64,000 bases of DNA from Ancylobacter novellus DSM 506. GTDB lineage: Bacteria; Pseudomonadota; Alphaproteobacteria; Rhizobiales; Xanthobacteraceae. Position numbers and translations under genes: made by a program. The notes beneath the pieces are model-generated. The model did no database searches. It saw only the letters and a program-made list of their open reading frames with translations, and was not told the origin of the DNA. Position 1 is the stretch's first letter; each line of letters begins with the position of its first letter. The stretch is from NCBI RefSeq assembly GCF_000092925.1, contig NC_014217.1, positions 3,286,001 through 3,350,000 on the forward strand. The letters are read 5' to 3'. Below, one piece after another: positions 1-64,000 of the stretch.

Positions 1-966
1 GGGGGTGAAATGGCTCTGCGGCATCAGCACCGCGCCGCCGCCGCTCGCCAGCGCGGTGGCGTTGGCGAGCTGGTCCTGGTCGATGGCGCCGGGCAGCGGC
101 ACCAGGATGGACGGACGGCCGATCACGCCGAGCTCGGCCACCGTCATGGCGCCGGAGCGGGCGATGACGAGATGCGCCCTCGCCATACGGGCCGGCAGGT
201 CGGAGAAGAACGGCGCCAGCTCGGCGGAAACGCCGAGGCGGGCATAGGTGGCGCGCACCTCGTCGATGTCCTCGGGCCGCGCCTGCTGCACGATATGGAG
301 CCGCGCGCGCAGCGCCGGATCGAGCGCCTCGACGCCCGGAGGGACGATCTCGCTCATCACCCGCGCGCCCTGGCTGCCGCCGAAGACCAGCAGATCGAGG
401 CGCCCGCCGGGCTCAGGCGAGACGAAGGGAATGGTGGCCGCCTCGATCACCGCCGGGCGCACCGGATTGCCGGTATGGTGCGCCTTGGCGGCGAGCGCCG
501 GGTCCTTGGCGCAGATGTCGGGATAGCCGGTGGCGATGGCGGTCACGCGCGGCGCCAGCAGGGCGTTCGCACGCCCCAGCACCGCATTGGCCTCGTGGAT
601 CAGCGTCGGAAAGCCGGCGAATTTCGCGGCGATCACCGGCGGCACGGTCGGGTAGCCGCCGAAGCCGACCACCGCGGCGGGCTTGAGCGAGCGCATCAGC
701 CGGTAGCCGCGGATCATACCTGAGCCGAGGGTCAGCGCGGTCTTCACCAGCGCGACGGGCGAGCGCCCGCGCACCGTCTCGGCCGGCAGCACATGCAGCC
801 GGCGCGCCGGGAAGTCCCCGGCATAGCGGGCGGCGCGCGCATCGGTGGCGAGGTCGACCTCGATGCCGCGCCGCGCCAGCACGCCGGCCAGCGCCTCGGC
901 GGGAAACAGATGGCCGCCGGTTCCCCCGGCGGCCAGCACGACCAGCGGCTTGTCGGCCCGGCTCAT
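1..966 (-). CDS. murG: MurG, UDP-GlcNAc:lipid I GlcNAc transferase (C-terminus cut by window edge)
   Basis: Transfers GlcNAc from UDP-GlcNAc to lipid I at the inner face of the membrane, making lipid II. The visible 322 residues begin MSRADKPLVVLAAGGTGGHL; the GGTGGHLFPAEAL loop is the glycosyltransferase family 28 signature. Further matches are GFGGYPTVPP, HEANAVLGRAN, and the C-terminal-domain ARSGAMTVAELG and PGAIDQDQLAN motifs. The family is about 360-370 residues, so roughly 45 residues lie outside the window. The ATG lies 7 bp after the ftsW stop, so the two are cotranscribed. Family assignment is firm. Confidence 0.96.
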   Translation of the reverse strand, partial: MSRADKPLVVLAAGGTGGHLFPAEALAGVLARRGIEVDLATDARAARYAGDFPARRLHVLPAETVRGRSPVALVKTALTLGSGMIRGYRLMRSLKPAAVVGFGGYPTVPPVIAAKFAGFPTLIHEANAVLGRANALLAPRVTAIATGYPDICAKDPALAAKAHHTGNPVRPAVIEAATIPFVSPEPGGRLDLLVFGGSQGARVMSEIVPPGVEALDPALRARLHIVQQARPEDIDEVRATYARLGVSAELAPFFSDLPARMARAHLVIARSGAMTVAELGVIGRPSILVPLPGAIDQDQLANATALASGGGAVLMPQSHFTP

Positions 967-973
967 CGTCGCC

Positions 974-2146
974 TCACGCCGGATTCGGCAGAGGCGCGCC
1001 GAGCCGCGTGCCCAGCCGCTCCAGCTCGGCCAGCGTCGCGGTGCGCGGGCGGCGGCGGGTCAGCGCCAGCAGTATGCCCATGCCATAGGCCAGCGAGAGC
1101 AGCGAGGAGCCGCCATAGGAGACGAAGGGCAGCGTCATGCCCTTGGCCGGCATCATGTGCAGATTGACCATCATGTTGATGGCCGACTGCAGGCCGAACA
1201 GGATGGCGAGGCCCGCCGTGGCGAAGCGCACGAAGGGGTCCTCGTCATGCATGGCGCGGTTGAGCGCGCGCAGCACAATGAAGGCGAACAGGCCGGCGAT
1301 CATCATGCACAGCACGGCGCCGAACTCCTCGCCGGCGACGGCGAAGATGAAGTCGGTGTGCCCGTCCGGCAGCAGCTTCTTGAAGCTGCCCTCGCCCGGC
1401 CCCTGCCCCAGCCAGCCGCCATTGAGGAAGGAGTTGATCGACAGGTCGATCTGGTAGGTGTCGCCGGAATCCGGGTCGAGGAAGCGGTCGATGCGCTTCG
1501 TCACGTGCGGCACCGTCATATAGGCGAGGTAGAGCCCTGCCGCGCCGATGCCGCCCAGGCCCACCACCCAGATGATGCGCAGCCCGGCGAGAAAGAACAG
1601 GCTGCCCCATACCAGCGAGACCAGCATGGTCTGGCCGAAGTCCGGCTGCATCACCAGCGGCGTCACCACGGCGCCGAGCAGGCCGATGGCGAGGAACTGG
1701 CCCGGCATTTCCGGTCGCCGCACGCTCTCGGAGAACAGCCAGGCGGCGATGATGACGAAGCTGGGCTTGAGGAACTCCGAGGGCTGCACGGTGATGCTGG
1801 CCACGGTGAGCCAGCGCCGGGCGCCCTTCACTTCCGGGCCGATGACCAGCGTCGCGCAGACGAGGCCGAGGAAGAGGATGAACAAGACCAGCGCCAGCCG
1901 GCGGATGTTGCGCGGGGAGAGGAAGGAAGTGGCGATCAGCACGATCAGCGCCGGCACCAGGAACATCACCTGCCGGTTCACGAAATGGAATGGATCGGCG
2001 ATGCCGAGCCGTGCCGCCACCGGCGGGCTGGCGGCGAGCGCCAGCACGATGCCGATGATCATCAGGGCGGCCAGGGCGCCGAGCAGCAGCCGGTCGATGG
2101 TCCACCACCACTCGCCGACGACGGTCCGTTCGGCACGCGAAATCAT
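974..2146 (-). CDS. ftsW: FtsW, SEDS-family septal peptidoglycan polymerase
   Basis: A 390-residue polytopic membrane protein with about ten hydrophobic segments. SEDS landmarks are visible: GARRWL, QPSEFLK, DFGQTML, the large periplasmic loop with LPDGHTDFIFAVAGEEFG (the conserved Asp region needed for glycan polymerisation), and LPFVSYGGSSLL near the C-terminus. Position upstream of murG and the divisome operon context favour FtsW over RodA. It would work with the PBP encoded at 11115-12929. The next upstream gene on this strand is a permease, not murD, so the usual murD-ftsW contact is lost. Confidence 0.96.
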   Translation of the reverse strand: MISRAERTVVGEWWWTIDRLLLGALAALMIIGIVLALAASPPVAARLGIADPFHFVNRQVMFLVPALIVLIATSFLSPRNIRRLALVLFILFLGLVCATLVIGPEVKGARRWLTVASITVQPSEFLKPSFVIIAAWLFSESVRRPEMPGQFLAIGLLGAVVTPLVMQPDFGQTMLVSLVWGSLFFLAGLRIIWVVGLGGIGAAGLYLAYMTVPHVTKRIDRFLDPDSGDTYQIDLSINSFLNGGWLGQGPGEGSFKKLLPDGHTDFIFAVAGEEFGAVLCMMIAGLFAFIVLRALNRAMHDEDPFVRFATAGLAILFGLQSAINMMVNLHMMPAKGMTLPFVSYGGSSLLSLAYGMGILLALTRRRPRTATLAELERLGTRLGAPLPNPA

Positions 2147-2243
2147 CTACGCCACTCCGGGGATACGCTGGGGCCGGAGTATCGAACGGTTAAGGTTGAC
2201 GGGGGCTTAATGAAGGGCGGTCCGTCGGCCTCCAACCACAGAC

Positions 2244-2336
2244 GTCATCCCGGCCGGAGGCGTAGCCGGAGAGCCGGGATCGCCTCCCGGAAAAACACGC
2301 GATCCCGGATCGGCCTTTCGGCCGTCCGGGATGACG
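2244..2336 (-). repeat. Palindromic intergenic repeat, family A, copy 1
   Basis: A roughly 93-bp element bounded by GTCATCCCGG and CCGGGATGAC, with internal GATCCCGG / CCGGGATC steps. It is the reverse orientation of the copies at 6761-6847 and 29762-29849. The outer arms are conserved and the centre varies. It lies in the gap between ftsW and the permease. Confidence 0.8.
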
Positions 2337-2352
2337 GATTCAGGAAACACGC

Positions 2353-2444
2353 CGTCATGGCCGGGCTTGGCCCGGCCATCCACGACTTCGTGCCGTCGCG
2401 CCGAGGCCAAGACGTGGATGCCCGGCACGAGGCCGGGCATGACG
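2353..2444. repeat. Palindromic intergenic repeat, family B, copy 1
   Basis: Two GC-rich hairpins in inverted order: CGTCATGGCCGGGCTTGGCC at one end and GAGGCCGGGCATGACG at the other, joined through CATCCACG...CGTGGATG. Related copies occur at 6661, 19376, 29665, 31849, 46552 and 50601. With family A it fills the 315-bp gap between ftsW and the permease; nothing else was seen in that gap. Confidence 0.75.
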
Positions 2445-2462
2445 TTGCTTGGGTGAAAACGC

Positions 2463-3980
2463 TCAATGCGACTTGTACTCGCTCGTGCCCTTGGAGAGCG
2501 CGAACTCCTCCTCCGGCGACAGCACCAGCTTGTGGCGGCCCTTGAGCGCGAAATAGACGATGCCAAGCGCAAACCAGATGGCGACGCCGATCACGCCGGC
2601 CCGGTAGACCGGGTCGGAGAGCTGGAAGAACAGCGTCACCACCGCGATGATCACGGTCAGCGCCGCGCCGAGAACCCCGAACGGGCTCTTGTAGGGCCGC
2701 TCGATATGCGGGGCGTTCTTGCGCAGCAGGATGAAGGACAAAGCCTGCATCACATAGGACAGCATGGCGCCGAACACCGCCATGTTGAGCAGCGTGCCGC
2801 CGATCACCAGCGCGCCCTGCTCGGCGCCGACGCTGAACCAGATCGCCAGCATCAGCACCAGCGCCACCACCGCGCCCACCAGCATGGCGAGGTGCGGGGT
2901 CTTCCGGGTGCCGTGGGTGATCGACATCCAGCGCGGGAAGTAGCCGGCGCGCGAGAGCGAATAGATCTGCCGGCCCTGCGCGTAGATGATGGTGTGGAAG
3001 GAGGCGATCAGGCCGATCACCGCCACCAGCGCCAGCACCTTGGCGAGGCCGTCGCCATAGATGGCGCGGAAGCCGTCGAGCAGCGGCTCGCCGGACTTGC
3101 CGAGCGCGAAGGCGCCGTTGGCGACCGAGGAGTTCAGCCACAGGATCATGAAGGCGGAGACGATCAGCGTGCCGATGCCGAGGATGATGCCGCGCGGCAG
3201 GTCGCGCTTGGGATCGATCGATTCTTCCGCCGCCAGCGGCAGCTGCTCGATGGCGAGGAACAGCCACACCGCGAAGGGCAGCGAGGCAAGGATGCCGTAG
3301 ACGCCGAAGGGCAGGAACGGCCCACCGCCTTCCGGCAGTTCGGTGCCGTCGGCGCCGATGTTCAGCGCCCAGCGGGTGAAGTCGACATTGGGGATCGCCG
3401 AGACCCAGAAGGCGACGAGGCAGGCCAGCGCCAGCAGCGTGACCACCAGTGTCACCTTGAAGGAGAGCTCCACGCCGACGACGTTCAACCCGACGAAGAC
3501 GATGTAGCCGAACACCCAATAGACCGGCTGGAACTCCGGTGGCGTGCCGAAGATCGAGCCCAGATAGGAGCCGATGAAGAACACCACCACCGCCGGGGTG
3601 ACGACGTATTCCACGTTCTCGCACAGGCCGGTGATGAAGCCGCCCCACGGCCCCATGGCGGTGCGGGCGAAGGAATAGGCGGCACCCGTATGCGGCAGCG
3701 CCGCACTCATCTCGGCGATGGACAGCGTCAGGCCGAGATACATGATGGCGATGATGACGGAGGCGACGAACAGCCCGCCCCAGCCCCCCGTCGAGAGGCC
3801 GAGGTTCCACCCCGAGAAATGGCCGGAGATGACCGCGCCGACGCCGAGCGCCCATAGCGAGGCGACGCCGGCATAGCGCTTGAGGCCTCTGGCCTCGAAA
3901 TAAGTGACGTCGACGGTGGTGTAGGTGACGCCGCCGCTGCCGCTCGCGGGGAGCGAGCCTTCGGTCGATTGGATGCTCAT
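2463..3980 (-). CDS. eat: Amino acid/ethanolamine permease (APC superfamily)
   Basis: A 505-residue protein with about twelve membrane segments. The N-terminal region YFEARGLKRYAGVASLWALG, then VGAVISGHFSGWN, IAEMSAALPHTGAAYSFART and MGPWGGFITGLCENVEY, closely fit the ethanolamine permease branch of the APC family as I know it. The expected role is uptake of ethanolamine as a nitrogen or carbon source; other amino-compound substrates are possible. The start MSIQSTEG is preferred: it has GAAGGGA about 12 bases upstream, and the in-frame residues before it look non-coding. No ethanolamine ammonia-lyase genes are nearby. It sits inside the dcw cluster between murD and ftsW, on the same strand. 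Confidence 0.82.
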   Translation of the reverse strand: MSIQSTEGSLPASGSGGVTYTTVDVTYFEARGLKRYAGVASLWALGVGAVISGHFSGWNLGLSTGGWGGLFVASVIIAIMYLGLTLSIAEMSAALPHTGAAYSFARTAMGPWGGFITGLCENVEYVVTPAVVVFFIGSYLGSIFGTPPEFQPVYWVFGYIVFVGLNVVGVELSFKVTLVVTLLALACLVAFWVSAIPNVDFTRWALNIGADGTELPEGGGPFLPFGVYGILASLPFAVWLFLAIEQLPLAAEESIDPKRDLPRGIILGIGTLIVSAFMILWLNSSVANGAFALGKSGEPLLDGFRAIYGDGLAKVLALVAVIGLIASFHTIIYAQGRQIYSLSRAGYFPRWMSITHGTRKTPHLAMLVGAVVALVLMLAIWFSVGAEQGALVIGGTLLNMAVFGAMLSYVMQALSFILLRKNAPHIERPYKSPFGVLGAALTVIIAVVTLFFQLSDPVYRAGVIGVAIWFALGIVYFALKGRHKLVLSPEEEFALSKGTSEYKSH

Positions 3981-4193
3981 GACGCTGCATATCCCTTCAT
4001 AGAAGGGGCAGGCGCCGGCCGGCGCCGCCTTTCGCCGGTCGATCCCGCCGCCAAGTTGCCGCGCCGCGCGAATGCCGCACGGATGGGCATGCATGTTTTC
4101 AGTGCATCACGAAAACGTCAACGGAAATGAAGGCCGCAGAACGGGACCGTGCACCGCTTCCACAAGCCCTTACGCTGCGCGCCCGAGGCCTTC

Positions 4194-5576
4194 CTATGGC
4201 AGCGCCTTCACCAGGGTGCGGAAGGCGTCGCCACGCACCTCGAAATTGCGGAACTGGTCGAAGCTGGCGCAGGCCGGCGAGAGCAGCACCACCGGGCTGG
4301 CGAGGCCGGAAGCCGCCGCGTCGCGCGCGGCGCTCTCAACCGCGACCTCCAGCGTACCGCTGATCTCGTGCGGCACGTCGGCACCCAGCGTCCCCGCGAA
4401 ATCTTCCGCTGCAACGCCAATGAGATAGGCCTTCCGCACCCGCGGGAAATACGGCTTGAGCGGCGCGATGCCGCCCTCCTTCGGCTTGCCGCCGGCGATC
4501 CAGAAGATGTCCTCGAAGGAGGTCAGCGCCCGCTCGGCGGCATCGGCGTTGGTCGCCTTGGAATCGTTGACGAACAGCACCTTGCCGATGGTGCGCACCT
4601 CTTCCATGCGGTGGGCGAGGCCGGGGAAGCTCCTCATGCCGGTCGCGATCACCTCCGGCGCGAGGCCTAGCGCCCGCGCGGCGGCGAAGGCGGCGGCGGC
4701 ATTCTGGGCATTGTGGGCGCCGCGCAGCGAGCCGATGCCGGCCAGCGACAGGGTGAATTCGGTGGTGGCATTTTTGGTGACATTGAGGGTGTCACCATCG
4801 AGCCAGATGCCACCGGCGAGCCTCTCGCGCACGGAGATGCGCACCACGTTCCGGCCGGCCGCCTCCACCCGGTCGGCGATGGCGCGCGACCACTCGTCGT
4901 CGACCCCGATCACCGCCGTGCCGCCGGCCTCGACCTGCGCCACGAGCCGCTCCTTCACCGCGGCGTAGTGCTCCATCGTACCGTGGCGGTCGAGATGGTC
5001 GGGCGAGAGGTTGAGCAGGATGCCGACCGCCGGATCGAGGCTCGGCGCGAGGTCGATCTGGTAGGAGGAGCACTCGATTACATAGACCCGGCCGGGCTTG
5101 GGCGGCTCCAGCCCGAGAATGGCCGGGCCGAAATTGCCGCCGATCTGTGCATCGCGCCCGCCGACCTTCATCAGATGGGCGAGCAGCGCCGTCGTGGTCG
5201 ACTTGCCGTTGGTGCCGGTAATGGCGGCGAAGGGCGGGTGGCGCGGCGCCAGCCGGCGCTCGCGGCAGAACAATTCGATGTCGCCGATGATCTCGACGCC
5301 CGCCTCCTGCGCCAGCCTCGCACTCCAATGCGGCTCGGGATGGGTGAGCGGCACGCCGGGCGCCAGCACCAGCGCCTCGACATCGTCCCAGTCGAGCCCG
5401 CGCAGGTCGCCGGTCGGGATACCCTCCGCCGCCGCCTTGGCGACGGATTCGGACGAATCGTCCCATGCCGTCACCTCCGCCCCGCCGGCGATGAGCGCGC
5501 GCGCCGTGGCGAGGCCCGAACCACCGAGGCCGAACAGGGCGACGGTGCGGTCTTTGAAGGTCGAGACGGGGATCAT
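4194..5576 (-). CDS. murD: MurD, UDP-MurNAc-L-alanine:D-glutamate ligase
   Basis: ATP-dependent addition of D-Glu to UDP-MurNAc-L-Ala in the cytoplasm. The 460 residues show the N-terminal Rossmann motif [17 protein letters not shown], the Mur-ligase P-loop [15 protein letters not shown], the [25 protein letters not shown] central motif and the C-terminal [15 protein letters not shown], all typical of MurD. The start MIPVSTFKD is chosen because the Rossmann strand follows at once; a longer in-frame extension to about 5753 has no family similarity. It stands apart from both dcw neighbours: the MBL-fold gene lies upstream in divergent orientation, and the permease lies downstream. Confidence 0.96.
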
Positions 5577-5688
5577 GACGCGGGAACCTCGGAGTGCGGG
5601 CACCCGAGCGGACCGGGCAGCATTGGCTAGCGCATTTCCCGGGCCGATGAAATGATCTGGCCTCACCTCCCGCACGAAGGCTCCGCTC

Positions 5689-6585
5689 ATGGCCGCCCCC
5701 GCTTTGCTTCCCCTCGGATCGACCATGAAGGTGCTGCGGCCGCACCCGAACATCTACGCCTTCTATGACGGGCGCATCGAGGGCGCGCGGGCGCATTCCC
5801 CCTCGCCGAACTGGCTCGACGACGGCGCCTATGCGCTGGGGGTCTGCGTCTATGCCGTGGTCGATGGCGAGGAGGCGATCCTCTACGACACCCACATCTC
5901 GCTCACCCATGCGCGGATCATGCGCCGGACGCTTGAGGCAGACGGCGTGCGCTCGATCCGCGTGGTGCTGAGCCACTGGCACGACGACCATGTCGCCGGC
6001 AACGAGGCGTTCTTCGATTGCGAGATCATCGCCCTCGACCGGACGGAACAGGCGCTCGCCGCCCATCGCGCCGAGCTGGAGAGCGGCGATCCGCCGATCC
6101 AGCCGCTGGTCATGCCGAACCGCGTCATCAGCGGCCCGACCGAATTGAGGGTCGGCAAGCTCAAGGTTCGGCTGGAACCGGCGGAGATCCACAGCAATGA
6201 CGGGCTGATCCTGCTGCTGCCCGACCTCGGCATCATGCTGGCCGGCGACACGCTGGAGGAGCCGATCACCTATGTCGCCGAGCCGGAGCGGCTTTCCGTG
6301 CATGTCGAGGAGCTCAGGCGGATCAGGGAATGGGGTTATCCGCGCATCCTGCCGAACCACGGCGCGCCGGATGTGATCGCCGCCGGCGGCTACGGGCCGG
6401 AGCTGATCGACGCCACCATCCGCTACGTGAAGAAGCTGCTGCACACGCGGGTCGACATGGCGCTGGCCGACCAGGACCTCTCCACCTTCATCGCCGAGGA
6501 TCTGGCGGAGGGCACGCTGCGCTACTTCCAGCCCTATGAAGAGGTCCACGCCAACAATGTGAAGAAGGTGCTGGCTCTGCGGTGA
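5689..6585 (+). CDS. MBL-fold metallo-hydrolase
   Basis: A 298-residue protein with the metallo-beta-lactamase-fold motif [12 protein letters not shown] (H96, H98, D100, H101), a later [12 protein letters not shown] metal-site Asp and a C-terminal PNHGAP histidine, enough for a two-metal site. The substrate is unknown; the fold covers lactonases, glyoxalase II-type esterases and many others. It has no signal peptide, so it is probably cytoplasmic. A second possible start is the in-frame Met at 5725, just before conserved-looking sequence; GAAGG upstream of 5689 favours the longer form. It lies on the opposite strand to the dcw genes and splits mraY from murD. Confidence 0.85.
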
Positions 6586-6586
6586 A

Positions 6587-6635
6587 CGCCTGCGTGCTTC
6601 GAGGCCGGCCTGACGGCCGGCGCCTCAACATGAGG
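6587..6635 (+). repeat. Palindromic intergenic repeat, family C, partial copy
   Basis: CGCCTGCGTGCTTCGAGGCC, an inner GGCCGGC/GCCGGC hairpin, then CCTCAACATGAGG. It is the inverse of the unit at 50768-50816, which has CTGAGG, GCCGGCGC, TGCGCCGGC and CTCGAAGCACGCAGG. It starts directly after the MBL-fold gene stop. Confidence 0.7.
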
Positions 6636-6660
6636 TACGGCGTCGGCCATCCCTTGCAAC

Positions 6661-6742
6661 GTCATCCCCGGGCTTGACCCAGGGACCCAGGGGGGCCGGG
6701 TGCTCCCGGTCACTGGGTGGCCGGGTCAAGCCCGGCCATGAG
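6661..6742. repeat. Palindromic intergenic repeat, family B, copy 2
   Basis: GTCATCCCCGGGCTTGACCC at the left and GGCCGGGTCAAGCCCGGCCA at the right form two hairpins and also pair with each other loosely. It lies between the convergent MBL-fold and mraY genes and may act as a transcription barrier. Confidence 0.75.
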
Positions 6743-6760
6743 GGTGTTCGACTGGTAGTC

Positions 6761-6847
6761 GTCATCCCGGACGGCCGTCAGGCCGATCCGGGATCGTGTG
6801 CAGAACGGAGAGCGATCCCGGCTCTCGCTTCGCTCGGCCGGGATGAC
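6761..6847 (+). repeat. Palindromic intergenic repeat, family A, copy 2
   Basis: Bounded by GTCATCCCGGACGGCC and GGCCGGGATGAC, with internal CGATCCGGGATCG and GAGCGATCCCGGCTCTC. Same orientation as 29762-29849, opposite to 2244-2336. It ends 20 bp before the mraY stop codon. Confidence 0.8.
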
Positions 6848-6867
6848 GGCCAAGCGGAGCGCCGCCC

Positions 6868-7953
6868 TCACCGCAGCTTCAGCGTCGACAGGCCGATCAG
6901 CGCCAGCACCACGGCGATGATCCAGAAGCGGATGACGATCTGCGGCTCGGTCCAGCCCTTCTGCTCGAAATGGTGGTGGATCGGCGCCATCTTGAAGACG
7001 CGCTTGCCGGTGAGCTTGAACGAGGCCACCTGCACGATCACCGACACCGCCTCCAGCACGAACAGGCCGCCGATCACCGCCAGCACGATCTCGTGCTTGG
7101 CAGCGACCGCGATGGTGCCGAGCAGGCCGCCCAAGGCGAGCGAACCCGTGTCGCCCATGAAGATCTGCGCCGGCGGGGCGTTGAACCAGAGGAAGCCGAT
7201 GCCCGCGCCGATGATGGCGCCGCAGATCACCGCCAGTTCGCCGACGCCGGCGACGTAGTGGATCTGCAGATAGTCCGCGAACAGCACGTTGCCGGACAAA
7301 TACGAGATCAGCCCGAAGGAGGCGGCAGCGACCATGACCGGCACGATGGCGAGGCCGTCGAGCCCGTCGGTGAGGTTCACCGCATTGCCGGCGGCGACGA
7401 TGACGAAGGCGCCGAAGATCACGAAGAACCAGGAGAGGTCGATCAAGAGGTCCTTGAAGAAGGGGAAGGCGAGCGAGGAGGACAGCGGCTCGCGCCCGAC
7501 ATGCATGATCACTACCGCCGCGCTGCCGGCGATCAGCGCCTCGATGGCGAGGCGCGCCTTGCCCGACAGGCCGTTATGGGTCTGCTTCGTGACCTTGAGA
7601 TAGTCGTCATAGAAGCCGATCAGCCCGAAGCCGATGGTGACGAACAGCACCACCCAGACATAGGGGTTGGAGAGGTTCGCCCAGAGCAGCGTCGCCACCA
7701 TCAGGCCGGAGAAGATCATCAGCCCGCCCATGGTGGGCGTGCCCTTCTTGGTGATCAGGTGCGACTGCGGGCCGTCGGTGCGGATCGGCTGGCCCTTGCC
7801 CTGCTTGAGCCGGAGCAGCGCGATGATGGCCGGGCCGAACATGAAGACGAAGAGCAGCGCAGTGATGATCGCGCCGCCGGTGCGGAAGGTGATGTAGCGG
7901 AAGACGTTCAGCGCCGGGACGCTGGCCTGGAACTCGGCGAGCCATTGCAGCAT
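6868..7953 (-). CDS. mraY: MraY, phospho-MurNAc-pentapeptide translocase
   Basis: Makes lipid I from UDP-MurNAc-pentapeptide and undecaprenyl phosphate in the inner membrane. The 361 residues, with about ten membrane spans, carry the family motifs [48 protein letters not shown] and [12 protein letters not shown]. Length equals the family norm. It follows murF on the same strand after about 93 bp. Its expected partner murD is separated by a gene on the other strand plus three repeats, so murD probably needs its own promoter or long read-through. Confidence 0.97.
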
Positions 7954-8046
7954 GGGGGTATCAACCTTCCGGTAGGCAAAGGGGCTGCATGCGGGCGGCG
8001 TGGCGTCGCGGCAGGCCGTGATCGTGGAAACAATGGCGGGCGCGGC

Positions 8047-9491
<1,445 letters not shown>

Positions 9492-9495
<4 letters not shown>

Positions 9496-10979
9496 CCTTC
9501 CAGCACCGCGACCGCGGTGTCGCGGTCGGAGAATGGCAACGTCCGGTCGCCCACGATTTGGCCGGTTTCGTGACCCTTGCCGGCGATCAGCACGACATCC
9601 CCCGACTTCGCCATCCCGATGGCGGCGGCGATGGCCTCGGCGCGGTCGCCGATCTCCTGCGCCTCGGGGGCAGCTTCGAGGATGGCGGCGCGGATGAAGG
9701 CGGGGTCCTCGCTGCGCGGATTGTCGTCGGTGACGATCACCACATCGGCCTTCTCGGCGGCAATAGCGCCCATGATCGGCCGCTTGCCGCGGTCGCGGTC
9801 GCCGCCGCAGCCGAAGACGACGATCAGCCGGCCGGTCGCATAGGGGCGGAGCGCGTCGAGCGCGTTGGCGAGCGCGTCCGGCTTGTGGGCGTAGTCGACA
9901 AAGACGCCGGCGCCGTCCTTGGTGCCGACCAGCTCCAGCCGGCCGGGCACGCCCTCAAGCGTCTCCAGCGCGAGCAGCGCCTCGCGCGCGCCGGCGCCGG
10001 TGAGCAGGACGAGGCCCGCCGCCACCAGCGCGTTGCAGGCCTGGAAGGCGCCGACCAGCGGCAGCCTCAGGGTGAAGCGCCGCCCGTCCGCCTCGACCTC
10101 CAGAAGCTGGCCGAGGCCCTCGTCATGGCGGGCGAGCAGCGAGATGCCGGCGCCGGCGACGCCGATGCCGAGCACGTTCAATTCATGATCGGCGGCGACC
10201 TGCGCCACATGGCTACCCTCGGTGGAATCCACCCACACCGCCGCGCCCCCGCCGCGCGGCAGCAATTCGCGGAACAGCCGCATCTTGGCGTCGAGATAGG
10301 CTTCCATGCTCGGATGGTAGTCGAGATGGTCGCGCGACAGGTTGGTGAAGCCGCCGGCGGAGAGGCGCACGCCGTCGAGCCGGTACTGGTCGAGCCCGTG
10401 CGAGGAGGCCTCCAGGCACAGATGCGTTACGCCTTCCTTCGCCAGCATGTGCAGCGTGCGCTGCAATTCGATCGGGTCGGGCGTGGTCAGCGAGCCGTAG
10501 ACGGCACCCGACGGCGTCACCACGCCGAGCGTGCCGAGGCTCGCGCTCGCATGGCCGAGCCGCGCCCAGATCTGCCTTGCGAAGGCGGCGACCGAGGTCT
10601 TGCCGGAGGTGCCGGTCACCGCCGCGATGGTCTCGGGCTGCTTGGGGAAAGCGCGGGCGGCGGCAAGCGCCACGGCACGGCGCGCATTGCCGACGCGCAC
10701 ATAGGAGACCGACGGGTCGAACCATGGCGGGCGCTCGGCTTCCGCCACCACGGCGAGGACGCCACGGGCGACGGCATCGCGGGCGAAGGAGAGGCCGTCC
10801 GCCTTGGAGCCGGCGAGGGCGAAGAACACGTCGCCGGCCCGCGCCTTGCGGCTGTCCAGCGCCGGCTCGCCGACGATCAGACCGGGATCGGCGAGCGCAT
10901 AGTCGGCGTCCTCGCCCACCAGCTCGCGCAAGGTGAGGGTCCGTGAACAGTCGGCCGTGGGTCGGATCGGATCGGACAT
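9492..10979 (-). CDS. murE: MurE, UDP-MurNAc-L-Ala-D-Glu:meso-diaminopimelate ligase
   Basis: Adds the third residue of the stem peptide. The 495 residues show GTSGKTSVAAFARQIW (ATP loop), TTPDPIELQR, EASSHGLDQYRLDGV, SRDHLDYHPSMEAYLDAK and DYAHKPDALANAL. The DNPRSEDP motif marks meso-diaminopimelate rather than lysine specificity, as expected for a Gram-negative wall. A gap of 135 bp separates it from ftsI upstream; it overlaps murF by 4 bp downstream. Confidence 0.97.
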
Positions 10980-11114
10980 GCACGTCTTCCTGCGCGAGCC
11001 CCGGAACCGCGGGACCCGCAGCTTTTGCCGGACGGCCCGCGCGGCGGCCCTCCCGGCCTCACACCCCGCATAGCCGATTCAGGCGCGCTTCCGCACCGGA
11101 AATCGGCCCTGCAC

Positions 11115-12929
11115 TCATTGCGCCCGCGCCAGCGTGGTGTTGGCGAGCAGGCTCTCCGCCGGCGGGACGTCGGTGCGCGGCATGATGCCGAGCATCGGGC
11201 CGATGCGGGAGATGATCTTGCCTGTCGTCGGCGCGGCGTTCCAACCGGCGGTGGCGTAACCATAGGTGCCCTCGACCGCCTGCGGCTCGTCGAGGATCAC
11301 CAGCACGAGATATTGCGGGTTATCCATCGGGAAGATGCCGGTGAAGGTGGTGAGCAGCTTGGTCTTGGAATAGCGCCCGCCGATCACCTTCTCGGCGGTG
11401 CCGGTCTTGCCGCCGGCGTAGAAGCCGGGGACGTTGACCTTCTTGGCCGAACCCTTCTCGGCGTTGAGCCGCAGGAGATAGCGCATCTTGGCGCTGGTCT
11501 CCGGCTTGATGATCTGCTTGCCGAGCGCCTGCGCCTCCTCGGGCGTGCGCTTGAGGAAGGTCGGCGGGATGAGATTGCCGCCATTGACCAGCGCGTTCAC
11601 CGCCATCACCGCCTGCAGCGGCGCGACGGCGAGGCCATGGCCGAAGGCGATGGTGGCGGTGTTGAGCTCGCCCCAGCGCTTGGGCACGATGGGCGCGGCG
11701 CTCTCGGGCAGCTCGGTGCGCAGCCGGTCGAGCTGCCCGGCCTTGGCAAGGAACGCCTTGTGCGCGTCGACGCCGAGCGCCAGCGCCATCTTCGCCGTGC
11801 CGATGTTCGAGGAATAGAGGAACACCTCGGGCAGCGTCAGCACGCGGTTCTCGGCGTGGTAGTCGTGGATGCGGAAACGGCCGAACTGCAGCGCGCCGCG
11901 CGCATCCAGCGTCGAGTTGATGTTGAAGCGGCCGCTGTCCAGCGCCATGGCGAAGGTCAGCGCCTTGAAGGTCGAGCCCATCTCGAACACGCCGGTAGTC
12001 AGGCGGTTGAGGTTCTTCGGGTCGAGCGACCTCGCCGGGTCGTTGGCGTCGAAGTCCGGCAGCGACACCATGGCGACGATCTCGCCGGTGCGCACATCGA
12101 CCACGGTGCCGGCGGCGGCGATGGCCTTGAACTTCTCCTTGGCGGTGAACAACTCGTCGCGCAGCACATGCTGGACGCGCAGGTCGAGCGCCAATTCGAT
12201 CGGCTCCTGCTGCCGGTCGGAGGCGAAGCCGGCGAGATGCAGGTCGGCGAGGCCGCCGGTGTCGACCCATTTCTCGATGCCGGCGATGCCCTGATTGTCG
12301 ATATTGGTCGAGCCCATGACATGGGCGCCGAGCGTGCCGCCGGGATAGACGCGGCGATTCTCGGTCATGAAGCCGATGCCCGGCAGGCCGAGATTGTGGA
12401 TCTCGCGCTGCTGCTGCGGGGTGATGTCGCGCTTGAGCCAGATGAAGCCGCGCTTGGTGGAGAGCCGCTGGCGCAGCTCGTTGCCGTCGAGGTCCGGCAG
12501 CACGGCGGTGAGCGCCTCCACCGCCTCGTCGACGTCGATGATGCGGTTGGGCTCGCCGAACAGCGAGGCCGACTTCACGTCGGTGGCAAGCACCAGCCCG
12601 TTGCGGTCAAGGATGTCCGGCCGGGCCGAGGCCACCGCGTCCGTGCCCAGCCCGCGCCGCGCCAGCGCGCTGTCGGGCGCCGAGGCGAACATGGCGAGAC
12701 GGCCGGCAATGGCGAGATAGACGCCGGCAAAGACCAGCATGCACAGGAGGATGCGCGCCCGCGCCACCGCGTGCGGCTCCGGCCGACCGCGCCCGAAGGC
12801 GGAGCGGACGACGCCGATCAGCATCCGCGCCAGCAGGAACGGCAGGCGCAGCAGCCACCTCGGCAATGATCCCGGCAGGGCGGCCAGCGCGTTGCGAAAC
12901 CGGGCGAGAAGGGCGGCGGGGGCGATCAT
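11115..12929 (-). CDS. ftsI: FtsI (PBP3-type), septal peptidoglycan transpeptidase
   Basis: Class B penicillin-binding protein that crosslinks septal peptidoglycan. It has 604 residues: a basic N-terminal tail, one membrane anchor (ILLCMLVFAGVYLAIAGRLA), a PBP dimer domain and a transpeptidase domain. Active-site motifs are MGSTFKALT (SxxK), YSSN (SxN) and GGKTGTAEK (KTG). The start MIAPAALLARF is preferred because its ATG overlaps the ftsL stop as ATGA; the frame stays open upstream but reads as low-complexity antisense-like sequence over ftsL. It pairs functionally with FtsW. Confidence 0.95.
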   Translation of the reverse strand: MIAPAALLARFRNALAALPGSLPRWLLRLPFLLARMLIGVVRSAFGRGRPEPHAVARARILLCMLVFAGVYLAIAGRLAMFASAPDSALARRGLGTDAVASARPDILDRNGLVLATDVKSASLFGEPNRIIDVDEAVEALTAVLPDLDGNELRQRLSTKRGFIWLKRDITPQQQREIHNLGLPGIGFMTENRRVYPGGTLGAHVMGSTNIDNQGIAGIEKWVDTGGLADLHLAGFASDRQQEPIELALDLRVQHVLRDELFTAKEKFKAIAAAGTVVDVRTGEIVAMVSLPDFDANDPARSLDPKNLNRLTTGVFEMGSTFKALTFAMALDSGRFNINSTLDARGALQFGRFRIHDYHAENRVLTLPEVFLYSSNIGTAKMALALGVDAHKAFLAKAGQLDRLRTELPESAAPIVPKRWGELNTATIAFGHGLAVAPLQAVMAVNALVNGGNLIPPTFLKRTPEEAQALGKQIIKPETSAKMRYLLRLNAEKGSAKKVNVPGFYAGGKTGTAEKVIGGRYSKTKLLTTFTGIFPMDNPQYLVLVILDEPQAVEGTYGYATAGWNAAPTTGKIISRIGPMLGIMPRTDVPPAESLLANTTLARAQ

Positions 12930-13534
12930 CGGCTTCTCTCCTGGCGGCCAAGCGATCCGGGCGGCAGCAGCGGCCGTCCGGCCACCGGATCGAGCGGAGC
13001 GCCGACGACGCCCTGCGGGCCGACCATGCTCGGGCTGGGACGCGGCGGTGCCATGTTGCCGGCGGGCGGCATGGCGGAGAGCGACAGCGGCTCGCCGGAC
13101 ATCGGCTCCTCCGGCAGCGGCGCATCGTCCGGCAGGCGCCCGGCCGGCGCAGGCTTGGACAGCTTGGGCACGGCCTTGGCCGCGGCGGGCAGCGGATCGG
13201 TCGACGGGCCGTCGACCAGCGCCTCGATCATGCCGCCAAGCGCGTCGCCACCCTTCTCGGGCTTGGCCGGCAGGCTGGCGAGGCGGTCCATATGCGCGAC
13301 ATCGAGCGGCTGCATGTCGAGATGCTTCTCGGCCAGCGCCTGGATGCGGTCCGGCGCAGTGCGGCGTGCCCATTCGGCATGCAGCAGCGCGATGCGGTCG
13401 CGCTCGCCGCGGATCTCGGATCGAAGCTGCGCGATCTCCTGCGCCTCGAAGGCCGAGGAATATTTCACCTGATAGACGGCGCCGGCGGCGGCGAGCAGCG
13501 CGATGACCGAGACGGCATTGAGTACGCGGAACAT
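12926..13534 (-). CDS. ftsL: FtsL-like divisome protein with extended proline-rich tail
   Basis: A small bitopic divisome protein expected to form the FtsQLB complex. It has 202 residues: a short cytoplasmic N-terminus, one membrane segment (about residues 5-20, VSVIALLAAAGAVYQVKY), a coiled-coil-prone stretch with IAQLRSEIRGERDRIALLHAEW, and the APDRIQALAEKHLDMQPLD segment typical of alphaproteobacterial FtsL. About 110 residues of Pro/Ala/Gly-rich periplasmic tail follow, which is unusual, as family members usually stop near 110-130. Identification rests on position between rsmH and ftsI plus this architecture. It overlaps ftsI by 4 bp. Confidence 0.85.
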   Translation of the reverse strand: MFRVLNAVSVIALLAAAGAVYQVKYSSAFEAQEIAQLRSEIRGERDRIALLHAEWARRTAPDRIQALAEKHLDMQPLDVAHMDRLASLPAKPEKGGDALGGMIEALVDGPSTDPLPAAAKAVPKLSKPAPAGRLPDDAPLPEEPMSGEPLSLSAMPPAGNMAPPRPSPSMVGPQGVVGAPLDPVAGRPLLPPGSLGRQERSR

Positions 13535-13544
13535 CTCTCGGACC

Positions 13545-14582
13545 TCAGCGGCGGCGACTGGTGTCTGGATCGGGAACGGGCGGCAGCAGCGAAGAGAGGT
13601 CGCCGGCCGGATGGGCCGGGGCTTCCGTCCGCTCGGCGGCGCGCAGCCGCGAGGAGCGGGCGCGCGGATTGCGGGCGAGTTCCTCTTCGCCCGGCTCGAC
13701 GGCGCCCCGCGCCACCAGCTTGAAGCTCGGCGGCGCGCTCTGGAGCGCCGGCATGTGTCGCGAGCCGGCCGCGGCCTTCGCCCGGTTGGCGAGGAAAGTC
13801 TTGACGATGCGGTCTTCCAGCGAGTGGAAGGTGACCACCACCAGACGCCCGCCGGGCTTGAGCACCCGCTCGGCGGCGGAAAGCGCGCGGGCGAGTTCGC
13901 CCAATTCGTCGTTCACCGCGATGCGCAGCGCCTGGAAGGTGCGGGTCGCCGGGTGCGGCTCGTGCGGCTTGGCCCAGACCACCTTGGCGACGATGTCGGC
14001 GAGCTGGAGCGTGCGCTCGATCGGCGCCTCCTTGCGGGCGGCGACGATGGCCCGGGCGACGGCGCGCGAATGCCGCTCCTCGCCGAAGCGGAAGATGAGG
14101 TTGGCGAGGTCGGTCTCGGAGAGCTTCGCCACCAGGTCGGCGGCGGAAGGGCCTTCGCTCGACATGCGCATGTCGAGCGGCCCGTCGCGGCGGAAGGAGA
14201 AGCCGCGCTCGCCCTCGTCGATCTGCATGGAGGAGACGCCGATGTCGAGCACGACGCCGTCCACCGCATCGATGCCCTGCGCCGCCGCGACCTCGTCGAG
14301 AGCGCTGAAACGCTCATGCACCAGCGTCAGGCGCCCGCCGCTCGCCGCCACCAGCCCCTGCCCGCCTTCAATGGCGGTCGGGTCGCGGTCGATGGCGATG
14401 ACGCTTGTGCCGGCGGCGTTCAGGATCGCGCTCGTATAGCCGCCGGCGCCGAAGGTGCCGTCGATGTAGAGCCCGCCATCCTTCGGCGCGAGATGTTCGA
14501 CGACTTCAGCCAGCAGGACAGGCAGATGGCGGGCCGGTCCGCCGGCAGCGTCCGTCTCCGAACCGCCGCGACCCGCCATCAT
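13545..14582 (-). CDS. rsmH: RsmH (MraW), 16S rRNA C1402 N4-methyltransferase
   Basis: SAM-dependent methylation of 16S rRNA in the decoding centre. Motifs are [13 protein letters not shown], the SAM loop [66 protein letters not shown] and [13 protein letters not shown]. Two adjacent ATGs are possible; the first (position 14582) gives an ATGA overlap with mraZ and is used here, giving 345 residues, against 344 from the second. The frame is open far upstream across mraZ, but that part has no family similarity. Confidence 0.95.
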
Positions 14583-15058
14583 GCCCCATCGGCGCGGGTG
14601 TCCCGCGCCGTCCCCTGGGAGCCGATCTGCTGCTTCAAGGCACGCACCTTCGCATTGGCCTCCGCGAGATGCGCCCGGAAGCGGCTCGGCTCCCAGATCC
14701 GAAATGAATCCCCGAGGCCGACCAGCACGGCCTCGTCCTTGATCTGCGCGTGCGCCTTCAGCCCCTCGCTCAGCATGACGCGCCCCTCCGGATCGAGCTT
14801 GATCATCTCGATCGCCCCATAGAGCGCGCCGGCCAGCTCCTCGCGCGCTTCCGAATAGGGCGGATAGCGCTCGATCAGGGCGTCGATCCCCGCCATCAGC
14901 CGCGCACCGCCCGCCTGCAGGGCCGGCAGGTCCAGCGCCGGATGGCAGTAGAGATGCTCCAGCCCGTCCCGTGCGATCAGCGCGCGATACGGCGCCGGGA
15001 TCGACATCCGGCCCTTGGAATCGAGCCGCATCGCATAGGTCGATACGAAACGATCCAT
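14579..15058 (-). CDS. mraZ: MraZ, transcriptional regulator of the dcw cluster
   Basis: A 159-residue DNA-binding protein, close to the usual 145-155. It contains two SpoVT/AbrB-like swapped-hairpin repeats, marked by [15 protein letters not shown] near residue 12 and [14 protein letters not shown] near residue 88. MraZ assembles into a ring and binds several TGGGN boxes in its own promoter; such boxes are visible at 15174-15208. The start [10 protein letters not shown] fits the family's short N-terminus. First gene of the dcw operon. Confidence 0.95.
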
Positions 15059-15173
15059 CGGCCCGGTACGCCCCCAGGTTACGCTCGGTACACACACGCT
15101 CCCCGGACGCCGCACGCGACCTGCCGGCGGGCGCCTTGTGGGCGTCCTCGGACTTGGTGACTCGGTACGGCAA

Positions 15174-15213
15174 CGGGATGATTTGGGATAGCATGGGATG
15201 ATTTGGGCGTCAA
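15174..15213 (-). promoter_or_regulatory. dcw promoter overlapped by MraZ-box array
   Basis: Reading toward mraZ, TTGACG (15213-15208), a 17-bp spacer and TATCCC (15190-15185) form a promoter candidate with an extended -10 (TGC before it). On the plus strand the same bases carry CGGGA (15174), TGGGA (15184), TGGGA (15194) and TGGGC (15204), exactly 10 bp apart. This matches the known MraZ recognition pattern of TGGGN repeats with 5-nt spacers. The leader to the mraZ ATG would be about 120 nt. Box matches are seen; repression by MraZ is inferred. The boxes read opposite to mraZ transcription. Confidence 0.75.
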
Positions 15214-15298
15214 TGGAACGACCGTTGCGGAACGCGCGCGCCGCGGTCCTTTCGACGCGCTGATTCCGCCGCAGCCGGCGATTGGCGATTAACGCGTC

Positions 15299-16141
15299 AT
15301 GAACCTTAAGAATCTGTTGAATCGCGCGGCGAGCGGGCTTAGCAGCGAGGCCATGGATGCCGCGCCCGCCGCCGATTTCTTCCCCGACTCGCCTTTGGTG
15401 GCCGAGGTCCTCGCCTCGCCGAACCATGGCGAGCGGCAGTTCGACGTGACATCCGGCGTCGCCGCGCCGGACATGCTGCTGCTGCACTACACCGGCATGG
15501 AATCCACCGCCGAGGCGGTCGAATGGCTGCGCTCGCCGGAACGGGGCGTCTCGGCCCATTACGTCGTGTTCGAGGATGGGCGCATCGCCCAGCTGGTGCC
15601 CGAGGCGCGGCGCGCCTGGCACGCCGGCGCCTCGCACTGGGCGGGGGCAACGGACATCAATTCGCTCTCCATCGGCATCGAGATCGCCAATCCAGGCCAC
15701 GACCACGGCTACCCGCCCTTCCCCGCCATCCAGGTCGAGGCGGTCACCGCGCTCTGCAAGGACATCCTCTCGCGCCACCGCATCGCCCCCGACCGGGTGC
15801 TGGCCCATTCCGACGTCGCGCCGCTGCGCAAGGCCGATCCCGGCGAGAAATTCCCCTGGGAGGTGCTGCACCGCGCCGGCGTCGGCCATCTGGTCGAGGA
15901 AGTGCCGCCGAGCGACGGGCGCTATTTCATGCGCGGCGAGCACGGCCAGCCGATCGAGGCGCTGCAGGCCATGCTGGCGCTCTACGGCTATGGCGTGCCG
16001 GTGAACGGCACCTATTGCGAGACGACGGAGGCGGTGGTGCGCGCCTTCCAGCGCCATTTCCGCCGCTCCCGCATCGACGGCGTCGCCGATGTCTCGACGC
16101 TGGCGACGCTCTACAACCTCTGCGCCGCACGTACAGCTTGA
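15299..16141 (+). CDS. N-acetylmuramoyl-L-alanine amidase (amidase_2 with peptidoglycan-binding domain)
   Basis: Zinc amidase that cleaves the MurNAc-L-Ala bond, probably AmiD-like. The 280 residues have an amidase_2 domain (about 35-190) with zinc ligands H63 (LLLHYTG), H170 (LAHSDVAP) and D180 (KADPGEKFPW). A PG_binding_1 domain follows (about 205-275: GQPIEALQAMLALYGYGVPV, AFQRHFR). No signal peptide or lipobox is evident from the listed start, so cytoplasmic recycling or an unrecognised export route is possible. An in-frame ATG at 15353 has a better-placed GCGAGG and could be the true start. Diverges from mraZ. Confidence 0.9.
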   Translation: MNLKNLLNRAASGLSSEAMDAAPAADFFPDSPLVAEVLASPNHGERQFDVTSGVAAPDMLLLHYTGMESTAEAVEWLRSPERGVSAHYVVFEDGRIAQLVPEARRAWHAGASHWAGATDINSLSIGIEIANPGHDHGYPPFPAIQVEAVTALCKDILSRHRIAPDRVLAHSDVAPLRKADPGEKFPWEVLHRAGVGHLVEEVPPSDGRYFMRGEHGQPIEALQAMLALYGYGVPVNGTYCETTEAVVRAFQRHFRRSRIDGVADVSTLATLYNLCAARTA

Positions 16142-16377
16142 AAGTTTCCCGCGCAGATTGTCGCAGCGAGCGACAGGATGCTGCGCACAACCCGCCGCAC
16201 GCGCAAGTTTCGTTCACGATCGTTGCGGTTGCGCCACAGTTTTGCGAGGGCCGGCCAGTCAATCGCCGGCAAAGTAACGATTAAGGCGCACGCGACACGG
16301 AACAAGCCTCATTCGGGACAGATTTGGCGGGCTTTTGCGCCGCTGTTGCAATCTGACGAAAAGGCCATCGGCGCAGA

Positions 16378-16905
16378 ATGATCGTGTCCCGCGTATTCAG
16401 TTCTTTGTTCCTTCCCGCCCTCCTCATCCTCTCCGGCGCGAATATCGCAATCGCCAAGCCGATCTTCGAAAGATCAACCGAGATCGACGCTCCGCGTTCC
16501 CAAGATAAGCTTTCTTCCACCCGTTCTTCCTCGAACAGCATCGCCGCGATCGTCGATCGCGAAGCCCGCGCCAATGGCGTGCCGGTGTCGCTCGCCCGCG
16601 CCGTGGTGCGCATCGAGAGCAATTGGAATCCCCGCCTGACCGGCCGCGCCGGCGAGGTCGGGCTCATGCAGATCAAGCACCAGACCGCCCGCGGCCTCGG
16701 CTATGCGGGCAGCCGCGCGGCGCTCTACGAGCCCGCCACCAACATCAAATGGGGCATGCGCTACCTCGCCGGTGCCTACCGGCTCGCCGCCGGCGACACC
16801 TGCGGCACGGTCATGCGCTACCAGGGCGGCCACGGCGCCCGCCGCATGTCCTCGACCGCCCGCACCTATTGCAGCAAGGCCCGCACCATCATGGCCTCGA
16901 ACTGA
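16378..16905 (+). CDS. Small secreted lytic transglycosylase (SLT domain)
   Basis: Cleaves peptidoglycan glycan strands with 1,6-anhydro product formation, in the periplasm. The 175 residues have an N-terminal signal peptide (1-26, ending ANIAIA) and a compact SLT domain. Visible motifs are VVRIESNWNPRL with the catalytic E80, GEVGLMQIKHQTARGLGY, NIKWGMRYLAGAYRLA and YQGGHGARRMS. It lies 236 bp downstream of the amidase on the same strand, which groups two wall hydrolases. Confidence 0.92.
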   Translation: MIVSRVFSSLFLPALLILSGANIAIAKPIFERSTEIDAPRSQDKLSSTRSSSNSIAAIVDREARANGVPVSLARAVVRIESNWNPRLTGRAGEVGLMQIKHQTARGLGYAGSRAALYEPATNIKWGMRYLAGAYRLAAGDTCGTVMRYQGGHGARRMSSTARTYCSKARTIMASN

Positions 16906-17020
16906 CACGAGCTTCGCGCGCGGCGCCGGAGCGGCCCCGGGTTTTGCGTACCCTCGGGCCCCGCGCGCGTCCCTTTTCCCTCGCCGCCCTTGACGCGGCG
17001 TCCGCTCTCCCTCATGTGCA

Positions 17021-17405
17021 GACTGCCAGCCGGCCGGACGGCCGCGTCACCGCAAGGTGCCGAGGAAAGTCCGGGCTCCACGGAGACACGGTGCCGGATA
17101 ACGTCCGGCGGGGGTGACCCTAGGGAAAGTGCCACAGAAATCAGACCGCCTCGGGTCCGCCCGCGGCAAGGGTGAAACGGTGCGGTAAGAGCGCACCGCG
17201 CGTCCGGCAACGGAAGCGGCACGGCAAACCCCACCGGGAGCAAAGTCGTATAGGGGTGGCGCGAAGCGTAAGCTTCAGGTCCCGTCTTCGGACAGCCGCC
17301 CGGGTTGACTGCTCGAGGCGCCAGGCAACTGGCGTCCCAGAGGAATGGCCGTCACGCGGGAGCGATCCCGCCATACAGAACCCGGCTTACAGGCCGGCTG
17401 GCACT
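17021..17405 (+). ncRNA. rnpB: RNase P RNA (class A)
   Basis: The catalytic RNA that matures tRNA 5' ends. Diagnostic conserved segments are all present in order: GAGGAAAGTCCGGGCTCC (17062-17079), the GGTGAAACGGTGCGGTAAGA block with GCGCACCGCGCG, GGCAAACCCCACC, and the 3' ACAGAACCCGGCTTAC (17375-17390). Ends are set by the P1 helix: TGCCAGCCGGCC near 17024 is complementary to GGCCGGCTGGCA near 17393. A TTGACG at 16990-16995 could be its -35 box, but no good -10 was found. The flanks 16906-17020 and 17406-17503 show no gene. Confidence 0.95.
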
Positions 17406-17503
17406 CTCTCCCCTGCTCCACCGTACCGCTGTGGATCGGCACCCCTTTCTGGCCTAGACATGCCGGAGGCCTCCGGTGACGTCCGAATGGGGAGATGGTC
17501 AGC

Positions 17504-18559
17504 ATGTGCACGCGCACGCTCTATGTAGGCGCCGAGGATCTCGTCATCACCGGCCGGAACATGGACTGGAAGGAGGACATGCACTCCAACCTGTGGCTGC
17601 TGCCGGCCGGGCTCGAGCGCGACGGCGCGGCCGGCCCGGACAGCCTGCGCTGGACGTCGCTTTATGGCAGCGTGATCGTCACCGGCTACGAGGCCGGCAC
17701 CACCGACGGGATGAACGAGAAGGGCCTCGTCGCCAACATCCTCTACCTCGCGGAATCCGATTACGGCGTTCCCGGCACCGAGGGCCCTTTCCTGTCGATC
17801 GCGCTGTGGGCGCAATATGTGCTCGACCGCTTCGCCACCGTGGCGGAAACCGTGGCCGCGCTCGAGGCGCGCGCCTTCGTCCTCCTGGCGCCGATCCTGC
17901 CGAACGGCTCGCCGGCGACGCTGCATCTCTCGGTCTCCGACGCGAGCGGCGATTCGGCGATCTTCGAGTACATCGACGGCGAGCTCACCATCCACCACGG
18001 CCGCGAGCATGTGGTGATGACCAATTCGCCGCCCTTCGCCAAGCAGCTGGCGCTCAACGAATACTGGCGCGCCATTGGCGGGCTGACCTTCCTGCCCGGC
18101 ACCAACAACGCGGCCGACCGCTTCGTGCGCGCCGCCTTCCTGCTCGGCGCCATCCCGCGCGACGTCGCCCCGGCCTATGTGGACGGCATTCCCGGCCGGT
18201 CGCTGCGGCACCAGGCGCTGGCCTCCATGCTCAGCCTTCAGCGGGCGGTGAGCGTGCCGCTGGGGATCACCACGCCGGACCACCCCAACATCTCCTCCAC
18301 TATCTGGCGGACGATCGCGGACCAGACCAACCGGGTCTATTGTTTCGACTCCGCCACCCGCCCGAACGTCTTCTGGGTCGCCCTCGACAAGGTCGACTTC
18401 GCGCCCGGCACGCCGGTGCGCAAGCTCACCATCGCCGATGGCGCGATTTTCGCCGGCGAGGTCAGCGCGGCGTTCGCGCCGGCAGCGCTGTTCCATCCCC
18501 TGCCCGCCCAGCCGCCGGCGCGCGACCCCGCCCGGCCCACCCCGAAAGTGACGATATGA
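17504..18559 (+). CDS. Choloylglycine hydrolase / penicillin V acylase family amidohydrolase
   Basis: Ntn-hydrolase that cleaves linear amide C-N bonds by an N-terminal cysteine exposed after Met removal. From the start used here the protein begins MCTRTLY, placing C2, R18 and D21 (GRNMDW), N174 (VMTNSPPF) and R206 (NNAADRFVR) in the family's catalytic arrangement. The start at 17504 is chosen over the ATG at 17495 because it exposes Cys2 and leaves GGGGAG nine bases upstream. There is no signal peptide. Substrate unknown: bile salts, penicillin V and acyl-homoserine lactones are family possibilities. The stop overlaps the next start as ATGA, indicating coupled translation. Confidence 0.87.
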   Translation: MCTRTLYVGAEDLVITGRNMDWKEDMHSNLWLLPAGLERDGAAGPDSLRWTSLYGSVIVTGYEAGTTDGMNEKGLVANILYLAESDYGVPGTEGPFLSIALWAQYVLDRFATVAETVAALEARAFVLLAPILPNGSPATLHLSVSDASGDSAIFEYIDGELTIHHGREHVVMTNSPPFAKQLALNEYWRAIGGLTFLPGTNNAADRFVRAAFLLGAIPRDVAPAYVDGIPGRSLRHQALASMLSLQRAVSVPLGITTPDHPNISSTIWRTIADQTNRVYCFDSATRPNVFWVALDKVDFAPGTPVRKLTIADGAIFAGEVSAAFAPAALFHPLPAQPPARDPARPTPKVTI

Positions 18560-19365
18560 GCATCCGCATCATCCTCGCCGGCGCCACCGGATGGGTCGGG
18601 CGTGCGCTGACGCCCGCCATCGCGAAGACGGACGACCTGCAACTCGTCGCGGGCATCGCCCGCTCGCATGCCGGCCGCGACCTCGGCACCGCGCTCGGCG
18701 GCGAGCCCTCCGGCGTGCCGGTCTTCACCTCGGTCGAGGAGGCGCTTGCCACCCCCGCCGACGTGCTGATCGACTACACCAAGCCGGGCGTGGTGAAGGC
18801 CAATGCGCTCGCCGCGCTCAAGGCCGGGCTGCATGTCGTCATCGGCACATCGGGCCTCGGCGCGGCGGATTATGCCGAGCTCGACACGGTGGCGCACGAG
18901 CACGGCCGCGGGCTGCTCGCCGCCGGCAATTTCTCCATCACCGCCACGCTGCTGAAGCGCTTCACCATGGTGGCGGCGCGCTATGTGTCCGATGTCGAGA
19001 TCATCGATTACGCTTCCGCGTCCAAGCCCGACGCACCTTCCGGCACCGCGCGCGAATTGGCGGAGGCGCTGGCCGAGGTGCGCCAGCCCGCTACCAGCCG
19101 GCCGATCGACGAGGTGGTCGGCGTGCCGGCGACACGCGGCGGCGCCTTCGGTGAGGGCGCGCACGAGGTGCGGGTGCATGCGCTGCGCCTGCCCTCCTTC
19201 GTGCTCGGGGTGGAGAGCATCTTCGGTGCACCGGACGAGCGGCTCACCATCCGCCACGATGCCGGCTCCTCCGCTGCGCCCTATGTCGCCGGCACGTTGC
19301 TCGCCACCCGCAAGGTGCAGGGCTGGGTCGGCGTGCGCCGCGGGCTCGATACGCTGCTGGACTGA
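18556..19365 (+). CDS. DapB-like NAD(P)H-dependent reductase lacking the catalytic histidines
   Basis: Resembles 4-hydroxy-tetrahydrodipicolinate reductase, the lysine/diaminopimelate enzyme. The 269 residues show the dinucleotide loop LAGATGWVGRAL, LIDYTKPGVV, VIGTSGLG, AAGNFSITATLLKRF and SKPDAPSGTA (K157). In E. coli DapB the sequence EAHHRHK precedes DAPSGTA; here the matching stretch is DYASASK, so the catalytic His pair is replaced by A153-S154. It may be a divergent DapB, but a paralogue acting on another substrate is equally likely. Translationally coupled to the upstream Ntn-hydrolase, which is not a lysine-pathway enzyme. Confidence 0.75.
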   Translation: MSIRIILAGATGWVGRALTPAIAKTDDLQLVAGIARSHAGRDLGTALGGEPSGVPVFTSVEEALATPADVLIDYTKPGVVKANALAALKAGLHVVIGTSGLGAADYAELDTVAHEHGRGLLAAGNFSITATLLKRFTMVAARYVSDVEIIDYASASKPDAPSGTARELAEALAEVRQPATSRPIDEVVGVPATRGGAFGEGAHEVRVHALRLPSFVLGVESIFGAPDERLTIRHDAGSSAAPYVAGTLLATRKVQGWVGVRRGLDTLLD

Positions 19366-19375
19366 GTGCCTCTCC

Positions 19376-19405
19376 CTCATCCCCGGGCTTGACCCGGGGA
19401 TCCAG
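19376..19405. repeat. Palindromic intergenic repeat, family B, half copy
   Basis: CTCATCCCCGGGCTTGACCC followed by GGGGATCCAG, a single hairpin of the family B unit. It fills the 42-bp gap between the convergent DapB-like and extensin-like genes, so it may serve as a bidirectional terminator. Confidence 0.7.
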
Positions 19406-19407
19406 CC

Positions 19408-20850
19408 TCAGTCGGCGCGCTCGCGCGGTGCCGGAATAGGGCTGGCGAATTCCCGCTCAGTCGTGAAAGAGCGCACATTGCCGGTCGAGCCGGTCGGCGT
19501 CGGATCGAGCCCCAGCCATTTGGCGAGCGGCACGCTGGCCGGCGGCAGCGGCACGCCGGGCGGACGCGAACGCACGGGGGCCGCGGCCGGCGCCGGAGCG
19601 GGCGCCGGATAAGGCTGCTGGGCCGGATAATCCGATGCAGGCGGATAGGGCGAGGGCGGCGGGTAGGCCGACGGCGCCGGAGCGGCCTGTGCGGGATAGT
19701 TTTGCACGGGGTAGCTTGGCGCGGGATAGTTCTGCGCCGGTTGGGGAGGATAAGCCGGCGGCGGGTACTGGTTCGCCGGATAAGGATTAGCCGCCCCATA
19801 GGGATCGGCCGGCCGCGGCGACAGCACCATCGGCTCGCCGACCTCCTGCGGTACGGGAGGCGCTGGCGCCCGCGGGGCGGGGGCGGCCCAGCCGGGGGCG
19901 GCATTGGCGGTCGAGCGCGGGCGCGGCGCCGGATAGGCGCTCTGTGCCGGATAAGGATTTGCCGCGGGATAGGAACTTGTCGCGGGATAGGGATTCGGCG
20001 CCGGAGCGGCGGCTTCCGGCGGATAGCCGCCCTCGGCGGGATAGCCCTCCTCGACGTCCTGCTCCGTGACCGGCTCCTCGACGGCGGGGGAGGAGCTCAT
20101 CGGTCGGCTCCCCCACGGCGCGCCGAAGGGCGGCGCCTTGTAGGGCGGCGCCTTGTAGACCGGGAGGTTCGGCGGACGCGGGCGCTGCGGCGCCGGCTTG
20201 CAGGTGGTGCGGCCCGGCGCGCGGCGCATCAGGTCGATATGGATGTGGTCGTAGTGATAGACGTTGGAGCCCGGCGCCAGCACCACGGAGAAGCGCTCGC
20301 AGGCTTCCGCCTGCACGGTGCGCAGGAAGCCCGCCTCGTCGGGCGCGCCCTTCCAGCCCTTCCGCACCGAGATCTCGCGCCCGTCGGCCAGCACGAAGCC
20401 GCCGACGTCGAGCCCGTTGCCGAAGGCGTGCTCCGAGGTCTTGCCGGTGCGCGCGCCGTTCATGCGCCGGCAGGAATAGGAGGACATCTGCTTCACCTTC
20501 ACCACCGGCTGGCCGAACCAGGCCATGGCGGCGGGCTGCACGTCCTGGGTGATCCAGCGGTCGACGGCCGAGGTCATCGGGCAGGCGAGCGTCGCGCGCG
20601 GCGAGACCTCGACCGAGCCTTCGGCGAAAGCGGTGATGCGGTAGGCGTGGTCCATGCCGCAGGCGCCGGCGCCGTTGATGGCGCGGTCCTCGACGATGAA
20701 GGCGGAAGGCCTGACTCGGCCCTCCGCCCGGCACCGTTCCTCAGCTTCCGTGCGCCAGGGTTCGCGCTGTTCGAACAGCCCGAATTTGCAGCCGGAAAGC
20801 CCCAGAAGGACGAGCGGGGCTACGAGAAACCAGGAAACGCCGCGCGCCAT
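19408..20850 (-). CDS. Extensin-like lipoprotein with LAS-type metallopeptidase motifs
   Basis: A 480-residue lipoprotein: signal peptide with lipobox LSGC (Cys21), an extensin-like conserved domain (about 38-208), then about 270 residues rich in Pro, Tyr and Ala with repeated PYPA/YPAP units. The domain carries SEHAFGNGLDVGGF (H141, D148) and HYDHIHIDL (H202, H204), matching the SxHxxGxxxD...HxH zinc pattern of LAS peptidases that trim peptidoglycan stem peptides. Cys pairs (C40/C64, C90/C127) suggest disulfides. A wall-acting function is inferred from these residues, not established. The tail probably spans the periplasm or binds the wall. Confidence 0.8.
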   Translation of the reverse strand: MARGVSWFLVAPLVLLGLSGCKFGLFEQREPWRTEAEERCRAEGRVRPSAFIVEDRAINGAGACGMDHAYRITAFAEGSVEVSPRATLACPMTSAVDRWITQDVQPAAMAWFGQPVVKVKQMSSYSCRRMNGARTGKTSEHAFGNGLDVGGFVLADGREISVRKGWKGAPDEAGFLRTVQAEACERFSVVLAPGSNVYHYDHIHIDLMRRAPGRTTCKPAPQRPRPPNLPVYKAPPYKAPPFGAPWGSRPMSSSPAVEEPVTEQDVEEGYPAEGGYPPEAAAPAPNPYPATSSYPAANPYPAQSAYPAPRPRSTANAAPGWAAPAPRAPAPPVPQEVGEPMVLSPRPADPYGAANPYPANQYPPPAYPPQPAQNYPAPSYPVQNYPAQAAPAPSAYPPPSPYPPASDYPAQQPYPAPAPAPAAAPVRSRPPGVPLPPASVPLAKWLGLDPTPTGSTGNVRSFTTEREFASPIPAPRERAD

Positions 20851-20895
20851 GCCGGGACGCTACGCGGAGTTGGTTGACAGCGAGTTAAGCGGATA

Positions 20896-20936
20896 CCGGC
20901 AAAAAGCAAAACGGCCGGAGCAGAGCCCCGGCCGTT
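20896..20936 (-). terminator. Intrinsic terminator of the pnt operon
   Basis: On the minus strand, AACGGCCGG and CCGGCCGTT form a 9-bp stem with a 9-nt loop, followed by TTGCTTTTTGCC. It lies about 30 bp beyond the pntB stop codon. Confidence 0.8.
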
Positions 20937-20964
20937 TATTTCGGATTTCGAAGCAATGCGCCTG

Positions 20965-22368
20965 TTAATGGGCGAGGTTCTTGACGATATCCTCGACCAT
21001 TTTCTTTGCGTCGGCGAAGAGCATCATGGTGTTATCGCGGAAGAACAGCTCGTTCTCGACGCCGGCATAGCCGGCGGCCATGCCGCGCTTGATGAACAGC
21101 ACGGTCTTGGCCTTCTCGACGTCGAGGATCGGCATGCCGAAGATCGGCGACTGCGGGTCGGTCTTGGCCGCCGGGTTGGTCACGTCGTTGGCGCCGATGA
21201 CGAAGGCGACGTCCGCCTGCGCGAACTCGCTATTGATGTCCTCGAGCTCGAACACCTCGTCATAGGGCACGTTGGCCTCGGCCAGCAGCACGTTCATGTG
21301 GCCGGGCATGCGGCCGGCGACGGGATGGATGGCGTACTTCACCTCGACGCCCTCCTCCTTCAGCTTGTCGGCCATCTCTCTGAGGGCATGCTGGGCCTGC
21401 GCCACCGCCATGCCGTAGCCGGGCACGATGATCACCTTCGACGCGTTCTTCATGATGAAGGCGGCGTCCTCGGCCGAGCCCTGCTTCACCGGACGGGTCT
21501 CCACCGCCCCGCCGGCCGCGGCAGAGGTGTCGCCGCCGAAGCCGCCGAGGATGACGGAGATGAAGCTCCGGTTCATGCCCTTGCACATGATGTAGGACAG
21601 GATCGCGCCCGACGAGCCGACCAGCGCGCCGGTGATGATCAGCGCGGTGTTGCCCAGCGTGAAGCCGATGCCCGCCGCCGCCCAGCCGGAGTAGGAGTTC
21701 AGCATCGAGACGACCACCGGCATGTCGGCGCCGCCGATCGGGATGATGATGAGGCCGCCCAGCACGAGGCTGACGATCACGATCGCCCAGAACACGGTAT
21801 GGCTCTCGGTGGCGACGAGAACGCCGATCAGCACGACGAGCAGCAGAGCGAGGCCGGCATTGATGACGTGCCGGCCCGGCAGCATGATCGGCTTGCCGCT
21901 CATATTGCCGTTCAGCTTGGCGAAGGCGATGACGGAACCTGTAAAGGTGATGGCGCCGATGGCGACGCCGAGGCTCATCTCGATCAGCGCCTGGCCGTGG
22001 ATGGCGCCGACCTCGCCGATGCCGAAGGCTTCCGGCGCATAGAGCGCGGCCGCCGCCACCATCACTGCGGCAAGGCCGACCAGCGAGTGGAAGGCCGCTA
22101 CCAGCTGCGGCATCTGCGTCATGGCGATCTTGCGGGCGATGACCGCGCCGGCGCCGCCGCCGATGGCGAGGCCGCCGATCACCAGCCCCCAGCCCAGCGC
22201 GCCCGAGGGCGGGCTCGCGGCGAGCGTGGTCAGGATGGCGATGGCCATGCCGACCATGCCGAACAGATTGCCCCGGCGCGAGGTGACGGGGCTGGAGAGC
22301 CCGCGCAGCGCCAGGATGAACAGGACGCCCGAGACGAGGTAGAGCAGTGCGACGAGATTGGCGTTCAT
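20965..22368 (-). CDS. pntB: NAD(P) transhydrogenase subunit beta
   Basis: Part of the proton-translocating transhydrogenase that reduces NADP+ with NADH using the proton gradient. The 467 residues have about eight membrane spans (domain II) and a C-terminal NADP(H)-binding domain III with VPGYGMAVAQAQHALREM and GANDVTNPAAKTDPQSPIFG. Length is standard. It follows pntAB after 10 bp. Confidence 0.97.
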   Translation of the reverse strand: MNANLVALLYLVSGVLFILALRGLSSPVTSRRGNLFGMVGMAIAILTTLAASPPSGALGWGLVIGGLAIGGGAGAVIARKIAMTQMPQLVAAFHSLVGLAAVMVAAAALYAPEAFGIGEVGAIHGQALIEMSLGVAIGAITFTGSVIAFAKLNGNMSGKPIMLPGRHVINAGLALLLVVLIGVLVATESHTVFWAIVIVSLVLGGLIIIPIGGADMPVVVSMLNSYSGWAAAGIGFTLGNTALIITGALVGSSGAILSYIMCKGMNRSFISVILGGFGGDTSAAAGGAVETRPVKQGSAEDAAFIMKNASKVIIVPGYGMAVAQAQHALREMADKLKEEGVEVKYAIHPVAGRMPGHMNVLLAEANVPYDEVFELEDINSEFAQADVAFVIGANDVTNPAAKTDPQSPIFGMPILDVEKAKTVLFIKRGMAAGYAGVENELFFRDNTMMLFADAKKMVEDIVKNLAH

Positions 22369-22378
22369 GGGCCCCGTC

Positions 22379-22849
22379 TCACTTCTTCTTCGAGTACATG
22401 GCCAGCATCCGGCTGGTCACCAGGAAGCCGCCGAAGATGTTCACGCTGGCGAGGATCAGGCCGATGAAGCCGAAGCCCTTGGCCCATTCCGTGCCTTCCG
22501 CGCTCATCGCGTCGACGCCGACCGCCAGCAGCGCGCCGACCACGATCACCGAGGAGATGGCGTTGGTGACGCTCATCAGCGGCGTGTGCAGCGCCGGCGT
22601 CACCGACCACACCACGTAATAGCCGACGAACACCGCAAGCACGAAGATGGCGAGGCGGAACACGAAGGGGTCGATCGCCCCGCCTGAGACCGCATGCGCC
22701 ACCTGCCCGGCGACTTCCGCATAATGCTGCGCGGCGGCGTCGGCATAGGCCTGCGCCGCCTCGGCGGCCTGGCGCGCCACTTCGGCCGCCACCCGCGCCC
22801 CCTCAACCGCGTTCTGGGCGACCGGATCGCCCGCTGCCGGATTGGCCAT
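22379..22849 (-). CDS. pntAB: NAD(P) transhydrogenase subunit alpha 2 (membrane part)
   Basis: The small membrane subunit of a three-part transhydrogenase, as in Rhodospirillum. It has 156 residues; the final 100 hold about three membrane spans with [20 protein letters not shown] and ANIFGG-like [13 protein letters not shown]. The first 55 residues are an Ala/Glu/Gln-rich helical extension (for example [20 protein letters not shown]), longer than in the usual 90-140 residue subunits. Probably coupled with pntB downstream. Confidence 0.93.
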
Positions 22850-22941
22850 TTCCCTAAATCCCCTGGAAGTCTGTTGTCCGAGCCCTGCCGCGCCCTCCCC
22901 GGCGCGACCGGCCCGCCCTGTCGATCATGACGAAGCAGCGC

Positions 22942-24105
22942 TCACGCCGCCGAGGCGGCGTCGCCGGCCCCTTGCGGCTTGAAGCCGGGATGCACCACCG
23001 CCCCGTCGCGGGTCAGCAGCGTCGCCTTCACCAGCTCGTCCTCCCACTTCACGGCAAGGCTCTTCGTCCCCTTGTCGATCAGCGTCTCCACGAAGGCGTA
23101 GAGGTTCTTGGCGTAGAGCTGCGAGGCCGTCGCTGCGAGGCGTCCCGGCACGTTGAGGTGCCCGACGATCTTCACCCCGTTGGCGGTGGTGACCACCTCG
23201 CCCGGCACGGCGCCCTCGACATTGCCGCCGCGCTCGACCGCGAGGTCGATGACCACCGAGCCCGGCTTCATCGACGCCACCATCTCGCCCGAGACGAGCT
23301 TGGGCGCCGGACGGCCGGGGATCAGCGCCGTGGTGATGACGACATCCTGCTTGGCGATGTGCGAGGCGACCAAGGCCGCCTGCTTGGCCTGGTACTCCGC
23401 CGACATCTGCTTGGCGTAGCCGCCCGCCGTCTCCGCCTGCTTGAACTCCTCGTCCTCCACGGCGATGAACTTGCCGCCGAGGGACTCCACCTGCTCCTTC
23501 GCCGCCGGCCGCACGTCGGTCGCCGAGACCACCGCGCCGAGGCGCCGCGCCGTCGCCACCGCCTGCAGCCCCGCCACGCCGGCGCCCATGACGAAGACCC
23601 GCGCCGCCGGCACCGTGCCCGCCGCCGTCATCATCATCGGGAAGGCCCGGCCGAACTCGCCGGCCGCATCCACCACCGCCCGATAGCCCGCAAGGTTCGC
23701 CTGGCTGGACAAGACGTCCATCACCTGCGCCCGCGTGATGCGCGGCATCAGCTCCATCGCGAAGGCCGACACGCCCGCCTTGGCCAGCGCCTCCAGATCC
23801 TTCTCATGCCCGTACGGGTCCATGATCGCGATCGCCAGCGCCCCGCGGTTCGCCCCCTTCAGGGCCGAAGCCTCCGGACGACGAACGGAAAGCACCACAT
23901 CCGCGCCAGCCACCGCCGCCGCGTTGTCCGCAACGACCTGCGCACCCGCCGCTTCGTAATCCCCGTCGCCAACACCCGACGCCAAACCCGCGCCCGACGC
24001 AACGACGACCTCCGCACCCAGACCAACATAGCGCTTCACCGTGTCGGGGGTGCCCCCGACACGCGGTTCGACGGATAGGTCTTCCTTCAAAATCGACAGT
24101 CGCAT
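22942..24105 (-). CDS. pntAA: NAD(P) transhydrogenase subunit alpha 1 (NAD-binding part)
   Basis: Soluble NAD(H)-binding domain I of the transhydrogenase. The 387 residues include LKEDLSVEPRVGGTPDTVKR at the N-terminus, the Rossmann loop MGAGVAGLQAVATARRLGA, SATDVRPAAKEQVESLGGKF and TTALIPGRPAPKLV. The start MRLSILKED has GGGAGGAAGG just upstream and is preferred over an in-frame ATG 14 codons earlier. It lacks the membrane spans of the fused PntA, which are supplied by pntAB. It lies 45 bp downstream of pyc. Confidence 0.96.
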   Translation of the reverse strand: MRLSILKEDLSVEPRVGGTPDTVKRYVGLGAEVVVASGAGLASGVGDGDYEAAGAQVVADNAAAVAGADVVLSVRRPEASALKGANRGALAIAIMDPYGHEKDLEALAKAGVSAFAMELMPRITRAQVMDVLSSQANLAGYRAVVDAAGEFGRAFPMMMTAAGTVPAARVFVMGAGVAGLQAVATARRLGAVVSATDVRPAAKEQVESLGGKFIAVEDEEFKQAETAGGYAKQMSAEYQAKQAALVASHIAKQDVVITTALIPGRPAPKLVSGEMVASMKPGSVVIDLAVERGGNVEGAVPGEVVTTANGVKIVGHLNVPGRLAATASQLYAKNLYAFVETLIDKGTKSLAVKWEDELVKATLLTRDGAVVHPGFKPQGAGDAASAA

Positions 24106-24150
24106 CGCCTTCCTCCCAAGAAGGTAGTCTCTTGAATTATTAGCCAACTA

Positions 24151-27615
<3,465 letters not shown>

Positions 27616-28023
27616 GAGCGGTGCCAGGCCTGTGGTTGCGGTCGACGGGATCGGGACTCGGGAACCTGCATCCTGGCTGCGACAATCAGCGCTTCTGCCG
27701 CCGCCGGGCCCCGTGGCCGATGCATCAGCCATGCCGGGATACCGTGGCGCGGAGAGACGCCGCACATCATTATTGGTATACAGAATTCCACATGCCAGCA
27801 AGCAAAATCACCGGCGCGTGATCGCAGACCCGGTGCTTAGCCGGCGCGACGGACGGCGCCGTTCCACGCGATTGTGAGGCCTGCGTCGCGGTATCGACAC
27901 GTTGCAGTGCAAGATATCGCGGGCGAGACAGACCAGCCGAATTGGTACATAGAGAACGCGCCGGCAACGTGAGCCCGTATCAGTGCGGGGTCGCGGGAGA
28001 CGCGCCGGATTACGGAGGAAACT
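27616..28023. other. Divergent spacer between pyc and pyk
   Basis: A 408-bp gap without a convincing gene. A relatively AT-rich patch at about 27765-27800 (TTATTGGTATACAGAATTCC) is a plausible place for the pyc promoter reading left, but no box pair is strong enough to name. The pyk Shine-Dalgarno (ACGGAGGAAACT) sits at the right end. No tRNA or repeat-family unit was seen here. Confidence 0.5.
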
Positions 28024-29574
28024 ATGGCTAGCAGGCGGGAACGCGCAACGAAGATCGTGGCGACCCTAGGCCCGGCCTCATCGAGCCCGGAGAAGATCCG
28101 GGCGCTTTACGAAGCAGGCGTGGATGTGTTCCGGCTGAATTTCAGCCACGGCACGCAGGAGAACCACGGCCATGTTCTCGGCGCCGTGCGCGCGCTGGAG
28201 AAGGATGTCGGCCGGCCCATCGGCGTGCTCGCCGATTTGCAGGGCCCGAAGCTGCGCCTCGGCAAGTTCGTCGACGGCCACATCACCCTGACCGCGGGCA
28301 CCACCATCCGCTTCGACACCGACCCGACGCCGGGCGACGAGAAGCGCGTGCCGATCCCGCACCCGGAAATCCTCGAAGCCCTGCATGAGGGCTCGACCGT
28401 GCTGCTCGACGACGGCAAGGTGCGCGTGCGCGTGGTCCGCAAGGGCGCGGGCTTCATCGAGGCCGAGGTGGTCGCCGGCAACCGGCTGTCGAACAACAAG
28501 GGCTTCAACGTCCCCGACGTGCTGCTGCCGGTCTCGGCGCTCACCGACAAGGACCGCTCCGACCTGTTCTTCGCCCTCGACCTCGGCGTCGAGTGGATCG
28601 CGCTCTCCTTCGTGCAGCGTCCCGAGGACGTGATCGAGGCCAAGGAGCTGATCCAGGGCCGCGCCCAGATCAACCTGAAGCTGGAGAAGCCTCAGGCGGT
28701 CGAGCACCTCACCCGCATCACCGAGCTTTCCGACAGCATGATGGTGGCGCGCGGCGACCTCGGCGTCGAGCTGTCGCTGCCGGAGATCCCGGCGCTGCAG
28801 AAGCGCGTCATCCGCGAATCCCGCCGCCTCGGCAAGCCGGTGATCGTGGCGACGCAGATGCTCGAATCCATGATCAGCGCCCCGGTGCCGACCCGCGCCG
28901 AGGTCTCCGACGTCGCCACCGCCGTCTATGACGGCGCCGACGCGGTGATGCTCTCCGCCGAGAGCGCGGCCGGCCAGTACCCGGTCGAGGCCGTGGCGAT
29001 GATGGACCAGATCATCAAGCAGGTGGAGCGCGACCCCGGCTACCGGGCGATCATCGACTCGCAGCAGCCCGAGCAGCGCCACACCGTCGCTGACGCCATG
29101 ACCCAGGCCGCCTATCAGGCGGCGCTGTCGGTCGATGCCGCCGCCATCGTCACCTATACGCTGTCCGGCACCACGACGCTGCACGCGGCGCGCGAGCGCC
29201 CGCGCATCCCGATCGTCGGCATCGCCAGCCAGCTCTCCACCGCCCGCCGCCTGGTGATGTCCTATGGCGTGCATGTCGTGCACGCGCCGGAGGAGATCCA
29301 CACCTTCGGCGAGATGGCGACCAAGGCGACGCAGGTGACCATCGAGCACGGCTTCGCCAAGGAAGGCGACCGCATCGCCATCACCGCCGGCGTGCCCTTC
29401 GCGACTCCCGGCACGACCAACGTGTTGCGCCTCGTCACCATCGACAAGGCGATGATGAACCGCCGCCCGAGCGGCGAGAAGAAGACCGAGCCGACCACGC
29501 CCCGCGCCGCGGCGAAGACCGCCGGCGGCGAGGCGGTCATCCGCTCCGAGCCGGTCGACGGCAAGGCCGACTGA
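28024..29574 (+). CDS. pyk: Pyruvate kinase
   Basis: Converts phosphoenolpyruvate and ADP to pyruvate and ATP. The 516 residues contain ATKIVATLGPASS, VDVFRLNFSHG, DLQGPKLRLG, MVARGDLGVELSLPEIPALQ and VIVATQMLESMISAPVPTRA. An allosteric C-terminal domain follows, ending in TPGTTNVLRL. About 40 residues beyond that are Lys/Pro/Thr/Ala-rich and probably disordered, making the protein longer than typical bacterial enzymes (about 470-480). A strong AGGAGG-like Shine-Dalgarno precedes the ATG. An intrinsic terminator follows directly. Confidence 0.97.
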   Translation: MASRRERATKIVATLGPASSSPEKIRALYEAGVDVFRLNFSHGTQENHGHVLGAVRALEKDVGRPIGVLADLQGPKLRLGKFVDGHITLTAGTTIRFDTDPTPGDEKRVPIPHPEILEALHEGSTVLLDDGKVRVRVVRKGAGFIEAEVVAGNRLSNNKGFNVPDVLLPVSALTDKDRSDLFFALDLGVEWIALSFVQRPEDVIEAKELIQGRAQINLKLEKPQAVEHLTRITELSDSMMVARGDLGVELSLPEIPALQKRVIRESRRLGKPVIVATQMLESMISAPVPTRAEVSDVATAVYDGADAVMLSAESAAGQYPVEAVAMMDQIIKQVERDPGYRAIIDSQQPEQRHTVADAMTQAAYQAALSVDAAAIVTYTLSGTTTLHAARERPRIPIVGIASQLSTARRLVMSYGVHVVHAPEEIHTFGEMATKATQVTIEHGFAKEGDRIAITAGVPFATPGTTNVLRLVTIDKAMMNRRPSGEKKTEPTTPRAAAKTAGGEAVIRSEPVDGKAD

Positions 29575-29601
29575 GGCCGGCCGAAAGGCCCGAGAAAACG
29601 G

Positions 29602-29629
29602 AAAGGCCCCCGATTTCGGGGGCCTTTTT
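29602..29629 (+). terminator. Intrinsic terminator of pyk
   Basis: AAAGGCCCCCG, loop ATTT, CGGGGGCCTTT, then TT: an 11-bp stem (8 bp GC-rich) with a U-tract, about 30 bp after the pyk stop. Confidence 0.93.
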
Positions 29630-29664
29630 CGTATGCGGGGGGCTCAGAAAACTCAGGCGACCCC

Positions 29665-29744
29665 TCATCCCCGGGCTTGACCCGGGGACCCAGTCTTTCC
29701 GCCTGCACTCGCCTTGGATGGCCGGGCCAAGCGCGGCCATGACG
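29665..29744. repeat. Palindromic intergenic repeat, family B, copy 4
   Basis: TCATCCCCGGGCTTGACCCG at the left and GGATGGCCGGGCCAAGCGCG at the right, each half a hairpin. It lies between the convergent pyk and L,D-transpeptidase genes. With the pyk terminator and the family A copy it accounts for nearly all of the 303-bp gap. Confidence 0.78.
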
Positions 29745-29761
29745 GCTTCTCCCGTTCGGTC

Positions 29762-29849
29762 GTCATCCCGGACGGCCGCAGGCCGATCCGAGATCGCCGG
29801 CGAATTGGAGAGCGATCCCGGCTCTGCGCTTCGCTTCGGCCGGGATGAC
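29762..29849 (+). repeat. Palindromic intergenic repeat, family A, copy 3
   Basis: GTCATCCCGGACGGCCGCAG to GCTTCGGCCGGGATGAC, with internal GAGAGCGATCCCGGCTCTG. Nearly the same arms as 6761-6847. Confidence 0.8.
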
Positions 29850-29877
29850 GGGAAGCGTGAGACGGCCCGCCGCCCCC

Positions 29878-30390
29878 TCAGGGCAGCATCACCACCGGCG
29901 TGCCGATGCCGACGCGGCCATAGAGGTCGATGATGTCGTCATTGTACATGCGCACGCAGCCATAGGAGGCGAAGGTGCCGATCGACCGGGGCTGGTTGGT
30001 GCCGTGGATGGCGTATTGCCCGCCGCCGGAGAGCGTCATGGCGCGCGCGCCCATCGGGTTGGCCCGCGTGCCGCCGGGAATGACGTCCGGCAGCTTGGGA
30101 TTGTCGCGCTTGATCTCGGCCGGCGGCGACCAGGCCGGCTCGACATATTTGCCGCTGATGCGCACCTGGCCCTGCCACTGCTTGCCGCGGCGGCCGACCG
30201 CCACCGGATAGCGGATGGCCTTCCCCGGGCCGGTGACGAGATAGAGCCGGCGCTCCCGGGCGCTGACCACGATGGTGCCGGGGCGCACGCCCGGCTTGTC
30301 GAAGGCTACGGCCTCGCGTGCCGAAGCGGAGGCGAGCGGAAACAGCTGAGTCGCGAGCGCGATCAGGCAGAAGGATATCCAACGCAACAT
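29878..30390 (-). CDS. L,D-transpeptidase (YkuD domain)
   Basis: Periplasmic enzyme forming 3-3 crosslinks or attaching proteins to peptidoglycan. The 170 residues have a signal peptide (about 1-25) and one YkuD domain from TIVVSARERRLYLVTGPGKA to the end. The active-site motif YAIHGTNQPRSIGTFASYGC plus VRM gives H129 and C145. The start MLRWISFCL is preferred because it opens the signal peptide; the frame is open 27 codons further but that part is not signal-like. Convergent with pyk. Confidence 0.94.
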   Translation of the reverse strand: MLRWISFCLIALATQLFPLASASAREAVAFDKPGVRPGTIVVSARERRLYLVTGPGKAIRYPVAVGRRGKQWQGQVRISGKYVEPAWSPPAEIKRDNPKLPDVIPGGTRANPMGARAMTLSGGGQYAIHGTNQPRSIGTFASYGCVRMYNDDIIDLYGRVGIGTPVVMLP

Positions 30391-30649
30391 TGCCCAGTCC
30401 CAGCGAAGAACTATGGCTGTTGATACCAGATAATGTCGGGCCTTACCGCCCTCGATACCACCGGGAGGCACCTGAGCGCCTCTGCCCGCGCCATTTTTGC
30501 AACAGTGGGCGAAAAGTTCGGTTGTGAGTTCGCCGACGCCCTACAGTCAATTGCACGGGCCGGCGAGAAAGGTTAGTCATTAAGGCGACAAGACCTCTGC
30601 GCCACCGGCTCAGCTCTTCGTTTTGTTTACTAACGGAAGGTAATTGCGC

Positions 30650-30823
30650 ATGATCAAGACCCTGCTCGTGGCTTCTGCGTCCCTCTTCATGCTGGGCGCC
30701 GCCGTCGCCGCTGACCTCCCGCAGCCGCAGCCGGTGCCGGCTGAGGCCGCTCCGATCGGCAAGGCCCCGATTGGCAAGACCCCGGTGGGCAAGGCTCCCG
30801 AGCCGATCGTCACCAAGGGCTGA
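30650..30823 (+). CDS. Small secreted peptide with three GK-P repeats
   Basis: A 57-residue protein, function not recognised. It begins MIKTLLVASASLFMLGAAVA, a clear signal peptide probably cut after AVA-A. The mature part is ADLPQPQPVPAEAAP followed by IGKAP, IGKTP and VGKAP, then EPIVTKG. GGAAGG lies nine bases upstream of the ATG, and codon third positions are GC-rich like neighbouring genes, so it is very likely translated. The basic, Pro-rich mature peptide of about 37 residues could bind the wall or another envelope component, but this is speculation. It diverges from the L,D-transpeptidase across 259 bp, in which no other gene was seen. Confidence 0.72.
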   Translation: MIKTLLVASASLFMLGAAVAADLPQPQPVPAEAAPIGKAPIGKTPVGKAPEPIVTKG

Positions 30824-30923
30824 TGCGGCGTCTGGCACGCACCTCTTCGTGACGTGCTTGACATGACCGCCGCGGGCTCGTTCCTTCGCGCGATCTGATC
30901 GAGAGAAGCGACGGGGTGTCGTG

Positions 30924-31724
30924 ATGAAGATGTCTACAAAAACGGCAAAGCGCCACTGCCTCACAGTGGCGCTTTGCATGTCCGCCGCCCTCGCGGTGAG
31001 CACGCTGCCGGCGGCTGCCGTCACCGGCGGTAGTGCGGATTCGGCTACGGTGGCAACGACGCCCCAGGCGGCACCCGCCCAGGCGACCAACACCACCAAG
31101 CCCAAGCCGCGCCAGAAGGTCAGCGCGCTGCCCGGCGGCACCTCGACCGCCAGCGGCGGATCGAGCGCGACGTCTGCCAACAGCGTCGCGGCGAACGCAT
31201 CGTCCGCGGCGACCGGCAATGCGACGCCGGGCTCGTCCGAGGCGATCGCCTCGCCGACCCCGCCGCCTGGCCCCTATTATGTCGACTTCCGCGCCCGCAC
31301 GGCGGCTTCCTACGGCCATGCCTTCATCTGGTACGGCAAGTCGAGCGAGCGTGCGGTGGAAGTGGCCGGCCTGCATCCGGCGACCGACAGCCCGGTGCCC
31401 TATGTGCTGGGCCACCTGATGTGGGTCCAGTCGGAGACCGGCGCCAGCTATGGCGACCTCGACGAGCAGTATCTGACGGCGAACTATCGCGTCTATCTGA
31501 GCGAAGAGGACGCGCCGAAGGTCATCGCCTATATCCAGAAGCTGCAGAAGAACTCGCCGCTCTGGAACGCGACGACCACCAATTGCACCTGGTTCATCGG
31601 CCAGATCGCTTCCTTTATGGGTCTCAAGACGCCCTGGCACCTGCTGGTGCCGGAGGAATATGTCAACGAGCTCAAGAAGATGAATGGCGGGCGCAACATG
31701 GCGCGCCTCTCCCCGGACCAGTAG
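30924..31724 (+). CDS. Secreted protein with permuted papain-like His/Cys motifs
   Basis: A 266-residue protein with no family name I can give with certainty. Layout: signal peptide (about 1-32), a low-complexity Ala/Ser/Thr/Pro linker (33-116), and a globular domain (117-260). The domain has YGHAFIWYG (H132) early and TTTNCTWFIGQ (C221) late. This His-first, Asn-Cys-later order resembles circularly permuted NlpC/P60-LRAT and DUF4105-type thiol enzymes, so a cysteine hydrolase acting on wall or lipid is a reasonable inference. A GTG codon directly before the ATG is an alternative start. A hairpin terminator follows at 31752. Confidence 0.75.
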   Translation: MKMSTKTAKRHCLTVALCMSAALAVSTLPAAAVTGGSADSATVATTPQAAPAQATNTTKPKPRQKVSALPGGTSTASGGSSATSANSVAANASSAATGNATPGSSEAIASPTPPPGPYYVDFRARTAASYGHAFIWYGKSSERAVEVAGLHPATDSPVPYVLGHLMWVQSETGASYGDLDEQYLTANYRVYLSEEDAPKVIAYIQKLQKNSPLWNATTTNCTWFIGQIASFMGLKTPWHLLVPEEYVNELKKMNGGRNMARLSPDQ

Positions 31725-31751
31725 GACCGGCGGACCAGAAATGGCGGCATG

Positions 31752-31779
31752 CGGCGGGGTCTTCCCCGCCGTTTTCGTT
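31752..31779 (+). terminator. Intrinsic terminator after the H/C-motif secreted protein
   Basis: CGGCGGGG, loop TCTT, CCCCGCCG, then TTTTCGTTT: an 8-bp GC stem with a broken U-tract 27 bp after the stop codon. Confidence 0.8.
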
Positions 31780-31848
31780 TCGGGCGGGTCGCTTCGCGGC
31801 AGGTGGCCGGAGCGACGCCCGAGAGCCTGGCCTGCAATTTGAGCTTCC

Positions 31849-31936
31849 CTCTTCCCCGGGCTTCGCCCGGGGATCCAGCCAGCAGGTTGGCGCCGGGTGG
31901 AAAGCCTGGGCGGGCGGGTCATGCCCAGCCATGGGG
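31849..31936. repeat. Palindromic intergenic repeat, family B, degenerate copy 5
   Basis: TTCCCCGGGCTTCGCCCGGG with GATCCAG at the left; GGGCGGGTCATGCCCAGCC at the right. Arms are less conserved than in other copies. The rest of the 408-bp gap before the acyltransferase (31940-32132) shows no other feature. Confidence 0.65.
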
Positions 31937-32132
31937 AGGAGGGGTATCGCCCTCCCAAACGGCGTCATCGGTCGAGCGCTGAGGCGCGTGATGTCCATTA
32001 CGGTCGATGTCGGCCGTAACGACATCGCCGCCCGGCCTCCCTGTCGTCCGGCCGATTCCTGCGGTAAGAAAATAGCGGCTGACGCGAGCGCCCGCCGGGG
32101 CGTCGTCGTATCGAGCTGCGGCAGGCGCGTGC

Positions 32133-33335
32133 GTGGCCTTCGCCGATTCCCTCATGACCAGCGCGGCCGCCACGCCGCTTCCAAGGCCGTCCATGCCCGA
32201 CCTCGCCGGCCACAGCCCGTCCGCCACCTCCCGCGTCACCTGTCTTGATGGGCTGCGCGGCGTCGCCGCCTGCACGGTGGTGGCCTTCCACTTCTTCTAC
32301 GCCTTCGCGCCCGCGTCCTTCATCGACCGCCAGCGCGTCGGGATCGGCCTATTCGACACGCCGCTCGCCGTGCTGTGGAACGGCTATTTCGCCGTGGCGG
32401 TGTTCTTCGCGTTGTCGGGCTTCGTGCTCGCCGCCTCGGCGCCGAAGAGCACGCGCGAGGCGCCGCTGATGATCGGCCTGCGCTATTTCCGCCTCGGCGT
32501 GCCGGCGCTGGTCTCCTCCATCCTCGCCTGGGCCTGGCTCACCAGCTTCCCCGAGGCCGCGCGCGACGTGCAGGCCATCACCGCCAGCCCGTGGTTCCGC
32601 TGGACCTACCAGGCGCCGATCCCGCCGCTGAGCCAGGCGATCTGGGAAGGCGCCGTCGGCGTGTTCGTCAACGGCACCACCCGCTTCAACAATCCGCTCT
32701 GGACCATGCAGGCCGAGTTCTTCGGCTCGGTGCTGATCTACGGCTCCTATGCCGTGCTGCGGGGGCATGCGCGGCCATGGGCGATGGCGCTGGGCCTCGT
32801 CGGCTTCACCGCCTTCGGGCTGTTCCCCCTCGCCGCCTTCAGCGGCGGCGCGCTCGTCTACGAGCTGCGCCACAGGCTGCGCGACCATGCGCTCGCGGGA
32901 AGCCTGATCGGGCTGGCCGGCCTCATCCTCGGCGCCACCTTCCCCGGCCATGCTGCCGGGCCGGGGACGCTCGCCTATGCCCAGTCCTGGCTCGGCACCG
33001 GCGGCCTGCGCGAGATCGGCGCGCTTCTGGTGATCGTGGCGATCCTGATCACCCCGCCGGTGCGGCGCTTCTTCGAGGCGCCGCCGCTGCAGCGGCTCGG
33101 CGAGCTCTCCTTCCCGATCTACCTCGTGCATGTGCCGCTGATCGTGGCGCCGGCGGCCTATGTCTTCGCCGCGCTGGCCCCGCTCTCGCCGCTGGCACTG
33201 GCGGGGCTGTTCGCGCTCACCTGCCTCGGCACGCTGGCGCTCGGGGCTCTGTTCCTGGTGGCGGTGGAGCGGCCGCTGCTGGCCGTGCTCAAGGCCGTGC
33301 GCACCCGAGGGCGGGCGCGCCTCGCCGCGCTGTAA
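32133..33335 (+). CDS. Acyltransferase family 3 membrane protein
   Basis: Inner-membrane acyltransferase of the type that O-acylates polysaccharides, lipids or peptidoglycan. The 400 residues have about ten membrane spans and the family signatures RVTCLDGLRGVAACTVVAFH (catalytic His), FFALSGFVLA, FNNPLWTMQAEFFGS and LGELSFPIYLVHVPL. The first start is a GTG at 32133; an ATG at 32154 is an alternative and has no functional effect on the domain. It converges on bcsN with an 8-bp gap, so cellulose or another exopolysaccharide is a possible acceptor, by context only. Confidence 0.88.
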   Translation: MAFADSLMTSAAATPLPRPSMPDLAGHSPSATSRVTCLDGLRGVAACTVVAFHFFYAFAPASFIDRQRVGIGLFDTPLAVLWNGYFAVAVFFALSGFVLAASAPKSTREAPLMIGLRYFRLGVPALVSSILAWAWLTSFPEAARDVQAITASPWFRWTYQAPIPPLSQAIWEGAVGVFVNGTTRFNNPLWTMQAEFFGSVLIYGSYAVLRGHARPWAMALGLVGFTAFGLFPLAAFSGGALVYELRHRLRDHALAGSLIGLAGLILGATFPGHAAGPGTLAYAQSWLGTGGLREIGALLVIVAILITPPVRRFFEAPPLQRLGELSFPIYLVHVPLIVAPAAYVFAALAPLSPLALAGLFALTCLGTLALGALFLVAVERPLLAVLKAVRTRGRARLAAL

Positions 33336-33342
33336 GGGCGTG

Positions 33343-34557
33343 CTACTGCGCCGGCGTCGGATAGTTGCCGGCGCCGGGCACCAGCCGTACCGGATCGCCG
33401 ACCGTGCCCGAGGTGCTGCTGGTGCCGGAGTTGCTGGTCGGCCGCGGCGCGGAGACCGGCGGCACGCCCGGCAGGGTCGGCGGCGCCGAGAAGGGCGAGT
33501 TCTGCGTCGGCGTCTGCACCGGGCGCGAGGGCGCCTGGTCGACGACGGCGCCGGGCGGAGGCGAGCCCTGGATCACGTTCGCCCGCGACGACGGGGCGAG
33601 CTGCGCCGAACCTGCGGGACCGGGCACCTGCGGATAGCCCTCATAGGGATCGACGAGATTGCCCTGCGGCATACCCGGCTGGGTCATGCCGGGCTGGTAC
33701 ACCTGCTCGGGCTGCGGCACGGCGCTGCCATAGCGCGGCCGGCTGCGGCGCCGGGGGGCCGGCGCGGCCGCCGGAGCCACCTCGGCTTCCGGTCCCATCC
33801 AGCCATCGAGCACTGTGCCATCGCCCTGCAGGCCGGACGGATAGGCCAGCGGCCCGCCGATCCGCCCCAGCCCCTCCGGCTCGCCCATCGGCCGGCCATA
33901 GGGCTGCCAGACATAGGGGAGGAAGTAGCCGTTGATGGAATAGCGGTACATGACGCGCAGCAGATCCTGCTCGCTGGCGCCGATCTGGCAGAGCCGCAGG
34001 CGGATGGAGAGCACGCCGCGGTCGACCCGGAAGATGTTCATCGGCACTTGCGACTGGATGCGCTGCCAGCCATAGATGCACAGCTCGCCGCCGCCGGCAT
34101 TGCCGATGGCGTAGTTGAACGGGCCGTAGCGGTTCTGCACATAGTAGTTCGAGACGTGCATGGTGACGCCCGGCATGCGGTCGAGCATCTCCTGGTCGAG
34201 CACCTCCGCGCTGAGGAAGTCGTCGGCGCGCGTGTTCTCCCAGCCGGTGCGCTCCTTCACCGGGCCGAAGAACACCGTGTAGATGGCGTTCTGCCCGCGC
34301 GAATGCGCGTTGGTGCCGAGCATGATCTCCTGCTCGATGGCGTTGAGATAGGTGGTCTGGACGACGGCGATCACCGGCGGCGCCGAGCCGGGCTCGGGCA
34401 GCACCAGGGCATCGGAGATCGCGACCTCGGTGGCGAGGTTGGCGACCTTCGGGTTCTGCCCCGGCCACGGGTACATGCTGCCGCATCCGGCCGAAAGGAG
34501 AGCCAGGGACACCGCCAGACACCCGGGTAGAGGTACGCGCGTAGTCCGTCCCGTCAT
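33343..34557 (-). CDS. bcsN: BcsN, cellulose biosynthesis lipoprotein of the rhizobial type
   Basis: A 404-residue lipoprotein with lipobox LLSAGC (Cys25). The conserved part (about 30-240) contains VVQTTYLNAIEQEIMLGTNA, HSRGQNAIYTVFFGPV, MHVSNYYVQNRYGPFNYAIG, ELCIYGWQRIQ and GYFLPYVWQPYGRP. I recognise this as the BcsN family that accompanies cellulose synthase in Agrobacterium and relatives; its biochemical role is not established. From about residue 245 the chain is Pro/Gly/Gln-rich and disordered. It diverges from bcsA across 242 bp. Confidence 0.85.
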   Translation of the reverse strand: MTGRTTRVPLPGCLAVSLALLSAGCGSMYPWPGQNPKVANLATEVAISDALVLPEPGSAPPVIAVVQTTYLNAIEQEIMLGTNAHSRGQNAIYTVFFGPVKERTGWENTRADDFLSAEVLDQEMLDRMPGVTMHVSNYYVQNRYGPFNYAIGNAGGGELCIYGWQRIQSQVPMNIFRVDRGVLSIRLRLCQIGASEQDLLRVMYRYSINGYFLPYVWQPYGRPMGEPEGLGRIGGPLAYPSGLQGDGTVLDGWMGPEAEVAPAAAPAPRRRSRPRYGSAVPQPEQVYQPGMTQPGMPQGNLVDPYEGYPQVPGPAGSAQLAPSSRANVIQGSPPPGAVVDQAPSRPVQTPTQNSPFSAPPTLPGVPPVSAPRPTSNSGTSSTSGTVGDPVRLVPGAGNYPTPAQ

Positions 34558-34655
34558 AGCCCCTTCAACGCTCGTGCTGGCCGAACAAGCGCTCCACTGC
34601 CACGGTCATCCCCCCAGAAACCGCCGCTCGGAACAACGCCGAATCACTTGTGTCA

Positions 34656-34684
34656 TTGGACTTTAGCCTGCACCGCAATAGGGT
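34656..34684 (+). promoter_or_regulatory. Candidate promoter of the cellulose operon
   Basis: TTGGAC (34656-34661), a 17-bp spacer, then TAGGGT (34679-34684), within the AT-richer bcsN-bcsA intergenic region. Weak -10 match; the leader would be about 110 nt. No operator was recognised. Confidence 0.3.
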
Positions 34685-34799
34685 GGAATCGATCCGCGCG
34701 CGATATGGTTTGAATTTGGATAGATTTCCTCAACCTCTCGCGTCTAAGACACATTGATCTGCTGACTTTCAGCGGGGGCTGGACGAGGCAATAACGACG

Positions 34800-37007
34800 A
34801 TGCGCAAAGCTTGGATCGCCGCGCTGTGGGCTATTTCATCCCTGGTCGTGGTATTCTTGATCACTCTGCCGATCAGCTTGCAGGCTCATCTGATCGCCGG
34901 GTGCATCGTCGTCGTCGCCATGATCCTGCTCAAGACCTTCGGCCCCCCGGTCGGCATGCCGCGCACCATTGCGCTCGCCATCGGCACCGCCGTAGTATTG
35001 CGATACGTATACTGGCGCACCACGAGCACGATTCCGCCGATCACCCAGCTCGAGGACTTCATCCCCGGCTTCATGCTCTATTTGGCCGAGATGTACAGCG
35101 TGTTTATGCTGTTCCTCAGCCTGTTCGTAGTCTCCGCGCCGATGCCGGTGCGCACCGCGCCGGCCATTCCCGCGGACCAGATCCCGACCGTCGACGTGTT
35201 CATCCCGAGCTATAACGAGGACGCGTCGCTGCTGGCCTCGACCGTCTCGGCGGCGCTCAGCCTCGACTATCCGGCCGACAAGTTCACCGTCTGGCTGCTC
35301 GACGACGGCGGCACCGACCAGAAATGCGAGCAGGACGACCCCGACCAGGCCGCCGCCGCCATCGCCCGGCGGGCCGAATTGCAGCAGCTCTGCGCCGGCC
35401 TCGGCGCCCGCTACCTGACCCGCGCCCGCAACGAGCACGCCAAGGCCGGCAACCTCAATAACGGCCTCGCGCACTCGACGGGCGACCTCGTGGTGGTGTT
35501 CGACGCCGACCACGCGCCGACGCGCGACTTCCTCACCAACACGGTCGGCTACTTCCTCGAGGACGAGAACCTCTTCCTCGTGCAGACGCCGCATTTCTTC
35601 ATCAATCCCGACCCTCTGGAGCGCAATCTCGGCACCTTCGACTTCATGCCGTCGGAGAACGAGATGTTCTACGGCATCATCCAACGCGGCCTCGACAAGT
35701 GGGACGCCGCCTTCTTCTGCGGTTCGGCGGCGGTGCTGAGCCGGCGCGCCTTGGGCGAAAGCAACGGCTTCAGCGGCGTCACCATCACCGAGGACTGCGA
35801 GACCGCGCTCGAGCTGCACTCGCGCGGCTGGCACTCGATCTATGTCGACAAGCCGATGATCGCCGGCCTGCAGCCCGACAGCTATGCCAGCTTCATCGTC
35901 CAGCGCTCGCGCTGGGCGCAGGGCATGATGCAGATCCTGCGTTTCCACTTCCCGCCGGGCAAGCGCGGCCTCACCCTGGCGCAGCGCCTGTGCTACTGCT
36001 CCAGCACCTTCTTCTGGCTGTTCCCCTATTCGCGGCTGATGTTCCTCATCTCGCCGCTGTTCTACCTGTTCTTCTCGCTGGAGATCTTCAACGCCTCCGG
36101 CGCCGAGTTCCTCGCCTACACCACCACCTACATGCTGGTGAACCTGCTGATGCAGAACTACCTCTATGGCCGCTATCGCTGGCCATGGGTCTCCGAGCTC
36201 TACGAATACATCCAGTCGATCTACCTGTTCCCCGCTTTGGTGTCGGTGCTGGCCAATCCGCGCAAGCCCACCTTCAAGGTGACGGCAAAGGGCGAGCACA
36301 TGGACGAGGGCCATGTGTCGGAGATCGGCCCGCCCTTCTTCATCATCTTCGGCATCCTCGTCCTCGGCGTGGTGCTGACCATCTGGCGCCTGCTGACAGA
36401 GCCGTTCAACCATGACGTCATCATCGTCGTCGGCGGCTGGAACCTCTTGAACCTGCTGCTCGCCGGCTGCGCGCTGGGCGTCGTCTCCGAGCGGCGCAAC
36501 CGCCGCCGCACGCACCGCGTCGACCTGCTGCGCCGGGGCGAGATCGTCATCAACGGCGTCGCCTACCCGGCCGCCATCGAGGACGGCTCGCTCGGCGGCG
36601 CGCGGGTGCGGCTGGCGGCCAATGTGACGGTGCCGGAGTTCGAGCGCGGGACGGTCGGCCTGCTGCGCTTCCGCCCGCTGGCCACCAACATCCCGATCGA
36701 CGTGCTGCCGGTCGCGATCCGCAACGTCGAGCGCGGTGCCGAGGGCGCGCTGCTCGGCTGCCAGTTCCACCCGGACCAGCCGCTGCACTACCGCCTGATC
36801 GCCGACCTGATCTTCGCCAATTCCAACGAATGGCAGAAATTCCTGGATTCGCGCCGGAATAACCCCGGCGTGCTCATGGGCACGATACGGTTCGTCCGCG
36901 TGGCGATCTTCCAGACCGGCCGCGGCCTCTCCTACCTGGTCAACCTGCACAAGCTCTGGCGCGAGCGGCGCCGCCGCCCGGTGCTCGCGCCGGTCAAACG
37001 TGGATGA
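34800..37007 (+). CDS. bcsA: BcsA, cellulose synthase catalytic subunit with PilZ domain
   Basis: Processive family 2 glycosyltransferase that polymerises UDP-glucose into beta-1,4-glucan and extrudes it through its own channel. The 735 residues have N-terminal membrane spans and a GT domain with LLDDGGTDQ (about 165), VVFDADHAPTRDF (about 233), TITEDCETALELHSRGW (about 329) and VQRSRWAQGMMQ (about 367). More membrane spans follow, then a C-terminal PilZ domain (about 565-670) with RRTHR and DGSLGG, the RxxxR...DxSxxG c-di-GMP site. Activity is therefore expected to depend on c-di-GMP. Overlaps bcsB by ATGA. Confidence 0.97.
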   Translation: MRKAWIAALWAISSLVVVFLITLPISLQAHLIAGCIVVVAMILLKTFGPPVGMPRTIALAIGTAVVLRYVYWRTTSTIPPITQLEDFIPGFMLYLAEMYSVFMLFLSLFVVSAPMPVRTAPAIPADQIPTVDVFIPSYNEDASLLASTVSAALSLDYPADKFTVWLLDDGGTDQKCEQDDPDQAAAAIARRAELQQLCAGLGARYLTRARNEHAKAGNLNNGLAHSTGDLVVVFDADHAPTRDFLTNTVGYFLEDENLFLVQTPHFFINPDPLERNLGTFDFMPSENEMFYGIIQRGLDKWDAAFFCGSAAVLSRRALGESNGFSGVTITEDCETALELHSRGWHSIYVDKPMIAGLQPDSYASFIVQRSRWAQGMMQILRFHFPPGKRGLTLAQRLCYCSSTFFWLFPYSRLMFLISPLFYLFFSLEIFNASGAEFLAYTTTYMLVNLLMQNYLYGRYRWPWVSELYEYIQSIYLFPALVSVLANPRKPTFKVTAKGEHMDEGHVSEIGPPFFIIFGILVLGVVLTIWRLLTEPFNHDVIIVVGGWNLLNLLLAGCALGVVSERRNRRRTHRVDLLRRGEIVINGVAYPAAIEDGSLGGARVRLAANVTVPEFERGTVGLLRFRPLATNIPIDVLPVAIRNVERGAEGALLGCQFHPDQPLHYRLIADLIFANSNEWQKFLDSRRNNPGVLMGTIRFVRVAIFQTGRGLSYLVNLHKLWRERRRRPVLAPVKRG

Positions 37008-40000
37008 CCAGGATGCGCGCTCCCGCCTCCATTGCCGCCGCTCTCGTCCTCGCGCTCGCGCAGGCGCCGCTCGCCGGCCCCTGGCTGGCGCCGGCCTACG
37101 CCCAGGGGGCCGGCCAGGGCACCGGCTTCTCGATGACGCCGCCGATCCCCGGTTATGGCGGGGGCAATGCGCCCGCCTCCGGGAGTTCCGCGCCGGCGAC
37201 CTCGGTGCCGATGACGCCGCCCGCCTCGTCCGGCTCCGCTGCGCCGAGTTCTTCGGCCTCGTCGCCCGCGGCCTCGGACAGTTTGAGCGCCGGCGCCGCC
37301 GGCGGACCGAACTTCTCCATCCCGTCCTTCCCGACGCCGTCGGCACCTTCGCAGGGGTCGACGCCCTTCGCGATGCCCTCCGGGCAGGCCGCGCCGGCAC
37401 CGGCGGGCCGGTCGCCGGCGCCGTCCTCGTCCTCCGCCTGGATCCCCGCGCCGGACGCCGGCGAGACGCCCGCACAGACGCAGGCGGGCCAGGCGCGGCC
37501 GGTCAATCCGCAGCAGGCGAAGCCCGCGCCTTATGCCCAGGCGCCCGCCATGCCCGCGCCTTCCATGCCCGCGCCCGCGGCGCCACGCAGCACCCCGCCG
37601 ACCTCCGGCGCGCAGGCTCCCGCGAGCCCGCCGACCTCGGCGACGGCGCCGACTTGGGACATGAACCAGTCGTCGACCGGCATTGAATTGCCGGGCGAGC
37701 CCGGCGCGCCCGCGCCGACCGCCGCGCCGTTCCAGATGGTGCCCGGCCAGCCCGCGCCGGTCATCACGCAGGTGCCCGCCACCACCCCGGTGGCCGAAGT
37801 GCGCAAGCGGCCCGACCGATTCCTCATCCCGCAGCGGCGTATGATCTTCGCCGGCGAGGTCGCCTCGCGCGCCTGGGTGTTCTACGCCACCCAGGAAGAG
37901 GCCAACCGGCAGGCGAGCTTCCTGCTCAGCTACCTCAGCGCCGTCGTCGTGATGCCGGAAACCTCGCGTATCCGCGTGACGGTGAACGGCCAGGCGCTGA
38001 TCGAGCGGCCGATCGCCGCCTCGCAGGAGCCCGCGCATTTCGAGGTACCGATCCAGCGCGGCACGCTGCGCCCGGGCGCCAACCTCATCCGCATCGACGT
38101 GGTGCAGCGTCACCGCACCGACTGCGCGGTCACCGCGACCTACGAGCTCTGGACCGAGATCAACAACGAGGGCACCGGCCTCGTCTTCAACGGCGGCCGC
38201 CCGCCGCTGTCCGGCGGTCTCGACGACCTCGCCTCGGTCGGCTTCGACCAGTACGGCGTGACGCCGATCCGCATCGTCACCCCCGGCCCGATCGAGGGCG
38301 GCGGCAGCTCCCGCGTGCTGCGGGTGGTACAGGGCCTCGCCGTGCGCGGCCAGTTCCCCAACACTTCCGTCACCATAGCGGATAGCCAGACGGGCCAGAC
38401 GCCGCCGGGCGGGCTCACCGTCGTGGTCGGCACCGCCTCGGAGCTGCCCCGCCTGATGGCCTCGGTGCCGAACGAGGCGCGGCTGCGCCCGATCACCACA
38501 CTATTGGAGGACGACCGGCTCGGCGCGCCGACGCTGGTCATCTCCGGGCCGACCGCGGCCGACGTCGACCGCGCCATCGACCGGCTGAACGCGATCTCCA
38601 TTCCCCGCACCGACGCGGTCAACACGCAGACGCTGTACGCGCCCAATGCGCCGCTGTTCGACAGCGCCCGCAGCGTGCGCCTCGGCGAACTCGGCGTGCC
38701 GACGCAGGAATTCTCCGGCCGCCGCTTCCGCGCCGAGTTCCAGATCGCGCTACCGGCCGACTTCTACGCCCAGGCCTATGGCAACGCGCAGCTGCTGCTC
38801 GACGCCGCCTTCACCGCCGCGGTGCGGCCGGGCAGCCATGTCGACGTCTATGTGAACGAGCAGATCGCCTCGAACCTGCCGATCACCGCCTCGGGCGGCG
38901 GACTGTTCCAGCGCGAGCGCATGCAGATCCCGCTGCGCAACTTCCGTCCCGGTGTGAACCGCCTCTGGCTGGAAGTGGTGCTCGACACGGAATCGGACGC
39001 GCGCTGCCTGCCGGGTGCCACCCTGCCGGCCGAGAACCGCTTCGTACTGTTCGATTCGACCGAGTTCTCCATCGGCAACTTCGCCCGTATCGGCCGGGTG
39101 CCGGACCTCGCCTCGTTCTCCGCCGATGCCTTCCCCTACAATCTCGACGGCAACCCGGTCGCGGTGGTGCTGGCGCGGCAGGATTCATCCACGCTGTCGG
39201 CCGCCGGCACGCTGATGTCGCGGCTCGCCCTCGCCAATGGCGCGCCGCTGCCGATCGACGCCTCTCCCGCCTCGGTGACGCTGGGCGAGCGCAACGTGAT
39301 CTTCGTCGGCAGCATCGACCAGGTCTCCTCCAGCGTGCTGGACCAGGTCGGCGTCGCCGAGACGGCGCGGACCAACTGGGTGGTCTCCGCCAGCGGCGAC
39401 GAGAACAGGGACGTCGGCAGCAGCCAGGAATACGACAACGTGCTGGAGCGTTTCCGCTCCCGCCAGGTCGGCGACAGCCCGCCCCCGCCCGGCGAGCCGC
39501 GGCTCGACCAGAACACGCACGAGGTCTATGAGCGCTGGCGTGGCAGCGTGCAGGGGCACAGCAGCCTCTACACCATCGTCGAAGGCTTCGAGGGCTGGCT
39601 GGAGCGCACCTTCTCCATCAACTTCGAATCCTTCCGCCTGCAGGAAGGCCGGCGCAGCCTGTTCGAGCCGCCCCCGCGCACCTCGGTACTGATGGCGCAG
39701 GGCACCGGCCCGACGGGCTCGGCCGCCTGGACGCTGGTCGCCGGCCGCACGCCGGAGGCGCTGGCGGCGTCGATGACGCGCTTCACCTCGGATGCCGTGT
39801 GGAACCGCATCGGCGGGCAGGCCGTCGCCTATCAGGTGGCGTCCGGCGACATCGAGCGGCGCGACATACGCAGCTTCAGCTTCATCGTCACCCAGCCGCT
39901 CTCCTTCGGCAATCTGCGCATGATCGCGGCCAACTGGCTGTCGATCAACATCCTGCCCTACGCGCTGATGCTGGTTCTGGCCGGCACGATCCTCGGCTGC

Positions 40001-40042
40001 GCCACCGCCCTCCTGCTGCGCCGGCTCGGGCGGCCCTCATGA
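37004..40042 (+). CDS. bcsB: BcsB, periplasmic cellulose synthase subunit with long disordered N-terminus
   Basis: Membrane-anchored periplasmic partner that guides the glucan and completes the BcsA channel. The 1012 residues begin with a signal peptide (about 1-34), then about 230 residues of Pro/Ala/Ser/Gln-rich low complexity. The folded part starts at about residue 266 (RPDRFLIPQRRMIFAGEVAS) with RVTVNGQALIERPI, LRPGANLIRIDVVQRHRTDC and later FEGWLERTFSINFESFRLQE. A C-terminal membrane anchor (NILPYALMLVLAGTILGCAT) ends the chain. Usual BcsB proteins are about 700-850 residues, the excess being the linker. Overlaps bcsZ by ATGA. Confidence 0.93.
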   Translation: MTRMRAPASIAAALVLALAQAPLAGPWLAPAYAQGAGQGTGFSMTPPIPGYGGGNAPASGSSAPATSVPMTPPASSGSAAPSSSASSPAASDSLSAGAAGGPNFSIPSFPTPSAPSQGSTPFAMPSGQAAPAPAGRSPAPSSSSAWIPAPDAGETPAQTQAGQARPVNPQQAKPAPYAQAPAMPAPSMPAPAAPRSTPPTSGAQAPASPPTSATAPTWDMNQSSTGIELPGEPGAPAPTAAPFQMVPGQPAPVITQVPATTPVAEVRKRPDRFLIPQRRMIFAGEVASRAWVFYATQEEANRQASFLLSYLSAVVVMPETSRIRVTVNGQALIERPIAASQEPAHFEVPIQRGTLRPGANLIRIDVVQRHRTDCAVTATYELWTEINNEGTGLVFNGGRPPLSGGLDDLASVGFDQYGVTPIRIVTPGPIEGGGSSRVLRVVQGLAVRGQFPNTSVTIADSQTGQTPPGGLTVVVGTASELPRLMASVPNEARLRPITTLLEDDRLGAPTLVISGPTAADVDRAIDRLNAISIPRTDAVNTQTLYAPNAPLFDSARSVRLGELGVPTQEFSGRRFRAEFQIALPADFYAQAYGNAQLLLDAAFTAAVRPGSHVDVYVNEQIASNLPITASGGGLFQRERMQIPLRNFRPGVNRLWLEVVLDTESDARCLPGATLPAENRFVLFDSTEFSIGNFARIGRVPDLASFSADAFPYNLDGNPVAVVLARQDSSTLSAAGTLMSRLALANGAPLPIDASPASVTLGERNVIFVGSIDQVSSSVLDQVGVAETARTNWVVSASGDENRDVGSSQEYDNVLERFRSRQVGDSPPPPGEPRLDQNTHEVYERWRGSVQGHSSLYTIVEGFEGWLERTFSINFESFRLQEGRRSLFEPPPRTSVLMAQGTGPTGSAAWTLVAGRTPEALAASMTRFTSDAVWNRIGGQAVAYQVASGDIERRDIRSFSFIVTQPLSFGNLRMIAANWLSINILPYALMLVLAGTILGCATALLLRRLGRPS

Positions 40043-41091
40043 TCCGGCGGGTGCTCGCCGGCTTTCTCCTGATCGTCTGCGGAGCACTGCCCGTGTCCGC
40101 CCAGCCCTCCACCCTGATCCCGACCGAGGCCTGGAGCGCCTATATGGAGCGCTTCGTCGACGGCAGCGGACGCGTCGTCGACACCGCCAATGGCGGCATC
40201 AGCCACAGCGAAGGCCAGGGCTACGGCATGCTGCTGGCGTATTTAGCAGGTGACAGAAGCAACTTTGAACGCATATGGAGTTTTACGCGTACCGAGTTAC
40301 TGATTCGCGATGATGGACTCGCCGCATGGCGCTGGGATCCGAACTCTACGCCGCATGTCACCGACGTAAACGCGGCGAGCGACGGCGATTTGTTAATCGC
40401 CTATGCCTTGGCACGGGCCGGAGCCGCGTGGAATCAACAGCCCTACATCGACGCGGCGCGGCGAATCGCACGGGCGATCGGGAGGAAGCTTCTGGTCACC
40501 GACGGAAGCCGGCTGGTTCTGCTTCCGGGCGTCTCCGGCTTCTCCTCCAGCGACCGGCCGGACGGCCCGATACTCAACCTATCCTATTGGATATTCGAGA
40601 CCTTTCCGGTCATGGCGCAGCTCGCGCCGGAGTTCAAATGGTCAGAAGCGGCCAATGCCGGGCTGGAGCTGCTGAGCATCGCCCAGCTGGGTCCGGCGCG
40701 GCTTCCACCCGACTGGATCTCGGCGCCGGCGAGCAAGCCGGTGACGGTCGCCGAGGGCTTCCCGCCTGTCTTTGGTTACAATTCATTAAGGATATCTCTT
40801 TACCTGTTGCGGGCAGGGATCGAGAACACGGCGTTACAGGAACCATTCCGGCGGAGTTGGCTGATCGAAGGCGGGGGCACACCCGCGGTCGTCGACATCC
40901 CCACCGGGCGCGTGCTCGCACGGCTTACCGACCCGGGCTATCGCATGCTCGCGTCGGTTCTGGCCTGTGCGTTGAATGCCACCCCGATTCCCGAAGATCT
41001 GAGACGTTTTGAGCCTACGCTCTACTATCCGTCGACGTTGTACTTGTTAGGCTGGGCACTGGTCGCGGAGCGATATCCGAGATGTCTTTGA
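40039..41091 (+). CDS. bcsZ: BcsZ, family 8 endoglucanase
   Basis: Periplasmic beta-1,4-endoglucanase that tunes cellulose output. The 350 residues have a signal peptide (about 1-21) and a GH8 domain: ANGGISHSEGQGYGMLLAYL with the acid E58, WDPNSTPHVTDVNAASDGDL with candidate base D115/D117, and PPVFGYNSLRISLYLLRAG. Between about 40225-40420 and 40770-41075 the codons shift to types rare in neighbours (TTA, AGA, ATA, AGT, TTT, AAT), while the ends match the local GC-rich style. It overlaps the bcsB stop (ATGA) and the next gene by 10 bp. Confidence 0.94.
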   Translation: MIRRVLAGFLLIVCGALPVSAQPSTLIPTEAWSAYMERFVDGSGRVVDTANGGISHSEGQGYGMLLAYLAGDRSNFERIWSFTRTELLIRDDGLAAWRWDPNSTPHVTDVNAASDGDLLIAYALARAGAAWNQQPYIDAARRIARAIGRKLLVTDGSRLVLLPGVSGFSSSDRPDGPILNLSYWIFETFPVMAQLAPEFKWSEAANAGLELLSIAQLGPARLPPDWISAPASKPVTVAEGFPPVFGYNSLRISLYLLRAGIENTALQEPFRRSWLIEGGGTPAVVDIPTGRVLARLTDPGYRMLASVLACALNATPIPEDLRRFEPTLYYPSTLYLLGWALVAERYPRCL

Positions 41092-43364
41092 AGAGGGCCA
41101 TTCTGCTGATCATGCTCGGGGGAGCGGTGGTTCCCGCGATCGGACAGCAGATCGAGCTCCCGGGCACCGGAGGCACCGCCAACAAGACCGCCCGCCCCAA
41201 GGTCGACGAGACCGCCCTGCGCTACTTCGCCTCCCAGGGCGACACCCGCCGGCTGGAAGCCGAGATCGCCCGCCTGCGCGCGCTCTATCCCGACTGGACG
41301 CCGCCCGACGACCTGTTCGGTCCGCAGACCGACGTCGAGCTGCAGCGCATGTGGAAGATGTACGCCGAGGGCAAGTATTCCGACGTGCGCAGCGCCATCG
41401 CCACCCGCCAGGCCGCCGACCCCTCCTGGCAGGCGCCGCCGGACCTGCTGGCGCGGCTGACCGAGGCGGAGAACCGCCGGCAGCTGGTCAACGCGTCGGA
41501 CGCCGAGCAGTGGGGGACCGTGCTGCGCCTCGCCACCGATGCGCCGGGACTGCTCACCTGCACCAATGTCGACATCCTCTGGCGCGTCGCCGAGGCCTTC
41601 GTGAAGACCGAGCAGACGCCGCGCGCGCTCGATGCCTACACTTACGTGCTGACCAACTGCAACGACCCCGGCGAGCGCCTCGCCACGGTGCAGAAGGCGA
41701 TGCCGCTGCTCACCGACGAGCAGATCGAGAACCTGCTCAAACTCGAGCGCAAGGACGCGGCCGGCAAGCCGGAATTCGCCGCATTGCGCGACGACCTGAT
41801 CCGCCGCCGCATGGGCCGCGCCGCCGAGAATCCCGAGTACACGGTGCCGGACGAGGACATCAAGCGGATGGAGGCGCTGGCGCGCCAGGGCACCACGCCC
41901 GGCGACCCGCTGCTGCTCGGCTGGTACCTGTTCCGCCATGACGAGGCGACCCGCGCCCTCGAATGGTTCAAGCTGGCGCTCGACCGCAAGGGCGGCCCGA
42001 AGGCGGCGGAAGGCTATGTGCTGGCGCTGAACTTCCTCGGCCGCTCGCTGGAAGCCGAGCCGATCGCCTTCGAGTGGCGCGATTCCGCGCCCGAGAACAA
42101 CAAGGCCTATCTCGACGTTGTCATCGCGCTGCTCACCGCCGATCCGCCGCCGGTGCTGGACGAGATCGTGCTCACCCGCTTCAGCCCGGTGGTGATGCGC
42201 GACAAGTACGTCCCCGGCGCGCAGGCGCTCGGCTGGTACGCCTACAACACCGGGCAGATCGTCACCTCGCAGTCCTGGTTCGACACCGCTCTGAACTGGG
42301 ACCCGAACGACGAGCCCTCCGCCTACGGCCTGTCGCTCACCTATTGGCGCCTCGGCGACATCGCCCGCCTCAACGCGATGGTGCAGAGCTGGGGCCCGCG
42401 CTCGGAGCGCATCGTGGCTCTGGTCGACCCGGTGGTGCGCGCCCGCCTCGAGGCCCGCAACGCCCAGACCACCACCCAGATCGACCCGCGCCTCGATCCG
42501 CTCGGCGCCGCCGCAGCCCGCCTAACGCCGATGCCCTCGCTGACGCCGCCGCCGATCGGCACGCCGCCCATCGGCCTGCGCGGCGGAGCGGCGCAGTACG
42601 CGCAGATCCCGACCGCCCGTCAGTTCCAGCCGATCCCGCAGGCCGGCACGGCGCCTCGCGCCTATGGCGCTGCGCCCTATCAGGCGCAGAATCCGCTCGC
42701 GACCGGCCAGTTCCAGCCGCTGCCCGGCGCGACCGCGCAGCCCTATGCCGGCGCCCAGCCTTATGCCGGCGCGCAGCCGTCCTACGCCGCGGCGGACTAT
42801 GTGCCGACGCCGCGCCGGCGCCCGGTCGCGCGTTCCGTCGCCCGCACCGGCAGCACGGTCGAGACCGCCGCGGCCGGTGGTGGTGGCGGTGGTGCTGCCG
42901 TCGCCCGCGGCTGGCGGCTGATGGACCTCGACAGGCCGATGGAGGCGGTGCGCGCCTTCGACCAGGCGATCGCCGCCGGCGGCCGCGCCGCCGAGGATGC
43001 CGCCTACGGCAAGTCGCTCGCCTATCTGCGCATGGGCATGACCAACAAGGCGCAGGCCGCCGCTCTCGAAGCGCCGCAGAGCCCGCGCCGCGCCGTGCAA
43101 CTGAGCGGCGACCTGCTCGCCCAGCGCGCGCTCGCCGCCTATAAGGACCAGCGCTATGTCGAGACCATCATCGCCCTCGACGAGCGCTCGCGCATCGCGC
43201 CCGAGCAGCAGGACCTGATGGTACTGCGCGCCTGGGCCTACTACCAGATCCGCGACATCCGCTCGGCCCAGCGCATCTTCAGGGCGCTGCAGGCGCAGGG
43301 CAATGCCGAGGGCGCCAACGGCATGGCCGCCATCGACGCGCTGACCCGCAAATACCGCACCTGA
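41082..43364 (+). CDS. Periplasmic TPR protein of the cellulose operon (BcsK-like, not a porin)
   Basis: A 760-residue protein with signal peptide (about 1-21), many TPR-like helical pairs (about 45-455 and 600-755, for example RALEWFKLALDRKGGPKAAE and ALNWDPNDEPSAYGLSLTYW) and an intervening Pro/Gln/Tyr-rich linker with PYAGAQPYAGAQPSYA repeats. There is no C-terminal outer-membrane beta-barrel as in BcsC. In Agrobacterium-type operons a TPR protein (called BcsK in the literature I recall) takes this place; the exact name is uncertain. Probably a scaffold linking the synthase to peptidoglycan or an exit port. Last gene of the bcs operon, overlapping bcsZ. Confidence 0.8.
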   Translation: MSLKRAILLIMLGGAVVPAIGQQIELPGTGGTANKTARPKVDETALRYFASQGDTRRLEAEIARLRALYPDWTPPDDLFGPQTDVELQRMWKMYAEGKYSDVRSAIATRQAADPSWQAPPDLLARLTEAENRRQLVNASDAEQWGTVLRLATDAPGLLTCTNVDILWRVAEAFVKTEQTPRALDAYTYVLTNCNDPGERLATVQKAMPLLTDEQIENLLKLERKDAAGKPEFAALRDDLIRRRMGRAAENPEYTVPDEDIKRMEALARQGTTPGDPLLLGWYLFRHDEATRALEWFKLALDRKGGPKAAEGYVLALNFLGRSLEAEPIAFEWRDSAPENNKAYLDVVIALLTADPPPVLDEIVLTRFSPVVMRDKYVPGAQALGWYAYNTGQIVTSQSWFDTALNWDPNDEPSAYGLSLTYWRLGDIARLNAMVQSWGPRSERIVALVDPVVRARLEARNAQTTTQIDPRLDPLGAAAARLTPMPSLTPPPIGTPPIGLRGGAAQYAQIPTARQFQPIPQAGTAPRAYGAAPYQAQNPLATGQFQPLPGATAQPYAGAQPYAGAQPSYAAADYVPTPRRRPVARSVARTGSTVETAAAGGGGGGAAVARGWRLMDLDRPMEAVRAFDQAIAAGGRAAEDAAYGKSLAYLRMGMTNKAQAAALEAPQSPRRAVQLSGDLLAQRALAAYKDQRYVETIIALDERSRIAPEQQDLMVLRAWAYYQIRDIRSAQRIFRALQAQGNAEGANGMAAIDALTRKYRT

Positions 43365-43389
43365 CGCGACCGGATCGCCCCGGCCGCGC

Positions 43390-44289
43390 TCACCCCCCGA
43401 CCTTCTCCGCCAGGAAATCGACGAAGGCACGGATGCGGGCGGCGAGGTAGTCGTGGCCGACGAACACCGCGTGCACCCGCTCGATGTCGCCGCCATTGTA
43501 CTCTTCCAGCACCTCGACCAGCGTGCCGGCCCCGATGTCGCGCTCGGCGACGTAGCGGGCGATGCGGGCGATGCCGAGCCCGTCCAGCGCGAGGCGCTGC
43601 ACCATGGAGCCGCTATTGCCCTCCAGATTGCCCGACACGGGCAACGCATAGCCCTCGCCGCTGGCCGGATCGACGAAGGGCCAGTCGTCCTGGGAGCGGC
43701 GGAAGTTGAAGCGCAGGCAGTTATGGCCGGCGAGGTCCTGCGGGGTGTGCGGCCTGCCGTGACGCGCGAGATAGGCCGGGGACGCGACGATGACGCGGCG
43801 GCTCTCCAGCATCTTGCGCGCCTTGAGCGAGGAATCGCGCATCGGCCCGGCGCGCAGGCCGATATCGGCGCGTTCGGCGACGAGGTCGATCACCTCGTCG
43901 GTCAGCGACAGGTCGAGCTGCACCTCCGGATAGAGCGCAAGGAACTCCGGCACCCGCGGCACCACGCAGCGTTCGCCAAAGCCGACGGTCGAGCTCACCC
44001 GCAGCCGGCCGCGCGGCGCGGCGGCGGCGCCGGCGGCGATGAAGCGCTCGGCCTCGTCGATCTCGCCGAGGATGCGCCGGGCGCGGGCGACATAGGCCTC
44101 GCCCTCGGCGGTCAGCATGATGGCGCGGGTGGAACGCACCAGGAGGCGCGTGCCGAGCCGTTCCTCCAGCCGCGTCACCAGCTTGCTCACCGCGGAAGGC
44201 GACAGGCCGAGCCGGCGGCCGGCGGCGGAGAAGCTGCCGCGGTCCACCGCCTCGATGAGCACCTGCATCTCGCCCGCGCGATTGTCCAT
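43390..44289 (-). CDS. LysR-family transcriptional regulator
   Basis: A 299-residue LTTR: N-terminal winged helix-turn-helix (MQVLIEAVDRGSFSAAGRRL, LSPSAVSKLVTRLEERLGTR) and a C-terminal effector domain (about 90-295). The closest pattern is the single-domain LTTR group next to MFS and oxidoreductase genes. It diverges from the MFS gene across 186 bp, where TGAATTCA (44327-44334) is a perfect 8-bp palindrome and a candidate binding site. The natural inducer is unknown. Control of the MFS/aldo-keto reductase pair is inferred from the layout. Confidence 0.93.
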   Translation of the reverse strand: MDNRAGEMQVLIEAVDRGSFSAAGRRLGLSPSAVSKLVTRLEERLGTRLLVRSTRAIMLTAEGEAYVARARRILGEIDEAERFIAAGAAAAPRGRLRVSSTVGFGERCVVPRVPEFLALYPEVQLDLSLTDEVIDLVAERADIGLRAGPMRDSSLKARKMLESRRVIVASPAYLARHGRPHTPQDLAGHNCLRFNFRRSQDDWPFVDPASGEGYALPVSGNLEGNSGSMVQRLALDGLGIARIARYVAERDIGAGTLVEVLEEYNGGDIERVHAVFVGHDYLAARIRAFVDFLAEKVGG

Positions 44290-44475
44290 CAGCCTCGTCC
44301 CATCTCGACAGATCGCCGCTTATCTGTGAATTCAGTTCAAAAGTATTGATCCGTCATAGCGGCTACCGGCGCAAGCGGGCGCGCGACATATTCCGGCCAA
44401 CGCCACCCATCGCCCAGCAAGCGCCGCGCTCCCACGAGCCGCGGGCGCCGGGCCTCGCATTGTCTGGAACCCGCC

Positions 44476-45672
44476 ATGCCGCTCACCCGGATGCCCCTCG
44501 CGCTGTTCGCGCTCACCATCGCCGCCTATGCCATCGGCACCACCGAATTCGTCATTGTCGGCCTGCTGCCGACCGTGGCGGCCGACCTCTCCATCGACCT
44601 GCCCCTCGCCGGACTGATCGTCAGCGTCTATGCGCTCGGCGTAACCTTCGGTGCGCCGGTGCTCACCGCCCTCACCGGCCGGGTGCCGCGCAAGGCGCTG
44701 CTGCTCTCGCTGATGGCGTTGTTCATCGTCGGCAACGCCGCGGCCGCGCTCAGCCCGAGCTATGCGCCGCTGCTGGCCGCCCGCGTGGTCTCGGCCTTCG
44801 CGCATGGCGTGTTCTTCTCGGTCGGCGCCACCATCGCCGCCGACCTCGTCCCCGCCGACAGGCGCGCCTCCGCCATCGCCATGATGTTCATGGGGCTGAC
44901 GGTGGCCATCGTTACCGGCGTCCCGCTCGGCACCTTCATCGGCCAGAGCTTCGGCTGGCGGGCGACCTTCTGGGCGGTGTCCGGCCTCGGCGTCGTCGCC
45001 TTCCTCGGCCTCGCCGCGCTGCTGCCCTCGAACCTCTCGCGCGCCGCCCCAGCGAGGCTCATCGACCAGGTCCGCGTGCTCGGCTCCGGCCGGCTGCTGA
45101 TCGTCTACGGCATGACCGCGCTCGGCTATGGCGGCACTTTCGTCGCCTTCACCTATCTCGCCTCGATTCTTGAGCAAATCACCGGCTTCGCCTCATCGAG
45201 CGTCAGCCTGATCCTGGTGCTCTACGGCCTCGCCATCGCCGCCGGCAACCTCATGGGCGGGCGCTTCGCCGACCGCGATCCGGTGAAGGCGCTCACCTAC
45301 CTGTTCCTGGCGCAGGCTGCCGTGCTGGCGCTGTTCACCTTCACCGCGCCCTCGCCCTGGCTCGCCTTGCCGACGCTGGCCGCCCTCGGCTTCCTGTCCT
45401 TCGCCAACGTGCCGGGCCTGCAGATCTATGTCGTCGAGCTGGCGAAGAAAGTGCGGCCCGGCGCGGTCGACGTCGCCTCGGCGCTCAACATCGCCGCCTT
45501 CAACCTCGGCATCGCCATCGGCGCCTGGGTCGGCGGGCGGGTCGTCGCCTCCCCGCTCGGGCTTGACGCCACGCCCTGGGTCGGCGCCCTCATTGTTGCC
45601 GGCGCGCTGGCTCTGACTATCTGGAGTGGAGCGCTCGACCGCCGCGAAACCCTCGCCCTGCGCACCGCCTGA
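44476..45672 (+). CDS. MFS transporter, DHA1 family (AraJ/YdhP type)
   Basis: A 398-residue, 12-span drug:proton antiporter-like exporter. Motifs are IAAYAIGTTEFVIVGLLPTV in span 1 (characteristic of the AraJ/YdhP/SotB group), the loop GRVPRKALLL after span 2, and FGWRATFWAVSGLG in span 5. The substrate is unknown. The aldo-keto reductase starts 20 bp downstream, so the two are one transcription unit. Confidence 0.92.
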   Translation: MPLTRMPLALFALTIAAYAIGTTEFVIVGLLPTVAADLSIDLPLAGLIVSVYALGVTFGAPVLTALTGRVPRKALLLSLMALFIVGNAAAALSPSYAPLLAARVVSAFAHGVFFSVGATIAADLVPADRRASAIAMMFMGLTVAIVTGVPLGTFIGQSFGWRATFWAVSGLGVVAFLGLAALLPSNLSRAAPARLIDQVRVLGSGRLLIVYGMTALGYGGTFVAFTYLASILEQITGFASSSVSLILVLYGLAIAAGNLMGGRFADRDPVKALTYLFLAQAAVLALFTFTAPSPWLALPTLAALGFLSFANVPGLQIYVVELAKKVRPGAVDVASALNIAAFNLGIAIGAWVGGRVVASPLGLDATPWVGALIVAGALALTIWSGALDRRETLALRTA

Positions 45673-45692
45673 TTTTCTCCAGGGAGATTTCC

Positions 45693-46526
45693 ATGCAGAC
45701 CTATGTCACCGCCAACGGCGCGACGATCCCGGCGCTCGGCTTCGGCACCTTCCGCATGCCCGGACCGGACACGCTGCGCATGGTGCCGCACGCGCTCAAG
45801 GTGGGCTTCCGCCACATCGACACCGCGCAGATCTATGGCAACGAAGCCGAGGTCGGCGAGGGCATCGCCAGCTCGGGCGTCAGCCGCGCCGACATCTTCC
45901 TCACCACCAAGGTGTGGGTCGACAAGTTCGGCCATGACGCGCTCATCGCCTCGGTCGACGAGAGCCTCAAGAAGCTGAAGACCGACTATGTCGACCTGCT
46001 GCTCCTGCACTGGCCGGCCGGCCACGCTCTGCCCGAGCCGGTCGGCGCGCTGAACGAGGTGGTGCGGGCCGGCAAGGTGCGGCACATCGGCGTGTCGAAC
46101 TTCAACGCGGCGCTGATGAAGGAGGCGGCGAGCCTCAGCGAGGTGCCCCTCGTCACCAACCAGGTCGAGTACCATCCCTATCTCGACCAGGGCCCGGTGA
46201 TCGAGGCCGCGCGCGCCGCGGGCATGTCGGTCACCGCCTATTTCGCCATGGCCGACGGCAAGGTATTCGCCGATCCGGTACTGAAGGACATCGCCGGCCA
46301 CCACGGAAGGACCGTCGCGCAGGTCGTGCTGCGCTGGGTGATCCAGCAGGACGGGTTGATCGTGCTGTCCAAGACGGCGACGGAAGCCCGCGCGGCGGAG
46401 AACTTCGCTATCTTCGACTTCGAGCTCTCGGGCGAGGAAATGGCCGCGATCCACGGCCTCGCAAAGCCGGACGGGCGCCTCGTCAGCCCCGGCGGCCTCG
46501 CCCCGATCTGGGACAAGGCGGCCTGA
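45693..46526 (+). CDS. Aldo/keto reductase (AKR5-like)
   Basis: NADPH-dependent reduction of aldehydes or ketones in the cytoplasm. The 277-residue TIM barrel has the full catalytic tetrad: D43 and Y48 (HIDTAQIYGNE), K73 (LTTKVW) and H106 (LLLLHWP). RHIGVSNFNAALM and NQVEYHPYLDQ are also typical. A Shine-Dalgarno (CAGGGAGA) precedes the ATG. With the MFS exporter it may detoxify and export a reactive carbonyl; substrate not determined. Confidence 0.94.
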   Translation: MQTYVTANGATIPALGFGTFRMPGPDTLRMVPHALKVGFRHIDTAQIYGNEAEVGEGIASSGVSRADIFLTTKVWVDKFGHDALIASVDESLKKLKTDYVDLLLLHWPAGHALPEPVGALNEVVRAGKVRHIGVSNFNAALMKEAASLSEVPLVTNQVEYHPYLDQGPVIEAARAAGMSVTAYFAMADGKVFADPVLKDIAGHHGRTVAQVVLRWVIQQDGLIVLSKTATEARAAENFAIFDFELSGEEMAAIHGLAKPDGRLVSPGGLAPIWDKAA

Positions 46527-46551
46527 GCCACAGCCCACCGCCCCACTTCCC

Positions 46552-46641
46552 TCATCCCCGGGCCTGACCCGGGGATCCAGCCTTTGCTTCCGGGGAGCCT
46601 CCGGTCCAAGTCTGGATGGCCGGGTCAAGCCCGGCCATGAG
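46552..46641. repeat. Palindromic intergenic repeat, family B, copy 6
   Basis: TCATCCCCGGGCCTGACCCG at the left and GGATGGCCGGGTCAAGCCCG plus GCCATGA at the right. It separates the aldo-keto reductase from the TetR gene. Confidence 0.78.
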
Positions 46642-46738
46642 GGAAGAGGCGCTTCGGGTTTGTTCTTATTTCCATCAGCTATATTTTCGTGTTCATAACG
46701 ATCAGGGGAACGACGAGCGCCATCGTGGGAGACGACCG

Positions 46739-47305
46739 TTGCGGGTCACCAAAGCCAAGGTCGCCGAGCATCGCAGCGCGATCCTCGCCTCAGCGTCACG
46801 CCTGTTCCGCGAGCGCGGCTTCAACGATGTCGGCGTCGCCGAGATCATGCAGGCGAGCGGCCTGACCCACGGCGCCTTCTACGGCCATTTCCGCTCCAAG
46901 GCCGACCTCGCCGGCCAGGCGTGCCGGCAGGCTTGCACCGAGGGCCTCGCCCGCTGGCGGAAGGCGACAAGCCTCTCCGCCATCATCGACCGCTATCTTT
47001 CCCCCTCCCACCGCGACGACCCGGCGACCGGCTGCGCCCTCTCGGCGCTGGCGGCCGAGGCCGCGCGGCAGGCGCCCGAGCTGCAGAAGAACTACGCCGA
47101 AGGCCTGTCGGGCTTCATCGAGGCCGTCGAACAGCGCCTCGACGAGTCGGACCCGCAGGCGCGCCGCCGGCAGGCGATCGCCATCCTCGCCTCGATGATC
47201 GGCGCGCTCACCATGGCCCGCGGCGTCGCCGCCGGCGACCCGGAGCTGTCGGACGCGATACTGGAGAGCGTCCGCGCCGAGCTCGACGCGCGGTGCGGCG
47301 CCTGA
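46739..47305 (+). CDS. TetR-family regulator (TTG start)
   Basis: A 188-residue repressor: N-terminal helix-turn-helix (AILASASRLFRERGFNDVGV, AEIMQASGLTHGAFYGHFRS) and a C-terminal ligand domain with the CALSALAAEAAR segment common in AcrR-like members. The start is set at TTG because GGGAG lies seven bases upstream and the resulting MRVTKAKVAEHR agrees with the usual N-terminus of this subfamily. The nearest in-frame ATGs lie far upstream inside the repeat and are unlikely. Target unknown; candidates are the adjacent aldo-keto reductase or the ami locus. Confidence 0.88.
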   Translation: MRVTKAKVAEHRSAILASASRLFRERGFNDVGVAEIMQASGLTHGAFYGHFRSKADLAGQACRQACTEGLARWRKATSLSAIIDRYLSPSHRDDPATGCALSALAAEAARQAPELQKNYAEGLSGFIEAVEQRLDESDPQARRRQAIAILASMIGALTMARGVAAGDPELSDAILESVRAELDARCGA

Positions 47306-47400
47306 GACTGTCCGTCTGGGGCAAACGCCGTATTGCCTCCACCCTGCCCCGCTGGGCACAAGCATCGGACGAGGTTCCGGTGTCGGGGTGAAGCGAGCCG

Positions 47401-48570
47401 ATGACGAGTGGTCCTGAGAATGCCTCCCCGCCCTGGCGCATCGGCGTGCTGTTCTCCGCCACTGGCGTAACGGCGGCGGTCGAGACCTCGCAGCGCGGCG
47501 GCACGCTGCTCGCCATCGACGAGATCAATGCCGCGGGCGGCGTCCTCGGCCGGTCGGTCGAGGCCGTCGTCTATGACCCCGCCTCCGATCCCAAGTCCTA
47601 TCGCCGCTATGCCGAGAAGCTGCTCGGCGAGGACGGGGTGCGGCTGATCTTCGGCTGCTACATGTCCTCCACCCGCAAGGCGATCCTGCCGGTGGTAGAA
47701 GCCTATCGCGGCCTGCTGTTCTACCCGACGCTCTATGAAGGCTTCGAATATTCCCGCCACTGCGTCTACACCGGCGCGGCCCCGAACCAGAACTCGATCC
47801 AGCTCGCCAAGTACCTGCTCGGCACCTACGGCAACCGCTTCTTCATGATCGGCTCGAACTACGTGTTCCCTTACGAGTCGAACCGCATCATGAGCGACTT
47901 CGTCATCCAGTCGCAGGGCCGGGTGCTCGACGAGGTCTATGTGCCGCTCGGCGCCGGGCCGGCCGATTTCGAGCGGGTGATGGCGAAGGTCAAGAAGGCC
48001 GCACCCGACGTCATCTTCTCCACCGTCGTCGGCGCAGACACGGCGACGCTCTACGAGGCGCACCGCGCCGCAGGCTTCGACGCGGCGAGGCTGCCCATCG
48101 CCAGCCTCACGACCAGCGAGGCCGAGGTGGCGCTGATGTCCCCCGAGGCGGCCGCCGGCCACATCACCGCCGCCCCCTTCTTCGAGACGCTGGGCACGCC
48201 TGCCGCGCGCCGCTTCGTCGCCGCCTTCAAGGCGCGCAACGGCGCGGATGCCCCCGTGACCGCCGCCGCCGAGGCCGCCTATTTCCAGGTGCATCTCGCC
48301 TTGCGTACGCTCGCCCGCGCCGGCACCGACGCGCCCGACCCGTTGCTGGCGCAACTGGCGGATTCCGAGTTCGACGCGCCGCAGGGCCGCGTGCGCGTCG
48401 ACGCACAGACCAATCACACCTGGCTCTGGCCGCGCGTCGCCCGGCTCGACGCCAAGGGCCGGTTCCAGATCGTCTGGAACCCCGGCACGCGGGTGAAGCC
48501 CGATCCCTATTGCGTGGTGCAGAGCCTCGACGACTGGTCGGCGGACGGCCTGCACACCGAGCCCTCTTAG
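47401..48570 (+). CDS. amiC: AmiC-like amide sensor (periplasmic-binding-protein fold, cytoplasmic)
   Basis: Ligand-sensing negative regulator that sequesters AmiR until a short-chain amide binds. The 389 residues form a type I periplasmic-binding fold (WRIGVLFSATGVTAAVETSQ, FGCYMSSTRKAILPVVEAYR, YVFPYESNRIMSDFV) closely similar to AmiC and urea-binding proteins. No signal peptide is present, which argues for a cytoplasmic sensor instead of an ABC transporter protein, and amiR follows after 12 bp. No ABC transporter genes are next to it. It starts 95 bp after the TetR gene. Confidence 0.88.
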   Translation: MTSGPENASPPWRIGVLFSATGVTAAVETSQRGGTLLAIDEINAAGGVLGRSVEAVVYDPASDPKSYRRYAEKLLGEDGVRLIFGCYMSSTRKAILPVVEAYRGLLFYPTLYEGFEYSRHCVYTGAAPNQNSIQLAKYLLGTYGNRFFMIGSNYVFPYESNRIMSDFVIQSQGRVLDEVYVPLGAGPADFERVMAKVKKAAPDVIFSTVVGADTATLYEAHRAAGFDAARLPIASLTTSEAEVALMSPEAAAGHITAAPFFETLGTPAARRFVAAFKARNGADAPVTAAAEAAYFQVHLALRTLARAGTDAPDPLLAQLADSEFDAPQGRVRVDAQTNHTWLWPRVARLDAKGRFQIVWNPGTRVKPDPYCVVQSLDDWSADGLHTEPS

Positions 48571-48582
48571 AGAGAGGGCGGC

Positions 48583-49185
48583 ATGGCGATCCAGATCCTG
48601 AAGGATTTGCGCGGGCTGAAGGTCCACGTCATCCACCCGCCGGACGAGGAGCGCGGCAGCCTCGTCGAGCATCTGCGCCGCATCGGCTGCATGGTAGAGA
48701 TCACCTGGCCGGTGCCGGCCGACTGGCCCGCCGCCGATATCGTGCTGCTCGCCATCGAGCAGGACGCGCGGCCCGAGATCGCCAGGCTGCTGAAATCCGA
48801 CCCGGACGCGCGGCCGACGCTGATCGCCATCGTCGGCTATGAGAACCCCTCGACGCTCCAGCTCGTGCTTGAATCCGGCGCCGTGGCGGTGGTGGAGCGC
48901 CCCATCCGCCCCTTCGGCCTGCTGACCAACCTCACCATCGCCCGCAGCCTGTGGCTGGAGCGCGAGGAGGCGAAGAAGCGCGTCACCAAGTTGGAGCGCA
49001 AGCTCTCCGGCATCCAGAAGATCCAGAAGGCCAAGTCGATCCTGATGGAGAGCCAGGGACTGAGCGAGGAAGAGGCCTATCAGAGCATCCGCCGCCAGGC
49101 CATGGCCAAGCGCGTGCCGATGGAGGACATGGCGCTGGCCATAATCAACGCCAGCGAATTGCTGAATTTCCGGCCGCGCACCTGA
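48583..49185 (+). CDS. amiR: AmiR, ANTAR-domain transcription antiterminator
   Basis: RNA-binding antiterminator for the amidase operon. The 200 residues have an N-terminal receiver-like domain without the phosphorylation Asp pattern, a coiled coil (about 123-150, REEAKKRVTKLERKLSGIQK) and a C-terminal ANTAR domain (KAKSILMESQGLSEEEAYQS, then IRRQAMAKRVPMEDMALAII). ANTAR proteins bind hairpins with hexaloops and prevent a downstream terminator; both elements are visible in the next 200 bases. A GAGAGGG Shine-Dalgarno precedes the start. Confidence 0.93.
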   Translation: MAIQILKDLRGLKVHVIHPPDEERGSLVEHLRRIGCMVEITWPVPADWPAADIVLLAIEQDARPEIARLLKSDPDARPTLIAIVGYENPSTLQLVLESGAVAVVERPIRPFGLLTNLTIARSLWLEREEAKKRVTKLERKLSGIQKIQKAKSILMESQGLSEEEAYQSIRRQAMAKRVPMEDMALAIINASELLNFRPRT

Positions 49186-49259
49186 CTGTGCTGATGCGGC
49201 AACACCGGCATTTGCCGGGGGTCGCGCCGCTTGAACTCGTCGGGCGGCGATGTTTCAAT

Positions 49260-49275
49260 CCTCGACTGGACGAGG
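49260..49275 (+). promoter_or_regulatory. ANTAR-type hexaloop hairpin (P1) in the amiE leader
   Basis: CCTCG, loop ACTGGA, CGAGG: a 5-bp stem with a six-base loop having A at position 1 and G at position 4, the published ANTAR recognition feature. It lies 75 bases after the amiR stop and about 60 bases before the terminator. A second equally clear hexaloop was not found; ATCGAT at 49308-49313 has the right loop bases but a poor stem. Confidence 0.7.
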
Positions 49276-49337
49276 TCGGCATTGCCGGCGGCGTCATCTG
49301 CCCGGTCATCGATGCTGCTGGCCGGGCGCGGCGGTGA

Positions 49338-49375
49338 AGCCCGGAAGGCTCGCGAGAGCCTGTCGGGCTTTTTTT
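49338..49375 (+). terminator. Attenuator terminator upstream of amiE
   Basis: AGCCCG (49338-49343) pairs with CGGGCT (49364-49369); inside, AGGCTC-GCGA-GAGCCT forms a second stem; seven T follow (49369-49375). The 5' arm GCCCGG (49339-49344) can instead pair with CCGGGC (49322-49327), which would destroy the terminator. That CCGGGC can itself pair with an upstream GCCCGG (49300-49305). These alternatives are seen in the sequence; regulated switching by AmiR is inferred. The remaining leader (49376-49522) shows only the amiE Shine-Dalgarno. Confidence 0.85.
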
Positions 49376-49522
49376 GTGCCTGGCATCCGGCGGGACAATG
49401 CCGTCCCCGCCGACGCGCAGCGAGAGCCGGCGACCATCGCGCCGGCGCCATCCATCCCACAACGCAATGGCCCGGCCGCTTGCGCATGAGCGCCCGCGCG
49501 CCTTCACGCGAGGAGAACACCC

Positions 49523-50560
49523 ATGTTGCACGGCGACGTTTCCAGCAGCAAAGACACGGTCGGCGTGGCCGTGGTGAACTACAAGATGCCCCGCCTGCAC
49601 ACCAAGGCCGAGGTGCTCGAGAACGCCCGCAAGATCGCCGACATGATCGTCGGCATGAAGACCGGCCTGCCGGGCATGGACCTCGTGATCTTCCCGGAAT
49701 ATTCGACCCACGGAATCATGTACGATTCCAAGGAGATGTACGACACCGCCGCCACTGTGCCGGGCGAGGAGACCGAGATCTTCGCCGAGGCCTGCCGCAA
49801 GGCGAAGGTGTGGGGCGTGTTCTCGCTCACCGGCGAGCGCCACGAGGAGCACCCCAACAAGGCGCCCTACAACACGCTCATCCTGATGAACGACAAGGGC
49901 GAGATCGTGCAGAAATACCGCAAGATCATGCCCTGGGTGCCGATCGAGGGCTGGTATCCCGGCAACTGCACCTATGTCTCCGACGGCCCGAAGGGGCTGA
50001 AGGTCTCGCTCATCATCTGCGACGACGGCAATTATCCCGAAATCTGGCGCGACTGCGCGATGAAGGGCGCCGAGCTGATCGTGCGCTGCCAGGGCTACAT
50101 GTACCCGGCCAAGGACCAGCAGGTGATCATGGCCAAGGCCATGGCCTGGGCCAACAATTCCTATGTCGCGGTGGCGAACGCCGCCGGCTTCGACGGCGTC
50201 TATTCCTACTTTGGCCACTCGGCGATCATCGGCTTCGACGGCCGCACGCTCGGCGAATGCGGCGAAGAGGAGTACGGCATCCAGTACGCCGCGCTCTCCA
50301 CCTCGCTGATCCGCGACGCGCGCAAGAACATGCAGTCGGAGAACCACCTCTTCAAGCTGGTGCACCGCGGCTATACCGGCATGATCAACTCCGGCGACGG
50401 CGACAAGGGCGCCGCCGAATGCCCCTACGACTTCTACAAGAAGTGGATCGCCGACCCGGAAGGCACGCGCGAGATGGTGGAGTCCTTCACCCGGCCCATG
50501 GTCGGCACCGAGGAATGCCCGATCGAGGGGATCCCGAACAGCGAGACGGCGCATAGGTGA
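49523..50560 (+). CDS. amiE: Aliphatic amidase
   Basis: Hydrolyses short-chain aliphatic amides to carboxylic acid and ammonia. The 345 residues match Pseudomonas aeruginosa AmiE nearly throughout as I remember it, including the start ([18 protein letters not shown]). The nitrilase-superfamily triad is at the family positions: E59 (VIFPEYS), K134 (QKYRKI) and C166 ([16 protein letters not shown]). AGGAG lies eight bases before the ATG. Expression is probably gated by the leader terminator at 49338. It supplies ammonia and carbon from amides; no uptake gene is adjacent. Confidence 0.97.
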
Positions 50561-50600
50561 GGAGGGACGGCCAGATCTCCCGTCCTCCACCCCACACAAC

Positions 50601-50630
50601 GTCATGGCCGGGCTCGTCCCGGCCATCCAC
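50601..50630. repeat. Palindromic intergenic repeat, family B, half copy
   Basis: GTCATGGCCGGGCTCGTCCC then GGCCATCCAC, one hairpin similar to the left part of the unit at 2353. It lies between convergent amiE and cbbO. Confidence 0.65.
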
Positions 50631-50641
50631 TCCCGATGGCC

Positions 50642-50816
50642 GTCATCCTGAGGTGCCCGACCAACGGTCGGGCCTCGAAGGATGCTCGTCTTGGTGCACT
50701 ATAACGACCATCCTTCGAGGCTCGCTACGCTCGCACCTCAGGATGACGGGGCACCTTTTGGGGGTTCGTCATGCTGAGGTGCCGGCGCATTGCGCCGGCC
50801 TCGAAGCACGCAGGCG
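50642..50816. repeat. Palindromic intergenic repeat, family C, full and partial copies
   Basis: The full unit (50642-50748) runs from GTCATCCTGAGGTGC through GGCCTCGAAGGATG to CATCCTTCGAGGC and GCACCTCAGGATGAC, so the whole element is an inverted repeat with a central TTGGTGCACTATAACGA. A partial unit follows (50768-50816): GTCATGCTGAGGTGCCGGCG to GGCCTCGAAGCACGCAGG; its inverse occurs at 6587-6635. These fill the 287-bp convergent gap. Confidence 0.8.
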
Positions 50817-50847
50817 CGTGCCGCCCTACCCTCGCAACGACCGATAC

Positions 50848-53121
50848 TCACCGCCGCGCCAGGCGGAAATAGAGCTCCGACAGCCGCATCGGCAGGTCCT
50901 CGACCCGGCGCACCGGTATGGCGTTGGCCTTGCCGAAGATCGCCGGTCCCGAACCGACGCCGGCCGGGTCGAGCGTGACGCCGAAGGTGTCGATGCCCTG
51001 CCCCCGCAATTGCAGCACCACGCGGCGCGCATCGGCCACGAGGTCGCCCGACGCCGCGTCGATGTCGGACGGCTCGCCGTCGGTGAGCACGAGGATGAGC
51101 TTGCGGAACGACCGCACGCGGGCGATCTGCGCCCCGGCATGGCGCAGCGCAGTGCCTAGCCGCGTCGACAGGCCGGACGACAGCCCCGCGAGCCGCGCCG
51201 CCGCCTCGGCATCGTAGGTCTCGGAAAAACCCTTCACCGATGTCGCGCGCACGTCGCCGCGCCCGTTGGAGGCGAAGGCGAGCAGCGCGAAGTCATCGCC
51301 GAGCTTTTCCAGCGCCTCGGCCAGCATCGCCACCGCCAGCTTCTCGATGTCGAGCACGCTGGAGCCGTCCGCCAGCCTCTCGCGGGTTGACTGCGAGACG
51401 TCGACCAGCACCAGCACGGCGAGGTCGCGCTGGAGAAGAGCGGTGGAGCGGAACACGCGCAGATCCGGCACCTCGCCGGCACGGCGGGCGATGGCCGCCT
51501 CGATGGCGGCGTCGATGTCGAGGTCGTGGCCTTCCGCCTGCCGCTTCAGCCGCGCGGTGCGGCCGACCTTGGCGGCCTTCACCAGCCGGGCGATACGCGC
51601 GCGGACCGGTGCGGCGCGATCCAGAGCGCGCGTGAGCACGCGAGCGTCGCCCACAGCCGGCACCATCTCTCGCACCGTCGTCCAGTCGGGCCGCTCGATC
51701 CCGGCGGCCGCGTCCCACTCGGGATAGGTGGCGACGACCGTACCCTCCCCGCCCGCCAGCTTCGGGCGGGCGCGACCGGCGGGTTCGCGGGAAGGCTCGT
51801 CCTCCTTGCCGTCCTCGGCCTCGCGGCGCTCGATGCGGGCGGCCTCGACCATCAGCTCGACCGCATCCGTCACTTCCGGATCGATGTCGGAAAAATCCCA
51901 CAGGCCAAGCCCGTCGTCGCGATAGGCCGGCTGGGCGACATGGCCGCGCGCGTCGAAGCGCAGGCGGCGCTGGCCGATATCGTTGGCGAGGCGCGTGCCA
52001 ATGCCCAGACTCAGCGCCGGGTCATCGAGATCGCCTGCGGAGGCGAACAGCGCCTGCGCCTTGCCGACCAGTGCGTCGGGATCGGCATAGGTCGGATCGA
52101 ACAGCCCGCGCGCCACGCGCTTGAGCAGCGCGGCGACGGTCGGGCCGTCCTCGGGCGTAGCGTCGTGATAGGGCGCCCAGAGCCGGCGCAGGCCGGGATA
52201 GCGGCGCATCGCCAGAGCCTCGATGCGGGCATCCTCGACCAGCGTCGCCAGCGCGATCTGCACCGGCTTGAACTTGCGAACCGGAAAGCGCGGATTGCCG
52301 AAGGCGAGGTGTGACGAGGCATGGACGGCTGAGGCGAGATAGAGTCGGCGCGACGGCTCGCCAGCCATACCGGGAACCGCCTCCGGCAGGCGGATCACCG
52401 GCCCGGCGATATTCGCGCGCGGACCTGTCTCGCGCCCGACGATGGCGAGCGGCTGCAGGTTCGGCACCGTGCCCCAGAGCGCCGTGAGCACGGTCTTCAG
52501 CTCGGCTTCCAGCTCGGCAAAGCCCGGACCGGCGCCGATGCGCGCGCCCATCGCTTGAGCGAGCCGGTCCTCCAGCGCGAAGAAGGCGCGGCGCGTGGCG
52601 CGGTCACGCCCGGCGGCTTTGAGCCCGGCGTCGATGAAATCGGCGAAGGCGGCGACATGGCCGGGCAGCATCAGCTTTTCCGCCCGTTCTGCCACCCGCT
52701 CCACGCAGTCCGGCGCGGCGCGGGCCAGCGTGAGCAAAGCGCGCCACCAGATGTCGCTCTCCTGCGTGCCGGCGAGACGCGGCTCGATGCGGACGAAGGC
52801 ATCGAGCGTCGCGGCCGCCGCCTTCCCGCCCGCCTCGCGGCAGAGGGCGGCGGCGCGCATGGCCATCTCTCCGAGTTCGTCGCCGCGACGCGGGGCGAGC
52901 TCGAGGCTGGCGCGCCAATAGGCGAGCAGGCAGGAAGCCCCGGCATTCACCTCCAGCAGGGCGAGCCCGCCCGCCGCCCAGTCCTCCAGCGCAGCCTCAT
53001 CGAGCCGGGCGGAAAGCCTGCGCCGCGTATCGGCGAATATGCCGGCGAGCCCCTCGCGTCCCGCCAGCAGCCGGGCGAGGCGGTCGGCATGCGGCGCCGC
53101 GATGTCCAGCACGGGGCTCAT
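50848..53121 (-). CDS. cbbO: CbbO-type von Willebrand factor A protein (RuBisCO activase component)
   Basis: Partner of the CbbQ ATPase in Q2O2-type RuBisCO activases. The 757 residues have a long helical N-terminal region and a C-terminal VWA domain (about 560-757) with an intact metal site: VLVDVSQST (MIDAS, about 573), LVLTDGEPSDID, and a Thr/Ser-containing SSGLSTRLGTALRHAG segment. The close relative NorD (nitric oxide reductase) is the main alternative; the neighbouring ATPase resembles CbbQ more. No cbbL/cbbS gene is in the window, so the target is not shown. Overlaps cbbQ by ATGA. Confidence 0.8.
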   Translation of the reverse strand: MSPVLDIAAPHADRLARLLAGREGLAGIFADTRRRLSARLDEAALEDWAAGGLALLEVNAGASCLLAYWRASLELAPRRGDELGEMAMRAAALCREAGGKAAAATLDAFVRIEPRLAGTQESDIWWRALLTLARAAPDCVERVAERAEKLMLPGHVAAFADFIDAGLKAAGRDRATRRAFFALEDRLAQAMGARIGAGPGFAELEAELKTVLTALWGTVPNLQPLAIVGRETGPRANIAGPVIRLPEAVPGMAGEPSRRLYLASAVHASSHLAFGNPRFPVRKFKPVQIALATLVEDARIEALAMRRYPGLRRLWAPYHDATPEDGPTVAALLKRVARGLFDPTYADPDALVGKAQALFASAGDLDDPALSLGIGTRLANDIGQRRLRFDARGHVAQPAYRDDGLGLWDFSDIDPEVTDAVELMVEAARIERREAEDGKEDEPSREPAGRARPKLAGGEGTVVATYPEWDAAAGIERPDWTTVREMVPAVGDARVLTRALDRAAPVRARIARLVKAAKVGRTARLKRQAEGHDLDIDAAIEAAIARRAGEVPDLRVFRSTALLQRDLAVLVLVDVSQSTRERLADGSSVLDIEKLAVAMLAEALEKLGDDFALLAFASNGRGDVRATSVKGFSETYDAEAAARLAGLSSGLSTRLGTALRHAGAQIARVRSFRKLILVLTDGEPSDIDAASGDLVADARRVVLQLRGQGIDTFGVTLDPAGVGSGPAIFGKANAIPVRRVEDLPMRLSELYFRLARR

Positions 53122-53930
53122 ATCATGCAGGCGGAAATGGCCTCGCCGAGCGCCCGGCGCACATCGGCGTCATCGGTCATCGGCAGCACGATGCCGGCCG
53201 TCACCGCCGTCGCCAGCGGCACGCCGCCGGCTGCCAGCCGCCCGGCATGGATCAGCATGCGGGTGGAAGCACCCTCGTCGAGCCCCTGCCCCTTCAGATT
53301 GCGCGAGCAGGCCGCGATGGCCACCAGCGTGCGCGCCAGAGCGAGGTCGGCGCCGGCCTCGCGCATGACGATCTCGGCTTCCAGCGCCGGGGCGGGATAG
53401 TCGAAATCGATGGCGACGAAACGCTGCTTGGTGGACTCCTTGAGGTCCTTCACCGCGCTCTGGTAGCCGGGGTTGTAGGAGATGACGAGCTGGAAATCGG
53501 CATGCGCCGGCACCAGCTCGTTGCGCTTCTCCAGCGGCAGCATGCGGCGGGCATCGGTGAGCGGGTGGATGACGACGGTGGTGTCCTGCCGCGCCTCGAC
53601 GATCTCGTCGAGATAGCAGATCGCACCATACCGCACCGCTTGGGTGAGCGGCCCGTCATGCCAGATCGTACCCTCGGGCGTGAGCAGGAAGCGGCCGGCG
53701 AGGTCGGCGGCGGTCATGTCCTCATGCGCGGCCACCGTGATGAGCGGCCGGCCGAGCCGCCAAGCCATATATTCGACGAAGCGGGTCTTGCCGCAGCCGG
53801 TCGGGCCTTTCAGCATCACTGGCAGGCGGTGGCGCCACGCCGCCTCGAAGACGGCGACCTCCTCGCCCACCGGCCGGTAATAGGGCTCGGTCGCGATACG
53901 GTAGGCGGAAAGATCGGTGTCGATCAGCAT
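53118..53930 (-). CDS. cbbQ: CbbQ, MoxR-type AAA+ ATPase
   Basis: Hexameric remodelling ATPase that with CbbO pulls inhibitory sugar phosphates from RuBisCO. The 270 residues contain Walker A GPTGCGKTRFVEYMAWRLG (42-49 core), PLITVAAHEDMTAADLAGRF, Walker B GAICYLDEIVEARQDTTVVI, VISYNPGYQSAVKDLKESTK and QRFVAIDFDYP. These fit CbbQ better than NorQ from memory of both families. No nor or RuBisCO genes flank it. 160 bp separate it from the ABC permease gene upstream region; no feature was recognised there. Confidence 0.85.
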   Translation of the reverse strand: MLIDTDLSAYRIATEPYYRPVGEEVAVFEAAWRHRLPVMLKGPTGCGKTRFVEYMAWRLGRPLITVAAHEDMTAADLAGRFLLTPEGTIWHDGPLTQAVRYGAICYLDEIVEARQDTTVVIHPLTDARRMLPLEKRNELVPAHADFQLVISYNPGYQSAVKDLKESTKQRFVAIDFDYPAPALEAEIVMREAGADLALARTLVAIAACSRNLKGQGLDEGASTRMLIHAGRLAAGGVPLATAVTAGIVLPMTDDADVRRALGEAISACMI

Positions 53931-54091
53931 TTGGGCCTCCGCGTGGATGGCGCGGAACCTTCCCGTCGGCAGGACAGGACGACCCCGCGAGGGGCTGCCG
54001 GCATCCCTGCCGTGACGCGCCGGCGACGACCCTGGCGCGCGGCTCGTGCATTAGAGGTCCATTCGCTGCGCCGCACAAGAGGCGGCGCGGC

Positions 54092-55213
54092 TTATCCCGC
54101 CGCCTGCAGCGCCTTGCGGAAGCGCAGCGCGGCGAGCGTGAAGAAGGCCGCGCCGATGCCGGCCAGCGCCAGCAGGTTCGGCCAGATCGTGTCGATGCCC
54201 GCCCCGCGGTAGAGGACCGCCTGCGACAGCGCGACGAAATGGGTCGAGGGCGAGAACTGCATGATGTTCTGCAGCCAGACCGGCATGCTTTCCATCGGCG
54301 TGGTCGAGCCTGACAGCAGGTTCATCACGATCATCACCGGCATGACGATGAGGCCGAACTGCGCCATGGAGCTCGACACGGTGGCGAGGAGGATGCCGAG
54401 CGCGGTGACGGAGAACTGGTAGACCAGCATCGAGGCGACGAAGAGCGGGATCGAGCCCTGCACCGGCACGCCGAGCAGGCGCTCGACCACCACGAGCAGC
54501 GACAGCGTCGCCGCCACCACGATGACGAGACCGTTGGACCATATCTTCGCCAGCATGATCTCGATCGGCGTGACCGGCATCACCAGCAAGTGCTCGATGG
54601 TGCCGTGCTCGCGCTCGCGGATCAGCGCGGCGCCGGAGAGGATCACCGCCAGCATGGTGACGTTGTTGATCACCTGCATCACCGCGGTGAACCAGGAGGA
54701 GGTGAGGTTCGGGTTGAACTTGGCGCGGATGACGACCTGGACCGGCGCCTGGGTGACGGTGCCCGGCGCCGCGGCCTGCACTTCCTGCTGGATGATGTTC
54801 TGGATATAGGCGGCGCCGTTGCCGGCCTGCGACATGGCGGTGGCGTCGATGTCGAGCTGGATGGTCGGGTTACGGCCCGCGATCAGGTCGTGCTCGAAGC
54901 GCGGCGGGATCTGCACCACGAAGACGAAGCGCCCCGCATCCATCGCCGCGTCGATCTCGGTGGCCTTGATCTCCACCGGCTCCTTGAAGAAGGGCCCCAG
55001 CAGCGCGTCGCTCAGCCGCCGCGAGAGTGCGGTCTGGTCCTCGTCGACAACGGCGACGGCGGCGTTCTCCACCTCGAACTTGGCGCCCTGCGAGACGGTG
55101 TAGACCGCCACCGTGAAGGTGTAGAGGATCAGCGCCGCCAGCACCGGGTCGGCCCTCAGGCTGTAGAGCTCCTTGATGCCGAGGCGGAAGATGCGGGCGA
55201 GCCGGGCGCGCAT
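54092..55213 (-). CDS. yhhJ: ABC-2 type permease (YhhJ-like)
   Basis: Membrane component of an exporter. The 373 residues have one N-terminal span (LILYTFTVAVYTVSQGAKFE region), a large extracytoplasmic domain (about 50-175) and five C-terminal spans with the ABC-2 pattern LIREREHGTIEHLLVMPVTP and LSGSTTPMESMPVWLQNIMQ. Length agrees with E. coli YhhJ (about 374). It follows rbbA after 2 bp on the same strand, completing a YhiI-RbbA-YhhJ arrangement. Substrate unknown; drugs or envelope components are possible. Confidence 0.88.
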   Translation of the reverse strand: MRARLARIFRLGIKELYSLRADPVLAALILYTFTVAVYTVSQGAKFEVENAAVAVVDEDQTALSRRLSDALLGPFFKEPVEIKATEIDAAMDAGRFVFVVQIPPRFEHDLIAGRNPTIQLDIDATAMSQAGNGAAYIQNIIQQEVQAAAPGTVTQAPVQVVIRAKFNPNLTSSWFTAVMQVINNVTMLAVILSGAALIREREHGTIEHLLVMPVTPIEIMLAKIWSNGLVIVVAATLSLLVVVERLLGVPVQGSIPLFVASMLVYQFSVTALGILLATVSSSMAQFGLIVMPVMIVMNLLSGSTTPMESMPVWLQNIMQFSPSTHFVALSQAVLYRGAGIDTIWPNLLALAGIGAAFFTLAALRFRKALQAAG

Positions 55214-55215
55214 GC

Positions 55216-57924
55216 TCACCTCCCCTGCTTTCGCAGCGCCAGCATGGCGAGGCCGATATAGACGAGGCCGATGAGGACGATGACGACCATGTCGGTCCAC
55301 AATTCGGCAAAACCCAGCGCCTTGGTGAAGGCGCCGACGCTGACCTGCTGATACCAGGAAGACGGGAAGGCGAGGCCCATCAGCCGCGCGCCGCCCGACA
55401 GCGAGGACACCGGCACCAGCAGGCCGGAGAAGTTCACCGCCGGCACGATGGAGATGATGGCGGTGGCGAAAATGGCGGCGACCTGGCTGCTCACGAAGCT
55501 GGAGATCAGCAGCCCGAAGCCGGTGGTCGCCAGCACATAGGCGAGCGAGCCGACCGACAGCGCGAACAGCGAACCCTTCACCGGCACGTCGAAGACGAAG
55601 CGGGCGAAGATGACCAGCGTGACGAAGCTGATGAAGGCGATGGCGACATAGGGCAGCTGCTTGCCGAGCAGGAACTCGACCCGCGTCACCGGCGTCGACT
55701 GGAAATTGGTGATGGAGCCGGTCTCCTTCTCCTTCACCACGCCCAGCGCCGTCATGATCGCAGGGATCAGCACCAGCATCAGCATGATGACGTTCGGCAC
55801 CATGGCGTTCACGCTCTTGAAGGCCTGGTTGTAGCGGAAGCGCGGCTCGATCGAGACCGGCGAGAGCGGCGTCTGCTTGCCGGTTGTGCGCAGTTCCTCG
55901 TCGGCGAGGTAGCTCTGGGCGATGCCCTGCACATAGCCGCGCGTGGTCTCGGCGCGGAACGGCATGGCGCCGTCGAGCCACACGCCGACCTCGGGCTGGC
56001 GCTCGCGCGTCAGGTCGCGGCCGAAATCGGGGGGAATCTCGATGGCGAGCTTGAGCTCGCCGCTCCGCAGCCGCCGGTCGAGCTCCTCGGTGGAGTAGAC
56101 CGGCGCATGGGTCTCGAAATAGCGCGAGCCCTCGAAGCTCTCCAGCAATTGCCGGCTCTGCGCGCTCCGGTCCTGATCGAAGGCGGCATAGGGCAGGTTC
56201 TCGACGTCGAAGGAGATGCCGTAGCCGAAGGTGAAGAGCAGCAGCATGGGGCCGCCCAGCGCGAAGGCGAGGCGCGCCGGGTCGCGCACGATCTCCAGCG
56301 CCTCGCGCCGCGCATAGGCCCAGAGCCGGCCGATATCGAAGCGGCGCACATGGGCGGGCGCGGAGGGGCGTTCCTTGAATTCGGCGGCGCTCTCCTCGCG
56401 GCCCATGCCGGCCTGTTCCAGCACGGCGATGAACACCTCCTCGAGGCTCGCCATGCCGCGCTGGCGCTGCAATTCCTCCGGTGCGCCGATGGCCAGCACC
56501 TTGCCGGCATGCATCAGCGAGATGCGGTCGCAGCGCTCGGCCTCGTTCATGAAATGGGTGGAGAGGAAGATGGTCACGCCGTCCTTGCGCGACAATTCGA
56601 TCAGGGTGCGCCAGAATCCGTCGCGCGCCACCGGGTCGACGCCGGAGGTCGGCTCATCGAGGATCAGGATCTCCGGCTTGTGGATCACCGCCACGGCGAG
56701 CTGCAGGCGCTGGCGGATGCCGAGCGGCAGGCTCTCGGGGCGGACGTCGGCGACGCCCGCGAGGTCGAAGCGCTCCATCATCTCGGCCACGCGCCCTTCG
56801 ACATCGGGCAGCTCGAACAGCCGCGCATGCAGCACGAGGTTCTGGCGGACGGTCAGCTCGGCATAGAGCGAGAAGGCCTGCGACATGTAGCCGACGCGCT
56901 TGCGCGTGGCCATATCCCGGCCTTCGAGCTTGGCCCCGAACAGCTTGGCCTCGCCCTCGCTCGCCGGCAGCAGGCCGGTGAGCATCTTCATGGTCGTCGA
57001 CTTGCCCGAGCCATTGGAGCCGAGGAAGCCGAAGATCTCGCCCTTCTCGATGCGGAAATCGACATGGTCGACGGCGACGAAATCGCCGAAGCGGCGGGTG
57101 AGCCCGGTCGCCTCGATGGCCGGCTCGCCGTCATGGACGACGCGCGGCAGGTCAGGAAGCGGCTCGGCGGCGCCGCGCTCGGCCTGCGGCAGCAGGGCAA
57201 CGAAGGCGCGCTCCAGATCCGGCTCGCCGGCCTGCTTGAGGATGTCCGCCGGGCTGCCGGTGGCGAGCACGCGCCCGCCGCTCATCGCCGCCAGCCAGTC
57301 GAAGCGCTCGGCCTCCTCCATATAGGCGGTGGCGACGATCACGCTCATCGAGGGCCGGCGCGCCCGCAGCCGCGCCATCAGTTCCCAGAACTGCCGGCGC
57401 GAGAGCGGGTCGATGCCGGTGGTCGGCTCGTCGAGGATGACGAGGTCGGGATCGTGGATCAGCGCGGCGCAGATGCCGAGCTTCTGCTTCATGCCGCCGG
57501 ACAGCTTGCCCGCCGGCCGGTTGGCGAAGGGCGCGAGGCCGGTGGCGGCGAGAAGCTCCTCGATGCGCTCGCGCCGCTCGGCCGCGCCCTGCCCGAACAG
57601 CCGGCCGAAGAAGTCGAGATTCTCGGCGATGGAGAGCGTCGGATAGAGATTGCGCCCCAGCCCCTGCGGCATGTAGGCGATGCGCCCGCCGGCCTGCCGG
57701 CGCCAGCGGCGCTGGGCCATGTCGCCGCCGAGCACATGCACCGTGCCCTGCTGGATGCGGGTCACGCCGGCGGCGAGCGAGAGCAGCGTCGACTTGCCGA
57801 CGCCGTCGGGCCCGATCAGGCCGGCCATGCAGCCGGCCGGCACGTCGAGATCGACGCCGTCGAGGGCGACCGTCTTGCCGTAGCGGTGGACGACGCCGGC
57901 AAGCGCGATGGCGGCCTCGCTCAT
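55216..57924 (-). CDS. rbbA: RbbA-like ABC transporter: two ATPase domains fused to an ABC-2 permease
   Basis: A 902-residue fusion close to E. coli RbbA (about 911). NBD1 (about 5-230): Walker A GPDGVGKST at 38, signature KLSGGMKQKLG, Walker B LVILDEPTTGIDPLSRRQF. NBD2 (about 275-505): Walker A GSNGSGKST near 302, degenerate signature LPLGIRQRLQLAVAVIH, Walker B LILDEPTSGVDPVARDGF. The C-terminal ABC-2 membrane domain starts near 540 and holds VKEKETGSITNFQSTPVTRV. Such proteins were described as ribosome-associated ATPases, but operon context supports an export machine. Overlaps the hlyD-like gene by ATGA. Confidence 0.9.
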   Translation of the reverse strand: MSEAAIALAGVVHRYGKTVALDGVDLDVPAGCMAGLIGPDGVGKSTLLSLAAGVTRIQQGTVHVLGGDMAQRRWRRQAGGRIAYMPQGLGRNLYPTLSIAENLDFFGRLFGQGAAERRERIEELLAATGLAPFANRPAGKLSGGMKQKLGICAALIHDPDLVILDEPTTGIDPLSRRQFWELMARLRARRPSMSVIVATAYMEEAERFDWLAAMSGGRVLATGSPADILKQAGEPDLERAFVALLPQAERGAAEPLPDLPRVVHDGEPAIEATGLTRRFGDFVAVDHVDFRIEKGEIFGFLGSNGSGKSTTMKMLTGLLPASEGEAKLFGAKLEGRDMATRKRVGYMSQAFSLYAELTVRQNLVLHARLFELPDVEGRVAEMMERFDLAGVADVRPESLPLGIRQRLQLAVAVIHKPEILILDEPTSGVDPVARDGFWRTLIELSRKDGVTIFLSTHFMNEAERCDRISLMHAGKVLAIGAPEELQRQRGMASLEEVFIAVLEQAGMGREESAAEFKERPSAPAHVRRFDIGRLWAYARREALEIVRDPARLAFALGGPMLLLFTFGYGISFDVENLPYAAFDQDRSAQSRQLLESFEGSRYFETHAPVYSTEELDRRLRSGELKLAIEIPPDFGRDLTRERQPEVGVWLDGAMPFRAETTRGYVQGIAQSYLADEELRTTGKQTPLSPVSIEPRFRYNQAFKSVNAMVPNVIMLMLVLIPAIMTALGVVKEKETGSITNFQSTPVTRVEFLLGKQLPYVAIAFISFVTLVIFARFVFDVPVKGSLFALSVGSLAYVLATTGFGLLISSFVSSQVAAIFATAIISIVPAVNFSGLLVPVSSLSGGARLMGLAFPSSWYQQVSVGAFTKALGFAELWTDMVVIVLIGLVYIGLAMLALRKQGR

Positions 57925-58958
57925 TGCGGCAGCTTGACCGCGAGCGTGTCCGGCCAGGGCGTCGCGGGATCGGTGCGCACATAGGCGAGGCCGCGCACCC
58001 CGGCCTTCACCCGATCCTCGTACTGGCGCAGCAGTTCGGGGGAGATGCGCAGCTTGATGCGGAACATCAGCTTCTCGCGCTCATCCGCCGTCTCCACCGA
58101 TTTCGGCGTGAACTGCGCCCCGGCCGCGACGAAGCTCACCGTGGCCGGGATGACGTAGTCGGGCGCGGGGTCGAGCACGATGCGCGCCTCGGCGCCGAGC
58201 GCGAGGCGCCCCGCGACGCGCGCGGGGACGAAGACCGTCATGTAGACGTCGGAGAGGTCGAGCAGCGTGACGATGGGCGCGCCCGCCGCCACCACCTCGC
58301 CGGACTGCACCAGCTTGTATTCGACGCGCCCGCGGCGTGGCGCCTTCAGGATCGAATCGTCGATCTGCGACTGGATGCGGGCGACTTCCGCCCGCGCCGC
58401 ATCGGCCGATGCGTGCGCCTCGTCGAGCGAGGCTTGCGCCGCGCGCTGGGCGGCGATGGCGACATTAAGCTGGCTCTGGCGCAGGTCGAGCGATTGGGCC
58501 GTGCCATAGCCGCTCTTCTGCAGCTTGGAAGCCCGCTCATGCTCCTGTTCGGCGAGGGTTCGCTCGCTGTCGCGCTGGGCGATCGCGGCCTCCGCCTCGG
58601 CGATCGCCTTCTCGGCGCGGCGCACCTGCGCCTCCGCTCCGGCGAGCTGGGCTTCCAGCTCCAGCGTGTCCATCCGCGCCACCACCTGGCCGGCATCGAC
58701 GGTCTGGCCCTCCACGGCCAGCACCTGCGACACGCGTCCGGGCAACTTGGCGGCGACCAGCACCTGCTCGGCCTCGATGCGGCCATTGGTGGAGAAGATG
58801 TCGGCCGGCAGGCCGCGCCCGGTCAATTTGTCGATGAGGGATTGCAGCCGGGCGGCGATGCCGGTGGTAGCCGTGTCCTGCGCCGCCGCCGGCAAGGCGA
58901 GGCCGAAGCAGAAGAGGGCCGCGAAGACACAGACCGGCACATATCGCTGCCTTGCCAT
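57921..58958 (-). CDS. HlyD-family periplasmic adaptor (YhiI-like)
   Basis: Membrane-fusion protein linking the ABC exporter to the outer membrane. The 345 residues have a signal peptide or anchor (about 1-27, ending LPAAAQ), a lipoyl half-motif (GRIEAEQVLVAAKLPGRVSQ), a long coiled-coil hairpin (about 90-190, AEKAIAEAEAAIAQRDSERT and SLDEAHASADAARAEVARIQ) and a beta-barrel with APRRGRVEYKLVQSGEVVAA. The start MARQRYVPV is chosen because it opens the signal sequence; the earlier in-frame ATG adds residues unlike a leader. First gene of the exporter operon. Confidence 0.9.
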   Translation of the reverse strand: MARQRYVPVCVFAALFCFGLALPAAAQDTATTGIAARLQSLIDKLTGRGLPADIFSTNGRIEAEQVLVAAKLPGRVSQVLAVEGQTVDAGQVVARMDTLELEAQLAGAEAQVRRAEKAIAEAEAAIAQRDSERTLAEQEHERASKLQKSGYGTAQSLDLRQSQLNVAIAAQRAAQASLDEAHASADAARAEVARIQSQIDDSILKAPRRGRVEYKLVQSGEVVAAGAPIVTLLDLSDVYMTVFVPARVAGRLALGAEARIVLDPAPDYVIPATVSFVAAGAQFTPKSVETADEREKLMFRIKLRISPELLRQYEDRVKAGVRGLAYVRTDPATPWPDTLAVKLPQ

Positions 58959-59140
58959 CACGACTCCATAGGATCGACCCGACCACTTCCCGCAACATGG
59001 CGCGGTCGGGCGGCTTCGCCAAGAGCAGGATAACCCTATGGAGGATAACACTTAGGCGACAGCGTCTTGACCGCGATCAACGACCGCGTCGCAATGGGCA
59101 GGCTTCATGCCGCCACCCGAGCGAGCGCCGAGGACATGCG

Positions 59141-60124
59141 ATGAAGGCCATGGTTCTGCATGCCTATGGGGAAAGGCTGCGCCTCGAGGAGCGCCCTCTG
59201 CCCATCCCCGGCGCCGACGAGATAAGGGTGCGGGTGGAGGCCTGCGCGGTGTGCCGCACCGACCTGCATGTGGTCGACGGCGAATTGCCGCCGGGCAAGC
59301 TGCCGGTCGTCCCCGGCCATGAGATCGTCGGCATCGTCGAGGCGCTCGGCGAGGGCGTCGAGGCACCGGCCATCGGCACCCGCGTCGGCATCCCCTGGCT
59401 CGGCCACACCTGCGGGGTCTGCCCTTATTGCCGCTCGCACCACGAGAACCTGTGCGATGATCCGCTGTTCACCGGCTACACGCGCGACGGCGGCTTCGCC
59501 ACCCATGTCGTGGCGGACGCGGCCTTCTGCTTTCCGCTCGACGGCTTCACCGATCCGGTCGCCGCCGCGCCGATGATGTGCGCCGGGCTGATCGGCTGGC
59601 GCACGCTGAAGATGGCGGGCGAGGCGCAGCGCATCGGCATCTACGGCTTCGGCGCCGCCGCCCATCTGATCGCGCAGGTGTGCCGCTGGCAGGGGCGCGA
59701 GGTCTATGCCTTCACCCGCGCGGGCGACGCCAAGGCGCAGGAGCTGGCGCTCTCCCTCGGCGCGCGCTGGGCGGGCAGTTCGGACGAGACGCCGCCGGAG
59801 CAGCTAGACGCGGCGCTGATCTTCGCCCCCGTCGGGGCGCTGGTGCCCACGGCCCTGCGCGGCTTGCGCAAGGGCGGCCGCGTGGTGTGCGGCGGCATCC
59901 ATATGAGCGACATCCCGCAATTCCCCTATTCCATCCTCTGGGAGGAGCGGCAGGTCGTCTCCGTCGCCAATCTCACCCGCGAGGACGCGACCGAATTCCT
60001 TGCCATCGCCCCCAAGGCCGGCGTCACCGCGACCACCACCACCTACCCGCTGGAACAAGCCAACGAGGCGCTTGCCGATCTTCGCGCCGGCCGTTTCCAG
60101 GGTGCGGCGGTGCTCGTGCCGTGA
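59141..60124 (+). CDS. Zinc-dependent alcohol dehydrogenase (MDR superfamily)
   Basis: Oxidoreductase of 327 residues. Catalytic zinc region: [20 protein letters not shown] and [17 protein letters not shown]; structural zinc cysteines: [15 protein letters not shown]. The cofactor loop is [16 protein letters not shown], consistent with NAD(P). It belongs to the AdhA-like zinc-binding alcohol dehydrogenase group. The start [10 protein letters not shown] has GAGGA eight bases upstream and is preferred to a longer open frame. It is followed after 65 bp by phosphoketolase, so it may reduce acetaldehyde derived from acetyl phosphate, or serve as a general aldehyde reductase; inference only. Confidence 0.92.
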
Positions 60125-60189
60125 TGCTGGTGTCATCAGGCGTGCGCCCTAATTCACCCAACGACCGAGCCAACGCAGGAGAGGACGCC

Positions 60190-62562
60190 ATGCCGGCCGA
60201 GCCGACCCCCATGCTGAGCCCCGATCTCGCCACCCGCATGAACGCCTGGTGGCGCGCGGCGAACTATCTCTCGGTCGGCCAGATCTACCTGCTCGCCAAC
60301 CCGCTGCTGCGCGAGAAGCTCACCCTCGACCACGTCAAGCCGCGCCTGCTCGGCCATTGGGGCACGACGCCGGGGCTGAACTTCATCTATGTCCACCTCA
60401 ACCGCGTCATCAACGACACCGGTACCGAGGTGCTGTTCATCGCCGGCCCCGGCCATGGCGCACCGGGCGTGGTGGCAGCGACCTATCTGGAAGGCACCTA
60501 TTCCGAGCTCTACCCGGACGTGTCGCAGGACGAGGCCGGCCTGTGCCGGCTGTTCCGGCAGTTCTCCTTCCCCGGCGGCATTCCCAGCCACGCGGCGCCG
60601 GAAACGCCCGGCTCGATCCATGAGGGCGGTGAGCTCGGCTATTCGCTCAGCCATGCCTATGGCGCGGTGCTGGACAATCCGGACCTGATCGTCGCCTGCG
60701 TGGTCGGCGACGGCGAGGCGGAGACCGGCCCGCTCGCCACCTCCTGGCACGGCAACAAGTTCCTCAACCCGGCGGCCGATGGCGCGGTGCTGCCGATCCT
60801 GCACCTCAACGGCTACAAGATCGCCAACCCGACCGTGCTCGCCCGCATCTCGCCGGAAGAGCTGAAAAGCCTGATGGAGGGCTTCGGCTACGCCCCGATC
60901 TTCGTCGAGGGCGACGAGCCGGAGGCGATGCACCAGATCATGGCGGCGGCGCTCGACAAGGCTTTCGCCGACATCCGCGCCATCCAGAAGGCCGCGCGCA
61001 CGGGTGGGAACACCGAGCGCCCGCGCTGGCCGATGATCGTGCTGCGTTCGCCCAAGGGCTGGACCGGCCCGAAGACGGTCGACGGCAAGAAGGCCGAGGG
61101 CTTCTGGCGCTCGCACCAGGTGCCGTTCTCCGACATGTCGAAGCCCGAGCACCTGACCCTGCTCGAAGAGTGGATGAAGAGCTACAAGCCCGAGGAGCTG
61201 TTCGACGAGGCGGGGCGCCTGCGTCCCGAGATCGCCTCGCTCTCGCCCGCCGGCGAGAAGCGCATGAGCGCCAACCCGCACGCCAATGGCGGCGCCCTGC
61301 GCCGGCCGCTGCGTTTGCCCGACTTCACCGACTACGCGGTGAAGGTGCCGCATCCCGGCGACGTCGAGCTGGAATCGACCTACATCATGGGCACCTTCCT
61401 GCGCGACGTGATGACGGCGAATGCGCAGGCGAAGAACTTCCGCGTCTTCGGTCCGGATGAGACCGCCTCCAACCGGCTGCAGGCGCTGTTCGAGGTCACC
61501 AACCGCGCCTGGAACGCGGAGGAGCTCTCCTATGACGACCACCTCGCCCGCGACGGGCGGGTGATGGAGATGTTGTCCGAGCACATGTGCCAGGGCTGGC
61601 TGGAGGGCTACCTCCTCACCGGCCGGCACGGGCTGTTCTCCTGCTACGAGGCGTTCATCCACATCGTCGATTCGATGTTCAACCAGCACGCCAAATGGCT
61701 GAAGTCCTCGAAGGAGGTGGAGTGGCGCCGGCCCATCGCCTCGCTCAACTACCTCCTCACCTCGCATGTCTGGCGGCAGGACCATAACGGCTTCAGCCAC
61801 CAGGACCCCGGCTTCATCGACCATGTGGTGAACAAGAAGGCGGACGTCGTCCGCGTTTACCTGCCGCCGGACGCCAACACGCTGCTCTGGGTCACCGACC
61901 ACTGCCTGAAGAGCTGGAACCGCGTGAACGTCATCGTCGCCGGCAAGCAGCCGGCACCGCAATGGCTCGACATGGACGCGGCGATCAAGCACTGCGCCGC
62001 CGGTATCGGCACCTGGGAATGGGCGAGCACGGATGAGGGCGTCGACCCCGACGTGGTGCTCGCCTGCGCCGGCGATGTCCCGACATTGGAAACGCTCGCT
62101 GCCGCCGACCTGCTGCGCGGCTACTTCCCCGATCTCAAGGTACGGGTGGTCAACGTCGTCGACCTGATGACGCTGCAGCCGAAATCCGAGCACCCGCACG
62201 GGCTGTCAGACGCCGATTTCGACGCGCTGTTCACCAAGGACAAGCCGATCATCTTCGCCTATCACGGCTATCCTTGGCTCATCCACCGCCTCGCCTATCG
62301 CCGCACCAACCATGCCAACATGCATGTGCGCGGCTATATCGAGGAAGGCTCGACCACCACGCCCTTCGACATGGTGGTGCGCAACCGGCTCGACCGCTTC
62401 CACCTCGTCGCCGACGTGATCGAGCGCGTGCCGAAGCTCTCGGGCAATGTGCATGTGCGGCAGGACATCCGCGACAAGCTCACCGAGCACGCGCGCTACA
62501 TCCGCGCGCATGGGCTCGACATGCCGGAGGTGCGCGACTGGCGCTGGCCGGGCGGGGCGTGA
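60190..62562 (+). CDS. xfp: Phosphoketolase (xylulose-5-phosphate / fructose-6-phosphate)
   Basis: Thiamine-diphosphate enzyme that splits xylulose-5-P (and often fructose-6-P) with phosphate into acetyl phosphate and a shorter sugar phosphate. The 790 residues, the family's usual length, include [40 protein letters not shown], the ThDP motif [64 protein letters not shown] and [18 protein letters not shown] clear GGAGAGGA precedes the start. No acetate kinase or phosphotransacetylase gene lies beside it in the window. Confidence 0.97.
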
Positions 62563-62663
62563 GGGCGCGCGTGACCTTCGGTCACTGACAGGCCGCGGAC
62601 AGGTCGCCGACGCTAGCGTGCCGGCGTTCGCTGCTTCCAGCGGACTGTCAGGAACGGAACGTC

Positions 62664-62945
62664 ATGCAGAAGATTCTCTTCGCCCTGTCTGCCCTCGCCA
62701 TCGTTGCGCCGGCGGTCATCACCCCCGCCGCGGCCGGCGCGGCCTGCACCACGGAAGCCAAGGAGAAGTGGCTGACCGAGGATGCGATGAAGGCCAAGGT
62801 CACCGAGATGGGCTACCAGAAGATCAAGACCTTCAAGGTCTCCGGCAGCTGCTACGAGATCTACGGCTTCACCAAGGACAACAAGAAGGCCGAGGTCTAT
62901 TTCAACCCCGTCACCGGCGCGGTCGTGAAATCCGAGATCGATTGA
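62664..62945 (+). CDS. Small secreted PepSY-domain protein
   Basis: A 93-residue periplasmic protein: signal peptide (about 1-24, ending ITPAAA) and one PepSY-like unit (about 30-92) with LTEDAMKAKVTEMGYQKIKT and AEVYFNPVTGAVVKSEID. Two Cys (C28 and C63) could form a disulfide. PepSY proteins often occur with cytochrome b and two-component genes, as here. The stop codon shares one base with the cytochrome start (TGATG). No specific ligand can be assigned. Confidence 0.88.
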   Translation: MQKILFALSALAIVAPAVITPAAAGAACTTEAKEKWLTEDAMKAKVTEMGYQKIKTFKVSGSCYEIYGFTKDNKKAEVYFNPVTGAVVKSEID

Positions 62946-63523
62946 TGACGGAGCAGGTGGCGCAGGCCGGGGCGATGGCCCCGGCCGCGGGCGCGAACGT
63001 CCGGGTGTGGGATCCGGTCGTGCGCCTGTTCCACTGGACCGTCGTCGCCGGCTGCGTCCTCAACCTGTTCATCCTCGAGGACGGCGAGCTCCCGCACGAG
63101 ATCGTCGGCTACGTCGTGGCGGCTGCACTGGTCGTCCGCATCGCCTGGGGGTTCGTCGGCACGAGGCATGCGCGTTTCTCGGACTTCGTGCCGACGCCCT
63201 CGCGGCTCAAGGCCTATGTCGCTGCGCTGGTGCGGGGACGTGAGCCGCGCGTGCTCGGCCACAATCCGGCCGGCGCGGTGATGATGCTCGCGCTCATGGT
63301 GCTGCTCGCCGGCGTGTCCGTCACCGGCTGGATGATGACGCTCGACGCGTTCTGGGGAGAGGACTGGCTGGAAGGGCTGCATGAAGCCCTCGCCAATGCC
63401 ATACTCGTGCTCGCCCTGCTGCACGCGGCGGCCGCGCTGTTCGAGAGCTGGCGCCACCGCGAGAACCTGGTCTGGGCGATGGTGACGGGCCGCAAGAAGG
63501 CCATGGGTGGTGCGAGGCCGTGA
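62945..63523 (+). CDS. Cytochrome b561-family membrane protein
   Basis: A 192-residue di-heme-type electron carrier with four membrane spans. Candidate heme ligands are in VRLFHWTVVAG, LPHEIVGYVVA, EGLHEALANAIL and LALLHAAAALFESWRHRENL. The VWDPVVRLFHW start is standard for this family. The expected job is transmembrane electron transfer, possibly to a periplasmic or extracellular acceptor linked to the PepSY protein. Starts inside the PepSY stop and ends overlapping the response-regulator GTG. Confidence 0.92.
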   Translation: MTEQVAQAGAMAPAAGANVRVWDPVVRLFHWTVVAGCVLNLFILEDGELPHEIVGYVVAAALVVRIAWGFVGTRHARFSDFVPTPSRLKAYVAALVRGREPRVLGHNPAGAVMMLALMVLLAGVSVTGWMMTLDAFWGEDWLEGLHEALANAILVLALLHAAAALFESWRHRENLVWAMVTGRKKAMGGARP

Positions 63524-64000
63524 GGCTGTTGCTGGTCGAAGACAGCCCCCGGCTGCGCGAGCTGGTGGGCGAGACGATACGCGGTGCCGGCTGGCGGTTC
63601 GACGCCGTCGGCAGCGCATCCGAGGCCGATGCCGCGCTCGCGAGCACCCGCTACGACCTGATCCTGCTCGACCTCGGCCTGCCGGACGGCGACGGGCTCG
63701 ACCTGTTGCGCGACCTGCGCGCGCGCCGGGACACGACGCCGGTGCTGGTGCTCACCGCGCGCGGCGCGGTCGACGAGCGCATTGCCGGCCTCGACGCCGG
63801 GGCCGACGACTATCTCGCCAAGCCCTTCAACAATGGCGAATTACTCGCCCGGGCGCGGGCGCTGCTGCGCCGGGCGCCGCTCTCCTCGCATCCGGTACTG
63901 GAAGCCGGCGCTCTGCGCTACGATCCCGCCACCCACGAGGTGCGCTGCGGCGACGAGGTGCTCGCTCTCGCGCCGCGCGAGCGGGCGACGCTGGAGATAT
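63520..64000 (+). CDS. OmpR/PhoB-family response regulator (C-terminus cut by window edge)
   Basis: The visible 160 residues hold a complete receiver domain: acidic E7-D8 (LLVEDSPRLREL), phospho-acceptor D51 (LILLDLGLPDGDGLDLLRDL), T79 (VLVLTARG) and K101 (DYLAKPFNNGELLARARALL). The beginning of the winged-helix output domain follows (EVLALAPRERATLEI). The sequence style resembles the PmrA/QseB group. The start is a GTG overlapping the cytochrome stop (GTGA), so it is cotranscribed. A histidine kinase is expected just beyond the window. Confidence 0.92.
   Translation, partial: MRLLLVEDSPRLRELVGETIRGAGWRFDAVGSASEADAALASTRYDLILLDLGLPDGDGLDLLRDLRARRDTTPVLVLTARGAVDERIAGLDAGADDYLAKPFNNGELLARARALLRRAPLSSHPVLEAGALRYDPATHEVRCGDEVLALAPRERATLEI

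Follow-up and report, generated by a model that had tools for sequence, protein, structure and literature searches.

Results

The window, by which we mean the whole 64,000-nucleotide stretch of the Ancylobacter novellus DSM 506 genome analyzed here, encodes AmiC, AmiR and an aliphatic amidase together, in the order amiC-amiR-amiE on the + strand. The product of amiC (47401-48570; Peripla_BP_5, 468.6 bits) is probably the amide-sensing, periplasmic-binding-like partner of AmiR. The amiR gene (48583-49185; PF21332, 131.4 bits, and PF03861, 57.8 bits) encodes an AmiR_N pseudo-receiver and an ANTAR RNA-binding domain, and its product matches the solved structures of AmiR (1qo0, 5.7e-27) and EutV (6wsh, 1.4e-7); the nearest named AmiR records in a contig scan belong to Xanthobacteraceae and Ancylobacter. 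Downstream lies amiE (49523-50560; aliphatic amidase NF009802, 728.3 bits against a cut-off of 427), the putative controlled gene. The genome holds four ANTAR domains, and amiR is the gene adjoining the leader, which occupies the gap 49186-49522 between the amiR stop codon (ending at 49185) and the amiE ATG (49523). The window also contains RNase P RNA, class A (17026-17405, 303.9 bits), inverted repeats with 45 nt arms (82%) around the start of the 46616 ORF (46540-46652), and intergenic inverted repeats after amiE (50640-50808), including a pair of 17 nt arms that are 100% complementary.

Anatomy and folding of the leader

An intrinsic terminator lies at 49336-49375 (+), with a stem (49336-49344/49363-49371), an inner stem (49346-49351/49356-49361) and a U tract (49369-49375). 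For the hairpin at 49333-49378 the folding energy is -26.3 kcal/mol (z -4.5), and 0 of 200 shuffles were as good. Directly before it stand two hairpins with six-base loops. P1 (49300-49327, +) reads GCCCGGUCA U C[GAUGCU]G C UGGCCGGGC and was characterized by covariation, a hold-out model and a table of loops; its stem has nine pairs, one U x C mismatch and, one step above it, a closing C-G pair, and its loop (49311-49316) carries G at positions 1 and 4. P2 (49330-49341, +), GGC[GGUGAA]GCC, has three pairs and a loop (49333-49338) with the same G1 and G4, and its 3' arm GCC (49339-49341) is the start of the terminator 5' arm.

The first-pass annotation of this DNA had placed GCCCGG at 49300-49305, CCGGGC at 49322-49327, GCCCGG at 49339-49344, CGGGCT at 49364-49369 and seven T at 49369-49375, and these positions are correct. 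It had found no obvious second hexaloop and suspected a departure from the two-hexaloop architecture. Both hexaloops are present, at 49311-49316 and 49333-49338, and what departs is loop position 1. The G1 in both loops, together with the P1 mismatch below the closing pair, may be the reason they were overlooked.

When the growing transcript was folded from an assumed start at 49264, P1 had appeared by 49329, P2 had joined it by 49341, and the helix of the terminator was in place by 49369. The helix energies are -18.2 kcal/mol for P1 (about -17 to -18), -4.7 for P2 and -26.3 for the terminator. Forcing P2 places the fold ~10 kcal/mol above the free minimum (-53.1 vs -62.9), and therefore something must hold P2. 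RNAfold shuts the window P1 loop further by a G1-U6 wobble, leaving a tetraloop. A P1 register shifted to CCAA/UUGG, with a loop of 3-5 nt, was tried by eye and set aside; it suits leaders with A1 A2 and fails at G1. On the window leader, the one leader scanned, Rfam release 15 gave no ANTAR-like match, and the top sub-threshold match, flg-Rhizobiales, was rejected at 23.9 bits vs a gathering score of 55.

Related leaders and covariation

Relatives were gathered through AmiR, with matches at E 1e-20 in 22 of 198 family genomes, at E 1e-50 in 20 of 397 order genomes, and at E 1e-50 or better in 21 of 30 genus genomes (identities 52-100%). A contig scan for AmiR gave 27 loci and an ANTAR search of the window's own genome was added, so that all searches pooled came to 90 loci with many duplicates; after deduplication, 49 had an AmiR at least 50% identical. 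An amiC homologue lies 5' of amiR in 46 of the 49. The pattern sought for P2 and the terminator was GGC, 6 or 7 bases, GCC, then GGGC/T and a T tract, and it is present in 44 of the 49 loci. The consensus of these 44 leaders is a hairpin C[NNNGNN]G followed by GGC[NNNGNN]GCC, which leads into a terminator of the form GCCC...GGGC/T with at least five T. Since the leaders were found via the adjoining AmiR, that AmiR adjoins them is no independent finding. The gene 3' of the element is amiE in 28 leaders and uncalled in 3; in the other 13 it encodes an AmiC-like protein, probably the binding protein of a transporter. The element thus accompanies AmiR and not amiE as such. Of six more distant genomes, five have amiE, and in the 380 bases 5' of each of these genes no such element was recognized by eye.

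Five loci (L050, L057, L078, L079 and L084) lack the P2/terminator pattern. The L050 gap after amiR holds, by eye, a P2-like hairpin GGC[CATACG]GCC without G4, scores 28.5 bits with the model, and has likely diverged. L084 keeps a P1 hairpin (12.3 bits) with no recognized P2 or T-tract terminator before amiE; here the switch has perhaps decayed to constant expression. Two genus relatives have second, weaker copies (L019:3279-3362, minus, and L089:220-298, plus; 25.5 and 27.7 bits with the hold-out model), and the position of the L019 copy upstream of amiC suggests self-control of the regulator genes.

The uniform GGC/GCC of P2 was imposed by the search pattern, and the overlap of P2 with the terminator is the same in all 44 aligned leaders, but the search required it. 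The P1 script demanded a C-G closing pair and G4 and tried offsets from -2 to +3; where two offsets were compatible, as in 5 of 44 leaders, the nearer one was chosen. G at position 4 of P2, which the search did not demand, is found in 44 of 44 leaders, and the P1 G4 is an invariant column in a MAFFT alignment of leaders cut by P2 position only. Loop-to-loop spacing is 22 nt in 33 leaders, 23 in 7, 24 in 2 and 21 in 2. Below the closing pair of P1, position -2:+2 is a pyrimidine-pyrimidine mismatch in 25 of 44 and a standard pair in 19.

Taken together, P1 and P2 have 85.5% of alignment cells paired vs 72.7% in shuffled columns, and slid controls reach at most 43.6%; 72 cells are altered on both sides vs 25.0 shuffled, and such changes are seen at all ten P1 pairs. 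The three P2 pairs are invariant, carry no information on pairing and are also constrained by the terminator. The terminator itself is 92.4% paired, with 62 both-side changes vs 21.0 shuffled. These results bear on a reading of the locus as a plain constitutive terminator that ends the amiCR transcript, with an amiE promoter downstream and no antitermination. A strong terminator between regulator and enzyme genes, and the retention of amiE in L084 without recognized P2 and terminator, speak for such a reading, yet it gives no reason for a conserved P1 and both G4, nor for the covariation of P1, and we regard it as very unlikely.

A hold-out covariance model (R2) was built from the 23 leaders (of 44) that lie outside the genus group. 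It finds the window element at 49296-49374 with 73.1 bits (E 1.3e-19), whereas the next + strand match in the window scores 11.4 bits and the antisense of the site 18.9. For the 20 further leaders that had been left out, the scores are 46.0-79.2 bits. The full model (R1), run on the window's genome with 150 of 5728 first-look candidates scored, gave six matches up to E 10. Among the candidates scored, the window site has 81.1 bits, the leader after a second amiR copy 30.3, the antisense of the window site 20.6, and three matches at 14.7-15.9 bits were taken as chance.

The second amiC-amiR pair of this genome (L033/L003) encodes an AmiR ~39-40% identical to the first. Its leader (G000:C1:3415915-3415998, minus) is the same kind of two-hexaloop attenuator, with the P1 loop AGCGUU and the P2 loop UAUGCA, that is, U1 in P2. 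A 289-residue ORF, named nitrilase-like by eye, lies 3' of it.

The proposed three-way switch

The first-pass annotation had read the four hexamers as a three-way switch. Its pairing 1:2 is the P1 stem and its pairing 3:4 the terminator, both strongly covarying. The remaining pairing, 2:3, would join CCGGGC (49322) to GCCCGG (49339) as an antiterminator incompatible with P1 as well as with the terminator. In the window these hexamers show perfect complementarity, and the six pairs alone are worth -12.7 kcal/mol; across the leaders, 68.8% of 2:3 cells are paired vs 65.5% in column shuffles, with only 1 of 500 as high and the covariation score likewise. However, 10 of the 42 distinct rows form pair 30:51, both-side changes are absent from four of the six pairs, and the 11 both-side changes (6.0 shuffled) are outnumbered by the 14 of a version slid by one column. 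P1 is also made before 2:3 and is stronger, at -17 to -18 kcal/mol. The mean pair probability of 2:3 is 0.0003 at 49345, where P1 has 0.99, and 1.7e-8 at 49378. We read the excess over shuffles as a by-product of the GCC/GGC letters common to two true helices, and consider a 2:3 antiterminator scarcely credible. Covariation across relatives and the folding energies sustain P1 and the terminator and fail to sustain 2:3.

Upstream hexaloop, promoter and leader frame

The hairpin CCTCG[ACTGGA]CGAGG, which the annotation had singled out as the ANTAR hexaloop, is present by reading at 49260-49275 (+), and we judge it to lie outside the conserved element. A1/G4 hexaloop hairpins of at least five pairs occur 32 and 22 times on the two strands of the 64 kb window, a chance rate of 0.17 per 337 nt on the + strand.

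It could still be an additional AmiR site, a third hexaloop acting jointly with P1 and P2, with counterparts in relatives. C[ATGGAY]G, a form that has A1, G4 and a closing C-G, recurs at almost the same position in 9 of the 13 genus-type leaders examined, and an A1/G4 hairpin of at least four pairs is found 95-41 nt before P2 in 7 of 44 leaders, vs a shuffled mean of 2.8 and a top value of 7 in 100 shuffles. The close relatives L006 and L081 have a four-pair hairpin of this type (G-U included) near the place of the window hairpin. Against this, C[ATGGAY]G is missing from the window itself and from L007, L009 and L018, and at five pairs or more the window is alone (1 of 44; shuffled mean 1.2).

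The 5' arm of the 49260 hairpin would also precede the expected transcription start. A candidate amiE promoter, TTGAAC-N17-TTCAAT, can be read at 49231-49259 (+; boxes 49231-49236 and 49254-49259), and the arm would fall between its -10 box and the site where transcription is expected to begin. In 29 of the 44 leaders a similar pattern (TTG[AC][AT][ACG], 16-18 nt, TTA[GA]) precedes the P1 arm by 64-79 nt, in part overlapping the coding sequence of amiR. The 15 leaders without a match to this pattern include the window with its TTCAAT form, and a generic promoter scan scored none at 49231-49259. All told, we think a third AmiR site improbable.

The same region bears on the annotation's suggestion of ribosome-dependent switching. 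In such a mechanism a short leader peptide at the leader 5' end would set the choice of helix. In several Ancylobacter relatives, ATGGAYGNTTTCCGGGCA or a close variant of it directly follows the candidate promoter. A conserved stretch ATGGAYG... lies ~7 nt 3' of a TTAGAT box in nine gaps (L006, L008, L010, L011, L012, L035, L040, L041 and L081), where it forms the hexaloop-like motif C[ATGGAY]G; beyond the stretch its reading frame is not maintained. In the 12 leaders with the stretch, counting the window (a 13th, L084, lacks it), the frame runs for 13 to 52 codons to unrelated ends, starting with CTG in the window and L009. The genus leaders that were read share no conserved ORF, and we give this mechanism hardly any credence.

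Loop position 1 and AmiR residues

The published ANTAR loop rule is A1 and G4 (PMC3369931), and the window departs from it with G at position 1 of both loops. Across the 44 leaders, position 1 of P1 is A in 37 and G in 7; in P2 it is G in 19, U in 16, A in 9 and never C, and it changes at least eight times on the AmiR tree. The full A1/G4 rule is thus followed in P1 by 37 of 44 leaders and in both loops by 9 of 44. In these nine the loop immediately preceding the terminator is a second hexaloop of the A1/G4 type, a finding that the first-pass annotation had named as contrary to its model.

NasR SELEX favors A1 (PMC7496416), and A53U in P2 of eutP lowers induction (PMC3369931). In the EutV-RNA complex the conserved G4 is stacked on Tyr164 and A1 makes no specific protein contact (PMC8934654); the authors propose that A1 is maybe retained against cross-loop pairing into a pseudotriloop.

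In our leaders, all 35 P2 loops with a base other than A at position 1 have A at position 6, as do 5 of the 9 with A1. The pair that usually closes a pseudotriloop is that between loop positions 1 and 5. In P2 such a pair is possible in 7 of 9 A1 loops, 15 of 19 G1 loops (12 as G-U) and 0 of 16 U1 loops, and the window loop GGUGAA cannot form it. On these counts, which take the cross-loop pair to be 1-5, the loops do not follow the anti-pseudotriloop role suggested for A1. A 1-6 pair is possible in 16 of 16 U1 loops, which might be tetraloops.

On the protein side, residues were matched to EutV by our own count on the alignment, including a two-residue numbering shift. Counterparts of Lys149, Glu160, Arg168, Met172 and Arg175 are identical in 44 of 44 AmiR; at the Tyr164 position, 39 have Y and 5 have F. 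The window AmiR accordingly retains the G4 contacts Lys149, Glu160 and Tyr164, plus Arg168, Met172 and Arg175. Counterparts of Arg142 (a P2 G4 contact), Asn173 and Arg177 are never R, N and R in the 44 and are absent in the window AmiR. AmiR residues compared against loop position 1 gave no clean partition, and phylogeny confounds the comparison.

Discussion

We propose that the amiR-amiE leader is a transcription attenuator of the type controlled by ANTAR proteins (AmiR/EutV/NasR), with a probability of about 0.9. The first-pass annotation's placing of an AmiR-type attenuator before amiE is borne out, with the two-hexaloop element found in 44 of 49 AmiR loci. What we computed is the conserved anatomy, the covariation of P1 and the terminator, the predicted folding order and the partner genes; AmiR binding, release by amide and the switch itself we infer by analogy. 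On this model, RNA polymerase coming from a promoter in the amiR-amiE gap, from amiCR read-through, or from both, would make P1 and then P2. Unaided, the stronger terminator hairpin would capture the P2 3' arm, and transcription would halt near 49375, before amiE. Amide bound by AmiC would lead to AmiR being let go, and an AmiR dimer would grip the P1 and P2 loops, keep P2 and block the terminator, so that amiE is transcribed.

The element can be viewed beside the eut, nasF and Pseudomonas aeruginosa amiE dual-hexaloop antiterminators (PMC3369931), with which it shares two six-base-loop hairpins of at least three pairs each, G4 in both, a P2 that overlaps the terminator and an ANTAR partner; the P. 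aeruginosa amiE loops are taken as that paper describes them. The C-G closing pair of the window loops is as in NasR SELEX (PMC7496416). Departures from PMC3369931 are G1 in both loops where A1 is published, and a long covarying P1 stem with a pyrimidine-pyrimidine mismatch one below the closing pair, as 25 of the 44 leaders have it. From loop to loop the window measures 22 nt, and eutP 24 nt, from A29 to A53 (PMC3369931). Counting the full P1 stem, the linker to P2 is 2 nt, whereas eut linkers are 5-12 nt and a 3-nt linker lowered induction (PMC3369931).

In the nasTS-nasABGHC system of Paracoccus denitrificans (PMC5424462), the regulators also lie directly 5' and hairpins stand before the enzyme genes; there NasS senses nitrate, where the window AmiC would be expected to sense amides. 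Actinobacterial ANTAR RNAs (PMC8164766) show A1/G4 conserved in "more than 50%", with a single variation allowed in curation, and are said to regulate translation, whereas the window leader has a terminator. Relaxed loops as such are therefore not new. Here G4 is invariant in 44 leaders and position 1 alone is relaxed, and within the main-text literature consulted, partly in excerpt, we found no description of a relaxed position 1 in AmiR leaders.

Several points speak against the ANTAR reading: the G1 loops, the tetraloop-like P1 (PMC8934654 argues that smaller loops, tetraloops among them, are excluded), the 2-nt linker, the missing counterparts of Arg142, Asn173 and Arg177, and a 2:3 helix that outscores nearly all column shuffles. 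Because A1 is lacking in the window, we file the leader as a variant and not as a standard member of the ANTAR dual-hexaloop class. It aligns with the 9 of 44 leaders that have A1 and G4 in both loops, and it is largely ordinary, its departure amounting to one base per hairpin loop.

A freer position 1 is structurally sensible; it fits the EutV-RNA structure, because A1 makes no specific protein contact there (PMC8934654). From conservation, the G1 and U1 loops would be functional. Whether AmiR of this Hyphomicrobiales lineage reads G4 and the closing C-G, and not A1, we consider evenly balanced. The natural G1 and U1 loops make the pseudotriloop suggestion testable.

The analysis supplies a 44-member, covariation-supported set of AmiR leaders and also replaces a plausible but unsupported helix model. 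If AmiR in this lineage does read G4 and the closing pair, searches that demand A1 would miss or penalize most such switches, and if position 1 is truly free, the ANTAR search rule should be relaxed to G4 and a C-G closing pair.
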